Origin: Alistipes sp. | GTDB taxonomy: Bacteria; Bacteroidota; Bacteroidia; Bacteroidales; Rikenellaceae | Length of the DNA stretch: 50,737 bases | Assembly (NCBI GenBank): GCA_017398555.1 | Contig: JAFQFV010000021.1 | Location: forward strand, 1-50,737 | Direction of reading: 5' to 3' | Shown here: positions 1 to 50,737 of the stretch, piece by piece | Numbering within the stretch: position 1 is the stretch's first letter | How the letters are laid out: each line of letters opens with the position of its first letter | Position numbers and translations under genes: made by a program | The notes under the pieces: generated by a model | The model's input: only the letters and a program-made list of their open reading frames with translations | The model's database searches: none | Told to the model about the DNA's origin: nothing

Positions 1-17
1 AAATGAGAGAATATAAG

Positions 18-25
18 TACCTTTG
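18..25 (+). promoter_or_regulatory. Putative -7 promoter box TACCTTTG
   Basis: Exact match to the Bacteroidetes -7 consensus TAnnTTTG. The -33 element would lie at or beyond the window edge and cannot be judged. Transcription would run into the 15-codon frame at 52-99 and the hairpin at 118-156. Confidence 0.5.
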
Positions 26-51
26 CGATACAGAAAGAGTTATTTGAAGTT

Positions 52-99
52 ATGCAAAACGCAGAAGACCAAAACACTCTGTATATTGCTAATTCGTAA
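52..99 (+). CDS. Possible 15-aa small ORF
   Basis: ATG at 52 opens a 15-codon frame (starts MQNAEDQ) that ends with TAA at 97-99. It lies between a -7 promoter box at 18-25 and a hairpin with a T run at 118-156, so it could be the only product of a transcript of roughly 130 nt. No homology is recognised and chance is a strong alternative; the transcript may equally be a noncoding RNA or a leader. Only the position between promoter and terminator supports it. Confidence 0.2.
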   Translation: MQNAEDQNTLYIANS

Positions 100-117
100 C
101 CCAATACATATTCAACC

Positions 118-156
118 AAAAGGTCGTCATTCATTCTCAATAATTTAGACCTTTTT
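118..156 (+). terminator. Hairpin terminator or attenuator upstream of the nucleoside hydrolase
   Basis: Arms AAAAGGTC (118-125) and GACCTTTT (148-155) enclose a 22-nt AT-rich loop and run into a T tract. It separates the promoter at 18-25 from the promoter at 202-209. The large loop makes it a moderate terminator. Confidence 0.45.
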
Positions 157-201
157 CGTAACTTCAATGCACAAATGTACTAAATATTTTACAGAAAATA
201 G

Positions 202-209
202 TATCTTTG
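202..209 (+). promoter_or_regulatory. Putative -7 box of the nucleoside hydrolase gene
   Basis: TATCTTTG matches TAnnTTTG. It ends 24 nt before the ATG at 234. The TTG at 207 that could be read as an upstream start codon is part of this box, which argues for the ATG at 234. No clear -33 TTTG at the usual distance. Confidence 0.6.
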
Positions 210-233
210 CATAGACACAAACCTAACAACCTT

Positions 234-1244
234 ATGAAAAAGTTTTTTATTACACTCGTAGCTCTATTTACAGCCACTTTTAGCATCAATGCCGCTGCAC
301 CTGTCAAGGTTATCTTCGATACCGATATGGGTAACGATGTAGATGATGTAGTTGCGCTGGATATGTTCTATAAATATATGGACGAGGGGGCAGTAGAACT
401 GCTCGGCATACTCTCAAGTAAGCGCGAGGCGGGTAGCGTCAAGTTTATCGATGCGATGAATACAATCTATGGCTATCCAAATATCCCGATTGGTATTGCA
501 AAGACATATCCAGAAGAGGGCTATGTATGTGAGGATAAACGACTTAACTATGCCGACTATACCGTCAGCAAACACACCTATCCACATACTATCAAGGATT
601 GGGATAGTGTTGAGGATGGCTATAAGCTCCTCCGCAAACTGCTCAGCACGCAGGAGGATGGCAGCGTAACACTTGTTATGGTTGGCTTCTCAACCAACTT
701 GGAGAGAATGATTCGCTCTACAGCCGATGAGCACTCTCCTCTTGATGGCAAGACCCTTTTGGCGAAGAAGGTAAACAAGGTTGTAATCATGGCGGGCAAC
801 TTCCATGAGAAGAAGAAGGAGTATAATGTCTATAAGGACCACTTCGCAGCCGTGCGCTTCTTTGCCGAGTGTCCTGTACCGATGTACTTCTCTGATGTAG
901 TATTGGGCAAAAGCACCCTCTACCCATATCAAACCGTAGAGAACGGCTTTAAGTATATCGAGAACCATCCGTTAGTCGTATCGTTCAACTACTACGCCCA
1001 AATGCCGTATAACCGTCCGCTGTGGGACCCGACTGCAGTTCTGTTTGCCGTAGAGGGCCACAAGGGCTATGCAAGCCTCTCTAAAAGTGGCTATGTTACT
1101 GTAGATCAGAAGAGTATAACCAATTTTACCGTCGATAAAGGCTCTAATCGTTACTACTATATCGTCAATGACAAGCAGCGAGCAGCCATTGTTCGTCGCA
1201 TTGTCGAACTGACACTTCGTACCCCCAAAAATCTACAGCGCTAA
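234..1244 (+). CDS. Secreted nucleoside hydrolase (inosine/uridine-preferring family)
   Basis: A 336-aa protein. Residues 1-20 form a signal peptide (MKKFFITLVALF, then Ala-rich), so it is predicted to be periplasmic or surface exposed. The mature protein begins with the family calcium and ribose-binding motif DTDMGNDVDD at about residues 28-37. Further landmarks are VIMAGNF in the middle and the late WDPTAVLFAV segment. The family hydrolyses the N-glycosidic bond of ribonucleosides to base plus ribose; in the periplasm this would salvage nucleosides. The in-frame TTG at 207 is rejected because it lies inside the TATCTTTG promoter box. It has its own promoter and is not obviously cotranscribed with its neighbours. 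Base specificity cannot be told from sequence. Confidence 0.88.
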   Translation: MKKFFITLVALFTATFSINAAAPVKVIFDTDMGNDVDDVVALDMFYKYMDEGAVELLGILSSKREAGSVKFIDAMNTIYGYPNIPIGIAKTYPEEGYVCEDKRLNYADYTVSKHTYPHTIKDWDSVEDGYKLLRKLLSTQEDGSVTLVMVGFSTNLERMIRSTADEHSPLDGKTLLAKKVNKVVIMAGNFHEKKKEYNVYKDHFAAVRFFAECPVPMYFSDVVLGKSTLYPYQTVENGFKYIENHPLVVSFNYYAQMPYNRPLWDPTAVLFAVEGHKGYASLSKSGYVTVDQKSITNFTVDKGSNRYYYIVNDKQRAAIVRRIVELTLRTPKNLQR

Positions 1245-1357
1245 ATAGAGCTATCCCCACCGAAAATTTTTTTCGGGGTAAAAACATAGGCACAGATATA
1301 TACAGCCGCGCTTTTTGAAAAGTGTTAATAACTTGTCAAAAATTACGGCTTGAAAAA

Positions 1358-1390
1358 TTTGGATATTTGGGAATAAAATCACTACATTTG
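1358..1390 (+). promoter_or_regulatory. Putative promoter of nrdJ
   Basis: -33 TTTG at 1358-1361, 21-bp spacer, -7 TACATTTG at 1383-1390. This matches the Bacteroidetes sigma-ABfr consensus and predicts a leader of about 80 nt before the ATG at 1477. Confidence 0.7.
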
Positions 1391-1413
1391 TGGTACGAAA
1401 TATCAGAATTAAT

Positions 1414-1433
1414 TAGTCTCCTTCGGGAGGCTA
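1414..1433 (+). promoter_or_regulatory. UUCG-capped hairpin in the nrdJ leader
   Basis: TAGTCTCC, TTCG, GGAGGCTA: an 8-bp stem with one G-U pair closed by a C(UUCG)G tetraloop and followed by TTTT. It lies about 43 nt upstream of the nrdJ ATG. It could stabilise the mRNA, act as an attenuator, or be a processed terminator. It is too small for a cobalamin riboswitch. Confidence 0.5.
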
Positions 1434-1476
1434 TTTTCGCCTAAATACTACACAAATTAAATAAAACTGATATATT

Positions 1477-4014
1477 ATGAATAAATCGCCTAAAAAGGTA
1501 GAGTACGCAGCAGCTGTGGCCGCCTCTAAGGAGTATTTTGCAGGTGACGAGCTTGCTGCCACCGTATGGGTGAGCAAGTACGCCCTCAAGGACTCTTACG
1601 GCAACATCTACGAATCTACTCCTACACAGATGCACGAGCGTATTGCAGCTGAGTTGGAGCGTATTGAGAACAAGTACGCCAACCCACTGACAAAGGCTCA
1701 GATTTTCGAGCTCCTCGACCACTTCCGCTACATCATTCCGCAGGGTGGTCCTATGACCGGTATTGGTAACAATTTCCAGGTTGCATCACTCTCTAACTGC
1801 TTCGTTATCGGACACAAGAACCCAGCCGACTCTTACGGCGGTATCTTCCGTATGGATGAGGAGCAGGTACAGCTTATGAAGCGTCGTGGTGGCGTAGGTC
1901 ACGACCTGTCACACATCCGTCCTGCAGGTAGCCCTGTACTCAACTCGGCTCTTACCTCAACCGGCATCGTGCCATTTATGGAGCGCTACTCAAACTCTAC
2001 ACGTGAGGTTGCTCAGGATGGTCGTCGTGGTGCGCTGATGCTCTCACTCTCTATCAAACACCCTGATGCAGAGAACTTTATCGATGCAAAGCTCGATACA
2101 AACAAGGTTACAGGCGCTAATGTATCTATCAAGATTGACGATGAGTTTATGCGTGCAGCTATTGATGGCCGCACATACACTCAGCAGTTCCCAATCAACG
2201 CTGAAAACCCTAAGTATGTGAAGCATATCGATGCTCGCAAGCTCTGGAGCAAGATTATCCACAACGCTTGGAAGTCTGCCGAGCCGGGAGTACTCTTCTG
2301 GGATACAATCATCCGCGAGTCTGTGCCTGATTGCTATGCTGACCAGGGCTTTACAACCGTATCGACAAACCCTTGCGGTGAGATTCCGCTCTGTCCTTAC
2401 GACAGCTGTCGTCTGCTCGCTATCAACCTGTTCAGCTACGTAGAGAATCCGTTTACTAAGGAGGCTACATTCAACTTCGAGCTGTTCAAGGAGCACATTC
2501 ACAAGGCTATGCACCTTATGGATGACATTATCGACCTTGAGCTTGAGAAGGTTGACCTTATCCTCAAGAAGATTCAGTCTGACCCTGAGGATGACGATGT
2601 TCGTACTGTAGAGATTAACCTCTGGAAGAAGATTCAGGATATGGCTCTCAAGGGTCGTCGTACCGGTCTGGGTATTACTGCTGAGGGTGATATGCTCGCA
2701 GCTCTCGGTCTGCGTTATGGCTCTGAGAAGGCCCTTAAGTTCACTGTTGAGGTTCACAAGACACTCGCAGTTGAGGCGTACCGCGCATCTGTAATGATGG
2801 CTCGAGACCGTGGTGCATTCCAGGTATTCGATGCAGAGAAGGAGAAGAACAATCCGATGATTGCTCGTCTGCGCGAGGCTGACAAGTCACTCTACGAAGA
2901 TATGCACAAGTATGGTCGTCGTAATATTGCTATGCTCACCATCGCCCCTACAGGTACTACATCGCTTATGTCACAGACCACATCTGGTATTGAGCCTGTG
3001 TTCCGCCCTGTTTACAAGCGTCGTCGTAAGATCAACCCATCTGACAGAAATGTTGTTGCAACATTCGTAGATGAGCAGGGCAATGCTTTCGAGGAGTACA
3101 ATGTATATCACCACAAGTTCGTAGATTGGCTTAGAATCAACGGTTACGACACAACCCGTCTGCAAACTATCTCTGACGAGGAGTTGGAGAAGTGGGTTGC
3201 AGCATCTCCATACCACCGTGCAACTGCAAACGACATCGACTGGGTTGCAAAGGTACGTATGCAGGGTGCTATTCAGAAGTGGGTTGACCACTCAATTTCT
3301 GTAACTGTAAACCTTCCAAACAACGTATCTGAGGAGCTTGTTGCCGATGTATATCGCACAGCTTGGGAGTGCGGCTGTAAGGGTGTTACCGTATATCGTG
3401 ACGGTTGCCGTTCAGGTGTACTTGTAGATAAGAAGTCTAAGAAGGAGCAGCCAAAGTGCGAGGAGCCTACACAGTCAAATCGCCGTCCTAAGTCTATCCC
3501 TGCCGAGGTTGTTCGTTTCAAGAACGGTAAGGAGGATTGGATTGCATTTGTAGGTATGCTCGATGGTCATCCATACGAGATCTTCACCGGTAAGATTGAG
3601 GATGACGCTATGTATATCCCTCCAAAGATTACTAAGGGTAACATTCTCAAGGTTCGTGAGGATGACGGCACAAAGCGTTACGACTTCCAGTACACCGACC
3701 GCTATGGCTACACAAACACTATCGGCGGTATCTCACGTCTCTTTGACGAGAGTTTCTGGAACTACGCTAAGCTTATCTCAGGTGTTCTTCGCTACCATAT
3801 GCCTATCGACAAGGTTGTTTCGCTTATCGACGGTCTGCACCTCGACGACGAGAATATCAACACTTGGAAGAATGGTGTTAAGCGTGCGCTGAAGCAGTAT
3901 ATTGAGGATGGTACTCGTTCTAAGGGTAAGTGTCCACAGTGCGGTCAGGAGAATATGGCATACCAGAATGGCTGCCTTACCTGTATGAACTGCGGCTACT
4001 CTAAGTGCGGTTAG
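1477..4014 (+). CDS. nrdJ: Adenosylcobalamin-dependent (class II) ribonucleotide reductase
   Basis: An 845-aa class II reductase that reduces ribonucleotides to deoxyribonucleotides with an adenosylcobalamin-derived radical, with or without oxygen. Visible signatures are SLSNCFVIG (Cys108), RRGG near 135, NPCGEIPL near 298, APTGTTS near 490, NLPNNVS near 610 and VTVYRDGCRSG near 645. The C-terminus ends in a Cys-rich zinc-ribbon-like tail (CPQCG, CLTC, CGYSKCG) typical of the NrdJ family, which probably re-reduces the active-site disulfide. No partner subunit is needed for this class. It is a single-gene unit: promoter at 1358-1390, a stable leader hairpin and a strong terminator at 4035-4066. 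Codon use is strongly biased, as for a highly expressed gene. It makes the host dependent on B12 for this enzyme. Confidence 0.97.
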   Translation: MNKSPKKVEYAAAVAASKEYFAGDELAATVWVSKYALKDSYGNIYESTPTQMHERIAAELERIENKYANPLTKAQIFELLDHFRYIIPQGGPMTGIGNNFQVASLSNCFVIGHKNPADSYGGIFRMDEEQVQLMKRRGGVGHDLSHIRPAGSPVLNSALTSTGIVPFMERYSNSTREVAQDGRRGALMLSLSIKHPDAENFIDAKLDTNKVTGANVSIKIDDEFMRAAIDGRTYTQQFPINAENPKYVKHIDARKLWSKIIHNAWKSAEPGVLFWDTIIRESVPDCYADQGFTTVSTNPCGEIPLCPYDSCRLLAINLFSYVENPFTKEATFNFELFKEHIHKAMHLMDDIIDLELEKVDLILKKIQSDPEDDDVRTVEINLWKKIQDMALKGRRTGLGITAEGDMLAALGLRYGSEKALKFTVEVHKTLAVEAYRASVMMARDRGAFQVFDAEKEKNNPMIARLREADKSLYEDMHKYGRRNIAMLTIAPTGTTSLMSQTTSGIEPVFRPVYKRRRKINPSDRNVVATFVDEQGNAFEEYNVYHHKFVDWLRINGYDTTRLQTISDEELEKWVAASPYHRATANDIDWVAKVRMQGAIQKWVDHSISVTVNLPNNVSEELVADVYRTAWECGCKGVTVYRDGCRSGVLVDKKSKKEQPKCEEPTQSNRRPKSIPAEVVRFKNGKEDWIAFVGMLDGHPYEIFTGKIEDDAMYIPPKITKGNILKVREDDGTKRYDFQYTDRYGYTNTIGGISRLFDESFWNYAKLISGVLRYHMPIDKVVSLIDGLHLDDENINTWKNGVKRALKQYIEDGTRSKGKCPQCGQENMAYQNGCLTCMNCGYSKCG

Positions 4015-4034
4015 TAGATACCTTAATATATAAC

Positions 4035-4066
4035 AAAGACGTGTCCAAAAAGGGCACGTCTTTTTT
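4035..4066 (+). terminator. Rho-independent terminator after nrdJ
   Basis: Stem AAAGACGTGTCC (4035-4046) pairs with GGGCACGTCTTT (4052-4063) around an AAAAA loop, with one G-U pair, and ends in a run of Ts. Confidence 0.9.
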
Positions 4067-4074
4067 GTTAGATG

Positions 4075-4106
4075 TTGCAGAAATAGTAAATAAATGTGTA
4101 CTTTTG
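4075..4106 (+). promoter_or_regulatory. Putative promoter of the acyltransferase gene
   Basis: -33 TTG at 4075-4077, 21-bp spacer, -7 TACTTTTG at 4099-4106. It lies directly downstream of the nrdJ terminator. Confidence 0.6.
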
Positions 4107-4152
4107 TAGTTGAGTTCAATATCGTAATAATCGATAGAGTCTATAAATAGCG

Positions 4153-5184
4153 ATGAAGAAGATTAATTGGTTGCTTATACTTCAAGGATGGACAATGCTG
4201 TGGGTTGTCATAGGACACGCTCCGTTAAGGATAGAGGGCATAGTTCCTGAATTTGCAGCCCTCTTGTACGATATTGCCTACTCGTTTCACATGCCCCTTT
4301 TCATCCTAATTTCGGGTTACCTGTTCTATACAACACGTCTGTCAGCAAGCTCTACAAAGTGGTCTTATAAGGCTATAATGATGGACAAACTCAAACGATT
4401 AGCAATACCTTTTATCGTATTTACGATTATCGCAATGGGAATGAAGTCTCTGCTCCCTGGAGAGATGAACAGAGCCGCATCGTTTACATTTCAAGAGTTC
4501 TTCCTCGCAATTCTCTATCCTCGAGAGGGTCCACTGCTTGAGATGTGGTTTATTGCTGTTATTCTATGGATGTTTGCCCTGACCCCTTACTGGAGAGTCT
4601 GCCTTAAATCGAGATGGCTTACTATCGCAACCTTAACTATTCTGCTCGCACTACATATTTGGGTTGATTATCTACCGCTCGACACCTTCCTATGCTTAAA
4701 AGATTGTGCGTACTACGGAATCTACTTCTTTATCGGTTTGTTAGCCAGCAAATACGGTTTCGATGACAAGTACAAGCCGATGAAGTATCTGATAATTGCA
4801 GTAGGTGCTACTCTATATCTATGCCTCTGGAATACCGATATTCAATTCGGGCTTGCCATGAGCGGAATAGCTATCTCGGTAGGCCTTGCGTTTATCCTTG
4901 ACAGCATATATCCAAAGGCATTTTCAACATTCCGCGACTATACCTACCAGATATTTTTGATTGGCATTTTTGCTCAAATTGCTGTCAAAATCATCTATAA
5001 ATACATCTTGTCAATGGGCTTAGGAGCAAGCCACCCGACATTAGTATATATTGTATTCTATTTGACCTGCATCGCTTTGGGATTATACATCCCGGTAGCT
5101 ATCTCAAAAGTTGCAAAATATATAAATTGGAGCCCTATTCTGCTATGTTTAGGATTAAAAAAAGATAGCAATCTTACCCGATAA
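4153..5184 (+). CDS. Acyltransferase-3 family membrane protein
   Basis: A 343-aa polytopic membrane protein with about ten hydrophobic segments. The N-terminal segment WLLILQGWTMLWVVIGHAPL carries the family's helix-1 catalytic-type His (about residue 22), and a second family signature, FHMPLFILISGYLFY, follows at about 49-63. Known members (OafA/NodX/WecH-like) O-acetylate surface or secreted polysaccharides using cytoplasmic acyl donors. The substrate here cannot be inferred because no glycosyltransferase cluster is adjacent. It is a single-gene unit with its own promoter. The ATG at 4153 is the first in frame and needs no adjustment. Confidence 0.88.
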   Translation: MKKINWLLILQGWTMLWVVIGHAPLRIEGIVPEFAALLYDIAYSFHMPLFILISGYLFYTTRLSASSTKWSYKAIMMDKLKRLAIPFIVFTIIAMGMKSLLPGEMNRAASFTFQEFFLAILYPREGPLLEMWFIAVILWMFALTPYWRVCLKSRWLTIATLTILLALHIWVDYLPLDTFLCLKDCAYYGIYFFIGLLASKYGFDDKYKPMKYLIIAVGATLYLCLWNTDIQFGLAMSGIAISVGLAFILDSIYPKAFSTFRDYTYQIFLIGIFAQIAVKIIYKYILSMGLGASHPTLVYIVFYLTCIALGLYIPVAISKVAKYINWSPILLCLGLKKDSNLTR

Positions 5185-5209
5185 AGGCTCTTTGTTTTCA
5201 CTCGCAAAA

Positions 5210-5217
5210 TAGTTTTG
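5210..5217 (+). promoter_or_regulatory. Putative -7 box of the OmpA-like gene
   Basis: TAGTTTTG matches TAnnTTTG and sits in a short palindrome (GCAAAA, TAG, TTTTGC; 5205-5219). An upstream TTTG is only about 15 bp away, shorter than the usual spacer. Confidence 0.45.
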
Positions 5218-5259
5218 CACAATTTATGCAACCTCATAGGCATCTAACATTTGATGCTT

Positions 5260-6477
5260 ATGAAAAAGATTTTTACAATTATTGCGGCATTAGCGACCTT
5301 TTCAGCTACCGCACAAGAGTTTACAGTAATCGAGGAGCAGCCGAACACCCACATTTCGGGCTTTGTTTCAAACCGTTTTTGGGATAATTGGGAGATTCAA
5401 GGTGGTGCCGGTATGTCCTTTATGCTCGGAACGGGCAGTAAGATTGGTAAAGCCTATCAAGGCGTAGGTTATGGTGCTGTCGGCAAGTGGATACACCCCG
5501 TATTCGGTATGCGACTTGCTGCTGAGGGTGGTAAAATCAACTACCTCAACACGGCAAACAGCAAGGTGAATACATCATTCCTCTTTGCCCACCCCGATTT
5601 GATGATTAACCTGAGTAATTGGATTGGCGGCTATCGCGAGTGGCGAGCATATAGCGCAATTCTTACAGGTGGTGCGGGTATTGCATTTACAAGTCTAAAC
5701 CAGAAATCGACCCGCAAAACCGAGTTCGCAGCAAGTGTGGGTATGCAGAACCGCTTCAACATCAACCAAGCGCTATCTATCGACCTTACAGTGAATTACA
5801 CCCTTGCCAGAGCCAATCTCTTCCCACAGCCGACGATAAAATCACCACGCTTCAACGCGCTCAACTTCTACGTCGGCGTCACCTACCGATTTAACAAGCG
5901 AAACTTCAACCGTGTAGGCGCAACAGACGAAGAGGTGGCTGCAATGTTGGCAATGATTGCCGATGCCGAGGAGAAGGTGGCGGCTGTAACTGCCGAGAAT
6001 ACAAAGCTCCTGAGAATCAACGCCGAGCAGAGCAAGCAGCTTGATAAAGCGACGGTAAAGATTAGCGAGTATCGTAAAGAGGTGAACACAGACCAGCAGC
6101 AGTTGGCACGAGTCGAAAATCCTGTTCAGGCGGCAAATGCGCAGGAGGCGATAGCTACCGACAACTACAACGAGATACTCTTCTACCTCTACGGATATGG
6201 TATTCTGAGCGCAGACAACAAGGCACGACTTGACCTGCTTGCCGAGCATATCAAGAAGAGCAGCAGCGACCGCGTATTCCGCATTGAGGGCTTTGCCGAC
6301 CCACAGACCGGAACCGAGAAGTGCAACTTACGCCTTGCCGAGAAGCGTGCCCGCTTAGCCTACGACTACCTCATCTCCAAGGGGGTAAGCGAGTCACAGC
6401 TCGAGTGGAAGAGTGGCGGCACGACAAATCTGCCATTCCAGCACCAGGAGCAAAACAGAGTGGTTGTGATATTCTAG
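5260..6477 (+). CDS. OmpA-family outer-membrane protein
   Basis: A 405-aa exported protein. The ATG at 5260 gives a clean signal peptide (MKKIFTIIAALATFSATA); the TTG at 5251 and ATG at 5254 only add two residues before it. Residues of about 22-215 alternate polar and hydrophobic with many aromatics, as in an outer-membrane beta-barrel. Residues of about 228-285 form an Ala/Glu/Lys-rich coiled coil. Residues of about 300-405 are an OmpA-like peptidoglycan-binding domain: IEGFADPQTG holds the conserved Asp and LAEKRARLAYDYL the conserved Arg. Role: a structural link between outer membrane and peptidoglycan, possibly a porin. It converges with the RibH-like gene on a palindromic repeat that probably terminates both. 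Confidence 0.88.
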   Translation: MKKIFTIIAALATFSATAQEFTVIEEQPNTHISGFVSNRFWDNWEIQGGAGMSFMLGTGSKIGKAYQGVGYGAVGKWIHPVFGMRLAAEGGKINYLNTANSKVNTSFLFAHPDLMINLSNWIGGYREWRAYSAILTGGAGIAFTSLNQKSTRKTEFAASVGMQNRFNINQALSIDLTVNYTLARANLFPQPTIKSPRFNALNFYVGVTYRFNKRNFNRVGATDEEVAAMLAMIADAEEKVAAVTAENTKLLRINAEQSKQLDKATVKISEYRKEVNTDQQQLARVENPVQAANAQEAIATDNYNEILFYLYGYGILSADNKARLDLLAEHIKKSSSDRVFRIEGFADPQTGTEKCNLRLAEKRARLAYDYLISKGVSESQLEWKSGGTTNLPFQHQEQNRVVVIF

Positions 6478-6503
6478 AGATACAAATTCTTATTCGGGCG
6501 TAT

Positions 6504-6631
6504 TTTTATCGTCAAAATGCGGTAGATACAACGCTCGGCAAAAAATCCCAGCGATGGATAGTACTAAAGCGTACAGCCATTGCTGGGATTTTTTGCTAGC
6601 GGAAGTAGGTATCCGTATTTTCACGATAAAA
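6504..6631. repeat. Palindromic element, copy 1 (128 bp), at a convergent junction
   Basis: Terminal inverted repeats TTTTATCGTCAAAATGCGG (left, 6504-6522) and, on the other strand, TTTTATCGTGAAAATACGG (right end 6631). A central hairpin pairs 6540-6557 (through CCCAGCGATGG) with 6577-6594 (CCATTGCTGGG, then six Ts). The loop carries GTAC-TAAAGC-GTAC, exactly centred at 6567.5. A-rich and T-rich flanks give a U run in both directions, as in a bidirectional terminator. Its right end enters the 3' end of the RibH-like gene and supplies its last residues and stop codon. The same family recurs at 19391-19602, 26371-26624 and 32433-32605. Confidence 0.85.
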
Positions 6632-7001
6632 CCGATTTGCGATCACCTATGGCATTCGCCTCCTCAGCCATTGTACTCTGCAACTGCACCATCTTTATCA
6701 CGGCTGCGCAATCGAGCGCCGGAGCTACGGTATAGTCGATAGGCATATTCCACTGCATCTGCAGATTAATCAGCGCAGTTGCTATCGGGTCGTTATGCTC
6801 TCTGCCGATAACTATAGTGCAATCTACATCGGTATATTCCGCAAAAAACAGCGCACCCAATGCCAGCTGGAATGGTGGCACATACTTCACAATAATATTC
6901 TCATCCACACAACCGCTCTGCTTGAGGCAGGTGAGTGCAGACCATATATCAAGTCCCTCTTCGGCAACAATACCGATCTTTATCTCCGATGGTGAAATCA
7001 T
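6621..7001 (-). CDS. Degenerate 6,7-dimethyl-8-ribityllumazine synthase homolog
   Basis: A 126-aa protein, against about 155 aa for lumazine synthase. The N-terminal half matches the RibH fold pattern: IKIGIVAEEGLDIWSALTCLKQSG, then ENIIVKYVPPFQLALGALFFAE, equivalent to the family's VPGAFELP segment. The catalytic stretch GxVIRGxTxHFdyV is reduced to VIGREHNDPIATALINL, with the proton-transfer His region lost, and the C-terminus is shortened. Its final codons and TGA stop come from the end of a palindromic repeat. It lies next to a TPR gene and recF, where related Bacteroidetes keep ribH, so ancestry is well supported but lumazine synthase activity is doubtful. A strong hairpin terminator lies between it and the upstream TPR gene. 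It may be a pseudoenzyme or a gene in decay; a functional ribH is probably elsewhere. Confidence 0.65.
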   Translation of the reverse strand: MISPSEIKIGIVAEEGLDIWSALTCLKQSGCVDENIIVKYVPPFQLALGALFFAEYTDVDCTIVIGREHNDPIATALINLQMQWNMPIDYTVAPALDCAAVIKMVQLQSTMAEEANAIGDRKSVLS

Positions 7002-7006
7002 AATCT

Positions 7007-7044
7007 AAAAAAGAGAGAGTCGAGAGTATTACTCCCAACTCTCT
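7007..7044 (-). terminator. Intrinsic terminator or attenuator between the TPR gene and the ribH-like gene
   Basis: Read on the minus strand, AGAGAGTTGGGAGTA (7030-7044) pairs with TACTCTCGACTCTCTC (7013-7028) and is followed by a run of Ts (7007-7012). It ends the TPR transcript just before the ribH-like start at 7001, so the latter would be made only by readthrough. Confidence 0.65.
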
Positions 7045-7069
7045 GTCTGTTGTCTATGTAAAACTACTC

Positions 7070-7750
7070 TTACAAAGTACCAACTACCTTCTCAGCCTCA
7101 CGAGCCTCAGTAGAGGTAGCGTAGTCTGCCTGAAGAGCCTCAAGGCACTTCACAGCCTCAGCCTTGTTGCCAAGTGCTGCGTAAGCAAGAACCTGCTTGT
7201 AGAGGTAGAGAGGAGCTGTGTAGAGGTTTGCTGAAGCAGCAACAGCCTTCTTGTAGAGAGCAACTGCAGCCTCATACTCACCCTTCTCAACAGCGATATC
7301 GCCACGAAGACCGAGGTTCTGTGCATTTACAATCTCACCCGGAAGCTCATCTACTGCATCGTACATAGCCAGATACTTCTCCGCATTCTCAAGATCACCA
7401 AGACGGAGGTAGCAGATACCTGCATAGTGCTTTGCAAGGTTACCGGCAGCGGTAGAGCCATACTGCTCAACTACATCGAGGAAACCTGCGCCATTCTCGT
7501 CACCGTTAAGTGCGAGTGCGAAGTCAGGATTCTCAACACCGAAACGATCCTGTGCATCGATAATAAGCTCCGCAGCCTTCTCTGCATTTGCATCAACTAC
7601 AAAAGACTTGTAGAGATAGCCGGCAACTGCCAATGCTACGATAACTACCAATGCGATAATAACCTTCTTACCATTCTCCTGGAAGAACTGCTCTGTCTTG
7701 CCAACAGCCTCAACAACTGCTGCATCCTGAGGATTCTGAATTTTTGCCAT
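7070..7750 (-). CDS. Membrane-anchored tetratricopeptide-repeat protein
   Basis: A 226-aa protein: a short cytoplasmic N-terminus (residues 1-28), one transmembrane helix (about 30-50, VIIALVVIVALAVAGYLYKSF), then helical repeats in the order expected for TPR units (AGICYLRLGDLENAEKYLAMY about 108-128, a second repeat about 145-170, a third about 180-200). The arrangement resembles YfgM/AncA-like periplasmic chaperone-associated proteins, but equivalence is not shown. It is divergent from recF. Biased codon use suggests high expression. No catalytic residues are expected; it probably mediates protein contacts in the periplasm. Confidence 0.75.
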   Translation of the reverse strand: MAKIQNPQDAAVVEAVGKTEQFFQENGKKVIIALVVIVALAVAGYLYKSFVVDANAEKAAELIIDAQDRFGVENPDFALALNGDENGAGFLDVVEQYGSTAAGNLAKHYAGICYLRLGDLENAEKYLAMYDAVDELPGEIVNAQNLGLRGDIAVEKGEYEAAVALYKKAVAASANLYTAPLYLYKQVLAYAALGNKAEAVKCLEALQADYATSTEAREAEKVVGTL

Positions 7751-7797
7751 AATGTTTTTCTATTTTTTGTTTTTTGTTAATTTTCGTCTTCAAACTG

Positions 7798-7805
7798 CAA
7801 AAATA
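7798..7805 (-). promoter_or_regulatory. Putative -7 box of the TPR gene
   Basis: TATTTTTG on the minus strand matches TAnnTTTG, 47 nt upstream of the ATG at 7750. Confidence 0.45.
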
Positions 7806-7877
7806 AGATTTTTTACTCAATTATCCACCTTTTGCATACTTTTTTTTGAAAAATATCGATAGTTCGCCACTTTTTCG

Positions 7878-7885
7878 TATCTTTG
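7878..7885 (+). promoter_or_regulatory. Putative -7 box of recF
   Basis: TATCTTTG matches TAnnTTTG, 29 nt before the recF ATG. No good -33 TTTG at 19-21 bp; the nearest one is 29 bp away. Confidence 0.5.
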
Positions 7886-7914
7886 GACTGAAAATGTAAC
7901 GCTACAACAAGACG

Positions 7915-9003
7915 ATGATACTAAAAAAACTCTCTCTGATAAATTTCAAGAACCTTGCACAGCAGAATATCGAGCTTGAGCCGAATATCAACTGCTTTGT
8001 TGGCGATAATGGCACCTGCAAGACAAATATTGTCGATGCCATCCACTATCTTGCCATGTGCAAGTCGGCTCTTGGTATGAGCGATTCGCAGTGCGTGTTG
8101 CACGGAGAGGAGTCCTTTGTCGTCGATGGTGCTTTTGAGAATGAGGATGGCCGCAAGGAGCAGATTGTCTGCGCATATAGTCGTGGTAGTCAGAAGGTTA
8201 TCAAGCGCAACAGCAAGGCTTACGAGCGCTTTTCCGACCACGTCGGCCTCATCCCGACAGTGATTGTCTCCCCTGCCGATTCGATGCTCATCAGCGAGAG
8301 TGGCGAGGAGCGCAGAAGGTATATCAACGCCTTTATCTCCCAATTTGACCGCGACTATTTGGCGGCGATGATTCGATACAATACCGCCCTTGCCGAGCGA
8401 AATAAGTACCTCAAGATTGGCTCCGACGAGCAGATGCTGCTCATCTACGATATGCAACTTGCAAGCGCTGCCACAAAGATTTTCGAGCGCCGCAAGGAGA
8501 TGGTCACTCGCCTGCAACCGATAGTGGCGCAGTACTACAAACTACTCTCCGGCGACCGCGAAACGGTATCTCTCACATACCGTACCGATATGGAGGAGGG
8601 AGAGCTGACAGAGTTGCTGCTGAAATCGCGTGAAAAAGATTGCATTTTAGGACATACAACGGTCGGTATTCACCGCGACGATATACTCTTTACAATCGGC
8701 GATGTGCCGCTTAGAAAGTACGGCTCACAGGGCCAGCAAAAGTCGTTCATCATTGCCCTAAAACTCGCTCAGTATCAGATAATTGCGGAGCAGACAGGTA
8801 AAACTCCGATACTGCTTCTTGATGACGTTTTCGACAAGCTCGACGAGAGCCGAGTTGCCGAGCTGATAGCCATCGTTGCAAGCGATAGTTTCGGTCAGAT
8901 TGTAATCACCGATTGTAGCCACGAACGTATGGAGCGACTACTGCAAAATAGCGGCGCAGAGTACAAACTTTTTGATGTAACCTACGGAAAAGTAATCGAC
9001 TAA
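7915..9003 (+). CDS. recF: DNA replication and repair protein RecF
   Basis: A 362-aa SMC-like ATPase that loads RecA at gapped DNA with RecO and RecR. Landmarks are the N-terminal LKKLSLINFKNL, the P-loop region GDNGTCKTN at residues 30-38, the signature-like KYGSQGQQKSFIIALKLAQ at about 264-282 and Walker B PILLLDDVFDKLDE at about 299-312. Oddity: the Gly before the Walker A Lys is Cys35 (TGC), a position that is almost invariant in P-loop ATPases and one base away from GGC. Everything else is intact. The stop overlaps the start of the DUF721 gene (TAATG), so the two are translationally coupled. The ATG at 7915 fits the promoter and the family N-terminus. Confidence 0.95.
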   Translation: MILKKLSLINFKNLAQQNIELEPNINCFVGDNGTCKTNIVDAIHYLAMCKSALGMSDSQCVLHGEESFVVDGAFENEDGRKEQIVCAYSRGSQKVIKRNSKAYERFSDHVGLIPTVIVSPADSMLISESGEERRRYINAFISQFDRDYLAAMIRYNTALAERNKYLKIGSDEQMLLIYDMQLASAATKIFERRKEMVTRLQPIVAQYYKLLSGDRETVSLTYRTDMEEGELTELLLKSREKDCILGHTTVGIHRDDILFTIGDVPLRKYGSQGQQKSFIIALKLAQYQIIAEQTGKTPILLLDDVFDKLDESRVAELIAIVASDSFGQIVITDCSHERMERLLQNSGAEYKLFDVTYGKVID

Positions 9004-9293
9004 TGAAACGCACCGAGCCAAGACCGATAGGAGAGCTATTCGACCAACTCTTCAAAAGCCCGAACATCGCGGCAAAGATAGCCGAGGGCGGACTGCCAAA
9101 CACCTGGAGGGAGGTCGTGGGGCCAATTGTTGCCGAGCATACACGCCACGTGCGCTTTGTCAAGGGTACTCTGTATGTGCACGTGACATCTGCCGTAATT
9201 AGAACAGAGTTGATGATGCAACGCGATGCTCTCGTGCGCGCAATAAATGCACGCGCAGGTATTGATATTGTAAAGCAGGTGGTAGTGCAATAA
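9003..9293 (+). CDS. DUF721 (DciA-like) protein
   Basis: A 96-aa protein of the DUF721 family, named for DciA, a replicative-helicase loading factor in many bacteria without DnaC. Visible features are RPIGELFDQLFKS near the N-terminus, the conserved TWREVVGPIVAEHTRHVRFVKGTLYVHV block at about 33-60 and a C-terminal amphipathic helix. Its ATG overlaps the recF stop by one base, so coupled translation is likely and the association fits a replication role. Bacteroidetes members are short and lack the longer C-terminus of proteobacterial DciA. A helicase-loading role here is inferred from the family, not shown. Confidence 0.82.
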   Translation: MKRTEPRPIGELFDQLFKSPNIAAKIAEGGLPNTWREVVGPIVAEHTRHVRFVKGTLYVHVTSAVIRTELMMQRDALVRAINARAGIDIVKQVVVQ

Positions 9294-9328
9294 AATTCGC
9301 CGCATAAATCACTGATTATCAATACATT

Positions 9329-9361
9329 ATATCCGATTGGCAAAATCGGATATTTTTTTTT
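9329..9361 (+). terminator. Rho-independent terminator after recF-DUF721
   Basis: A perfect 10-bp stem ATATCCGATT (9329-9338) and AATCGGATAT (9344-9353), five-base loop, then nine Ts. Confidence 0.9.
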
Positions 9362-9452
9362 GAATAATTTGCCGCTCAAAACCAAATATTTGTCGTATCT
9401 TGCACCGTTAAATGGACAATTAACTACTTAACAATAACTAATTTACATTTTT

Positions 9453-12278
9453 ATGAAAAAATTTATCTACAACTTGTCGCGTTTTGCGATGATGTTTGCA
9501 GTAATTGCGATGGTCGCTTGTAATAACGACCCTGTAATCACTGATCCAGAGCCACAGCCAGAGCCAAAGCCGGAGCCAGAGCCAACCCCTGAGTTGGAGT
9601 TCAAGATGGAGGCTGAGCTGGTTAAGGCCGGTACATCTACTGCCGAGCTTAAGCTCACAACTCTCAACATTGGCCAGTATGCATACTCTGTTGATGAGGC
9701 GGGCGCTAATAATCAGGAGCTTACTCCGGATATCATCTTCGCTCTCGGTACAAGCTACGAGTGTAAGGATGGCGATAACACTGTTGTTATCGAGGGCCTT
9801 GCTCCGGGTAAGAGCTACGTAGTAACATTTGCAGGTGCTACCGTAGAGGATGAGTTCTACGAGAAGACTGCAAAGGTTGAGCTGACAACAGGTCAGTTTA
9901 CCGATGAGCTTACCATCTTTGATGTGGACTACAGCAGTTTCTCTATGCACTTTAACTTCCCTACTGACAAGGTTCAGCCGGGCAATGTTGTAAAGTGGGG
10001 TATGGCAATGTTCCCTATCTACTACGAGAGTCGCCTTGTCAAAGGATTTACCGATGCCGAGCAGATCAACTTAAACGACAACACTTATCACAACTACGTA
10101 ACCGAGAGCACCACTATTGTCTTCAATGAGCAGAATGGTTATATTGACGAGGAGTCTTCATACTACGAGCCTATCGTTCCCGGTCAGCCTATGTATCTGA
10201 TGCTCGGTGAGTTTGCTTACGACACAAATGACCACTGGGGTTGGGGTTCTGGTTACTACTCTGCACTCTTTGACTTTGACAACTACGTTAATGATTACTA
10301 CACAACAGGAAAGATGCCTGACGATGCGAAGTATTGGTACGGCTACAACCGCAAGGAGTTTATTATGAGTAAGGAGCCTTCAAAGATGAGTGCAAAGCCT
10401 GAGGTTACACTGAACCTGACACCAATGGGAGGTAAGGTTACTATCGACCTTCCGGATGGCGTTTATGGTGCTTGCATAGGTATGATGGATACTGCAACTA
10501 TGCTTGATATTCTGCCATTCCTCAACAATAACAGAGAGTACCTACAGTGGTATGTCACCTCTTACCACGCCTTTATGACAGGTCTTGCGTTTACTATCTT
10601 TAGCGACTCTACAGTTCAGTTGGAGGATTTGTTCTATATGAGACAAAAGACAAACTATACCCTCTACATTACCACTTTGGGTGATGAGCTCGGCTCAAAG
10701 CAGAGCTTCAAGACTGTTGAGTTCACACTTCCACAGCCAACAAAGCCTGCTCCAAAGGCTACCGTTACAGGTATTGTAAATCCTGAGACAAATGTAAATG
10801 AGCACGACTTTGTTTGGTTCAACCTTAAGAGTGCCTCTACAGACATTATTGCTGCGAAGTATCTTGCAAACTACGAGCGTGAGTGGGCTGCTATGCAGAG
10901 TCAGGTTATGAAGAGCTTAAATCTCACAGAGACTGAGGCTATCGACTATATGATTCAGACATACGGTACAAAACTCTCTGCTGAGGAGCTTGCTGCAATT
11001 CAGCTCGCAGAGGGTTGGAATGTAAACTTCACTACCCGACCTGACGCAGCAACTATCTGCGGTCTTAGCGTAATGAATGACGAGGGTACTTGGGGCTCGG
11101 CTATCGACATCTTCCGCTCAGCGAAGGAGCCTGCTGCCGCACCTGTACAGTCAACTCTCTTCGAGGAGCTTAAGGGCGAGTGGACAGCCTCAACAACCAT
11201 CCGCTACACTCACTACCACTATTGTCAGCATCCTGACGATGCTACACACCGTAACGACGATGTAAATTGCGGCAACCCTGATAACAACACGGAGAACAAC
11301 TACCTCATCACCCGCGACGAGCCTATCTCAAGCAAGGTAGTTATCGGCGAGGTTGGCTATGAGGCTACACTTCCAGAGGAGGTTTACCAGCTCTTCTTCG
11401 ACTCTTCTAACCTTAAGACTAAGGAGGAGGTTGATGCTGTTTACAACCAGTTCAAGGGTGCTGTGGATGACTTCAACACAAGCGTTCGCAACCAGAACCG
11501 CATCCTCTGCCAGGGCTTTGCTCTTGAGTACGATCCGGATGTTGTAGTTTGTCCTGTTCCTGAGCATACTGGTGCTCCTGATGGCAAGATTCCTGCAACA
11601 TACGCAACTCCTTATGAGCTCTTCATTGCTGATGGTGAGACATACTCGGCTTACAACTACGAGTCACCAATCTTTGACTTCGGTCCGAAGTGGTATCTTG
11701 AGATTGGCGCAGATGGCAAGGTAACTGCTCCATTCAACACTACCTACTTTGCTCCAATGGCACAGTGGTTTGAGAATGTTTATCAGTTTATCGGTGCTTG
11801 CAGCAGGGCTACTGCTCCATTTATGAGAGATAGCGATGGTAACATTGTCAATGGTCACTTCCCTGTAGAGATCTCTGCTGATAAGAATACCATTACAATT
11901 CTTCCATTCAAGCACACATTCTCGCTCACTGATGAGAACAATGTTACAAAGACATACACAGAAGACTTCTATCCACAGATTGCACGCGACTACAATGGTC
12001 AGTACCAGCTCTACAGCACAGTTGTAGCTCCAATCGTTCTTACACGTAACGGTGCTGCTGCCCCTGCTGCCGTATCTGCAAAGGCCCCTGCAATGCCGAA
12101 GGAGTTCAAGTCAATCGAGGAGGTTGTTGCACCGCGTCAGGCACCAAAGAGCCGTACAGCTCTGCCTATCGTGAAGAGTGTAAACGCACCACAGCTTATG
12201 AAGTACCACGTACTTTCAGCTGAGGAGTTCAAGCAGAACGCAAGAGAGCTCAGCGAGAAGCGTTACGGCCGTAAATAA
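9453..12278 (+). CDS. Large surface or periplasmic lipoprotein of unknown function
   Basis: A 941-aa lipoprotein. The signal ends in the lipobox MVAC (acylated Cys23), followed by NNDP and a Pro/Glu linker (DPEPQPEPKPEPEPTPE, about 30-46) that would hold the body away from the membrane. Residues of about 50-150 resemble an Ig/Fn3-like beta-sandwich (EGLAPGKSYVVTFAG); similar beta-rich segments recur near 330-420 and 430-450. The remainder is aromatic-rich with no enzyme motif I recognise. The last 80 residues are Ala/Pro/Lys-rich and basic. No type IX C-terminal signal is evident. It precedes the TlpA/DUF6029/Omp28 genes, though a strong hairpin separates it from them. Codon use suggests strong expression. 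Confidence 0.75.
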   Translation: MKKFIYNLSRFAMMFAVIAMVACNNDPVITDPEPQPEPKPEPEPTPELEFKMEAELVKAGTSTAELKLTTLNIGQYAYSVDEAGANNQELTPDIIFALGTSYECKDGDNTVVIEGLAPGKSYVVTFAGATVEDEFYEKTAKVELTTGQFTDELTIFDVDYSSFSMHFNFPTDKVQPGNVVKWGMAMFPIYYESRLVKGFTDAEQINLNDNTYHNYVTESTTIVFNEQNGYIDEESSYYEPIVPGQPMYLMLGEFAYDTNDHWGWGSGYYSALFDFDNYVNDYYTTGKMPDDAKYWYGYNRKEFIMSKEPSKMSAKPEVTLNLTPMGGKVTIDLPDGVYGACIGMMDTATMLDILPFLNNNREYLQWYVTSYHAFMTGLAFTIFSDSTVQLEDLFYMRQKTNYTLYITTLGDELGSKQSFKTVEFTLPQPTKPAPKATVTGIVNPETNVNEHDFVWFNLKSASTDIIAAKYLANYEREWAAMQSQVMKSLNLTETEAIDYMIQTYGTKLSAEELAAIQLAEGWNVNFTTRPDAATICGLSVMNDEGTWGSAIDIFRSAKEPAAAPVQSTLFEELKGEWTASTTIRYTHYHYCQHPDDATHRNDDVNCGNPDNNTENNYLITRDEPISSKVVIGEVGYEATLPEEVYQLFFDSSNLKTKEEVDAVYNQFKGAVDDFNTSVRNQNRILCQGFALEYDPDVVVCPVPEHTGAPDGKIPATYATPYELFIADGETYSAYNYESPIFDFGPKWYLEIGADGKVTAPFNTTYFAPMAQWFENVYQFIGACSRATAPFMRDSDGNIVNGHFPVEISADKNTITILPFKHTFSLTDENNVTKTYTEDFYPQIARDYNGQYQLYSTVVAPIVLTRNGAAAPAAVSAKAPAMPKEFKSIEEVVAPRQAPKSRTALPIVKSVNAPQLMKYHVLSAEEFKQNARELSEKRYGRK

Positions 12279-12289
12279 TTTTCTGCACA

Positions 12290-12335
12290 ATACCGCCATT
12301 GGTTCTCACCTGGGAGCCAATGGCGTATTTTATAC
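12290..12335 (+). terminator. Long hairpin between the lipoprotein and tlpA genes
   Basis: ATACCGCCATTGG continuing GTTCTC pairs with GGGAGCCAATGGC and GTAT around an ACCT loop (arms about 12290-12308 and 12313-12330), followed by TTTTAT. It would terminate or attenuate the lipoprotein transcript ahead of the next three genes, for which no separate -7 box is evident. Confidence 0.75.
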
Positions 12336-12345
12336 ACTACGTGAT

Positions 12346-12831
12346 ATGAAAAAGCTATTTTGTCTTATACTTGCCCTTGTCGCTGTTATCAGCGTATCAG
12401 CACAGCAGCTACCCGATGTAAAGGTAGAGAATATTGACGGCAAGGAGCTCTCTGTTCGTGAGCTGACAGGCAAGCCGCTCATTATCTGCTATTGGTCAAT
12501 CACCTGCAAACCTTGTATCCAGGAGCTGATGACCATCCTCGACCAGATTGAGGATTGGAAGGCCGAGGCCGACTTCGAGGTTATTGCCGTATCTGTGGAT
12601 GATGCTCGACTCAAGGCTACAGCCAAAGCAAAGGCGAATGTATTTAAGGACTCTTTTATCTGTCTGTTCGATGCAAATCAGGCTTTGAAGCGTGCTATGA
12701 ACGTATCGCTCACTCCGCAGAGCTTTGTTGTCGATAGCAAGGGTAATATCGTCTATTCTCACACCGGCTATACTCCGGGCAGTGAGCAGGAGCTGATTGA
12801 TAAGGTTATCAAGATTTATAAGAAGAAGTAA
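12346..12831 (+). CDS. TlpA-like periplasmic thioredoxin
   Basis: A 161-aa exported thioredoxin-fold protein. A signal peptide (residues 1-19, ending SVSAQ) is followed by a complete TlpA/ResA-type domain: the redox motif is C54-K-P-C57 in WSITCKPCIQEL, with the cis-Pro region at SLTPQSFVVDSKGNIV (about 123-138). Such proteins reduce or rearrange disulfides in the envelope. It is followed 12 bp later by the DUF6029 gene and then by an Omp28-like gene with its own CGNC site, suggesting that it supplies electrons or folds these partners. The CKPC dipeptide differs from the CGPC of general thioredoxins, so its redox potential may differ. Confidence 0.88.
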   Translation: MKKLFCLILALVAVISVSAQQLPDVKVENIDGKELSVRELTGKPLIICYWSITCKPCIQELMTILDQIEDWKAEADFEVIAVSVDDARLKATAKAKANVFKDSFICLFDANQALKRAMNVSLTPQSFVVDSKGNIVYSHTGYTPGSEQELIDKVIKIYKKK

Positions 12832-12843
12832 TAACTACAAACG

Positions 12844-14445
12844 ATGAAGAGACTACTTATTTCGGTCGTTGCTATCCTTGCAGCCCTTACCGCCTCGGCT
12901 CAAATCAGCCTCGGCGAGAAGGGTGGTGTCATCTCGGGCAGCATCGAGAGTAACAATATCGTCTATTTCAACGATAAGGCGCTCTCTACCCCTGCACCGG
13001 ATACACACTTCGGTTCCAACGACTACATTAAGGTTGATTATGCCATCGACCGTTTCTCCGCAGGTATTCAGGTGGAGACCTATCTGCCGGCACTGCAAGG
13101 TTATGAGATTGGCAACTACGGTTTGGGCAAGATGCACGACTTTAAGGTGCTCATTCCGCAGGTATATGCACAGTGGCAGGACAAGAGCTACTCGGTAACT
13201 GTCGGTAATATCTTCGACCAGTTCGGTAACGGACTTATCTTCCGTACTTTCGAGGATCGCCAGCTCGGTTTCAACAACGGTATGCTCGGTCTGCGTGCAA
13301 CTGCAAATATTGGCGATTATGTAGCAATCAAGGCACTCTATGGTCGTCCTCGCCTCTACACTTCCTACAAGACAGGTTGGGCTGGCGGTGCCGATTTGAG
13401 CCTCTCGTTGGGCGATATGTTCGGCTTTAAGCAGGGTGCACTCTTTGTTGAGGGTAGCTACACAAATCGTTACGAGAAGATTGGTGCAACAACTGCCCAA
13501 AATCTGCTCAATATGTACTCTGCACGCGTAAACTTCGATATGGCGGGCTTTACTCTGCGTGGCGAGTATGTTGGCAAGGGCAAGGATTTTACCACATCTA
13601 CAGAGGGTCATAAGGGTCAGGCGGTATATGGAGAGGTCGGCTATGCAAACGGCGGATTCAGCTTTACCGCTATGGGTCGTATGCTCGACAGAATGGTCAC
13701 TCCACTCACTATTGACGGCGCAGGCACAGGTAATACACTCAACTATCTGCCGGCTCTGACACGTCAATATACCTATATGCTCGCAAACCTCAACCCTTAT
13801 CAGGTAAATGCCGAGGGCGAGCTGGGTGGTCAGGCTGACTTCTACTACTCATACCGTAGCAAGAGCAACCGTTATCGCTACTGGAACTTCCACCTCAACT
13901 ACTCGACCTACTACACTCTGCGTAAGAGTCAGGCAAAGAGCGGCAACCACGAGCTGCTTTGGCAGGATATCAACTTCGACGTTGAGCGTCAGTGGTCAAA
14001 GAAGCTCAAGACTACATTCCTCTACTCTTTCCAGGAGTGGAATCCATACCACGGTTATCACCACAGAACCTACGTGTCGAATATCTTCGTTGCGGATGTT
14101 CAGTACAAGTTCGACCGCAAGAAGTCGTTGCGCGTAGAGGCTCAGTATATGCTCTCAGGCGAGTATGAGGGTGATTGGGTTGCGGGTCTGGTTGAGTTTA
14201 ACTTAGCACCACGCTGGAGCTTCTTTGTAAGCGATATGTACAACCACGGTCGTACAGACAAGAACGGCATCTACAAAGGCACCAAGAAGAACTACTACTC
14301 TGTTGGCGGTAGCTACACTATCAAGCGTACCCGCATTCAGCTCAGCTACGGCAGAAACCGCGCAGGATTTATCTGCTCAGGCGGTGTATGTCGCTACTCT
14401 CCGGAGTATAACGGAATTAACATTGCTGTAACCTCTTCATTCTAA
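12844..14445 (+). CDS. DUF6029-family outer-membrane beta-barrel protein
   Basis: A 533-aa protein with a clear signal peptide (MKRLLISVVAILAALTASA). The whole mature part has the alternating pattern and dense Tyr/Trp/Gly of a large beta-barrel, with recognisable DUF6029 segments (GSIESNNIVYFND about 32-44, VTVGNIFDQFGNGLIFRTFEDRQLG about 119-143, FYSYRSKSNRYRYWNFHLNYS near 340). The last residue is Phe, as in many outer-membrane barrels. Its function is unknown. It sits 12 bp after tlpA and 5 bp before the Omp28-like gene, so it is in one operon with them. No cysteine cluster suggests that it is itself a redox enzyme. It may be a channel or anchor for the Omp28-like lipoprotein. Confidence 0.8.
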   Translation: MKRLLISVVAILAALTASAQISLGEKGGVISGSIESNNIVYFNDKALSTPAPDTHFGSNDYIKVDYAIDRFSAGIQVETYLPALQGYEIGNYGLGKMHDFKVLIPQVYAQWQDKSYSVTVGNIFDQFGNGLIFRTFEDRQLGFNNGMLGLRATANIGDYVAIKALYGRPRLYTSYKTGWAGGADLSLSLGDMFGFKQGALFVEGSYTNRYEKIGATTAQNLLNMYSARVNFDMAGFTLRGEYVGKGKDFTTSTEGHKGQAVYGEVGYANGGFSFTAMGRMLDRMVTPLTIDGAGTGNTLNYLPALTRQYTYMLANLNPYQVNAEGELGGQADFYYSYRSKSNRYRYWNFHLNYSTYYTLRKSQAKSGNHELLWQDINFDVERQWSKKLKTTFLYSFQEWNPYHGYHHRTYVSNIFVADVQYKFDRKKSLRVEAQYMLSGEYEGDWVAGLVEFNLAPRWSFFVSDMYNHGRTDKNGIYKGTKKNYYSVGGSYTIKRTRIQLSYGRNRAGFICSGGVCRYSPEYNGINIAVTSSF

Positions 14446-14450
14446 GGACT

Positions 14451-15932
14451 ATGAGAAAGATTCTTAATATTTTAGCACTCCTTTTCGTTGCCATTTTTGC
14501 AACCTCTTGTCTCTATGGCAAGGGCTCTGATGAGGGTATGGATATAGAGAACACCTCGGGCTTTAAGGCAGAGGTTTCAGCAAGCGTAATTCTTGCCAAT
14601 GGCGAGGATACAGCTGTTTTCCGCGCACTTTTCAATGGCGAGGATGTAACTACAGAGGCTACCCTCTACAGCACAACCGACAATGAGGCGTTGGAGGAGA
14701 TGTCATTCTCGACATACACCCCTGGCATCTACACTTTCTACGTGGTCTATGGCGAGTATCGCAGTGAGGATATCAAGATTACCGCCGTGCAAGACCTTGA
14801 TCTTACAAACAAGGAGGAGAGTGGTCTTACTGCAACCGTTTCGACCAACCTTATTCAGGTGGGCAGAAGCTACGCTACATTTATCATCCGCTACGATGGT
14901 GCAGTGCTCTCTGCTGACGAGATAAGCAAGGTAAGTGTCTATGATGCGGCTAATGATACCAAGATTGAGATTTCTGAAGATAGCACTATCGGCAGCGAGT
15001 TCTCGTATGTAGTTGCAACCGATGAGAGTGGTACAGAGTATCTGCTCCTTGCATACTCTCCAAACGCTGCAGGCACACGCAGTTTCTGGGTGGGTTACAA
15101 GACAAAGAATACCCGCGAAACACCAATCTCTATTACCGCAGTTGCTTCTGATATTCCATCACGTCCTGCCGACGCAGAGCCTAACAACACCTCATTCACC
15201 CACCGTGCGCTATTCACACAGTTCACAGGTACTTGGTGTGGTAACTGTCCGTATATGATTGCTGCCTTCCACTATTTGTTTGAGGATGCAACATACAAGG
15301 ATAAGTTTATACACACAGCTATCCATGGTGGAGATATCTTCAAGGTCACTCTACCACCTGACCACAAAAGGGAGTTGGCAGCTATCCTCAACACTTCAGG
15401 CAGCTATCCATTTGTTCTCTGCAACCTGAAACTTGGCATACAGAACAGTCTGGTTGAGACCAATATCGGCAACCTTATGGGTGCTATCGAGACAACTATG
15501 CAGACCGATGCCCGTGCAGGTATTGCAGTACGTACTGAGCTGAAGGACAATATGTTGCTCGCTCGTGCATCTGTAAAGGTATCGCACACCGGCGAGTACT
15601 ATATCGGCGCTTGGCTTTTAGAGAGCAACCTGTATGCGGCACAGAGTAACTATACCGATATGACGGATGACTACCTTGACATCCACGAGAATGTTGTCCG
15701 CATTGCAGATAGCGACCCTGACAACAACTATATGGGTCACTCATTGGGTTCAATCACTAAGGGCGAGCGTGCAGACCACCTCTTTATTATGGAGCTCAAT
15801 CCAGAGTGGAAGGTTGAGAACTGCCACTTGGTGCTCTTCGTATCGACCACTCAGCACAAGCAGTTCGGAATAACAAATGCAGTCAAGACAACCTCGCTCA
15901 CTTCGGGTGTTGATTTTGACTACAAGAAGTAG
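14451..15932 (+). CDS. Omp28-related lipoprotein with thioredoxin-fold domain
   Basis: A 493-aa lipoprotein with lipobox ATSC (Cys20). Residues of about 35-240 form two or more Ig-like beta domains (ILANGEDTAVFRALFNGEDV and a similar second unit from about 125). Residues of about 250-490 are the Omp28 domain, which starts with FTGTWCGNCPYM (C263 and C266), a thioredoxin-like redox motif, and continues with a mixed alpha/beta fold. Omp28 was described as a Porphyromonas gingivalis surface protein; its exact role is unclear. It is the last gene of the tlpA/DUF6029 operon and is followed by a strong terminator. A surface or outer-membrane thiol-disulfide function is an inference from the CxxC motif. 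Confidence 0.85.
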   Translation: MRKILNILALLFVAIFATSCLYGKGSDEGMDIENTSGFKAEVSASVILANGEDTAVFRALFNGEDVTTEATLYSTTDNEALEEMSFSTYTPGIYTFYVVYGEYRSEDIKITAVQDLDLTNKEESGLTATVSTNLIQVGRSYATFIIRYDGAVLSADEISKVSVYDAANDTKIEISEDSTIGSEFSYVVATDESGTEYLLLAYSPNAAGTRSFWVGYKTKNTRETPISITAVASDIPSRPADAEPNNTSFTHRALFTQFTGTWCGNCPYMIAAFHYLFEDATYKDKFIHTAIHGGDIFKVTLPPDHKRELAAILNTSGSYPFVLCNLKLGIQNSLVETNIGNLMGAIETTMQTDARAGIAVRTELKDNMLLARASVKVSHTGEYYIGAWLLESNLYAAQSNYTDMTDDYLDIHENVVRIADSDPDNNYMGHSLGSITKGERADHLFIMELNPEWKVENCHLVLFVSTTQHKQFGITNAVKTTSLTSGVDFDYKK

Positions 15933-15962
15933 TGATACTTTATACCGCTTTAGGGCTATTTC

Positions 15963-15996
15963 AAATAGGGGTTTTCTTTGGAAAATCCCTATTTTT
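15963..15996 (+). terminator. Rho-independent terminator after the Omp28 operon
   Basis: A 14-bp stem (15963-15976 AAATAGGGGTTTTC with 15981-15994), loop TTTG, ending in Ts. The loop TTTG (15977-15980) is also the -33 element of the next promoter, so the two signals are nested. Confidence 0.88.
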
Positions 15997-16007
15997 ATAT
16001 ACCTTTG
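15977..16007 (+). promoter_or_regulatory. Promoter of coaD with very short leader
   Basis: -33 TTTG at 15977-15980, 19-bp spacer, -7 TACCTTTG at 16000-16007. The ATG at 16016 follows only 8 nt after the -7 box, so the transcript should have a leader of a few nucleotides at most. The sequence TACCTTTGTAACTAT is repeated exactly in the ybbR-coaE promoter near 50550. Confidence 0.8.
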
Positions 16008-16015
16008 TAACTATT

Positions 16016-16486
16016 ATGAGAAGAATTGCACTTTTTCCAGGCTCTTTTGACCCATTTACCCGAGGTCATGAGGCACTTGTCGAGGGGGCTTTAAGGCTCT
16101 TTGACGAGGTTGTAATTGCCGTAGGCGACAATATCTCCAAGCGCGGATTGCTCACCACAGAGCAGCGCATAAAGCTCATCGCAGACCGTTATGCTGCCGA
16201 TGAGCGTGTAAAGGTGGCCTCATACAGCTGCCTTACAGGCGATTTTGCACGTCAGGTAGGTGCTGTGGCAATGATTCGCGGCATACGTAACACTACAGAC
16301 TTCAACTTCGAGCGCTCTATCGAGGCGACAAACCGTCGTATATTCCCGGAGATTACAACCATTATGCTTGTAACGCCGGATGAGTATGCGCATATCTCTT
16401 CGAGCATTGTGCGCGAGCTGCTATCGTTTGGTCACGACGTGTCGGAGTTTATGCCTGAGGGTATCAATATTAAGGACTATTTGTAA
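16016..16486 (+). CDS. coaD: Pantetheine-phosphate adenylyltransferase
   Basis: A 156-aa enzyme that joins 4'-phosphopantetheine and ATP to dephospho-CoA, the fourth step of CoA synthesis. The ATG at 16016 is chosen because the protein then starts [21 protein letters not shown], the exact CoaD N-terminus with the nucleotidyltransferase TxGH-type motif (FTRGH, about 14-18); a longer frame from 15932 would run through the terminator and promoter. The later motifs [15 protein letters not shown] (about 83-97) and [13 protein letters not shown] (about 127-139) are also standard. The next gene lpxD begins 22 bp downstream, so coaD, lpxD and the DUF4369 genes form one operon. CoaE, the next enzyme of the pathway, is at 49529. 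Confidence 0.96.
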
Positions 16487-16508
16487 TACACGAAACTTTA
16501 TAAAAGTT

Positions 16509-17549
16509 ATGAAATTTACAGCAGAGCTGATTGCCGGGCTTGTTTCCGGCGAGGTTGTGGGCGACAAGAGTGCCGCTGTACACACCGTTTCTTCTATCGA
16601 GGATGGCAAGGCCGGTGGTCTTGCATACCTCTCAAATCCGAAGTATGAGCAGTATCTATATACAACACAGTGCTCTATTGTACTTGTAGATAAATCTTTT
16701 GAGCCAAAGCAGGAGGTTGCAGCGACAATGATTAAGGTTGAGAATGTCGGTGCGTGTGTGCTCCAGCTGCTACAGATGTATCAGGCGATGAAGCCGCAGA
16801 AGAGCGGAGTATCTGCTCGCGCCTCAATCTCAGAGAAGGCAACAATTGGCGAGAACTGCTACATCGGCGACTTTGCCGTTATCGAGGCGGGAGCTGTTGT
16901 GGGCAATGGTGCAAAGATATATCCGCACTGCTACGTTGGCGACAATGTAAAGGTTGGCGAGAATACCACTCTCTACCCTCGCGTCACTATCTACGAGGGC
17001 TGTTCGATTGGCAATCGCTGTATTATCCACTCGGGCGCCGTTATTGGTGCTGACGGTTTTGGTTTTGCGCCAAATGCAGCGGGTGGTTTTGATAAGATTC
17101 CGCAGCTGGGTAATGTGATTATCGAGGATGATGTGGAGATTGGTGCAAACACCTGTATCGACCGCGCAAAGACCGACTCGACAATTATCCATTGCGGAGT
17201 AAAGCTCGACAACCTTATTCAGGTGGGTCACAATGTGCAGATTGGCGAGAATACCGTATCTTCTGCACAGATGGGTATTGCCGGCACCTCAAAGGTCGGC
17301 AAGAACTGCTTCCTTGCAGGTCAGGTGGGTATTGCAGACCACATCACTATCGGTAACAACGTCAAGATTGGCTCACAGTCTGGTATCGACCGCGATGTAC
17401 CGGATGGCGAGGTGCGCTTCGGTTCGCCGGCACTCAAGGGTATGGGTTACTATCGCAGCTTTGCTGTCTTCAAGGAGCTGCCTGAGATGTCACGCCAGCT
17501 CCGTGCGTTGGAGAAGAGAGTTGCAGAATTGACAAAAGAGGAGGAGTAA
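16509..17549 (+). CDS. lpxD: UDP-3-O-acylglucosamine N-acyltransferase
   Basis: A 346-aa acyltransferase of lipid A synthesis that transfers a 3-hydroxyacyl chain from ACP to UDP-3-O-acylglucosamine at the cytoplasmic side. The ATG at 16509 ([19 protein letters not shown]) matches the family; an upstream frame would overlap coaD. Residues 1-100 are the uridine-binding domain, about 105-300 a left-handed beta-helix of hexapeptide repeats ([21 protein letters not shown] and similar), and the C-terminus a helix. The catalytic His is in the [14 protein letters not shown] motif (about residue 243). The stop overlaps the next start (TAATG), so it is coupled to the DUF4369 gene. It shows that the host makes lipid A. 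Confidence 0.95.
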
Positions 17550-18178
17550 TGAGAGTCGTACTTATATCTATCCTTGCTGCATTGCTATGTGCGTGCACTC
17601 CAAGCAACCGATATGTTATCGAGGGCACAACATCAAAAAGCGAGGGTTACTACTACCTCTGTAGCGGCTATGATGTTGTAGATTCTGCTGCAATTGTGGA
17701 TGGCAAGTACCGCTTTGAGGGTGAGATAGACTCTCTGATTCCTATACGTAACATCAGTAGCACAAACCTCTCTGACCATTGGGAGATGACTCGATTTGCC
17801 CCTGTGATTTTGGAGCGTGGCACGGTGCGAGTATCTGAGGATGACAAGAGCATCACAGGCGGACTTGTAGTGGTAGGTACAGATGGTAACGACGCCATAC
17901 ACAACTTTGCCGTGAAGGGCCATCAGATTCAGGTTGCGGCAGAGAATGTCTTCTCTCGCGAGGAGAGAAAGGCTCTTGGAGAGCAGTATGTCAAGTTAGT
18001 TACAAAGAGTATCGAGAGGAACCTTGACAACTTCGCAGGTCTATACCTACTCTCTGTCAGCGGCAACAGATTTAACGACGAGCAGAAGGAGCGATACCTC
18101 AATCGCCTTAGTCCTGCTATGCAGAGGACTACAGCAGCTCAAATATTGAGAGAACAGATAAGAAACAATAATAATTAA
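17549..18178 (+). CDS. DUF4369-domain lipoprotein without thioredoxin domain
   Basis: A 209-aa lipoprotein with lipobox LCAC (Cys16). Residues of about 20-130 match the DUF4369 pattern found at the N-terminus of many Bacteroidetes TlpA proteins (YYYLCSGYDVVDSAAIVDGKYRFEGEI, like the VDSTEIQSGKFVF part of its neighbour), and about 130-205 form helices. There is no C-terminal thioredoxin domain and no CxxC, so it looks like the front half of the downstream gene. It overlaps lpxD by one base and precedes the full-length DUF4369-thioredoxin gene by 7 bp. It may have arisen by duplication and loss of the redox domain. Function unknown; it may bind the same partner as its neighbour. Confidence 0.75.
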   Translation: MRVVLISILAALLCACTPSNRYVIEGTTSKSEGYYYLCSGYDVVDSAAIVDGKYRFEGEIDSLIPIRNISSTNLSDHWEMTRFAPVILERGTVRVSEDDKSITGGLVVVGTDGNDAIHNFAVKGHQIQVAAENVFSREERKALGEQYVKLVTKSIERNLDNFAGLYLLSVSGNRFNDEQKERYLNRLSPAMQRTTAAQILREQIRNNNN

Positions 18179-18185
18179 CAGAACT

Positions 18186-19253
18186 ATGAAGAAGATTTTT
18201 GCAATTTTGGCAGTAGCAGCCGTAGCTGTAAGCTGCAACAACCACCGCACAGTTATCAGCGGTGATGTCCTCGGCATCGAGGACGGCGTTATCTACTTGG
18301 CAGAGCCTACACGTGGTGGTGCGCTGGTAGATTCAACAGAGATTCAGAGCGGCAAGTTCGTATTCAATCTCAATGACGAGACTGCACAGCACTACGTTAT
18401 CCGCACAGAGGAGGAGGTTATCGCATCAGTATTTACTGAGGATGGTAAGATTACCGTTGCAGGTAATGTTGCCAACAGCTCTGTAGAGGCTACAGGCACC
18501 CCTGCAAACGATGCATTCAACCTCTACAATGCAGATATGACCCTCATTAACCAGCGCTACGCACAGGCAGCAAGCGACGAGGAGCGTGAGGCTATCTATG
18601 CGGAGTATGAAGAGTTTATCGACAAGACTATAGATGATAACCTTGGTAACATCTTCGGTGTTATTATGTTCATCCAGAACAAGGGCTATGGACTCTCTGC
18701 GGCAGATATGACCGAGAAGCTCAACTCACTGAGCGAGGAGATGAAGGCTCTGCCTGTTGTAGTTTCAGCACTCGACAAGGCAGCTCGTAAAATGAAGACC
18801 GAGCCAAGAGCTGAGGGTAGCAACTTTGTCCCTACCTATATTAATATTGAGCAGCCGGATGTAGATGGCAACCCTGTATCACTCCAGAGCGTTGTTGAGA
18901 AGGAGGGTAATAAGTATGTCCTGCTCGACTTCTGGGCTTCATGGTGTGGCCCTTGCATGGGCGAGATGCCATATCTGCGCGACGCTTATGCTAAGTATCA
19001 CAAGAAGGGCTTTGAGATCTTCGGCGTATCTTTCGACAGCAAGGCAGAGGCTTGGAAGGCGGCTATCAAGAAGCAGAATATGAAGTGGGTAAATGTAAGC
19101 CTGCTCCAGAGCTTCAACAACACAGCTGCTGAGGAGTATGTAGTTGAGAGCATCCCAACAAACTTCCTTATCGACTGCTCAAATGGCGAGATTATCGCTA
19201 AGAACCTCCGCGGTGAGGCTGTTGTAGCAAAACTCGCAGAACTGCTGCAGTAA
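18186..19253 (+). CDS. DUF4369-TlpA thioredoxin lipoprotein
   Basis: A 355-aa lipoprotein with lipobox AVSC (Cys17). Residues of about 22-115 are DUF4369 (VISGDVLGIEDGVIYLAEP), about 120-205 a helical region and about 215-355 a thioredoxin/AhpC-like domain with FWASWCGPCMGEMPYLRDAY (C254 and C257) and the cis-Pro segment VESIPTNFLIDCSNGEII. It is predicted to face the periplasm and to reduce disulfides, possibly in cytochrome c or envelope protein maturation. It is the last gene of the coaD-lpxD operon and is followed by a strong terminator. It has the same modular build as other Bacteroidetes TlpA proteins; the substrate is unknown. Confidence 0.88.
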   Translation: MKKIFAILAVAAVAVSCNNHRTVISGDVLGIEDGVIYLAEPTRGGALVDSTEIQSGKFVFNLNDETAQHYVIRTEEEVIASVFTEDGKITVAGNVANSSVEATGTPANDAFNLYNADMTLINQRYAQAASDEEREAIYAEYEEFIDKTIDDNLGNIFGVIMFIQNKGYGLSAADMTEKLNSLSEEMKALPVVVSALDKAARKMKTEPRAEGSNFVPTYINIEQPDVDGNPVSLQSVVEKEGNKYVLLDFWASWCGPCMGEMPYLRDAYAKYHKKGFEIFGVSFDSKAEAWKAAIKKQNMKWVNVSLLQSFNNTAAEEYVVESIPTNFLIDCSNGEIIAKNLRGEAVVAKLAELLQ

Positions 19254-19256
19254 TAC

Positions 19257-19291
19257 AAAAAAAAGAGCCTCACTCGAGGCTCTTTTTTTTT
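19257..19291 (+). terminator. Rho-independent terminator after the coaD-lpxD operon
   Basis: AAAAGAGCCTC, ACTC, GAGGCTCTTTT followed by five or more further Ts. The A run in front also makes it usable in the reverse direction. Confidence 0.92.
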
Positions 19292-19299
19292 GCTATTGG

Positions 19300-19380
19300 C
19301 TCGCCTATGGCGACCCTTCACTGCTCCGCCTCGACATAGTTCAAACAAGTTTGGCTCTGCCCTCGGCTTAATCGCAGCGT
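19300..19380. repeat. GC-rich intergenic repeat, family B, copy 1
   Basis: About 80 bp that begins with the small hairpin TCGCC-TAT-GGCGA, continues with a stretch containing CTCGACATAG and ends near CCCTCGGCTTAATCG. It aligns along its length with 26297-26375, where the first stem is TCGGC-AAA-GCCGA, so the stem differs with pairing kept. It lies directly before degenerate and intact palindromic elements. No coding sense on either strand. Confidence 0.6.
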
Positions 19381-19390
19381 TAGCTTTTCT

Positions 19391-19480
19391 GGTATCCGAT
19401 ATGCGGATAGATATAAGACGTACTACCCTTTGCTGGTTATTTGGGTTAGCGGAAGTAAATGCGTGCTTTTCACGGCAAAT
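19391..19480. repeat. Palindromic element, degenerate copy
   Basis: A decayed member of the palindromic family: a core like GGATAG-ATA...GTAC at 19405-19424, then a right arm TTAGCGGAAGTA and an end TTTTCACGGCAAAT that match copies 1 and 5. The left arm is mostly gone. Its right end overlaps the left end of the intact copy at 19479 by two bases. Confidence 0.55.
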
Positions 19481-19602
19481 TTGTTGTCAAAATGCGGTAG
19501 TAGGTGCATATCGTGAAATATCCCCGGATGGGACATACTCTGCGTATTTCCCATTCGGGGAGTTAAGGGATATGCAGCTAATGCTGCCTTTTCACGGCAA
19601 AT
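19479..19602. repeat. Palindromic element (124 bp) with variant core
   Basis: Left end ATTTGTTGTCAAAATGCGG; right end, on the other strand, ATTTGCCGTGAAAAGG. The central stem CCCCGGATGGG (19522-19532) pairs with CCCATTCGGGG (19550-19560), and an inner ATAC-n5-GTAT replaces the usual GTAC-n5/6-GTAC, with pairing kept. Its last base is the first base of the stop codon of the gene at 19602, so it abuts that gene exactly. Confidence 0.75.
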
Positions 19603-20762
19603 TACTCGTGCTTCACAACAACAGTCTTAAATCCCTTACTATCCTTCACCGAGAACATCACATAAATCTTGCTATCGATGACCTTGATGCCGGCGATATC
19701 GGCATAACCTGCAGGGGTAATCTGCAAAGACTCAAGGAGATACTGGTCAAACACGCACTGGATACGGCGCTTTGGAAGAACGATACGACCTGAGTGGTCA
19801 TAAACGGTGATGAATGCCTTGCTCTCGCCATTCTTCATACTGCCCTTATTATGCTGACCCTCAACGATATAGACATAGTCCTTATCAATATCCCACGCGC
19901 GGAAAGTGTAGTAATTTACCGCCTTTGCTGGGTCTGCAGTCTCCTTATCTGGCTTTGGAATAGTGAATGAACTGATAGATTCAAGGGTTGTCATATCCTT
20001 TGCCTTAATGGTGCGAATAACAGTCTGCTCTGCCTCACCAACAAGCTCGCCCTTATACTGGGTCTTAATCTTCACGTCTGTATTATCGAGTGCACGAGCC
20101 TCGTTAAGGCTATAGATATTTACTGTAAGCTCGCCGGCACGCTGAGTGATAATACCGAGGATATCGGCTGCAGGATTTACTGCAGGGCAGCAATATCTCT
20201 CACCACCCATATAGAAGTTCTCGCCAGCATAACCCTCGTTAATCTCACCATTTGCTTCAAATGGGAAGCGAGATACTGTACGGGTACGGCCATAGGCACC
20301 CTTATACTTTGTGCCGTTACTACCAATCCAGATATAGTCCTTACCATCCTCTCCGTGCTCTACTGCAAGATAGTTTGCATTTCCGAAATAGCGAAGAGTC
20401 ATAGCCTCGCGCTTACCATCGTGACGGCGAACGATATAGTTCTCATGTACCTTTGTAAGGCCCTGCTGGTTCTTACCAATACTACCAGGCTGTGAGAACC
20501 ACATTGTACGCTCATCAGCAGAGATTGAGAAACCCTGAGTTGCGCGGTGTGCAGTCTTCAACGAAACGCCCTTAGTAAGGAACTGTGACTCCTTAGTCAT
20601 CTTTGACATCTTCATCACTGTAAGCAGGCGAGGGTCGGTAATCTTCTCCTTCTTAGCCTTCTCTTTCTTTGCTTTCTGTGCATAGACAGGCGATTGTACA
20701 CCTACAACCAACATTGCTGTCAGAGCAACAACAGCAAAGCTCTTAAATCTGTTCAGTTTCAT
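19602..20762 (-). CDS. Secreted protein, possibly a TagC/helveticin-like beta-propeller
   Basis: A 386-aa exported protein with a signal peptide (about 1-28, ending PVYAQ) and then a Lys/Ala/Glu-rich spacer (KAKKEKAKKEK). The body repeats short segments of the type GFSISADERTMWFSQPG, GKDYIWIGSNGTKYKG and NYYTFRAWDIDKDYVYIVEG, the pattern of beta-propeller blades. The block with LAVEHGEDGKDYIWIG followed by RTVSRFPFE resembles the five-bladed TagC/P68 receptor-binding and helveticin-J families, but I recognise this only by pattern. Two adjacent Cys (ERYCCPAV) sit mid-protein. It is a single-gene unit with its own promoter behind uvrA; the stop codon touches a palindromic repeat. Function unknown. 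Confidence 0.55.
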   Translation of the reverse strand: MKLNRFKSFAVVALTAMLVVGVQSPVYAQKAKKEKAKKEKITDPRLLTVMKMSKMTKESQFLTKGVSLKTAHRATQGFSISADERTMWFSQPGSIGKNQQGLTKVHENYIVRRHDGKREAMTLRYFGNANYLAVEHGEDGKDYIWIGSNGTKYKGAYGRTRTVSRFPFEANGEINEGYAGENFYMGGERYCCPAVNPAADILGIITQRAGELTVNIYSLNEARALDNTDVKIKTQYKGELVGEAEQTVIRTIKAKDMTTLESISSFTIPKPDKETADPAKAVNYYTFRAWDIDKDYVYIVEGQHNKGSMKNGESKAFITVYDHSGRIVLPKRRIQCVFDQYLLESLQITPAGYADIAGIKVIDSKIYVMFSVKDSKGFKTVVVKHE

Positions 20763-20855
20763 AATAGTTTAGGATATTTTAAGTATGTTCTTTATTCCCT
20801 CTCTTTGTAAGTTCTATTTCGGTCACTTTGGGGCTTATTTATAGACCCTACTTTA

Positions 20856-20887
20856 CAAATTTACTCTATTTTTTCTCAATTTGCAAC
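20856..20887 (-). promoter_or_regulatory. Putative promoter of the secreted propeller-like gene
   Basis: Minus strand: -33 GTTG (20884-20887), 20-bp spacer, -7 TAAATTTG (20856-20863). The -33 part lies in the last codons of uvrA. It predicts a leader of about 90 nt. Confidence 0.5.
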
Positions 20888-23703
20888 TTCTCGCGCAAAA
20901 AATGGCCGGTAAAACTCTTCTGATTTTCAGCAATTTGCTCTATAGTACCCTCTGCCACGACCATTCCGCCGCCCTCGCCACCATCAGGGCCGATGTCGAT
21001 AATATGGTCGGCAACCTTAATAACATCGAGGTTATGCTCAATGACAATGACCGTATTTCCCCTATCGGCTATCTTTGCAAGGACAGCAAGCAGTTGGCGC
21101 ACATCCTCAAAGTGCAGACCCGTCGTAGGCTCGTCAAGGATATAGAGCGTGCGACCCGTATCGCGTTTAGAGAGCTCGGCAGAGAGCTTTATGCGCTGGC
21201 TCTCGCCACCCGAAAGCGTTGTGCACGGCTGACCGAGGGTGAGATAGCCCAGACCAACATCCTGTATAGCCTTGAGTTTGGTGTATATATTCGGAATAGC
21301 TGCAAAGAACTCGACTGCAACATTTACCGTCATATTGAGTACATCGTTGATACTCTTACCCTTATACTTCACCTCAAGCGTCTGCTGGTTGTAACGATTA
21401 CCGCCACACGCCTTACACTTCACATATACATCGGGCAAAAAGTTCATCTCTATTGTCTGCACACCTGCACCCTTGCACTCCTCACAGCGACCTCCGCGAA
21501 CATTAAACGAGAAACGGCCCGCCTTAAATCCACGTGCCTGTGCATCGGGGGTAAGTTCAAACAGACGACGAATATCACTAAAGACATTTGAGTAGGTCGC
21601 AGGATTGCTCCTCGGCGTACGACCAATCGGAGATTGATCGACAACAACAAGTTTATCAATATACTCCAAACCCTCTATCGAGTCATACTCCAAAGGGCGA
21701 GTAAGCGAGCGATAGAGATGTTGTGAGATTATCGGCACAAGCGTCTGATTTACAAGCGTACTCTTACCTGAACCACTCACACCTGTAACACAGATAAACT
21801 TACCCAACGGGAAGGTCACATCTATACCCTTAAGGTTATTTCCCCTTGCTCCGCGCAGTGTCAGCACCTCTCCACTACCCTGACGGAGGGTCGCAGGAAC
21901 CTCTATAGAGCGGCGGCCGGTAAGGTAGTCGGCTGTAATGCTATCCGATTTAACAATATCCTCAAAAGTTCCTGCTGCGACAATATGACCGCCACGTCTG
22001 CCCGCTTTTGGGCCCACATCGACGATAAAGTCGGCAGCGCGCATCATATCCTCATCGTGTTCGACAACAATTACCGAGTTTCCCGCATCGCGCAGAGCCT
22101 TGAGTGTCGTTATAAGTCGTTGATTATCGCGCTGATGCAGTCCAATGCTCGGCTCATCAAGGATATAGAGCACATTGACCAACTTCGAGCCTATCTGCGT
22201 TGCAAGACGAATACGCTGGCTCTCGCCACCAGAGAGTGTTCTTGAAGCACGCGAGAGTGAGAGATAACCCAAGCCTACATCTACAAGGAACTGCAATCGC
22301 TCACGTATCTCCTTGATAATCTCAACTGCAATCTTCTGCTGCTTCTCTGTCAGAACGCCCTCCACCGAGCCCATCCAACGGCTAAGGGCTGTAATCGACA
22401 TATCCGAGAGCTCGGCAATACTCTTATCGCCTATTCTAAACTGCAAAGACTCCTTCTTCAGTCTGCTACCCCCACACTGTGAACATTTACGATAGACAAC
22501 AAACTGCTCACGCCACTTCTCTCCATGGCGCGACTGCTCATCTTCTGACGTGGTAGCGTTGATATACTCAGCAATTCCCTCCCAAGTACGCATCTGCATA
22601 CCGCGCTGGTAGGTAAAGTCGGCAAGGTCTATCATCACCGGCTCGACATCGCCGTAGAGTATTGCATGCAGGCCCTCTGCCGATATATCCTCAATAGCCG
22701 TATCTACAGTAAAACCATATCGCTTACCAAGGGCAATAATGGTTGCAAAATAGATATTATCCTTCTGGCGACCAAGTGGAGCAATACCGCCCTGCGCTAT
22801 TGTCAGCCCTCTATCAGGCAGCACCTTATCCATATCGAACACTGCCTCCTCGCCAAGACCGTTACAATGCGGACAAGCTCCCTTTGGAGAGTTAAAAGAG
22901 AAGGTGTATGGCTCCGGATCCTCAAATGCCACACCCGTTGTCGGGCACATCAAATGGCGGGAGTAGTAACGCATACTATCATCCGAATAGTCGTGCAGCG
23001 CCATTGTGCCTTTACCCTGATTCATCGCATCGGCAATGGAGCGCATCATACGCTCGCGCACATCCTCCCTTACATTCAGGCGGTCTATAACAAGCTCTAT
23101 CGAGTGGGTCTTATAACGATCCAGACGCTCGCCCGCCATAAACTCACGCACAACGCCATCGATACGCGCATAGATATATCCACGCTTCGAGAGTGAGTCG
23201 AACAGCTCGCGATAGTGGCCCTTACGCTCCTTTACAATCGGTGAGAGCAGGGCAATCTTCTTACCCGCATACTGCTCCATAATAAGGTCGCAAATCTGTT
23301 CATCGGTATAGTGCACCATACGCTCACCCGTTGCAGGAGAGTATGCCGTAGCTACACGGGCATAGAGCAGACGCATAAAATCGCCTATCTCTGTCACCGT
23401 ACCCACCGTCGAACGCGGATTTTTATTGACCGTCTTCTGCTCAATAGCCACAACGGGGCTCAAACCCGAAATTTTATCAACATCCGGGCGCTCCATAGAG
23501 CCGATAAATTGGCGTGCGTAGGTCGAGAAGGTCTCCATATAACGACGCTGACCCTCGGCATATATCGTATCAAAGGCCAGCGAACTCTTGCCACTACCGG
23601 ACAGACCGGTCACTACCACAAGTGAATCTCGCGGTATCTCAAGGTCCACATTTTTGAGGTTATGGACCCTTGCGCCCTCTATTTTGATTGTTTCGTTAGC
23701 CAA
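20866..23703 (-). CDS. uvrA: Excinuclease ABC subunit A
   Basis: A 945-aa damage-recognition ATPase of nucleotide excision repair. Two ABC modules are complete: Walker [10 protein letters not shown] (about 33-41) with signature [12 protein letters not shown] (about 488-499), and GVSGSGKST (about 641-649) with [15 protein letters not shown] (about 830). Zinc-binding Cys pairs are visible at [22 protein letters not shown] and CKACGG. The frame opens with TTG at 23703 (protein start [17 protein letters not shown]); this fits the family N-terminus and there is no alternative ATG before the first domain, so a TTG start is likely. It lies 27 bp after the TauE/SafE gene, so the two are probably cotranscribed. 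Confidence 0.97.
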
Positions 23704-23730
23704 ATCGGAAAACTATTTCAAATTCTACCA

Positions 23731-24525
23731 CTATTCGCAGACTCTTGTCATCAGCTGTGCAAAGATATCATGCAGCGAGATAAGTCCGAGCAGGTCGGCA
23801 AAACATATCAACACGATAACAAGGGTAAAGCCCTTGATAACACCCTTACCCAGATGTGATGCGTAGTGAGATGCAAGATATGAGCCGATGATATTACCCA
23901 CACCGTGCGGAATACCAAACAGATAGTCAATCTGACCGTTTATGATAAAGACGGCCAACGAGAATGGTGTAGCCACAAAGATTACAAAGTTCTTAATGGC
24001 ATTTGCCGTCATTATATCCATACGCATAGCCCAGAGGGTAATTGCCAGGATGAGATAGCCGATGCCGATGTAGATATAACCGCCATAAAAACCTATACCC
24101 AAAAAGAGTAGATAGTGCCACGGCTTTATATCGAGGTTATGACCCTCCTTAATCTTTATACGACTATCGAAGATAAGATATAGCAGAATGATGACAAGTA
24201 TAACGCCGAAACATATCCGAAAAACTCTATCATCAATCCTTGTTGCCACAAGCGAGCCGACGATATTTCCGATAATAACCGGTATAGATAGGAGTAGTCC
24301 GTGTTTTAGATTAAAAGTCCCCTTGCGCAGAAAGTTTATTGTCGCTGTAAGGTTCTGCAGAAAGACAGCGATACGGTTTGTTCCATTGGCAATAGTGATC
24401 GGCAGGCCCAGCGCAGTAAACATCGTAACCGTCACCACCGAACCTCCGCCTGCAAGGGTATTTATAGCACCAACAATGATTCCCGAAACAATCAATATGA
24501 TGGTTATGCTCAAATCTAACTCCAT
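23731..24525 (-). CDS. TauE/SafE family membrane permease
   Basis: A 264-aa protein with about seven or eight hydrophobic helices. The N-terminal GIIVGAINTLAGGGSVVTVTMF block (about 16-37) is the family signature and a related second half follows (FLGIGFYGGYIYIGIGYLILA, about 135-155). Members export sulfite, sulfoacetate or other organosulfur anions, or have unknown substrates. No sulfur-metabolism genes are adjacent. It has its own promoter and is followed by uvrA. Confidence 0.85.
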   Translation of the reverse strand: MELDLSITIILIVSGIIVGAINTLAGGGSVVTVTMFTALGLPITIANGTNRIAVFLQNLTATINFLRKGTFNLKHGLLLSIPVIIGNIVGSLVATRIDDRVFRICFGVILVIILLYLIFDSRIKIKEGHNLDIKPWHYLLFLGIGFYGGYIYIGIGYLILAITLWAMRMDIMTANAIKNFVIFVATPFSLAVFIINGQIDYLFGIPHGVGNIIGSYLASHYASHLGKGVIKGFTLVIVLICFADLLGLISLHDIFAQLMTRVCE

Positions 24526-24545
24526 ATATCCTCCTATAAATCTCT

Positions 24546-24553
24546 CAAAAATA
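24546..24553 (-). promoter_or_regulatory. Putative -7 box of the TauE/SafE-uvrA unit
   Basis: TATTTTTG on the minus strand, 20 nt upstream of the ATG at 24525. No clear -33. Confidence 0.45.
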
Positions 24554-24585
24554 GCAAATATTTCGGAAAATTACAATGTTTTGCC

Positions 24586-24593
24586 TATTTTTG
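24586..24593 (+). promoter_or_regulatory. Putative -7 box of the CvfB-like gene
   Basis: TATTTTTG matches TAnnTTTG; a weak -33 TTTC lies 21 bp upstream (24561-24564). 28 nt before the ATG at 24622. Together with the box at 24546 it makes a divergent promoter pair. Confidence 0.5.
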
Positions 24594-24621
24594 CACCAAA
24601 ATAAATATAGATACCAATTAT

Positions 24622-25458
24622 ATGAAAGTTGGAGAAATTCAGACACTGACCGTAAACCGTCTTTCGGACTACGGACTCTATCTTGCAGATGAAGAGGGTA
24701 ACGAGGCTCTGCTTCCAAATCGATATGTATCTCTGTCACAGAAGGTTGGTGACAGCGTAGAGGTATTTATCTATCACGACTCCGAGGATAGAATTACAGC
24801 AACTACCGACACCCCGACAATTACTGCCGGCAAGGTGGCGTGGCTTAAGGTTGTGGATAAAAATATTCACGGAGCATTTCTCGATTGGGGTATTGCAGGC
24901 AAAGACCTCTTTCTGCCAAACCGCAACCAGCAGGGTGGCATAGTTATTGGCAACCACTACCCTATCTATATGTATGTGGATGATATTACAGGTCGTTGTG
25001 TGGCGACTAACAAGTTACGCAGTTTTGTCAATAATGACGATATTGTAACCGTAGCCAAGGGTCAGCAGGTCGATATTCTTGTGGTATCGGAGAGCCCGAT
25101 AGGCTATCGCGTTATCGTTGAGAACCGCCACTGGGGTATGCTCTATAAGAATCAGATTTTCCGCCCACTTTCACTCGGTGAGCGCACAACTGCCTATGTT
25201 GTAAAGGTTACCGAGGAGCGCAGAATAGACCTCTCCCTCCAGCGTCGCGGTTATACTCAGGTAAAGGATAGCGCCGAGCAGCTCTATGATGCCATTGTAG
25301 CGGCAGGAGGCACCCTGTCACTTACCGACAACAGCTCTCCTGAGCAGATTCAGCAGATGCTTCAGATGAGTAAAAAGCTCTTCAAGCGCTCGTTAGGCGT
25401 ACTGATGAGCCACAATAGAGTGGTTGTATCCGAGAACGGTATTAAAATCGCAAAGTAA
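24622..25458 (+). CDS. S1-like RNA-binding protein of the CvfB/YitL family
   Basis: A 278-aa protein made of S1-like OB folds and a C-terminal winged-helix. The N-terminal VGEIQTLTVNRLSDYGLYLADEEGNEALLPNRYV (about 2-35) is the family's first domain, AWLKVVDKNIHGAFLDWGIAGKDLFLPNRNQ (about 73-103) the second, and VIVENRHWGMLYKNQIF (about 170-186) the third; the C-terminal helices (about 215-278) contain SKKLFKRSLGVLMSHNRV. CvfB affects virulence gene expression in staphylococci, and these proteins bind RNA. It overlaps the methyltransferase start by one base (TAATG), so translation is coupled. The role in this host is unknown. Confidence 0.85.
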   Translation: MKVGEIQTLTVNRLSDYGLYLADEEGNEALLPNRYVSLSQKVGDSVEVFIYHDSEDRITATTDTPTITAGKVAWLKVVDKNIHGAFLDWGIAGKDLFLPNRNQQGGIVIGNHYPIYMYVDDITGRCVATNKLRSFVNNDDIVTVAKGQQVDILVVSESPIGYRVIVENRHWGMLYKNQIFRPLSLGERTTAYVVKVTEERRIDLSLQRRGYTQVKDSAEQLYDAIVAAGGTLSLTDNSSPEQIQQMLQMSKKLFKRSLGVLMSHNRVVVSENGIKIAK

Positions 25459-26219
25459 TGGCTAAAATTACCACTGCCGAGAGGGTTTCACGCGAGGCGT
25501 CAGACAACTTTGTCTTTCAGCGCTCTGTGCTCGCATATCACCACGCCGCAGAGATTATCAGCGGTGAGGTGCTTGAGATAGGTACGGGTACGGGATATGG
25601 AGTGGAAATCCTTGCGCCAAAGTGCACGAGATTTATCACCGTCGATAAATTTCTCAACCCCAATGTGCCATTGGCAGAGAATGTAGAGAGACACCAGATG
25701 GTCGTACCGCCAATTGCCTTCGAGAGTGGTAGTTTCGACTTTGTTGTCTGCTTTCAGGTAATCGAGCATATTAAGGATGATATGCACTTTGTCCGAGAGG
25801 TGGCTCGCGTATTGCGCCCGGGTGGTAAGTTTATCGTCTCAACCCCAAATGCACCGATGTCACTCACCCGCAACCCATGGCATGTAAGAGAGTACACAGC
25901 CGAGGCGTTGCAAAACCTGCTCAGCATAAGTTTCAGCACAATAACAGCCGCCGGAGTGGTTGGTAATCAGAAGATTATGGAGTATTACGAGAAGAATCGC
26001 GAGGGTGTAAAGCGCATCACCCGCTTCGATATTCTCGACCTTCAGCACCGACTGCCACGACAGCTGCTGCAGGTGCCATACGATATTCTCAACCGAATCA
26101 ACCGCCGCCGCCTACTCAAGAAGAATAACGAGCTGACAACATCAATCCAGATGTCCGACTACTCGGTAAGCAGCGCAACAGAGAATAGCTTTGATTTGCT
26201 ATTCATCGCCGAGAAGTAG
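25458..26219 (+). CDS. Class I SAM-dependent methyltransferase
   Basis: A 253-aa protein with a type-11 methyltransferase fold. Motif I VLEIGTGTGYG is at about 36-46, the acidic end of strand 2 at TVDKF (about 60-64), motif II-like FDFVVCFQVIEHI at about 95-107 and motif III VLRPGGKFIVSTPN at about 118-131. The C-terminal 100 residues are basic and may bind the substrate. The substrate cannot be inferred: neither ubiquinone nor surface-sugar genes are adjacent. It is translationally coupled to the CvfB-like gene, so an RNA- or translation-linked role is possible but unproven. It is followed by 424 bp of repeats. Confidence 0.85.
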   Translation: MAKITTAERVSREASDNFVFQRSVLAYHHAAEIISGEVLEIGTGTGYGVEILAPKCTRFITVDKFLNPNVPLAENVERHQMVVPPIAFESGSFDFVVCFQVIEHIKDDMHFVREVARVLRPGGKFIVSTPNAPMSLTRNPWHVREYTAEALQNLLSISFSTITAAGVVGNQKIMEYYEKNREGVKRITRFDILDLQHRLPRQLLQVPYDILNRINRRRLLKKNNELTTSIQMSDYSVSSATENSFDLLFIAEK

Positions 26220-26296
26220 TGGGGGATACAGATTTAGGATAGCATAAAGGCGAATAAGAGTTTGCACGTCGCTCCATTTTTGCACTCATTTGTTAG

Positions 26297-26375
26297 CTCG
26301 GCAAAGCCGACCTTTCCTCCTTCGCACCTCGGCATAGTCTGCAAGCAGCCTCTGCTCTCGGTTTGGCGTCGGTTG
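26297..26375. repeat. GC-rich intergenic repeat, family B, copy 2
   Basis: Starts with hairpin TCGGC-AAA-GCCGA, then a segment ending CACCTCGGCATAG and a tail near CTCTCGGTTTGGCGTC. It aligns with 19300-19380. The 424-bp gap between 26219 and 26644 consists of this element and two palindromic copies, plus about 75 bp at its start in which I see nothing. Confidence 0.6.
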
Positions 26376-26480
26376 TCAAAAGGTAGTAGTAATTGTGCAT
26401 CGTGCAAAAAAGTAGCGACGGATAGTACTAAAACGTACAGCCGCCGTTGATTTTTAAGGGATGTGCAACGAACTTGTACT
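26371..26480. repeat. Palindromic element, copy 2 (left part intact)
   Basis: Left arm GGTTGTCAAAAGG (start about 26371), hairpin stem AAAAAGTAGCGAC against the GCCGTTGATTTTT side, loop GTAC-TAAAAC-GTAC at 26425-26438. Beyond TTAAGGGATGTGCA the right arm no longer matches the family, so the outer end is truncated or diverged; the end coordinate is approximate. Confidence 0.65.
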
Positions 26481-26499
26481 CCGTTCAATCTTCGCACTC

Positions 26500-26624
26500 A
26501 TTTGTCGTCAAAAGTACGTAGCTGTGATGCATCGTGCAAAAAAGTAGTGGCGGATAGTACAAAACGTACAGCCGCCACTACTTTTTAAGGGATGTGCCGC
26601 AGATGCGTGCTTTTCACGACAAAT
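26500..26624. repeat. Palindromic element, copy 3 (125 bp)
   Basis: Ends ATTTGTCGTCAAAAG and, on the other strand, ATTTGTCGTGAAAAG. The inner stem is AAAAAGTAGTGGCGG against CCGCCACTACTTTTT and the loop GTAC-AAAAC-GTAC at 26557-26569. The stem is perfect although its sequence differs from copies 1 and 4. It ends 20 bp before the stop of the POT transporter gene. Confidence 0.85.
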
Positions 26625-26643
26625 GTTGTATTGTCTCGGTAGG

Positions 26644-28173
26644 CTACTTAGTTGCCGCCTCCAACCTCTTCATCATCACAAACATAAAGAGTGCTGACAG
26701 CAGACAGAGAACGATAAATACTGACCAAACAACAGTCAGTGAGATACCGCCCCAGAGGAAACCACCTACAGATACGAGCCAGTTACCGATTGCTGTTGCA
26801 ACGAACCAGCCACCCATCATAAGACCCTTATACTTTGGAGGTGCTACCTTAGATACGAATGAGATACCCATTGGCGAGAGGAGCAACTCTGCAAATGTAA
26901 GTACGAGGTATGTTGAGATAAGCCAGTTAGGGTTTACAAATGTAACATCAGCACCAGCCTTAAGAGCAGCTTCCTGTGCATCAGGGGTAAGCAAACCTAC
27001 AGATGCAAATGCCATAACAGCGAAACCAACAGCAGCAACGAGCATACCGTAAGCGATCTTACGTGGTGCTGAAGGCTCCTTACCACGACGTGCGAGGCCA
27101 CCGAAGATAGCGAGGCTGACAGGGGTAAGGGCAACTACATAGAATGGGTTGAACTGCTGGAAGATTGGTGCGCTGATAGAGATAGAGCCACTTACGTTGA
27201 GTGCCTTATAAACCAACACTGCGATAACAGCTACCAGCACTGCAAGTGAAGCGAACTTACCCTTCTTTGTCTCGCTTTGGAATACAGAGAAACCTGCATA
27301 TACACCGATGATAACAAGAACGAGGTTCCATACATTAAACAGCATACTCTGCAGACCCTCAGAGCTCTTTGCAGTGAACTCGTCAGCAAAGTAAGTAAGA
27401 GTAAGACCGTTCTGGTGGAATGCCATCCAGAAGAAGATTACAACGGCAAATACGAGGCACAGAGCCACAACTCTCTGCTTTGTCTCTGCAGGAGAGAGCT
27501 CCTCTGTAGCCACTGCAGCAGCATCGCCCTTCTTTGTCTTACCACCCTCAACGTGACGGAATGTAGGACGGAAGATGTAGTAGATAGCAATTGAGAGGAT
27601 GAGTGATGCGCAAGCCACTGCGAAAGAGAAGTGGTAAGCATCGTTTCCTGAGTAACCGAGGCTAAACTCTGCCCACTCCTTAATCTTCACGGCTGCAGTA
27701 GGTGCAAACAGAGCACCGATATTGATAGCCATATAGAAGAGAGAGAAGCCTGAATCACGCTTTGCAGCGTACTGTGGATCGTTGTACAAATCACCAACCA
27801 TTACCTGCAGGTTACCCTTAAACAGACCTGTACCAAGGCTGATAAAGAGCAGTGCTGCGAGCATTGCAAGCATTGCGAAGGTATCACCACCTAAAGGCAA
27901 TGAGAGAAGCAGATAACCAACAAACATAATGGTAATACCGATGGTTACCATCTTACCGAAACCGAACTTATCTGCCATCATACCACCAACGAGCGGCATA
28001 AGGTAAACAAGGCCGAGGAATGTTGAGTAGATAGCGCCCGCTACACCTGCATCGAGGCCGAAGTTTGCACGAAGGAAGAGTGCAAAGACTGCCAACATTG
28101 TGTAGTAACCGAAACGCTCGCCGGTGTTAGCCAGCGCAAGGGCGTAGAGTCCTTTTGGATGTCCTTTGAACAT
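26644..28173 (-). CDS. POT/PTR-family peptide:H+ symporter
   Basis: A 509-aa transporter with 12 or more hydrophobic helices. The N-terminal NTGERFGYYTMLAVFALFL carries the family's ExxERFxYY-type proton-coupling motif (about 17-25), and GLVYLMPLVGGMMADKFGFGKMV (about 54-76) is the loop 2-3 signature. The long central cytoplasmic insert at about 200-230 (ending EELSPAETKQ) is the site of extra helices in bacterial POTs. Members import di- and tripeptides. Codon bias suggests high expression. It has a strong promoter and is probably monocistronic. Substrate range cannot be judged. Confidence 0.92.
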   Translation of the reverse strand: MFKGHPKGLYALALANTGERFGYYTMLAVFALFLRANFGLDAGVAGAIYSTFLGLVYLMPLVGGMMADKFGFGKMVTIGITIMFVGYLLLSLPLGGDTFAMLAMLAALLFISLGTGLFKGNLQVMVGDLYNDPQYAAKRDSGFSLFYMAINIGALFAPTAAVKIKEWAEFSLGYSGNDAYHFSFAVACASLILSIAIYYIFRPTFRHVEGGKTKKGDAAAVATEELSPAETKQRVVALCLVFAVVIFFWMAFHQNGLTLTYFADEFTAKSSEGLQSMLFNVWNLVLVIIGVYAGFSVFQSETKKGKFASLAVLVAVIAVLVYKALNVSGSISISAPIFQQFNPFYVVALTPVSLAIFGGLARRGKEPSAPRKIAYGMLVAAVGFAVMAFASVGLLTPDAQEAALKAGADVTFVNPNWLISTYLVLTFAELLLSPMGISFVSKVAPPKYKGLMMGGWFVATAIGNWLVSVGGFLWGGISLTVVWSVFIVLCLLSALFMFVMMKRLEAATK

Positions 28174-28215
28174 AGAGTTTATAGTTTTTAGTTAATAAAA
28201 TTGCAAAATTGCTTT

Positions 28216-28246
28216 CAAAGATAACTCTTTTCTTTGAAATAGCAAA
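28216..28246 (-). promoter_or_regulatory. Promoter of the POT transporter gene
   Basis: Minus strand: -33 TTTG (28243-28246), 19-bp spacer, -7 TATCTTTG (28216-28223). A near-ideal match to consensus, with a leader of about 38 nt. Confidence 0.8.
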
Positions 28247-28258
28247 ATTTAGCCACCA

Positions 28259-29257
28259 CTACTGTTGTGACGCCTCATACTTATCCAGAGCCTCTGCCAT
28301 AAGGGCTCTTCCGCGCTCTGTAATCTCGGCAGCCTTGGCATAATCCGCTATATCTCCATAGGCGTCAAATGCCATACGGACAAGGATATCGGGCGGATAG
28401 TTCTTAATCATCATCTCGGTCTGGTGGTGGTTCATAATACTGAACGAGCGGTCGATAATGCTCATATATGTATCGCCAAAATCGACATCTGTTCGCGATT
28501 CAGCTACCTGACGGAACTCGCGCACCCTGCCAACAAGCTCCAATGCACGCGAGCCTGCGCTATAGAGTCGGTCGATAACTCCTGTTTCGGTATTGTTCTT
28601 AAAGTCGGCGATAATATCGGCAGCCTGCTCGCGGGTCTGCTCATAGAAGGCCTTCTCGGCAGCAATCTCCACCTGTTCACGCAGAAGTGTAGCACGCAGA
28701 GCCGACAGATCCATATAGTTTGTATCGAAGGCGACAAGAATATCCCCCTCCTTACGCTGCACGTGGTTGCTTGGCAGGCAGTTTACCATACAGCCATCAA
28801 TAAGCATACTCATACCATATTGCACAGGACGGAAGAGGGTCGGAATAGAGATAGATGCACGGATAGCCTCAAAGAGTTTTCCGCTCTTAAAGACTATCTC
28901 CTCACCCGTACAGAGGTCGGTCGCCACCGCCTGATATGGTATCTCAAGATTCTCGATATCCACATCGGGGACCACCTGCTTTATAGCCTCGATAATCTTA
29001 TCACCCTTAACAAAGTGGTTCTTGCTCAGAGACAAATCCATCAAAGAGAAGACCGACCAACCATCAAGCGAGCTCATCCACTCCTTAAACTCAGCGAGCT
29101 TGCCCGCGGCAAATACGCCACCGACAAGCGAGCCCATTGATGTTCCGGCAACCGAATGGATGTTATAGCCACGAGCTATCAGCTCCTCTATAGCTCCAAT
29201 GTAGGCGATGCCCCTCGGACCACCGCTCGAGAGGACAAACGCAACATCTTTTTTCAT
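28259..29257 (-). CDS. Patatin-like phospholipase
   Basis: A 332-aa protein. The N-terminus FVLSSGGPRGIAYIGAIEELIA (about 7-28) has the oxyanion motif; GTSMGS (about 39-44) gives the nucleophilic Ser; the catalytic Asp is in LIDGCMVN (about 172-179), with DGC instead of the common DGG. The family hydrolyses acyl esters of phospholipids or glycerolipids. There is no signal peptide, so it is likely cytoplasmic, possibly membrane-associated; the C-terminal third is helical. It lies 12 bp after the membrane-protein gene at 29270, so the two form one operon. An 85-bp copy of its 5' end survives at 30240-30324 as a duplication remnant. Confidence 0.88.
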   Translation of the reverse strand: MKKDVAFVLSSGGPRGIAYIGAIEELIARGYNIHSVAGTSMGSLVGGVFAAGKLAEFKEWMSSLDGWSVFSLMDLSLSKNHFVKGDKIIEAIKQVVPDVDIENLEIPYQAVATDLCTGEEIVFKSGKLFEAIRASISIPTLFRPVQYGMSMLIDGCMVNCLPSNHVQRKEGDILVAFDTNYMDLSALRATLLREQVEIAAEKAFYEQTREQAADIIADFKNNTETGVIDRLYSAGSRALELVGRVREFRQVAESRTDVDFGDTYMSIIDRSFSIMNHHQTEMMIKNYPPDILVRMAFDAYGDIADYAKAAEITERGRALMAEALDKYEASQQ

Positions 29258-29269
29258 AATTATATATAG

Positions 29270-30073
29270 CTATTCCAGATTTGCTTGAGCCTCGTCACGT
29301 TGTCTTCGTTCAATGCTTTCGCTAACCCAAATAGCAATACCGCCGAGAGTCTTACACCTTTGACAGAACTGTCTGCCACACTCTATGCCAAGTTTGAAAA
29401 CCTCGGGGGCTTTGTCTGTTTTTAGCAGACCTTGATTGCATTTATTGACAAAATCATTCCACATATTATTCTCCTCTCTCAGAGAACTATATGCTATATT
29501 GTGTCGTTTTATCAAGAGGTTAATCAGAAAAGTAATATCCCACGCGTCTGCACCGGTTTTAACCAATACCGTAAATAATTGAGTATCAGGAGTTAGTGGC
29601 TCGTTGGTATTGTTGATGATCTTTTCGAAAGCACGCTCTCTATGCAGAATGTCTACAATTTCACGAAAATGCTCTTTGGAGTGTTTAAGTGTCTCGCCTT
29701 TAGCAAAGAAGAAGAGAATTATCATAGGTGATATTGTGGCAAATACGGAGATAGTTTGTTTCCACCAAGAATCGCTGACAGCCCAAGAATCTGTAATAAT
29801 CTTCATTACATATGTATATGGCATAGCTCCAATAGTAATCCATTGTAGAATTTTGTACTTGGAGTCGTCGGGGAGCATATCTTGCCAAGTTTTGTATACC
29901 TCGCTCTTCTTTGTCGGAGTATCGCAGATGCGTATGTAGATATAGGTAGTTACACCGAAAAGCAACAGTGTGTACAATATAATAGCAAACCAATATTCGT
30001 TGAGACAGAAGTGGTTGTAAGCTGCATAGCCCAATGCAAGCACTACATTGACAATAATTCCAAAGGTTTTCAT
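29270..30073 (-). CDS. Four-helix membrane protein of unknown family, paralog 1
   Basis: A 267-aa protein: two helices at about 3-20 and 26-48, a short polar loop (CDTPTKKSEVYKTWQDMLPDD), two helices at about 77-95 and 104-126, then a soluble C-terminal domain. It aligns through its whole length with the gene at 30327; shared blocks include TP.KKSE.Y..W, SWWK.TI.V, L.PDT.L, DAW, and LGGIAIWV near the C-terminus. I do not recognise the family and see no catalytic motif. It is cotranscribed with the patatin gene and has a promoter duplicated in front of its paralog. The C-terminal domain with two or three Cys may face the cytoplasm. A role linked to the patatin is suggested only by position. 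Confidence 0.6.
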   Translation of the reverse strand: MKTFGIIVNVVLALGYAAYNHFCLNEYWFAIILYTLLLFGVTTYIYIRICDTPTKKSEVYKTWQDMLPDDSKYKILQWITIGAMPYTYVMKIITDSWAVSDSWWKQTISVFATISPMIILFFFAKGETLKHSKEHFREIVDILHRERAFEKIINNTNEPLTPDTQLFTVLVKTGADAWDITFLINLLIKRHNIAYSSLREENNMWNDFVNKCNQGLLKTDKAPEVFKLGIECGRQFCQRCKTLGGIAIWVSESIERRQRDEAQANLE

Positions 30074-30112
30074 AATTACAAAAGTTAGTAGGTAAATATT
30101 TTATTAGTTATA

Positions 30113-30144
30113 CAAAATTAACGAAATTTATTTAACAAAGCAAA
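30113..30144 (-). promoter_or_regulatory. Promoter of paralog 1 - patatin operon
   Basis: Minus strand: -33 TTTG (30141-30144), 20-bp spacer, -7 TAATTTTG (30113-30120). The box and about 20 bp around it are duplicated at 31174-31205. Confidence 0.65.
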
Positions 30145-30187
30145 AAGCGGGGCACCCTATTTGCTTGTCGTATCGAAAAAATATGTT

Positions 30188-30247
30188 ATGAAAAAAGTTC
30201 TTGCCTACACCATTCCCGTACTGCTCTGCCTTGCCGTCGGAGCTATC
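30188..30247 (+). pseudogene. Remnant: 5' end of a second tspO-like gene
   Basis: ATG at 30188 encodes MKKVLAYTIPVLLCLAVGAI, against MKKILAYTVPVLLCLAIGAI at the start of the TspO-SOD gene (about 83% DNA identity over 59 bp). The match stops at GGAGCTAT, where antisense patatin sequence begins. The resulting chimeric frame is only 27 codons (stop at 30271). Its upstream region also resembles that of the TspO-SOD gene. Confidence 0.8.
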
Positions 30248-30324
30248 AGCTCCTCTATAGCTCCAATGTAAGCGATACCCCTCGGGCCACCGCTCGACAG
30301 AACAAGTGCGACATCCTTTTTCAT
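30240..30324 (-). pseudogene. Remnant: 5' end of a second patatin gene
   Basis: The minus strand from 30324 encodes MKKDVALVLSSGGPRGIAYI and continues GAIEELIA, nearly identical to the patatin gene at 29257 (about 88% DNA identity over 77 bp). It then runs into reversed tspO-like sequence and stops at 30205. It lies two bases after the stop of paralog 2, as the intact patatin follows paralog 1. Confidence 0.82.
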
Positions 30325-30326
30325 AT

Positions 30327-31145
30327 CTAATCATTGAGTTGTGATTCCAACGCCTTGCGATCTTTTGACTCTAAGCTATCTGTTACCCATATAGCTATAC
30401 CACCTAAGGTCTCATTTATACCACAGAAGTCACGGCTAAGCTCCACGCCCTGCTTAATGGTCTTATCCCTCTTCTTCTCATCCTTAAGAGCGCCACTATT
30501 AATCGCCTTAACGAAGTCGCTCCACTCTTTATTGCTTGGGTTGTATATACTGTATGGTATCTTATATTTGTATATCAAATCATTGATTAGCCACAACATA
30601 TTCCACGCATCATTATCCGTGCGTACCAATCCACCAATTAGTGGGGTATCGGGATTAAGGCAGCTGCGACCACCCACATTGTCTAATAGCGAGTCATATT
30701 TACTCGCTGAGAGAACCTTTAGGATTTCGTTATAATAGCTCCTTGCTTTTTCGAGTGTTCCTGCCTTGGAGTAGTCCATAAACATAATCAGCATTGGCCA
30801 TATTGTTACAGCGACGGCAATGGTCATCTTCCACCAAACATTTTGCGGGCCAAATATCCATGGGAACGCCACTACTATACCGACATATACATAGACCATT
30901 GTACCGATAGAGGCCAATCTGATGAGGGTAGCCTTTTTGTCATCGTGAAGAATCTTCTTCCAGCTGTTATAAAACTCCGAGCTCTTTTTAGGTGTTCGAC
31001 ACACGCTATAGTGCATCGCAAAGAGCACCAAACAGAGAAGTACTCCTATAAAAATTGCAGTTCCCCATCCGCCAAACATACCCTTTGTGTAGAGAATAAA
31101 GGCTACTGCAAGTAGTAGATCTATAATCGCACCAACAATCAGCAT
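30327..31145 (-). CDS. Four-helix membrane protein of unknown family, paralog 2
   Basis: A 272-aa protein with the same build as its neighbour at 29270: helices at about 2-20, 26-47, 78-97 and 104-126, and a C-terminal soluble domain. Shared blocks are CRTPKKSSEFYNSW (about 50-63), VWWKMTIAVAVTIWPM, LNPDTPLIGGLV, DAWN, and ETLGGIAIWVTDSLES near the end. Identity to paralog 1 is only moderate by eye, lower than the 83-88% DNA identity of the flanking duplicated remnants. Family not recognised. It is divergent from the TspO-SOD gene, with facing promoters. The gene that should follow it, a patatin, has been deleted to a stub. Confidence 0.6.
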   Translation of the reverse strand: MLIVGAIIDLLLAVAFILYTKGMFGGWGTAIFIGVLLCLVLFAMHYSVCRTPKKSSEFYNSWKKILHDDKKATLIRLASIGTMVYVYVGIVVAFPWIFGPQNVWWKMTIAVAVTIWPMLIMFMDYSKAGTLEKARSYYNEILKVLSASKYDSLLDNVGGRSCLNPDTPLIGGLVRTDNDAWNMLWLINDLIYKYKIPYSIYNPSNKEWSDFVKAINSGALKDEKKRDKTIKQGVELSRDFCGINETLGGIAIWVTDSLESKDRKALESQLND

Positions 31146-31173
31146 TGTCTTATCTATTTGTAAATATTTATTA

Positions 31174-31205
31174 CAAAATTAACGAAATTTATTTGACTCT
31201 ACAAA
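31174..31205 (-). promoter_or_regulatory. Promoter of paralog 2
   Basis: Minus strand: -33 TTTG (31202-31205), 20-bp spacer, -7 TAATTTTG (31174-31181). It overlaps the opposite promoter of the TspO-SOD gene. Confidence 0.7.
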
Positions 31206-31224
31206 CAGAGAGGCACTCTATTTG
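31192..31224 (+). promoter_or_regulatory. Promoter of the tspO-sod fusion gene
   Basis: -33 TTTG at 31192-31195, 21-bp spacer, -7 TCTATTTG at 31217-31224 (one mismatch). The two divergent promoters interleave, so polymerase on one may exclude the other. Confidence 0.6.
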
Positions 31225-31258
31225 CACAAGTGGCTACAAAAAATCAAAACTTACACTT

Positions 31259-32359
31259 ATGATGAAAAAGATTCTCGCCTATACCGTTCCCGTGCTGCTA
31301 TGCCTTGCTATCGGAGCCATAGGCTCGTATATTCAGACGCCCGCCATCAGAGTATGGTACCCCACACTTGTAAAGTCGCCACTTACGCCCCCTGCAATAG
31401 TTTTTCCGATAGCGTGGACGATTCTATATATTATGATAGGTCTGAGTATCGGCAGGCTTATTGCCATTGGAGATATGTCGATTGTAAGGCTCTGGATATT
31501 TCAGCTATTGGTGAATTTTCTATGGATTATAGCCTTCTTTGCACTTCGCTCGCCAATTTTGGGTCTGATAACGATACTTATTCTCGATGTGCTCGTCTTT
31601 GCTTATACAATCTACGCATTTAGCAGCGACCACATTGCAGGTTGGCTCTTTGTGCCATATATGCTATGGCTAATCTTTGCCACCTACCTGACGGGATATA
31701 TATACCTCAACAATACATCCACTGCCACCCTCAGCGCAGCAAACAGAGTTGATAAGGTCATTGCCACCGAGAGTAAGACCACCTACCTCGATATGCCGAC
31801 TCTCCCCTACTCCACCGACGCTTTTGAGCCAACGCTGAGTCAGGAGAGCTTTGACTACCACTACGGCAAGCATCTTAAGGGGTATGTAGATAACCTCAAC
31901 CGCCTGATTGTCGGCACCCCATACGAAGGGATGAGGCTTGAAGATGTCGTACAGCAGGCTGACGGCGCACTATTTAACAACGCTGCACAGGTTCTCAACC
32001 ACGAACTATTCTTTGAGAACATAACTCCATATATGGTCGATATCCCGCCACGACTACGCAGCGCCATAATCCGCGACTTTGGTAGCATAGAGCAGTTCAA
32101 AAAGGAGTTTTCGTCAGCCGCAACCTCGCTCTTTGGTTCAGGGTGGGTGTGGTTGGTAGAGGATAGAGAGGGAAAACTATCAATCCTTACCACCACAAAT
32201 GCCAATACACCTATAACACAAGGGCTTAACCCTATACTTGTGCTCGATGTGTGGGAACACGCCTACTATATCGACTACCGTAATCGCCGCGCCGACTTTG
32301 TCAAACAGTGGTGGGATATCGTCGATTGGCCCCGCGCCAACAGCAGACTAAAGCAATAA
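31259..32359 (+). CDS. TspO/MBR - iron/manganese superoxide dismutase fusion protein
   Basis: One uninterrupted 366-aa frame with two known domains. Residues 1-150 are a TspO/MBR protein with five helices: WYPTLVKSPLTPPAIVFPIAWTILY at about 33-57, VNFLWIIAFFALRSP at about 85-99 and PYMLWLIFATYLTGYIYLNN at about 133-152 are the family signatures; TspO binds porphyrins and sterols. After a linker (about 153-177), residues 178-366 form a complete Fe/Mn SOD starting MPTLPYSTDAF. Metal ligands H201, H248, D330 and H334 are all present (HYGKH, LNHEL, DVWEHAYYIDY), as are the active-site Tyr209 and Gln244, the latter as in Fe-type enzymes. The ATG at 31259 gives a 30-nt leader. It would place superoxide removal at a membrane; which side is unknown. 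It has no shared operon. Confidence 0.92.
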   Translation: MMKKILAYTVPVLLCLAIGAIGSYIQTPAIRVWYPTLVKSPLTPPAIVFPIAWTILYIMIGLSIGRLIAIGDMSIVRLWIFQLLVNFLWIIAFFALRSPILGLITILILDVLVFAYTIYAFSSDHIAGWLFVPYMLWLIFATYLTGYIYLNNTSTATLSAANRVDKVIATESKTTYLDMPTLPYSTDAFEPTLSQESFDYHYGKHLKGYVDNLNRLIVGTPYEGMRLEDVVQQADGALFNNAAQVLNHELFFENITPYMVDIPPRLRSAIIRDFGSIEQFKKEFSSAATSLFGSGWVWLVEDREGKLSILTTTNANTPITQGLNPILVLDVWEHAYYIDYRNRRADFVKQWWDIVDWPRANSRLKQ

Positions 32360-32394
32360 CAGCGTTGGCTGTTGCTATAGGCTTTTTCAGCGGT

Positions 32395-32409
32395 GTCGGC
32401 GTAGCCGAC
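32395..32409. repeat. Short hairpin, possible remnant of family B repeat
   Basis: GTCGGC-GTA-GCCGAC, a 6-bp stem like the leading hairpin of the family B repeats. The rest of that repeat is not recognisable here. Confidence 0.35.
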
Positions 32410-32432
32410 TTATACAAATCCGCAGCAGATAC

Positions 32433-32474
32433 CTCTTAAAGGCTAACAGCTAATGCTGCCTTTTCACGGCAAAT
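32433..32474. repeat. Palindromic element, right-arm fragment
   Basis: TTAAAGG, then AGCTAATGCTGCCTTTTCACGG and the CAAAT end match the right arm of the element at 19479-19602. The left half is missing. It is followed five bases later by the intact copy 4. Confidence 0.6.
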
Positions 32475-32478
32475 GCCA

Positions 32479-32605
32479 TTTTATCGTCAGAACGCGGTAG
32501 ATGCCACGCTCGGCAAAAAATCCGACAATGGATAGTACTAAAGCGTACAGCCATTGTCGGATTTTTTTGTTAGCGGAAATAGATATCCGCGTTATCACGA
32601 TAAAA
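32479..32605. repeat. Palindromic element, copy 4 (127 bp)
   Basis: Left end TTTTATCGTCAGAACGCGG; right end, on the other strand, TTTTATCGTGATAACGCGG. The inner stem AAAAAATCCGACAATGG pairs with CCATTGTCGGATTTTTT. The loop GTAC-TAAAGC-GTAC (32535-32548) is identical to copy 1 while the stem differs at paired positions. It ends five bases before the stop of the OPA transporter gene. Confidence 0.88.
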
Positions 32606-32610
32606 TAAAA

Positions 32611-34053
32611 TTACTCTTCGTATCCATTCGCCGGTGCATTCCACATAGTCAGCAGAGTAATTACAGCGAGGATAGCCATAATAAGGATTGTCAGATATGC
32701 GCCATTCCAACCGTAGTGCTGTGCGACATAACCGAAACCTACGCCTGAGATAAGAGTAGAGGCGTAACCAAAGATACCCAAGATACCGTTTGCAGTAGCT
32801 GCAGCGCGGTTTGTTGCCTGGTTTGCAGCAGAGATACCGAGAAGTGCCTGTGGGCCATAGACAAAGAAGCCTATGAAGGTAAATGGCAGCATCTGAATCC
32901 ACCAAGCAGAGCCCTCAGGAATCATCCAGAATATAGCCACACTAAGTGCTGCACCAACCATACAGAGCACGCAGGTACGGTGAGCCTTACTATTAAAGAA
33001 CTTATCTGTAAGCCAGCCCCAGAAGACCATACCTATATTACCACCGATAAACTCAAAGACGATACAAAGGGTTGTTGCCATAGCCAATGTCAGACCCTTA
33101 GACTCAGTAAGCATAGTTGGGCCCCAATCGAGGGCAGCAAAGCGAACTACATAGACAAAGAAGTTTGTAAGACCCAGAGTCCAAATCAGGCGATTACCGA
33201 ATACCTTACGGCGTACAAATGCGTTATACTCAGCCTTCTCAGCAGCAGTCTGAACGCTCTGAGCCTTCTTCTCAACAACCTCCGGAAGACCCACCTCAGA
33301 TGGGGAGTTCTTAATCAGAGTGATGATACCAAGTGAGCCCAACAATGCAAATGCAGCCGGGATAAGGAAGCACAGACGCCAAGCGCCGAAGTGCTGTGAG
33401 AAGTTCAAAATCTCCTCGTATGATGCATTTGCGCCGAGGTTTGTTGTGATAGTCTGAACAACCTCTGCATTTGCGCTCATATCCAGACCAAGGTGTGGCA
33501 TAATAACCCAACCGCAAAGGCCAAACACAAGACCTGCACCGATAGAGTGCGACATATTCCATACCGACATCTTTGTTGCCAGCTGGTCAGGGTGAATCCA
33601 CTGTGTCATAATCTTTGTAAATGGCGGCACACCCATACCCTGCAGGTAGCCGTTGATTACCCATACAATACCCATGCAGTAGATGAGTACTGAAGAGAAT
33701 GTGAGCGTTGTGCCCATCTTGGCAGCCAAAACGACAATCCAATTTGCGACAAAGTCACTCACACCAAAGATGATATTTGCCACAGCGCAGAGCAGCAGAC
33801 CTACAGAGGCTACAACCTTTGCACTACCACGATCCGAAATGATACCGTTTACAAAACGAGACAGGCCGTAGATAATGCCGTGCAGGGTAAGGAAAAGACC
33901 CAACGACACCTTTGAGATGCCAAACTCGGCTGTAAGGCCCGGCATGGCAATAGAGAAGTTCTTACGAACAAAGTAGAACAGAGCATAACCCACCATAGTG
34001 TAGATAATGGTGCGTATCTGCCAATTGTTAAACGAACGAGTTGAAGTATTCAT
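32611..34053 (-). CDS. OPA-family organophosphate:phosphate antiporter (GlpT/UhpC-like)
   Basis: A 480-aa major facilitator with 12 helices. The N-terminal YALFYFVRKNFSIAMPGL (about 22-39) carries the Arg of the OPA family's phosphate-binding region, and GLSRFVNGIISDRG (about 63-76) is the loop 2-3 motif. OPA members exchange inorganic phosphate for glycerol-3-phosphate, hexose-6-phosphates or other sugar phosphates. It follows the genes for G1P dehydrogenase and AraD, which suggests import of a small polyol or pentose phosphate. An intergenic hairpin (34098-34119) precedes it. Codon use is that of a well-expressed gene. Substrate unproven. Confidence 0.88.
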   Translation of the reverse strand: MNTSTRSFNNWQIRTIIYTMVGYALFYFVRKNFSIAMPGLTAEFGISKVSLGLFLTLHGIIYGLSRFVNGIISDRGSAKVVASVGLLLCAVANIIFGVSDFVANWIVVLAAKMGTTLTFSSVLIYCMGIVWVINGYLQGMGVPPFTKIMTQWIHPDQLATKMSVWNMSHSIGAGLVFGLCGWVIMPHLGLDMSANAEVVQTITTNLGANASYEEILNFSQHFGAWRLCFLIPAAFALLGSLGIITLIKNSPSEVGLPEVVEKKAQSVQTAAEKAEYNAFVRRKVFGNRLIWTLGLTNFFVYVVRFAALDWGPTMLTESKGLTLAMATTLCIVFEFIGGNIGMVFWGWLTDKFFNSKAHRTCVLCMVGAALSVAIFWMIPEGSAWWIQMLPFTFIGFFVYGPQALLGISAANQATNRAAATANGILGIFGYASTLISGVGFGYVAQHYGWNGAYLTILIMAILAVITLLTMWNAPANGYEE

Positions 34054-34097
34054 TATGGTATGTTCTATAAGTTTTTAGGTTTTAGTTTTTACAAAGA

Positions 34098-34119
34098 GTG
34101 GGTGTCTTACGGCACCCAC
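34098..34119 (-). terminator. Hairpin between the G1P dehydrogenase and OPA transporter genes
   Basis: GTGGGTG (minus strand 34119-34113) pairs with CACCCAC (34104-34098) around 8 bases. Only a short T-rich tail follows, so this may be a weak terminator or an mRNA processing/stability hairpin rather than a full stop. Confidence 0.45.
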
Positions 34120-34146
34120 CCCAAATATCGTCACAAGTGAGATTGG

Positions 34147-35490
34147 TTAGCACTCCCAAATGCCACCCTTACCAAAGAGACGCTCAAGCAGAGCAGGCAG
34201 CAAGCCGAGGCGATATACAACATCAATATTTGTATAGCGACTACGCATATAAGGGATGTAAGAGAATGTCTTGCGGAAGCGCTCACGGCTAACGCCGATA
34301 TGCTCAGGCTCGTATGGAGCACCTACAAGGCGAAGGTTCTCGCGCACCTGCTCAAATGGGATAATCTGCTCGGCAATCTGAATCTTAAGAGTTGGCCAAG
34401 CAGCCTTGAGTGCCTCGAGCTGAACGCGAAGACCCTCCTTATCAACATACTTACCACGAGTCTCGTGCAGACCACGTGCTGTATGACCAGGCATACCCTC
34501 AAATACGGCGCGAATCTCAGCCTCCTGCTCCTCCCAGCTCTTCCAATTCTCTACGCACTTATCGACGTCGAGGTTCTCAATATCCTGCTCAAGGAGGAAC
34601 TCAAGAGATGCTGTAGAGGCAAGTGTACCGATACCTACCTTGAAACCGTGAGATACGTGCTTACCCTCGTAGCACAAATCCTCCATATCCCAGCAGTGTG
34701 AGAACTGGTGCTCTGTACCAGAAGCAGGACGTGAAGACTGAATAGCCTGCATAGCAAAGCCACTCATCAAAAGGCCCTCAGAGAGCTTCTCTGTCATCTC
34801 CAAATCACCCTCGCGAACAGCCGCAGGTGCAGAGAGCGACTCACGCAGACCATCCTGAACAAGGCCCAGTGCAAACTCGTCAATCTTCTCATTACCTGTA
34901 ACATCGGCAAGCATCCAATCTGCCGCAGCAGGAATCTTTGCGATAAGGTCAGCATAGCCCGATGCAGCGAGCTCCTTTGGTGCATCTGCCGCAATAACAG
35001 GGTCCATAACAAAGCCGTAAGGTGCAGGACAATCGAAGGTCTGCTTGTTGCCATCCTTTGTAATTGATGCACCATAAGCGGTATAACCATCCATAGATGC
35101 CGCTGTACCTACGCACATATACTTGCGATTAACAAGGTGAGATACATACTTTGTAGTATCATTCATAACACCCGAACCTACAGCGATAGCGATAGCCTCG
35201 GTCTTCTCAAGGCGTGCCTTAAGTGCCTCAACGTGCTGCCACTCTGCATAGAGCTCCTTCTCGGTAAAGATAAATGGCTCATCCTGCTCTATTCCCGCCT
35301 CAACAAGCGATGCATAGACAGCCTTACCTGCAACCTCCCAAGTATTGAGGTCGGCAACAATAATAGCCTTACATCCTGGGAACAGTTTTGCAAACATCTC
35401 TGCTGTGCGAGATACTACACCGGCTCCAATAATAAGATCTTTTGTGTCTGTCGTGCGCTCAAGGGCACGCTCTACTTTGTCCATACTCAT
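34147..35490 (-). CDS. sn-Glycerol-1-phosphate dehydrogenase (AraM/EgsA family)
   Basis: A 447-aa iron-containing-alcohol-dehydrogenase-like enzyme. The NAD-binding part has IAIAVGSGVMNDTTKYVSH (about 98-116) and GTAASMDGYTAYGAS (about 125-139). Metal ligands are expected from the Asp near DLIAK, the His of GTEHQFSHCWDME (about 263-275) and HGFKVGIGTLAS (about 283-294). In Bacillus subtilis AraM interconverts dihydroxyacetone phosphate and sn-glycerol-1-phosphate and lies in the arabinose operon beside araD, as here. Archaea use the same product for lipid synthesis. It lies 22 bp after araD and before the OPA transporter. Whether it makes or consumes G1P cannot be told. Confidence 0.87.
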   Translation of the reverse strand: MSMDKVERALERTTDTKDLIIGAGVVSRTAEMFAKLFPGCKAIIVADLNTWEVAGKAVYASLVEAGIEQDEPFIFTEKELYAEWQHVEALKARLEKTEAIAIAVGSGVMNDTTKYVSHLVNRKYMCVGTAASMDGYTAYGASITKDGNKQTFDCPAPYGFVMDPVIAADAPKELAASGYADLIAKIPAAADWMLADVTGNEKIDEFALGLVQDGLRESLSAPAAVREGDLEMTEKLSEGLLMSGFAMQAIQSSRPASGTEHQFSHCWDMEDLCYEGKHVSHGFKVGIGTLASTASLEFLLEQDIENLDVDKCVENWKSWEEQEAEIRAVFEGMPGHTARGLHETRGKYVDKEGLRVQLEALKAAWPTLKIQIAEQIIPFEQVRENLRLVGAPYEPEHIGVSRERFRKTFSYIPYMRSRYTNIDVVYRLGLLPALLERLFGKGGIWEC

Positions 35491-35512
35491 AGTGGGTATA
35501 TTTTATAAGTTA

Positions 35513-36205
35513 TTATTTTTTGATCTGTCCGTAGTATGCATTTGCGCCATGCTTGCGGTTGTAGTGCTTCTCTACCAAATCCTCATTCATCTCTACTGTA
35601 GGGTTGAGAGCAAGGGTAATAGATGCCATACGGGCAACCTCCTCAAGGATAACGGCATTCTCAACAGCCTTTTTAGCACTCTCGCCCCATGCAAAAGGGC
35701 CGTGGTGCGCCACAAGCACCGCAGGGGTGTGCATCGGATTGATAGTGCGGAAGCTCTCTGCTATAACAACGCCTGTCTCCTTCTCATACGCGCGCTCAAT
35801 CTGCTCCTTTGTCATCTCACCTGTGCAAGGAATTGCGTGGTGGAAAGTGTCGCTATGTGTAGTTCCCAAATTAGGGATAGAGCGACAAGCTTGCGACCAA
35901 GCTGTAGCGTATGTGGAGTGTGTATGCACTACCGCGCCAACGCCCTCGAATGACTTGTATATCTCCAAGTGTGTAGGGGTATCGGAAGATGGACGCAGCG
36001 AGCCCTCTACTACATTGCCCTCCAAATCGACAACTACCATATCCTCAGCAGACATATTGTCGTAACTAACTCCGCTCGGTTTGATTACTACCAAACCCGA
36101 CTGGCGGTCAATTGCAGAGACATTACCCCAAGTAAGGATAACTAAACCATGGCGAACAAGTGCAAGGTTCGCCTCACATACCTCTTTTTTCAGTGCTTCA
36201 AGCAT
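35513..36205 (-). CDS. araD: L-ribulose-5-phosphate 4-epimerase
   Basis: A 230-aa class II aldolase-like epimerase that converts L-ribulose-5-phosphate to D-xylulose-5-phosphate. The ATG at 36205 (MLEALKKEVCEANLALVRHGLVILTWGNVSA) is chosen; a longer frame from TTG at 36226 would start inside the -7 promoter box. Signatures are GNVSA (about 27-31), IKPSGVSYD (about 41-49), SSDTPTHLEIY (about 74-84), zinc ligands in VVHTHSTYATAW (about 92-103) and HHGPFAWG (about 169-176). araA and araB are not nearby, so this may serve a phosphorylated pentose imported by the linked OPA transporter rather than free arabinose. It is the first gene of the unit. Confidence 0.93.
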   Translation of the reverse strand: MLEALKKEVCEANLALVRHGLVILTWGNVSAIDRQSGLVVIKPSGVSYDNMSAEDMVVVDLEGNVVEGSLRPSSDTPTHLEIYKSFEGVGAVVHTHSTYATAWSQACRSIPNLGTTHSDTFHHAIPCTGEMTKEQIERAYEKETGVVIAESFRTINPMHTPAVLVAHHGPFAWGESAKKAVENAVILEEVARMASITLALNPTVEMNEDLVEKHYNRKHGANAYYGQIKK

Positions 36206-36223
36206 AACGATATTATTTGGCAA

Positions 36224-36231
36224 CAAAAGTA
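36224..36231 (-). promoter_or_regulatory. Putative -7 box of the araD - G1P dehydrogenase - OPA unit
   Basis: TACTTTTG on the minus strand, 18 nt before the ATG at 36205. It is flanked by the palindrome AACTAT-AAA-ATAGTT (36231-36245). The -33 position shows only TTTC (36251-36254). Confidence 0.6.
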
Positions 36232-36306
36232 ACTATAAAATAGTTAAAAGGAAAGTTTTCAACAAAAAAACTCACTATTTTACTTTACTTTGCTTTCTTT
36301 TATCAC

Positions 36307-37050
36307 TTATTTGCGACTCTCCTCATCATCCTTAGCAAGGATATCGTCACCCTCCCACTCAAACATCGGGAACGAGCTCTTGCCTCCCAAATTAAAACGG
36401 GTATATGTAATAGGCAACCCGCGCTGCAAATAGACCGTCTCATAAGCGGTCTTAACCGAGAGCACCTCATCGGCATAGCCGCTGCCATAGATGTCGTTAT
36501 TTGCCACCTCACACGGCAAATCAAAGTGTGAAATTACCGCCTGCGTGTAGTTATAGAGGTGCTGCGAGTCGGTCTTAAGGTTAATCCAGCCATCCTCTGC
36601 AAGCAACTTGGCATAGTACTCAAGGAAGATTGGCGAGGTCAGACGCTTCTTTGCTCGACGGGTCTTAAGCTGCGGGTCGGGGAATGTAATCCACAACTCC
36701 GACACCTCACCGGCTGCAAAAAGCGAGGTTATAAACTCGATACGGGCACGCAAAAAACCTACGTTGGTCATAGCTCGTTCTGTTGCCGTCTTTGCACCAC
36801 GCCACATTCTGGCACCCTTAATATCCACACCGATAAAGTTCTTATCCGGATTACGCTCGGCAAGGGCAACGGTATATTCACCCTTTCCGCAGCCCAACTC
36901 GAGCACTATCGGATTGTCATTATGGAAGAAGTCACGATGCCAATTGCCCTTCAGCGGATGCTCTGTGCGGAACATCTGCTCAAACTCCGGCTCTACAAAG
37001 CAGGCGAAAGTCTTATTCTCTGCAAATCTCTTAAGTTTATCCTTTCCCAT
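36307..37050 (-). CDS. trmB: tRNA (guanine-N7-)-methyltransferase
   Basis: A 247-aa enzyme that forms m7G46 in the tRNA variable loop. SAM motif I VLELGCGKGEYTVALAE is at about 49-65 and the catalytic-type TFPDPQLKTRRAKKRLTS block at about 122-139 contains the Asp of the active site. The N-terminal extension (residues 1-45) is typical of Bacteroidetes members. It follows gldH by 54 bp with no promoter seen, so it is probably at the end of the PSP1-gldH-trmB unit. The C-terminus ends in an acidic tail. Confidence 0.94.
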   Translation of the reverse strand: MGKDKLKRFAENKTFACFVEPEFEQMFRTEHPLKGNWHRDFFHNDNPIVLELGCGKGEYTVALAERNPDKNFIGVDIKGARMWRGAKTATERAMTNVGFLRARIEFITSLFAAGEVSELWITFPDPQLKTRRAKKRLTSPIFLEYYAKLLAEDGWINLKTDSQHLYNYTQAVISHFDLPCEVANNDIYGSGYADEVLSVKTAYETVYLQRGLPITYTRFNLGGKSSFPMFEWEGDDILAKDDEESRK

Positions 37051-37104
37051 TATAGGTTCTCTTCAAATTATCAACTTATTGTTTGGGGTCGAGTGTTTTT
37101 ACCA

Positions 37105-37518
37105 CTACTTAATCCCTATTCCTACCGCCTCAATACCCTCAACGGCTCGGCACGGAGTGATTGTGAATATATAACAGCCCTTTTGGTTCAGCAGACAGCT
37201 ATCTCTATACGGAACCGTCTCCGATGCAGTAACTGCCGCAGCGGTGTACTCCCTACGCAGATGGAGAGTAAAGCGCTCTCTGAACTGATGCGCATCGGGC
37301 AGTGATGTTTGGAGCAATACGGTAAGCGTATCTGCCTTAAAATCACTATTATACCTCAGTGCAACCGACAGATTATGCAGTGACTCGGTATCCTCATTCT
37401 CATAGAAGATACTCACCGCGCGATCCCAACAATCGGGGTCCACGGCCTTCATATCCACATACGAATTCTCTGCACAGCCGACCATCAGCAGAGCTATAAT
37501 GGCAACGAGTATGCGCAT
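37105..37518 (-). CDS. gldH: GldH-family lipoprotein
   Basis: A 137-aa lipoprotein with lipobox LMVGC (Cys15). The mature part with VDPDCWDRAVSIFYENEDTESLHNLSVALRYNSDF (about 27-61) is a recognisable GldH pattern. In Flavobacterium GldH is part of the gliding apparatus; in Bacteroidales the gene is kept by non-gliding species with an unknown envelope role. It lies 3 bp after the PSP1 gene, the usual Bacteroidales arrangement. No other gliding genes are present, so motility should not be inferred. Confidence 0.85.
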   Translation of the reverse strand: MRILVAIIALLMVGCAENSYVDMKAVDPDCWDRAVSIFYENEDTESLHNLSVALRYNSDFKADTLTVLLQTSLPDAHQFRERFTLHLRREYTAAAVTASETVPYRDSCLLNQKGCYIFTITPCRAVEGIEAVGIGIK

Positions 37519-37521
37519 AAT

Positions 37522-38844
37522 TTACTCTGCTTTAGCCTCATCCTTTCCCGCATTATGATTAGGTCTGCGGTTATGGTTATGGTGTCTGTTATTTCTACCA
37601 CGATTGGAGAAACGGCGGTCATTATGACGACCCTGCTCAGCTCCCTCACCCTCCGGTTTAGGCTCCGAGCTACCCTCTGTCTTTGGCTCCTGACCCTCGT
37701 CGCTCTTTGTCTGCTGAACTCTATTGCCGGAGCGCTTCTTCTTGCGCTTCTTCGACTTATCAAAGCGGGTGATACTATCCTCCTCTGTACGATATGTAGG
37801 CTCCTCAACCTTCTTTGGTGCGCTATCGCCGGCGATACTATCGACCTTCTCACCATTACGGTTTGCAGCCAAAATCTCCTTAACACGCCATACAGGGATA
37901 GTGACAAGGTTAGACATTGACTCCTTACTACTGCTGAATGTCATCTGCTTAGCGAGAATATCGGTCTTAACCAGATAGTACTCGCCATCCATCGCCTGCA
38001 ATGGCTCCTTGATGCGCGGAATAGTACGACGAGCATCCATATAGAGGTCATACTCATACATCAGACAGCACTTGAGCTTCGAGCACTGGCCTGCCAACTT
38101 CAACGGATTGAGTGACAAATCCTGCACCCTCGCTGCACTTGTGGTAACAGATGAAAAGCTCGAAATCCACGATGCACAGCAGAGCTCACGACCACAAGCA
38201 CCGATACCGCCGATACGACCGGCCTCCTGACGAGCTCCAATCTGTTTCATCTCAATACGGATATGGAACTGCTCGGCAAAGACCTTAATCAACTCACGGA
38301 AATCGACACGACCATCGGCAATATAGTAGAAGATAGCCTTAATCTTATCTCCCTGATACTCAACATCGCCAATCTTCATATCAAGGCCCATATCGGCAGC
38401 AATCTGACGCGAGCGAATCATTGTCTCGTGCTCCAAAGCGATAGCCTCCTGCCAACGCTCGATATCATACGGTTTTGCCTTGCGATAGATCTTCTTAAAC
38501 TCGCCATTAAACGGGTTGAAACCCACGCGGCGCATCTGCTTGGCAACCATATCGCCCGTAAGCGAAACGATACCGATATCGTGACCCGGAGATGCCTCAA
38601 CGGCAACAATATCACCGACCTGCAGATCGAGATTATTTACATTCTGGTAGAATGAACGACGTGTATTCTTAAATCTCACCTCAAAGATGTCGCACTGCTC
38701 ATGGTCAGGGTACTCCGTCTGCCACGGTGTCTCGTGGAGCTTGAAGCAGCCATCTGCCATCTGAGCCACAGCCTCACCCAACTCATTTACGCCAAAGGCG
38801 CAGCCACGACCAACCTCAGGTATCATATCTTTTTTATTATCCAT
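37522..38844 (-). CDS. PSP1-domain (YaaT/RicT-like) protein with basic tail
   Basis: A 440-aa protein. The PSP1 domain includes GACGRELCCASWISSF (about 215-230) and the adjoining Cys-containing SKLKCCLMYEYDLY (about 256-269). Residues of about 345-440 form a low-complexity, Lys/Arg/Glu- then Asn/His/Arg-rich tail (RRFSNRGRNNRHHNHNRR) that could bind RNA. In Bacillus subtilis the homolog is in a complex that controls RNase Y. Whether it does so here is unknown; no RNase gene is adjacent. It is cotranscribed with gldH and probably trmB. Confidence 0.88.
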   Translation of the reverse strand: MDNKKDMIPEVGRGCAFGVNELGEAVAQMADGCFKLHETPWQTEYPDHEQCDIFEVRFKNTRRSFYQNVNNLDLQVGDIVAVEASPGHDIGIVSLTGDMVAKQMRRVGFNPFNGEFKKIYRKAKPYDIERWQEAIALEHETMIRSRQIAADMGLDMKIGDVEYQGDKIKAIFYYIADGRVDFRELIKVFAEQFHIRIEMKQIGARQEAGRIGGIGACGRELCCASWISSFSSVTTSAARVQDLSLNPLKLAGQCSKLKCCLMYEYDLYMDARRTIPRIKEPLQAMDGEYYLVKTDILAKQMTFSSSKESMSNLVTIPVWRVKEILAANRNGEKVDSIAGDSAPKKVEEPTYRTEEDSITRFDKSKKRKKKRSGNRVQQTKSDEGQEPKTEGSSEPKPEGEGAEQGRHNDRRFSNRGRNNRHHNHNRRPNHNAGKDEAKAE

Positions 38845-38865
38845 AGTCTTATATTATTATCAGAA

Positions 38866-38873
38866 CAAAGTTA
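38866..38873 (-). promoter_or_regulatory. Putative -7 box of the PSP1-gldH-trmB unit
   Basis: TAACTTTG on the minus strand, 21 nt before the ATG at 38844. No -33 seen at the usual spacing. Confidence 0.5.
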
Positions 38874-38889
38874 CAAATAAATGATGAAT

Positions 38890-40254
38890 TTAGCCTATTT
38901 TATGTACTATTTTTTCACTTCTCAAATTCCTATAAACCCTTATCCCATAGGCAATGGCAGCCGTTGTAAGGCCCACCACATAGCCTGCAAGCAAGCCCGT
39001 ACTGTCAAAACCAAATGTAAATGCACACAGATAACCCACAGGAATATTGAGCAGCACATAGGCCACAAACGACAGTCCCGCGATAATCTTCACATCCTGC
39101 ATACCTCGCAAAACACCAATCAGAGTACCCTGCACAGCATCCGAGATCTGATACAGACCCACCCAGATAATCATCTGCGACGCAAGGGCGATAATCGGTT
39201 CACTTGGGGTAAATAGTCGTGGCAGCACCCCCCTAAAGGCGATAAATGAGATAAATACCATCGCTCCCCACACTGCCGACAAGTGGGATGAGGAGATAAC
39301 CACATCGCGCATCTTCTCCCTATCACCCAAGCCGTAGCAGTGCGACACACGGATAGTTGCCGCGCTACCAAGAGCAATTGTAAGCATAAATGCCGCATTA
39401 CCGTATGTCATAGCCACCTGATTTGCCGCGAGAGCCTCTGCACCAAACCAGCCCATCATAACGCTCGTCACCACAAAGGCTGAGCCCTCAAGCAACATCT
39501 GACCCGCCAATGGCACACCTATAGTGAGCAGACGATAGGTATCTTTAATATACTTCACACCGCGAGAGAATAGCTTTAGATAGTCACGATACTCACTCCT
39601 TACAACAAAGTAGATAAATATCAGCACAGGCGAAGCCCATCGCGCAATAAGTGTAGCCAAGCCCGCGCCATAGACACCCATAGCCTCACAGCCACAGTTA
39701 CCGTAGATAAAGACCCAATTAAGTACGATATTCATCATATTGGTAACCAAAGCTATAACCATCGGTGTCACCGTATTACCCATTCCCTCTAAGAACTGCT
39801 TAAAACAGCCATAGAGCATTATTGCAGGTAGGCTATAGCCCATCAGTTTATAGTATGGGACTGCCATATCGACCACCTCAACGGGCTGTCCGAGCTTATA
39901 GAGCAGCGGCACTGATAGTTGCTGCAGCACCATAAATATCACGCCCAAAATAGGATAGCTGACAAGCGATGACTGCAGGTAGTGTGCCGTGCGGCGATAC
40001 TCTCCACGAGCGAAATGTTCTCCGATAACGGGCGTAAGACCGAGTGTGATACCCATTGCCAGGCTAAAGAGCACAAAGCTCATCATCACACCAAACGACA
40101 CGGCCGATAGCGGTAGCGGATCATCGCCACCATAGCTACCCACCATAGCATTATCGGCAAACTGCACAACAACATAGCCCAACTGCGAGAGCGCAATCGG
40201 CATAGCCAAGCGTAGATTAGCCTTATAGTGGTCTATATATCTGCTAAAGATCAA
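38890..40254 (-). CDS. MATE-family multidrug efflux transporter
   Basis: A 454-aa transporter with 12 helices in the two-lobe MATE arrangement. LRLAMPIALSQLGYVVVQFADNAMVGSYG (about 15-43) is the family's first helix and the GAGLATLIARW block (near 195) lies in the middle. Members expel cationic compounds in exchange for Na+ or H+. The frame begins with TTG at 40254, overlapping the radA stop TGA by four bases (TTGA, as with an ATGA coupling), so a non-ATG coupled start is likely. It is the last gene of the LytM-dxr-rseP-radA unit. Confidence 0.9.
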   Translation of the reverse strand: MIFSRYIDHYKANLRLAMPIALSQLGYVVVQFADNAMVGSYGGDDPLPLSAVSFGVMMSFVLFSLAMGITLGLTPVIGEHFARGEYRRTAHYLQSSLVSYPILGVIFMVLQQLSVPLLYKLGQPVEVVDMAVPYYKLMGYSLPAIMLYGCFKQFLEGMGNTVTPMVIALVTNMMNIVLNWVFIYGNCGCEAMGVYGAGLATLIARWASPVLIFIYFVVRSEYRDYLKLFSRGVKYIKDTYRLLTIGVPLAGQMLLEGSAFVVTSVMMGWFGAEALAANQVAMTYGNAAFMLTIALGSAATIRVSHCYGLGDREKMRDVVISSSHLSAVWGAMVFISFIAFRGVLPRLFTPSEPIIALASQMIIWVGLYQISDAVQGTLIGVLRGMQDVKIIAGLSFVAYVLLNIPVGYLCAFTFGFDSTGLLAGYVVGLTTAAIAYGIRVYRNLRSEKIVHKIG

Positions 40255-41636
40255 TCCTCTATATCTGTTTGTCGTTCAAAAATATTGGCAGCAAGTTCGC
40301 TGACGCTATGTATCCTCACAACCTCGATACCCTCAACCTTCTGCTGCATCTTCGGAGCATAGCCCGAGATAATTATACGCTTAAAGCCCAAGCGTGCCGC
40401 CTCTGCCACACGCTGATCTGTGCGCTGCGCAGGGCGCACCTCGCCCGACAGGCCAATCTCGCCCGCAAGGCAGAGCCCATCCCTGAGCGGAGTATCGAAA
40501 TATGACGAAAGTACCGCGGCGACAACCGCAAGGTCAAGTCCCGTATCGGCAACCTTAAAACCACCCGCAAAGTTCAGAAAGACATCCTTCTGGAACATCT
40601 TCAGTCCTACCCTCTTCTCGATTACGGCGAGCAGCATATTCATTCGTCGGGCATCAAAACCCGTGGTATTGCGCTGTGGAGTACCATACGCCGCTTGACT
40701 GACAAGTGCCTGCACCTCAATCAGATATGGCCGCACACCATCTACTGTTGCACCCACAGCAACGCCACTAAGTGGCTCGGCATAGTGGGTCAGCAGTATC
40801 TCTGACGGATTATCCACGCACTTAAGGCCCTTGCCCGTCATCTCGAAGACACCTATTTCGAATGTAGCACCGAAACGGTTCTTGATGCCGCGCAAAATTC
40901 TGTATGTGCTGTTATTATCGCCCTCAAACTGAAGCACCACATCGACAATATGCTCCAGCACCTTCGGGCCTGCGATAGTACCCTCTTTTGTGATATGGCC
41001 GATAATAAATATCGCTGTCCCTGTACTCTTGGCATACTTAAGCAGCGTAGCTGCACACTCACGAATCTGTGACACGCTACCCGGTGACGACTCAAGCAAC
41101 GAAGAGGCCATAGTCTGTATCGAGTCTATGACAACAATATCGGGGCGCAGCGTATCTATCTGAGCCACAACATTTTCGAGAAGCGTTTCGGCATAGACCG
41201 TACAATTCTCGTTATTAATTCCTATACGATCTGCACGAAGGCGAATCTGCTCGGCACTCTCCTCACCCGAAACATAGAGCGTTGTCATACCGTTATTTGT
41301 CAGGGCGAGTTGCAGCGAGAGGGTCGATTTACCAATTCCGGGCTCACCACCCAGCAGAATCAACGAGCCCGGCACCACACCGCCACCAAGCACGCGGTTT
41401 AGCTCGCAATTACCCGTATCTATTCTAACAGTCTTGCCACACTCTATCTCCTGCACCTTTTGTGGTCGTGCAGGCTCTACAGCCTTACTTGCCACAAGTG
41501 CCGGAACAGAGCTCGGGGCAGCTATAACCTCCTCTGCAAATGAGTTCCACGCGCCACAAGAGGGGCACTTACCCAACCACTTTGCAGTATCATAGCCACA
41601 CTCTCGACAGAAATATGCCTTTTTGACCTTTGCCAT
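40251..41636 (-). CDS. radA: DNA repair protein RadA
   Basis: A 461-aa RecA-related ATPase and branch-migration protein. The N-terminal zinc finger is CRECG (C10, C13) to KCPSCGAW (C24, C27). Walker A GGEPGIGKST is at about 91-100, Walker B-like DIVVIDSIQT at about 165-174, the RadA-specific KNRFG motif at about 251-255 and a C-terminal Lon-like domain from about 295 with GLCLAGEIGLSGEVRP. It sits 18 bp after rseP and overlaps the MATE gene, so it is transcribed from the dxr operon. Confidence 0.96.
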   Translation of the reverse strand: MAKVKKAYFCRECGYDTAKWLGKCPSCGAWNSFAEEVIAAPSSVPALVASKAVEPARPQKVQEIECGKTVRIDTGNCELNRVLGGGVVPGSLILLGGEPGIGKSTLSLQLALTNNGMTTLYVSGEESAEQIRLRADRIGINNENCTVYAETLLENVVAQIDTLRPDIVVIDSIQTMASSLLESSPGSVSQIRECAATLLKYAKSTGTAIFIIGHITKEGTIAGPKVLEHIVDVVLQFEGDNNSTYRILRGIKNRFGATFEIGVFEMTGKGLKCVDNPSEILLTHYAEPLSGVAVGATVDGVRPYLIEVQALVSQAAYGTPQRNTTGFDARRMNMLLAVIEKRVGLKMFQKDVFLNFAGGFKVADTGLDLAVVAAVLSSYFDTPLRDGLCLAGEIGLSGEVRPAQRTDQRVAEAARLGFKRIIISGYAPKMQQKVEGIEVVRIHSVSELAANIFERQTDIED

Positions 41637-41654
41637 CGTCAGAAAGTTATGTTT

Positions 41655-42980
41655 TTATAAGAAATATCTAAAAATATCGTTTCCATTTGCAAAGAGCAGC
41701 AACGCCAGCAGCAGCACAAGACCGACATACTGTGCAATCTCAAGCACGCGCTCACTAACCTTGCGACGGGTAATCATCTCCCAAAGTGTAAAGAGCGTAT
41801 GTCCGCCATCAAGGCCCGGAATAGGGATAATATTCATTATCGCCAAGATAATCGACAGAAATGCAGTCATCGACCAGAACATATACCAATCCCAAGTACC
41901 GGGGAATATCTTACCGATAGAGATAAAGCCACCCACCTGCTTATAGAGGCCTGTATCGGGATTGACAATAAGTTTGAGCTGATTCCAATAATTCTCGATT
42001 GTTCGACCTGTAAGGCGCAGACCTGCAGGGATAGACTCTACCAGAGTATATTTGCGAGTCTTGAGTGTATATGGCAGCGGCTTAATAGTTACACCAATCT
42101 TACCCTCGCCATTTACCGGCACAAGGATAGGCAGGCGCTCGCCATCACGCTCAACCATAAGCTCTGCCGTGCGATCCGCACGCTCTGCAAGCAGGGCATT
42201 GTATGCGCCAAAATCGCTCTCCTCTACGCCATCAATACCCACCACGCGGTCACCACGCTGCAGACCTGAAGCCATAGCGGTCTCTGAGGCCAAAGAGTCG
42301 ATGATAAACGGCTGCAAGATACGACAAACGCCGCTAAAGTCCTCCTTCTTACGCAGCTCATTAATCTTCTCATACGGCACAACAATACCTGTAGCCACAC
42401 CATCACGCAACAGCATTACATTAAGGTCGCCATCGGCAAGGATTATACGCGAGAGTACAGCAGCACTATTTTCAATCTGCTCCTCATTTATCGACACAAT
42501 ACCGTCACCATCACGAAAACCGAGCGACTCGCCATCGGCATTAAATGCGTAGCCATAACCTGCAACAACATCCTCATTTGCCAAATACTGCTCGCCCCAC
42601 GCATAGCTGATACCGCAATAGATTACAAACGCAGTGATGACATTCATCGTAACACCTGCCACAAGCACACAGAAACGCTGCCAAGCCGGTTTTGCACGAA
42701 ACTCCCACGGCTGAGGTTCAGATGCAAGGTCCTTAGAGGTCTGATTCTCATCTATCATACCCGCAATCTGGCAGTAGCCACCAAGTGGCAACCAACCCAT
42801 ACCATACTCCGTATCGCCGCGCTTAAACTTAAAGAGCGAGAAACCCCAATCAAAGAAGATATAGAACTTATCTACGCGGATTCTGAAGAGTCGCGCCATA
42901 ATAAAGTGACCGAACTCGTGAACAGTCACAAGCAAGGTCAGACTAAGGAAAAATTGGATAATTCTGATTACTGTCTCCAT
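41655..42980 (-). CDS. rseP: Site-2 intramembrane zinc metalloprotease
   Basis: A 441-aa polytopic protease that completes regulated intramembrane proteolysis of anti-sigma factors in model bacteria. HEFGH (about 21-25) gives the zinc ligands and catalytic Glu, and IPGLDGGH (about 388-395) the third ligand in the C-terminal helix. Two PDZ-like segments lie between (about 130-200 and 215-290), with GLQRGDRVVGIDGVEESDF in the second. It is 5 bp from dxr and 18 bp from radA in one operon, a common Bacteroidetes order. Which anti-sigma factor is its target is not visible. Confidence 0.94.
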   Translation of the reverse strand: METVIRIIQFFLSLTLLVTVHEFGHFIMARLFRIRVDKFYIFFDWGFSLFKFKRGDTEYGMGWLPLGGYCQIAGMIDENQTSKDLASEPQPWEFRAKPAWQRFCVLVAGVTMNVITAFVIYCGISYAWGEQYLANEDVVAGYGYAFNADGESLGFRDGDGIVSINEEQIENSAAVLSRIILADGDLNVMLLRDGVATGIVVPYEKINELRKKEDFSGVCRILQPFIIDSLASETAMASGLQRGDRVVGIDGVEESDFGAYNALLAERADRTAELMVERDGERLPILVPVNGEGKIGVTIKPLPYTLKTRKYTLVESIPAGLRLTGRTIENYWNQLKLIVNPDTGLYKQVGGFISIGKIFPGTWDWYMFWSMTAFLSIILAIMNIIPIPGLDGGHTLFTLWEMITRRKVSERVLEIAQYVGLVLLLALLLFANGNDIFRYFL

Positions 42981-42985
42981 TTTAT

Positions 42986-44143
42986 CTACTCATTAATTTT
43001 CAAATATTCACAAGCCAAGCGGCGAGACTCACGGTCTGCTGCTGCATAATCTTCAAGTGTCGGGTTCTTTACAAACTGAGCCTTCTCGAGTGCATACTCT
43101 ATCGAGCGAACGATATCCAAGTAACCGCACTTATGGCCAAGGAAGGCTGCCACAGCAACCTCATTAGCTCCATTCATAGTACACGCTGCCGTACCACCTG
43201 CACGAAGGCAGTTGTAGGCAATATCGAGTGCAGGGTACTTTACCCTATCAACCTCTGTAAATGTCAAGGTCGGATTTTGCGCAAAACTGAAGTGCTCATC
43301 ACGCACAGCGCGCTGTGGGAACATCAGCGCATACGAGATAGGCATGTGCATATCGGGCGTGCCAAGCTGTGCCTTAATCGAGCCATCCTCAAACTCAACC
43401 ATAGAGTGAACTATCGACTGCGGATGCTGAATAACCGAAATCTTATCTGCATTAAGACCAAATAGCCATGCCGCCTCTATAACCTCAAAGCCCTTATTGA
43501 CAAGGGTCGAAGAGTCGATAGTAATCTTAGCACCCATTGACCACTGCGGATGCTTAAGAGCCTGCTCCGGGGTAACATCCTTAAGTGCCTCGATAGGCAG
43601 ATCGCGCAGAGAGCCGCCACTGCATGTAATAATGAGTCGGCGCAGCGGTGAACGCTCCCCAACAAGGCACTGGAAGATAGCCGAGTGCTCCGAATCTATC
43701 GGCAAAATAGGCGCACGATACTGCTCTGCAAGCTTCATCACGACCTCTCCAGCAACAACAAGTGTCTCCTTATTTGCCAGGGCAATCTTCTTCGATTTTT
43801 TGATAGCGGCAACAGTCGGCAGCAGGCCCGCATAACCGACAAGGGCATTGACAACAACATCTACATTATCACCCGCTGCCACCTGAGCCACCGCCTCATC
43901 GCCGGCATAGACCTTAATCGGATATGCAGCAAGGGCATCCGAGAGCTCATTGTAGTAGCGTTCATCGGCAATAACTACGCTATCCACCCCAAACTCTATT
44001 GCCTGAGATGCAAGCAGTTGCCAATTACGATGTGCTGTAAGGGTTGTAACCTCAAAAAGCGAACTATTTTCGCGAACAATATCCAGAGTCTGTACTCCGA
44101 TTGAGCCCGTAGAACCGAGCAGTGCTACTCGCTGTCTCTCCAT
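42986..44143 (-). CDS. dxr: 1-Deoxy-D-xylulose 5-phosphate reductoisomerase
   Basis: A 385-aa enzyme, the second step of the non-mevalonate isoprenoid pathway; it converts DXP to MEP with NADPH. GSTGSIGVQTLDIV (about 10-23) is the NADPH-binding motif, ALANKETLVVAG (about 122-133) and PIDSEHSAIFQC (about 149-160) hold the substrate and metal ligands, and the MGAKITIDSSTLVNKGFEVIEA block (about 204-225) is standard. It follows the LytM-like gene by 5 bp and precedes rseP by 5 bp. Confidence 0.97.
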   Translation of the reverse strand: MERQRVALLGSTGSIGVQTLDIVRENSSLFEVTTLTAHRNWQLLASQAIEFGVDSVVIADERYYNELSDALAAYPIKVYAGDEAVAQVAAGDNVDVVVNALVGYAGLLPTVAAIKKSKKIALANKETLVVAGEVVMKLAEQYRAPILPIDSEHSAIFQCLVGERSPLRRLIITCSGGSLRDLPIEALKDVTPEQALKHPQWSMGAKITIDSSTLVNKGFEVIEAAWLFGLNADKISVIQHPQSIVHSMVEFEDGSIKAQLGTPDMHMPISYALMFPQRAVRDEHFSFAQNPTLTFTEVDRVKYPALDIAYNCLRAGGTAACTMNGANEVAVAAFLGHKCGYLDIVRSIEYALEKAQFVKNPTLEDYAAADRESRRLACEYLKINE

Positions 44144-44148
44144 CTTAT

Positions 44149-45000
44149 TTAGAAAAGTATATAGGTCTCAGGATTGAGCGGCTTACCACCCATCCACATC
44201 TCAAATTCAAACATTCTATCCTCCTCGCCCTCAACTGCCGAGTAGCCGATAACCTCGCTGCCACTTACTCGATGACCCTTCGTCACGATAGCCGCTGAGA
44301 GATTTCTATAGAACGAAAACATTCCATTATCGTGCTGAATAGCAACCAGATGTCCACTCTCAGGGGTCCACTCCGAGGTAACCACCGTACCATCGGCAAT
44401 AGCCACTACCTGCGACTCCGGCGAGGATGCCATACGGATACCGAACAGGCCAATTTTGGCATTAAATCGCTCTGCCACAATACCCTCCATAGGCTTTACC
44501 GCGCTAATTGTCGAGCGCTGCTGACCCGAGGTCGAGTTGAGGGCATAACGGCGATCATTCTCCATCTGTCGGCGGAAGAGAGAGTCAGCTGCCGATGGCG
44601 GAACAATACTCTTATCCGATGATACAGAGTCACTACGTATTGAGCTGATAGCCGGCATCTTACCATCCACAACAAGGATACGATTCTCGTTGTAGATAAG
44701 CATATCATTCATCTTACGCTCAAGGGAGTCCACACGAATAAGTGCGCTGATAAGCGTCTGACGGGAGCGGGTGGCATCGGTACGATAACCCGGGAGCATA
44801 TCGAGGAGCGGAGTGTAGGCAACAAGGAGCAGCAAGACTCCGAAGATGATAGATATCAGCGCCACAACGCTCATAGCCATAGCCACCGGAGAGAGGTGTG
44901 TGTACCAGCTCTCTGTGTTGGTATCAGGCTCGATAATAGCGACCCTTCTTTTACGAAATATATTGTGCCACCAAAGTGAAATTTTCTCAAACATTTTCAT
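44149..45000 (-). CDS. Degenerate LytM/M23-like membrane protein
   Basis: A 283-aa protein using the ATG at 45000 (MKMFEKISLWWHNIF; 44994 is possible). A longer frame from 45114 would overlap the alkD gene and run across a promoter box, so it is rejected. One transmembrane helix lies at about 35-58, a coiled region at about 70-100, and an M23-like domain at about 165-283 (PMEGIVAERFNAKIGLFGIRM, then GTVVTSEWTPESGHLVAIQHDNGMFSFYRNLS). The zinc-ligand His and Asp of active M23 peptidases are missing: GIRMASSPESQVVA replaces the HxxxD region and FEFEMW replaces HLHFEV. It is probably a non-hydrolytic LytM factor, by analogy with EnvC/NlpD. It is the first gene of the dxr-rseP-radA-MATE unit. Confidence 0.7.
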   Translation of the reverse strand: MKMFEKISLWWHNIFRKRRVAIIEPDTNTESWYTHLSPVAMAMSVVALISIIFGVLLLLVAYTPLLDMLPGYRTDATRSRQTLISALIRVDSLERKMNDMLIYNENRILVVDGKMPAISSIRSDSVSSDKSIVPPSAADSLFRRQMENDRRYALNSTSGQQRSTISAVKPMEGIVAERFNAKIGLFGIRMASSPESQVVAIADGTVVTSEWTPESGHLVAIQHDNGMFSFYRNLSAAIVTKGHRVSGSEVIGYSAVEGEEDRMFEFEMWMGGKPLNPETYILF

Positions 45001-45008
45001 ATAGGCAT

Positions 45009-45030
45009 AGTTTGTACAAAGATACAAACT
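45009..45030 (-). promoter_or_regulatory. Promoter with overlapping inverted repeat before the LytM-dxr operon
   Basis: The -7 box TATCTTTG (minus strand, 45017-45024) lies in the centre of a perfect 8-bp inverted repeat AGTTTGTA-n6-TACAAACT (45009-45030). It could be an operator for a regulator of the operon, or chance. The ATG at 45000 follows 16 nt downstream. Confidence 0.5.
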
Positions 45031-45095
45031 TATTTTTGAAATAACGCCTATTTTAGAGAAGAAAGTATCCGATTTGGGGAAATAAAAGAGCCTAT

Positions 45096-45731
45096 TTAGC
45101 ACTCCAACTGCCAAGCTATCTCTTCACGAACAGATTCTGCCGTTTTATTGGCAGGCAGAGCGGAAATAACCTCTACGACCATTGCCCTATTTTGAGCAAT
45201 TTTCGCACCCAAAAGGCGGGAGATACCCTGGGCAGCAAGGTGGTTATCGGCAAATCGTGTAACGGTATTTTGTACTGCTCGAGAGACAGCCTCAATGCTC
45301 GCTCTATCATTACGCGATGCGGCAAGAAGGGCCGCGTAGGCGAGCAGTTCATTATCAGCATTGCACCAACTATCCAGCAGTGCATCTATAACATCAATTC
45401 GACTAAACAGAGCCTGAGCAGCCTGCTCGGCAATCTCAGAGTTGATGATTTTCGACCTCCAACCATCTAAACTCTCTGTTGTCACCGCTCTGCTATCGGC
45501 AATCCAAAGCGCAATAATCTGCAACTCGCGCACCTGCTGACAGAGCAGAAACTGCGACAGCTCCTCGTCAGTACCCACCTCACGAGCCATATCGCGCAGC
45601 GAATGAATCGCCACGCCATAGTTCATACCATATTTTGCGCCGTAATAACGAAATGTATCGAGCACCGCCCCATTCATCTGCTTACGAATCTTTCCGAGCA
45701 GGGCGACCATCTTAGAGGTATTGTTCTGCAT
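45096..45731 (-). CDS. DNA alkylation repair (AlkD-like) HEAT-repeat protein
   Basis: A 211-aa all-helical protein of the AlkD/AlkC-type family. KYGMNYGVAIHSLRDMAREVGTDEELSQFLL (about 33-63) resembles the family's first HEAT-like repeats, with helical repeats to the C-terminus (ELQIIALWIADS about 70-81, AAQALFSRIDVIDALLDSWC about 103-122). AlkD excises positively charged alkylated bases such as 3-methyladenine. The catalytic Asp and Trp residues cannot be assigned with certainty. It starts 1 bp after the DUF4831 stop, so it lies at the end of that unit. It could instead be a structural HEAT protein without glycosylase activity. Confidence 0.72.
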   Translation of the reverse strand: MQNNTSKMVALLGKIRKQMNGAVLDTFRYYGAKYGMNYGVAIHSLRDMAREVGTDEELSQFLLCQQVRELQIIALWIADSRAVTTESLDGWRSKIINSEIAEQAAQALFSRIDVIDALLDSWCNADNELLAYAALLAASRNDRASIEAVSRAVQNTVTRFADNHLAAQGISRLLGAKIAQNRAMVVEVISALPANKTAESVREEIAWQLEC

Positions 45732-45732
45732 A

Positions 45733-46581
45733 CTACTTAACAGACAAACTTACGCTTGTACCATACTGCGGAATTGACACCTCGCCCTTACAAAGGGTCT
45801 GTGTACCGAGCAGAAGCTCAACCGAGCAGGTTGGAACGACAATATACTCCCTTACAACCTTATCCTTCACGGTTGCCAACGGGAGTTTCGATGTATCGAC
45901 CTGTGCAGGAGTAAAGACGAGCATCAACGGCTCTGCCGAGAGCTCTGATACAGGGAGAATACCCTCCTCATCACGATAGCGGCAGACAACATAGTTCTTC
46001 TCCTCTGCTGTCGGGGTGATAGTATAGCGATACTCCTCGACGGTTGTCGTTGTAGTGCCATAGAACATATCAAGACACTGCTGCTCCATAGCAGCAATCT
46101 GGTTCAAGGCCGAACGAAGACCTGCGCCGAAGACATTTTCACCCGCATCACCTGTAATAAGTTCCTTGCGATGGCGACGCAGACTGAATATCATATCCGC
46201 TGCCGCCTGTGCCTGCTGCTCAACGCTCAGAGCACGATTATCGGCTCTAAAGGCTGGCAAAATAGTCTGCTCACCACCTCCGACAACACTCTTCTGCAGC
46301 GGAGTTGTTATCTGCTTATCGTAGATAGCCGAAGATAAAATTTTGCTCTCTTTGTGCTCGGTAAGCGATGCACGAACGCCGAGCATCTTCTGTGCATAGC
46401 GGGCAAACTCACCCGGAACAAAGTGGCTCTTTTCGACTGTCACACTGACAGTTACACTACTCTTAGGGTTAGAGAGCACAGCCTGGCCATTATCCATATA
46501 GAAGCCTGCACGAGTAAGACTCTGCGCAGATACCGCTCCGGCAAAGCAGAGCATCAAAACGGTTACAAAGATATTTTTCAT
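45733..46581 (-). CDS. DUF4831-family exported protein
   Basis: A 282-aa protein with a signal peptide (MKNIFVTVLMLCFAGAVSAQ). The sequence of about 40-80 (VTVSVTVEKSHFVPGEFARYAQKMLGV) and the mid-region with EQQAQAAADMIFSLRRHRKELITGDAGE are the Bacteroidetes DUF4831 signatures. Function unknown, periplasmic or surface. It is next to alkD and trmN6. A weak -7-like TAACTTCG precedes it on the minus strand (46586-46593); the leader would be very short. Confidence 0.78.
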   Translation of the reverse strand: MKNIFVTVLMLCFAGAVSAQSLTRAGFYMDNGQAVLSNPKSSVTVSVTVEKSHFVPGEFARYAQKMLGVRASLTEHKESKILSSAIYDKQITTPLQKSVVGGGEQTILPAFRADNRALSVEQQAQAAADMIFSLRRHRKELITGDAGENVFGAGLRSALNQIAAMEQQCLDMFYGTTTTTVEEYRYTITPTAEEKNYVVCRYRDEEGILPVSELSAEPLMLVFTPAQVDTSKLPLATVKDKVVREYIVVPTCSVELLLGTQTLCKGEVSIPQYGTSVSLSVK

Positions 46582-46612
46582 ATTGCGAAGTTACTTCTTT
46601 TTCGGCTAATTA

Positions 46613-47317
46613 TCAAAATTTTAGATAAAAATCCTTCGTCAGGGTGCGATAGTTGTCAGTATATTCCCTGCTCTCATCCTCATATATCGTAAGATTCTGC
46701 ACCTCAACTGCATCACTGCCCTCAAACGACAACTCCGCCATCACGCGTATAACCTCACTATTTGCCCTTGAGCGAATATCGCACCGACGGACAACAGAGA
46801 GGCGGGTGAGTGCCAAATACCTATCCATCTGCTCTGTAGGCAGTATTAGTGCAAAGCGGCCGTGCCCCTTATCGAGCATTCTGCACACCGAGTTATCCAA
46901 CTCTTGCAGCGTGAGATTTGTCGTATGGCGAGCAGTTGTGCGGCTACTATCTGGGCAGAGCAACGAGTCGGAAAAGTATGGAGGATTTGAGACGATAAGG
47001 TCGAAGTTCATCCCCTCATACTCCTGCACAGAGCTCTGTATAGCCTGCAAACGCTCCGACCAAGGCGATGATAGAAAATTACTCTCTGCGCACTTTGCCG
47101 CAGACGCCTCTATATCAATGCCGATGATACCCTCTGCATCACTGCGTTGCGCAATCATCAGCGCAATAACACCCGTACCCGTACCTATATCGAGTACACG
47201 TTTAACCTCCGCCACATCGGCCCAAGCACCCAGCAGCACCCCGTCAGTGCCGATTTTCATCGCTGCACCACTCTGCTCTACAGCAAATTGCTTAAACCGA
47301 AACAGACTACTTCTCAT
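46613..47317 (-). CDS. tRNA1(Val) (adenine(37)-N6)-methyltransferase-like protein
   Basis: A 234-aa methyltransferase. Motif I VLDIGTGTGVIALMIAQRS (about 40-58) and the N6-adenine motif SNPPYFSDS (about 109-117) identify a TrmN6/YfiC-type enzyme that methylates A37 of tRNAVal in Escherichia coli. It overlaps the TIGR02757 gene by four bases, so it is coupled. Specificity for tRNAVal is inferred from the family only. Confidence 0.86.
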   Translation of the reverse strand: MRSSLFRFKQFAVEQSGAAMKIGTDGVLLGAWADVAEVKRVLDIGTGTGVIALMIAQRSDAEGIIGIDIEASAAKCAESNFLSSPWSERLQAIQSSVQEYEGMNFDLIVSNPPYFSDSLLCPDSSRTTARHTTNLTLQELDNSVCRMLDKGHGRFALILPTEQMDRYLALTRLSVVRRCDIRSRANSEVIRVMAELSFEGSDAVEVQNLTIYEDESREYTDNYRTLTKDFYLKF

Positions 47318-48102
47318 CGCAAAAAGCCATCTATACCTGCACCAAAGAGCGCATAGTCGTACTTTACAGGGTCATCCGAAGAGAATCTCTTGAGGACATT
47401 TGTAACCTCCTCTGTCGCCTTCCAATCGCTCTGACGGCGTGAGAGCAGGCCCAAAGAGCGCGCCATATTTCCACTATGAACATCGAGCGGAAGATAGAGT
47501 GCCGACATAGGTATTTTAGTCCAACTACCAAAATCGACACCTCGGTTATCCTTACGCACAAACCAGCGCAGATACATATTCAGGCGCTTACAAGCCGCCC
47601 CCTTATCTATCGAGGAGAAGTGCTTTTGGCAGTGCTCACTATGCTCAACAGAGAAGAACTCACGGCGCACCTCTGACAGCACAGCTGCAATATTACCATG
47701 GCGAAGGTAGCTATCTTGAAACAGAGTACCCAAAGTGCCATATTTACGACAAATACTCTGCAGAGCGCGCACAAAATCGACAAAATCATTACCATTAAAT
47801 GTGCGATAGACGTAGCTGCGCAAAGGCTCCAGGTCGCTATCTGTAGCATTGACCACAAAGTCATACGGGGCATAGTCCATACACTCCACCATTCGGCGAG
47901 CGCTCTTGACTATCGCCTTTCGATTACCCCACGCGATGGTTGCAGCCAGAAAACCCGCAATCTCCCTATCTGCATCGGCAGCAAAGCTATGCGGAATACT
48001 TATCGGATCCGCCTCAATAAACTCCTCGCAGTTATATTTATCGTGCAGAGCCTCCAGCAGCTCATACATCTGCTCATAACTATAATCAGAGTATTCTGCC
48101 AT
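47314..48102 (-). CDS. TIGR02757-family protein
   Basis: A 262-aa protein of a family found mainly in Bacteroidetes and a few other groups, with no established function. The conserved block is FLAATIAWGNRKAIVKSARRMVECMDYAPYDFV (about 52-84); the C-terminus holds PLDVHSGNMARSLGLLSRRQ (about 208-227). No transmembrane segment or signal peptide. It overlaps trmN6 by four bases and lolD by 17 bp and is embedded in an operon of tRNA, folate and ABC-transport genes. The name gives no biochemical role. Confidence 0.85.
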   Translation of the reverse strand: MAEYSDYSYEQMYELLEALHDKYNCEEFIEADPISIPHSFAADADREIAGFLAATIAWGNRKAIVKSARRMVECMDYAPYDFVVNATDSDLEPLRSYVYRTFNGNDFVDFVRALQSICRKYGTLGTLFQDSYLRHGNIAAVLSEVRREFFSVEHSEHCQKHFSSIDKGAACKRLNMYLRWFVRKDNRGVDFGSWTKIPMSALYLPLDVHSGNMARSLGLLSRRQSDWKATEEVTNVLKRFSSDDPVKYDYALFGAGIDGFLR

Positions 48103-48736
48103 CGCTCATCACAATTTTACGATCCACCGAGTCGGCAAGACCCATATCGTGCGTAACCATAACGATAGTCTGGCCAAACTGATCTCTAACATCCATCAGC
48201 AGTCGTTGCACCTCATCGCGATTTGCCGAATCGAGGTTTCCCGTAGGCTCATCTGCAAGCACTACAGATGGACGACAGACGAGTGCTCGAGCAATGGCTA
48301 CGCGCTGCTGCTCACCACCCGACAACTGAACAGGTTTATGCGTTGCTCTATCTGTAAGTCCCACAAGCTCAAGAAGTTCCATTGCTCTCTTACGAGCCTC
48401 CGATTGACTCTGACCACCGATAAGTGCAGGCATCATAATATTCTCAAGAGCCGTAAATTCAGGCAACAGATGGTGAAATTGGAAGACAAAGCCGATATGA
48501 CGGTTACGAAAGGCTGCAAGCTCTCTCTCGCCAAGAGCCGAGATATCACAGCCTGCAATCTCAATCTTTCCGCTATCTGCGGGCATCAATGTACCCAAAA
48601 TCTGCAACAACGTACTCTTACCGGCACCGCTCTTGCCGACTATCGCCACAATCTCCTTCTGAGCAACCTCCAAGCTCACGCCCTTCAGTGCCTCTACCGT
48701 AGCAAATCGTTTACAAACCTCTAAAGCCTTTATCAT
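48086..48736 (-). CDS. lolD: LolD-type ABC transporter ATP-binding protein
   Basis: A 216-aa ATPase of the MacB/LolD group; the ATG at 48736 ([24 protein letters not shown]) is preferred over the one two codons upstream. Walker A is GKSGAGKST (about 33-41), the signature [15 protein letters not shown] (about 137-151) and Walker [13 protein letters not shown] (about 156-167). It probably energises lipoprotein release from the inner membrane (LolCE) or a related export. No LolC/E permease gene is in the window. It overlaps folP at its 5' end and the TIGR02757 gene at its 3' end. Confidence 0.88.
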
Positions 48737-49532
48737 ACACATTTACTATCTGTACAGCCTCGGCCACATCGTGCACGCGGATAATTGTTGCACCTTGACG
48801 AAGCGCCTCCCAATTAAGGGCAACAGTGCCCGCCAACACCTCTTCGGCCGCACTACTTAAAACCTTATATATCATCGACTTACGCGACAATCCAACAAGC
48901 ACGGGATAACCCAACTCAACAACACTTGACAGCCCTGCAAGTAGCGCATAATTCTGCTCTACACTCTTGGCAAAACCGAAGCCGGGATCGAGAATAATAT
49001 TCTCACGTCGCACCCCATTTTGCTCAAGTTCTGCCACCTTTGTTGCCAAATAATCCGTAACCTCCGCCACAACATCAGAATACTCAGTCTTATTCTGCAT
49101 TGTCTGAACAGTTCCGCGCATATGCATCGCAATATATGGCAAATCAAATCGGGCGACCGTTGCTATCATCTGCTCATCCCCCTCCCCCGCCGTAATATCA
49201 TTAACGATGATTCTACCATACTTCTCGACCGTTCTACGAACAACCTCCGAGCGGAAAGTATCCACTGAAACTACTGTCTGTGGCGCAACTCTACGGGCAA
49301 CACCCACAGCCAAATCGACACGGCGCCACTCCTCCTCCAAAGGTACATCATCAGCCCCCGGGCGCGAAGAGTAGCCACCTATATCTATAATAGTTGCTCC
49401 CTGAGCCACAACATCGGCAATACGGCGCTCCAAAGAGTCGGTGTCATCCGTTCGCGATGCCGAGTAGAAGGAGTCCGGTGTGGCATTAACTATAGCCATC
49501 ACCTGAGGCCTATAAAAATCGGGGAGATTCAT
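48711..49532 (-). CDS. folP: Dihydropteroate synthase
   Basis: A 273-aa TIM-barrel enzyme that condenses p-aminobenzoate with the pterin pyrophosphate in folate synthesis, the sulfonamide target. MAIVNATPDSFYSAS (about 12-26) is the first signature and DIGGYSSRPGA (about 49-59) the second; SVDTFRSEVV, VNDITAG, DPGFGFAK (about 175-182) and GLSRKS (about 209-214) follow. It overlaps coaE by four bases and lolD by about 26 bases. Folate synthesis, CoA synthesis and lipoprotein export are thus in one unit. Confidence 0.96.
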   Translation of the reverse strand: MNLPDFYRPQVMAIVNATPDSFYSASRTDDTDSLERRIADVVAQGATIIDIGGYSSRPGADDVPLEEEWRRVDLAVGVARRVAPQTVVSVDTFRSEVVRRTVEKYGRIIVNDITAGEGDEQMIATVARFDLPYIAMHMRGTVQTMQNKTEYSDVVAEVTDYLATKVAELEQNGVRRENIILDPGFGFAKSVEQNYALLAGLSSVVELGYPVLVGLSRKSMIYKVLSSAAEEVLAGTVALNWEALRQGATIIRVHDVAEAVQIVNVYDKGFRGL

Positions 49533-50110
49533 AATTTTCGCAGAATAGCATCTACCTTAGCCACTTGCTCTTGCAGAGTGTCCTGATAGATATTTTCAAT
49601 CACAAAATCGACCATTGATTGCAGCTGCTCCGAGCTGTACTGCACCGCCATACGCGCCTTTATTGCCTCAATATCGGCACTATCTCTCGCCGCCGCGCGC
49701 TCAAGCGCCAGCTGCTTAGGAACGACAACGGCGATACTCTTATCTATAACCTTATCTAACCCCGACTCAAAGAGAATAGCCGACTCAACGATAACATAGG
49801 CGGTCTTTTGGCTCTCTGCCCACTCAACAAAATCACGACAAACAGCCGGATGCACTATCGAATTGAGCAGCAAGCGCTTACTATCATCTCCAAAGATTTG
49901 CGAGGCAAGATATCGTCTATCTAAAGCCCCATCGTTATAGCAATCGTCGCCAAAAGCCTCGGTAATTTTTGCTATCAACTCTACAGAGGAGGTCATTAGC
50001 ACCTTTGCCCTATCATCAGCAAAATATACAGGTATGCCCATATCCTCGAAGATATGGCAGACAGTACTCTTTCCACTGCCGATAGTACCACAGATACCGA
50101 CCTTTAGCAT
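49529..50110 (-). CDS. coaE: Dephospho-CoA kinase
   Basis: A 193-aa P-loop kinase that phosphorylates dephospho-CoA to CoA. GICGTIGSGKSTVC (about 5-18) is the Walker A motif, ADDRAKVLM (about 34-42) and IVESAILFESGLDKVID (about 104-120) are family blocks. It directly follows the ybbR-like gene with a one-base overlap. Its substrate is the product of coaD at 16016. Confidence 0.95.
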   Translation of the reverse strand: MLKVGICGTIGSGKSTVCHIFEDMGIPVYFADDRAKVLMTSSVELIAKITEAFGDDCYNDGALDRRYLASQIFGDDSKRLLLNSIVHPAVCRDFVEWAESQKTAYVIVESAILFESGLDKVIDKSIAVVVPKQLALERAAARDSADIEAIKARMAVQYSSEQLQSMVDFVIENIYQDTLQEQVAKVDAILRKL

Positions 50111-50547
50111 TACTTACCCTCCTTTGCCATCTCTATATCGGGAATATCACCCACAGAGCGAATATTAATATCGCTCAAGCGCACCGATATCGCATTTTTC
50201 AGCGACTCCGGCTTCAGATGCAGACGCATATTGTCACTCGGCGCAGAGCCCAACTCTGTAACCTCTCGCATAACGGTATATTCCAACTCCGAGAGTGGGA
50301 TATTTAGGCGCGAGGTAGATATAACGTAACCGAACAGGTTGGCTCCCTTACCCTCCACAACACACGGCACAGAGAAACGGTTGCTGCCGATACGAATCTT
50401 AACATCCAACTCTGTGGTGTAGCTATAGTTCAACTTAGCTATGTACCAAAGGGTGAATGACGCCACAAAGAGCATTATAAATACAGGTGAAATAAAATTC
50501 TTCACCTTGACAAAAAATCGCTTGATATACTCCCAAAGTCTTTTCAT
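50110..50547 (-). CDS. YbbR-like domain protein
   Basis: A 145-aa protein with one N-terminal transmembrane helix (about 19-38) and a short YbbR-like beta domain on the outer side (IRIGSNRFSVPCVVEGKGANLFGYVI, about 51-76). In Firmicutes CdaR carries YbbR repeats and regulates diadenylate cyclase. This copy is short and no cdaA gene is adjacent, so that link is weak here. It is the first gene of the coaE-folP-lolD unit; the promoter box lies five bases before the ATG. Confidence 0.75.
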   Translation of the reverse strand: MKRLWEYIKRFFVKVKNFISPVFIMLFVASFTLWYIAKLNYSYTTELDVKIRIGSNRFSVPCVVEGKGANLFGYVISTSRLNIPLSELEYTVMREVTELGSAPSDNMRLHLKPESLKNAISVRLSDINIRSVGDIPDIEMAKEGK

Positions 50548-50552
50548 AGTTA

Positions 50553-50560
50553 CAAAGGTA
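50553..50560 (-). promoter_or_regulatory. -7 box of the ybbR-coaE operon, leaderless
   Basis: TACCTTTG (minus strand) followed by TAACTATG, so only five bases separate the box from the ATG at 50547. Transcription should begin at or within a few bases of the ATG. It shares TACCTTTGTAACTAT with the coaD promoter. No -33 seen. Confidence 0.7.
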
Positions 50561-50591
50561 GTAAATTTTCAGCAGAGTTGCTCTCTTTTAT

Positions 50592-50625
50592 AAAAAAAGT
50601 ATCCAACAACGTTGTTGGATACTTT
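50592..50625 (-). terminator. Rho-independent terminator of the gene at the window edge
   Basis: A perfect 15-bp inverted repeat (AAAGTATCCAACAAC and its complement; 50596-50625), followed on the minus strand by a T run (50592-50598). It is the terminator of the minus-strand gene that ends at 50657. Confidence 0.85.
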
Positions 50626-50656
50626 GAAACTATTAAAATTATCTACCCCGGCGCTA

Positions 50657-50737
50657 TTACTCCTCTAACCAAGCACCAAGCTCCTCATAAATCTTATTAG
50701 CCATAAAGACCATAGCCTTTGCAGATGGGTGACAACC
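50657..50737 (-). CDS. C-terminal end of a protein, possibly an SGNH/GDSL hydrolase (partial)
   Basis: The last 26 residues and TAA of a frame that continues beyond the window. It reads GCHPSAKAMVFMANKIYEEL and then GAWLEE. The HPSAKAMVFMA part resembles the C-terminal His block of SGNH-fold esterases, where a His-Pro precedes a helix, but too little is present for certainty. Confidence 0.45.
   Translation of the reverse strand, partial: GCHPSAKAMVFMANKIYEELGAWLEE

Follow-up and report, generated by a model that had tools for sequence, protein, structure and literature searches.

Strand-polar palindromic elements of about 125 nt at gene ends in Alistipes and other bacteria

Elements in the window

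In the window, meaning the whole 50,737-nt stretch of DNA analysed here, a covariance model (R1) matched five places, every one best on the plus strand. The complete element at 6504..6631 (plus, here the folded strand described below; 114.1 bits) has arms TTTTATCG/CGATAAAA and an inner stem CCCAGCGAT/ATTGCTGGG, and a minus-strand gene (an open reading frame at 6621..7001) has its TGA stop inside one arm. At 19479..19602 (plus, 80.0 bits) lies a complete element with the variant core ATAC..GTAT, at an offset of -1: its final base overlaps the TAA stop of a minus-strand gene at 19602..20762 (386 aa, no Pfam match). Another complete element, at 26500..26624 (plus, 119.2 bits), is found 19 nt past the stop codon of a PTR2/POT transporter gene (26644..28173, minus) and in tandem with a degenerate part copy with a poorly paired stem (26368..26497, plus, 49.6 bits). 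The complete element at 32479..32605 (plus, 109.2 bits) is 5 nt past the stop codon of an MFS transporter gene (32611..34053, minus). Beside it is a relic, the 3' arm of an older element (32447..32474, plus), with 100% identity to 19575-19602. The core GTAC-n-GTACAGCC occurred four times in the window, compared with 0.02 occurrences expected from shuffles. Inner stems of the window copies are bordered by A-runs and T-runs, so that a stem followed by a T-run is present on both strands.

The initial annotation, made from sequence alone, had described three complete copies (6504-6631, 26500-26624, and 32479-32605) and a variant copy with paired ATAC/GTAT at 19479-19602, all of which are real. Its account of covarying arms and outer ends also held. 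The part copy that it placed near 26371 exists at 26368-26497, but its arms fail to pair cleanly, with AGTAGCGAC facing GCCGTTGAT and a score of just 50 bits. The core it called invariant covaries across the family (ATAC/GTAT, GTAG/CTAC, and GGG[2 nt]GTAC..GTAC[2 nt]CCC).

Several other features were observed in the window. By eye, 19404-19480 resembles a decayed extra copy arranged as a tandem neighbor of the 19479-19602 element, although no covariance model match was obtained there. Positions 19289-19420 and 26314-26374 are parts of other dispersed repeat families, with many matches in relatives for the former and at least one for the latter. A single open reading frame at 31145-32359 carries a TspO/MBR domain (residues 50-188) and an Fe/Mn superoxide dismutase (216-401), a possible unusual fusion; only its first part aligned well in four of five loci from relatives, and nearly all of it did in the fifth (L214). 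Direct repeat pairs at 29173-29258/30240-30325 (90%) and 30111-30164/31172-31225 (83%) surround two neighboring minus-strand genes, which suggests a gene duplicated with its upstream region.

Abundance and distribution

A longer form of the core was present 57 times in the window's own Alistipes-type genome, whereas a reversed control pattern was absent. Of 200 genomes sampled from the family Rikenellaceae, 50 contained the exact core, with up to 76 copies per genome, and the carriers fell into 2 of 22 genera. Searching the genome and its relatives for the core, as the initial annotation had proposed, revealed a family larger than it had reported. With the covariance model, which was built from 46 relatives, we identified 64 places in 431 kb of own sequence chosen mostly for exact cores, reduced from 107 matches by keeping the better strand per place. 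Some loci were the same DNA under two records, and identical elements were removed before counting. Per-genome model counts scored at most 150 candidates and included both strands, and are not clean copy numbers. One genome picked as being without the exact core (G102) had 65 model matches; hence, the set of genomes without the core, used below in a comparison of reverse transcriptases, is not wholly free of elements.

A scan of species genomes returned mainly Alistipes and Rikenellaceae among the matches listed, many of them from ruminant guts. Other carriers among the matches listed, identified by their record titles, were Desulfovibrio, Humidesulfovibrio, Desulfovibrionales, two less precisely titled Proteobacteria, Chitinophagaceae, and Spirochaetes contigs. 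What we call the Desulfovibrionales-type group takes in two carrier genomes labelled only as Proteobacteria or Deltaproteobacteria. Nine genomes from which ten such loci came had 1 to 6 copies each. The core sat on a paired stem within an outer rod in the folds examined, except that of G207, whose single copy is stemless, looks like a chance occurrence, and was set aside. A phage origin of the family was also rejected, as a viral collection of 2.9 million contigs (by its own description) contained just one match.

No Rfam family matched the window at gathering score. Across 13 element loci, Rfam matches over the elements were all sub-threshold, the best (E = 0.089) being to a hairpin microRNA family. 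No description of the element family was found by title or abstract opening in the open literature searched.

Structure and the folded strand

The strand reading GGATAGTAC..GTACAGCC can fold into a long rod interrupted by a mismatch bubble and capped by an apical hairpin, and the apical motif is common to several phyla. In 46 aligned copies, 97.3% of cells were paired and 29 of 39 pairs had two-sided changes. Every covariation measure exceeded all 500 shuffles and all slid versions, although the tested structure was derived from the same 46-copy alignment, which favors the pairing score. This result supports the earlier proposal of selection on a hairpin. Helix 1, formed by the outer ends, had two-sided changes in 6 of 9 pairs, meaning that the ends covary rather than being fixed. 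The apical helix covaries too, taking ATAC/GTAT and GTAG/CTAC forms. Two asymmetric bubbles, GGATA/AGCC and GTCAGA/TATCAC, are conserved.

The two strands differ in how well they fold. The consensus fold of the GGATAGTAC..GTACAGCC strand had an energy of -56.4 kcal/mol with 39 pairs (46 copies), and that of the complement had -28.9 kcal/mol with 30 pairs (50 copies, including those 46). Departures from pairing in the complement alignment were C.A or A.C in 41 cells versus G.U in 5 (manual tally), and the same cells are wobble pairs on the GGATAGTAC..GTACAGCC strand. Another alignment, A3, contains both strand readings for many places. In single-sequence folds of 122 Alistipes copies, there were 537 G.U pairs on the folded strand and 75 on the complement. 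The GGATAGTAC..GTACAGCC strand was more stable in 116 of 122 Alistipes, 16 of 17 Desulfovibrionales-type, 5 of 5 Chitinophagaceae, and 3 of 3 Spirochaetaceae copies, as well as 4 of 4 from G208, an Alistipes record. DNA energy parameters gave the same direction (119/122, 17/17, 5/5, 3/3, and 4/4, respectively); therefore, folding does not tell RNA and single-stranded DNA apart. Leading strands accumulate an excess of C-to-T changes, which would place G.U on the other strand, and we rejected strand mutation bias as the cause of the asymmetry. Retention of G.U pairs and greater stability on one strand imply that the fold of the GGATAGTAC..GTACAGCC strand is what matters: this one strand is kept able to fold.

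Two minus-strand copies (L132 and L135) have a core that is inverted relative to the outer arms, like a flipped inner palindrome. We considered a promoter on the folded-strand side and set it aside, as the column signal was weak. Shared 5' flanks of about 30-440 bp resemble mosaics of other repeats and were excluded from the element.

Position at gene ends

Read on the opposite strand, as GGCTGTAC..GTACTATCC, the element comes after a gene. In Alistipes-type genomes, the folded strand usually has its 3' end right against the complement of a stop codon, which belongs to a gene on the other strand. Among 152 distinct copies, 25 at an edge and 9 inside small open reading frames were left unscored. 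A gene abutted in this orientation in 109 of the 118 scorable copies (66 in convergent gaps and 43 in co-directional gaps) and in the opposite orientation in 9, with orientation counted from crude open reading frame calls. In the background, 110 gaps were co-directional, 67 divergent, and 23 convergent. A stop codon preceded the core by 48-62 nt in 86 of 140 copies. In 60 of 86 stop-element pairs, a set in which one element (L114) is counted twice, the element began at an offset of -1 to +3 nt relative to the stop codon end. The stop was TAA in 70 of 95 cases versus 389 of 914 in the background, and a G preceded the stop in 53 of 95 versus 272 of 914, although this background is crude and includes spurious open reading frames.

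All 11 scored copies of the Desulfovibrionales type followed a TAG stop, 9 of them directly, where TAG made up 46 of 101 background stops. Unfiltered open reading frames had placed gene ends on both sides of Desulfovibrionales-type copies, but a third-codon-position filter scored none on the far side and the idea was dropped. In a Spirochaetaceae genome, two of three copies followed stop codons located 45 and 47 nt from the core. The gene was on the other side in both scorable copies, out of five, from Chitinophagaceae. In G208, the two loci tested lie directly 3' of 5S rRNA; these copies (L148 and L157), downstream of 5S rRNA genes, have longer outer stems.

Ten recurrent or typical abutting genes were compared with NCBIfam, and eight had matches, of valS, phosphosugar mutase, lpxA, CdsZ, gapA, rplQ, ileS, and secDF types, several of them fragments below the curated cut-off. 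The other two had no NCBIfam match. Stop-codon position, strand asymmetry, and the replication polarity described next were absent from the initial annotation.

Replication polarity

In the own genome, 57 of 64 places had the element pointing the way that the GC-skew sign predicts, in a set that includes tandem copies, weak matches, and stretches chosen for exact cores. When contigs were divided post hoc, eight of them agreed at 51 of 53 places, and the remaining three (C3, C5, and C11) at 6 of 11. Transcription-unit ends on the same contigs were spread across both strands, for example 10:5 against the element direction on C33, which implies that gene strand alone does not explain the orientation. 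The G-rich strand is usually the leading strand. If G-rich means leading here, the gene that abuts the element is a leading-strand gene.

Neighboring copies had the same orientation in 58 of 69 comparisons across the seven genomes in which a contig had two or more usable copies. These comparisons used listed exact-core places, left out close tandem copies, and yielded no pair in two of nine genomes. Agreement was poorest in G095 (9:4, with 4 of 13 opposite) and G130 (2:3, with 3 of 5 opposite). Of 94 single 8-kb loci from other genomes, 70 had the expected skew sign. However, just 26 of the 44 such loci with other genes mostly on the folded strand had the expected sign, and the separation of skew from gene strand is therefore weaker outside the own genome.

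Turnover at orthologous sites

We asked what occupies the ends of orthologous genes in related genomes. The MFS gene ending at 32611 is followed by an element in four of its five closest full orthologues (own included), and all four are different variants, one of them with an ATAC core. The orthologue in G165 has an ordinary terminator in place of the element. In the more distant MFS orthologues shown, no element was seen by eye within 200 nt past the stop. Four close orthologues without an element had ordinary terminators, as judged by eye. In three genomes (G153, G156, and G220), the counterpart of the gene ending at 19602 is followed by nearly the same element, an inherited occupant.

Gene ends are shared as sites more often than chance would predict. 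Nine of 18 G165 copies were at gene ends also occupied among 48 own copies, compared with a random expectation of about 0.5 match, an estimate assuming approximately 1,800 genes. The paired elements had identities of 0.67-0.81, with one exception at 0.97, and random pairs averaged 0.73 (sd 0.05). In one G165/own pair, the gene ends were 98% identical and the elements 0.80. Both flanks aligned at 4 of 10 paired sites. Over 33 orthologous site pairs, which share sites and are not independent, body identity was 0.72 versus 0.70 for random pairs. At most orthologous sites compared, the alignments show occupants that are no more alike than random copies. One element thus seems to be replaced by another more quickly than the adjoining genes diverge. 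Occupants of two pairs (L266/L234, 0.97, and L080/L146, 0.96) look inherited. Single pairs had suggested that inner parts are exchanged while arms are retained, and this did not prove general across orthologous pairs.

Recent near-identical copies were present at different loci in G165, and in some places a short arm relic of approximately 8-20 nt separates the stop codon from the element now there. The suggestion in the initial annotation that the family spreads as a repeat element gains support from the many copies per genome and the turnover at orthologous sites. Movement would explain this change of occupants across species, which is a comparison between species rather than between a filled and an empty site from one species.

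At three G165 loci (L257, L263, and L273), runs of 11-nt units like CACGACAAAAT between element and gene are copies of different element ends. A tandem array of five shortened elements with a period of about 108 bp was observed at L276 (G153:C16:11600-13800).

Mechanism and alternative explanations

Two kinds of enzyme were considered as mobilizers. The initial annotation had guessed at a Rep-type transposase, which for the Y1 kind was not borne out: PF01797 was found neither in the own genome nor in any of the 10 other high-copy Alistipes tested. It occurred in 2 of 31 genomes overall, one of which is a carrier outside Alistipes (G201). Reverse transcriptase (PF00078) was absent from the own genome, which is 89% complete; 9 of the 15 other high-copy Alistipes lacked it too, and it was present in 7 of 15 genomes without the exact core, all of these genomes being incomplete. 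Neither enzyme was associated with the element, and both were rejected as mobilizers. A scan for long arm pairs, which a long autonomous version would show if it carried an open reading frame between the same arms, gave no recurrent spacing. At the boundaries of filled sites that were read, no target duplication was evident by eye.

Our preferred reading, to which we give an even chance, is that the family consists of non-autonomous mobile elements of about 125 nt that enter the 3' ends of leading-strand genes via a folded single strand and are tolerated there. Copies would spread through a folded single-stranded intermediate, more likely RNA than single-stranded DNA, that may be copied or joined onto a strand ending at the stop codon, such as the nascent leading strand. 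The putative enzymes would act in trans. Insertions of the IS200 type are expected to enter the lagging-strand template. Here, the folded strand is the leading-strand template and the sense strand ends at the stop, an arrangement that RNA copying onto the nascent leading strand fits better than IS200-type insertion does. Such insertions would be tolerated downstream of the coding sequence, and the inner hairpin, which resembles an intrinsic terminator in both directions, may be the reason. If the elements are mobile, they point to an undescribed way to insert nucleic acid at gene ends.

A more specific proposal is a SINE-like system in which a 125-nt rod RNA, antisense to the gene, pairs through its 3' end with the stop codon and is copied onto the nascent leading strand. 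We regard this version as speculative, with perhaps one chance in several of being correct. If it were true, gene ends would be fixed docking sites that cycle a fast-evolving pool of RNAs in several phyla.

Alternatively, the elements might be immobile host terminators, which selection maintains at operon ends for intrinsic termination in both directions. Recurrent sites after core genes (valS, ileS, gapA, rplQ, secDF, and lpxA types) and, in one genome, after 5S rRNA are consistent with this explanation, as are the A-run and T-run flanks of the inner stem and the ordinary terminators seen by eye in the four close orthologues lacking an element. However, the element folds less well on the strand of the abutting gene's mRNA, an argument against a pure terminator role. 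Terminators would also not be expected to share an apical motif between different phyla, to be near-identical at separate G165 loci, or to have changing occupants. We consider this explanation unlikely. If the elements are indeed not mobile, they would be an undescribed kind of element at the gene ends of core operons, with rapid exchange between loci.

Somewhat more doubtful is the possibility that the copies are single-stranded DNA hairpins moved by a Y1 enzyme (RAYT), like REP/REPIN, or folded single-stranded DNA sites moved by a recombinase, like attC. A hairpin with an internal mismatch, one active strand, and replication polarity all speak for it. Yet the enzyme search, which was for the Y1 kind, detected no PF01797 in the own genome or the 10 other high-copy Alistipes, and the folded strand is the leading-strand template rather than the lagging-strand template expected for IS200-type elements. 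Moreover, host genes appear to stay put, as both flanks align at those 4 of 10 paired sites. Placement after stop codons is known for some REPs in the passages of PMC12306157 compared.

A DNA-transposon MITE, with inverted-repeat ends bound by a transposase in trans, would account for the size, terminal inverted repeats, copy number, and abutting tandem copies. We think it very unlikely given that the ends covary (helix 1, 6 of 9 two-sided) and yet the middle is common to phyla, one strand is favored, no target duplication was evident by eye at the boundaries read, and the arm-pair scan found no recurrent spacing. Least probable of all is that quasi-palindrome correction by template switching, to which long palindromes are prone, keeps the arms complementary with neither selection nor mobility: it suits perfect-arm copies with diverse stems, but would erase the conserved asymmetric bubbles (GGATA/AGCC and GTCAGA/TATCAC) and cannot favor G.U over A.C on one strand, an asymmetry that largely refutes it.

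Comparison with known systems

Several known systems share part of the features of the preferred mobile element. Integron attC sites fold on the bottom strand relative to the gene, lie at the gene 3' end, and have variable stems. The elements are like them in these three respects, but their host genes appear to stay in place. Group II introns and SINE-like RNA elements insert with polarity relative to replication, and the elements likewise have a structured, RNA-like strand and replication-related polarity; unlike these, no reverse transcriptase domain was found in the own genome (89% complete) or in 9 of 15 other high-copy Alistipes. With Rho-independent terminators, the elements share an inner GC stem with an A-run and a T-run and a location at gene or operon ends, and they differ in having an extra outer rod, a conserved apical bubble, and better folding opposite the mRNA. 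They depart from the usual inverted-repeat transposon in that their ends covary and a single strand is the one that folds.

Sequence, together with a link to a transposase, is the usual basis for defining small palindromic repeats, whereas here the structure is kept and the sequence is free. Wobble pairs show which strand folds, and the placement of copies follows both stop codons and the direction of replication. REP and REPIN are dispersed palindromes with an internal mismatch. The elements are similarly dispersed mismatch palindromes that are intergenic, close to stop codons, and polar, but they form a rod of about 125 nt with covarying arms, and no Y1 gene was found in the own or 10 other high-copy genomes. 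Some REPs are located within 20 nt of a stop codon, according to the part of PMC12306157 consulted.

ERIC (RU-1), YPAL (RU-2), RUP, and RPE are non-autonomous, palindromic, about 100-170 nt long, and transcribed as hairpins, in the sections of PMC2229807 consulted. The same sections describe orientation-dependent effects of ERIC, TA termini in several of these families, and target duplications of varying size for YPAL (PMC2229807). The elements match these families in size and palindromic hairpin form, but differ from their description there in varying sequence while keeping structure, as well as in stop-codon position, GC-skew polarity, and presence in several phyla. This set of features was absent from the passages compared, and the best reading is of an element similar in kind to REP, ERIC, and YPAL but unusual in its polarity and turnover.
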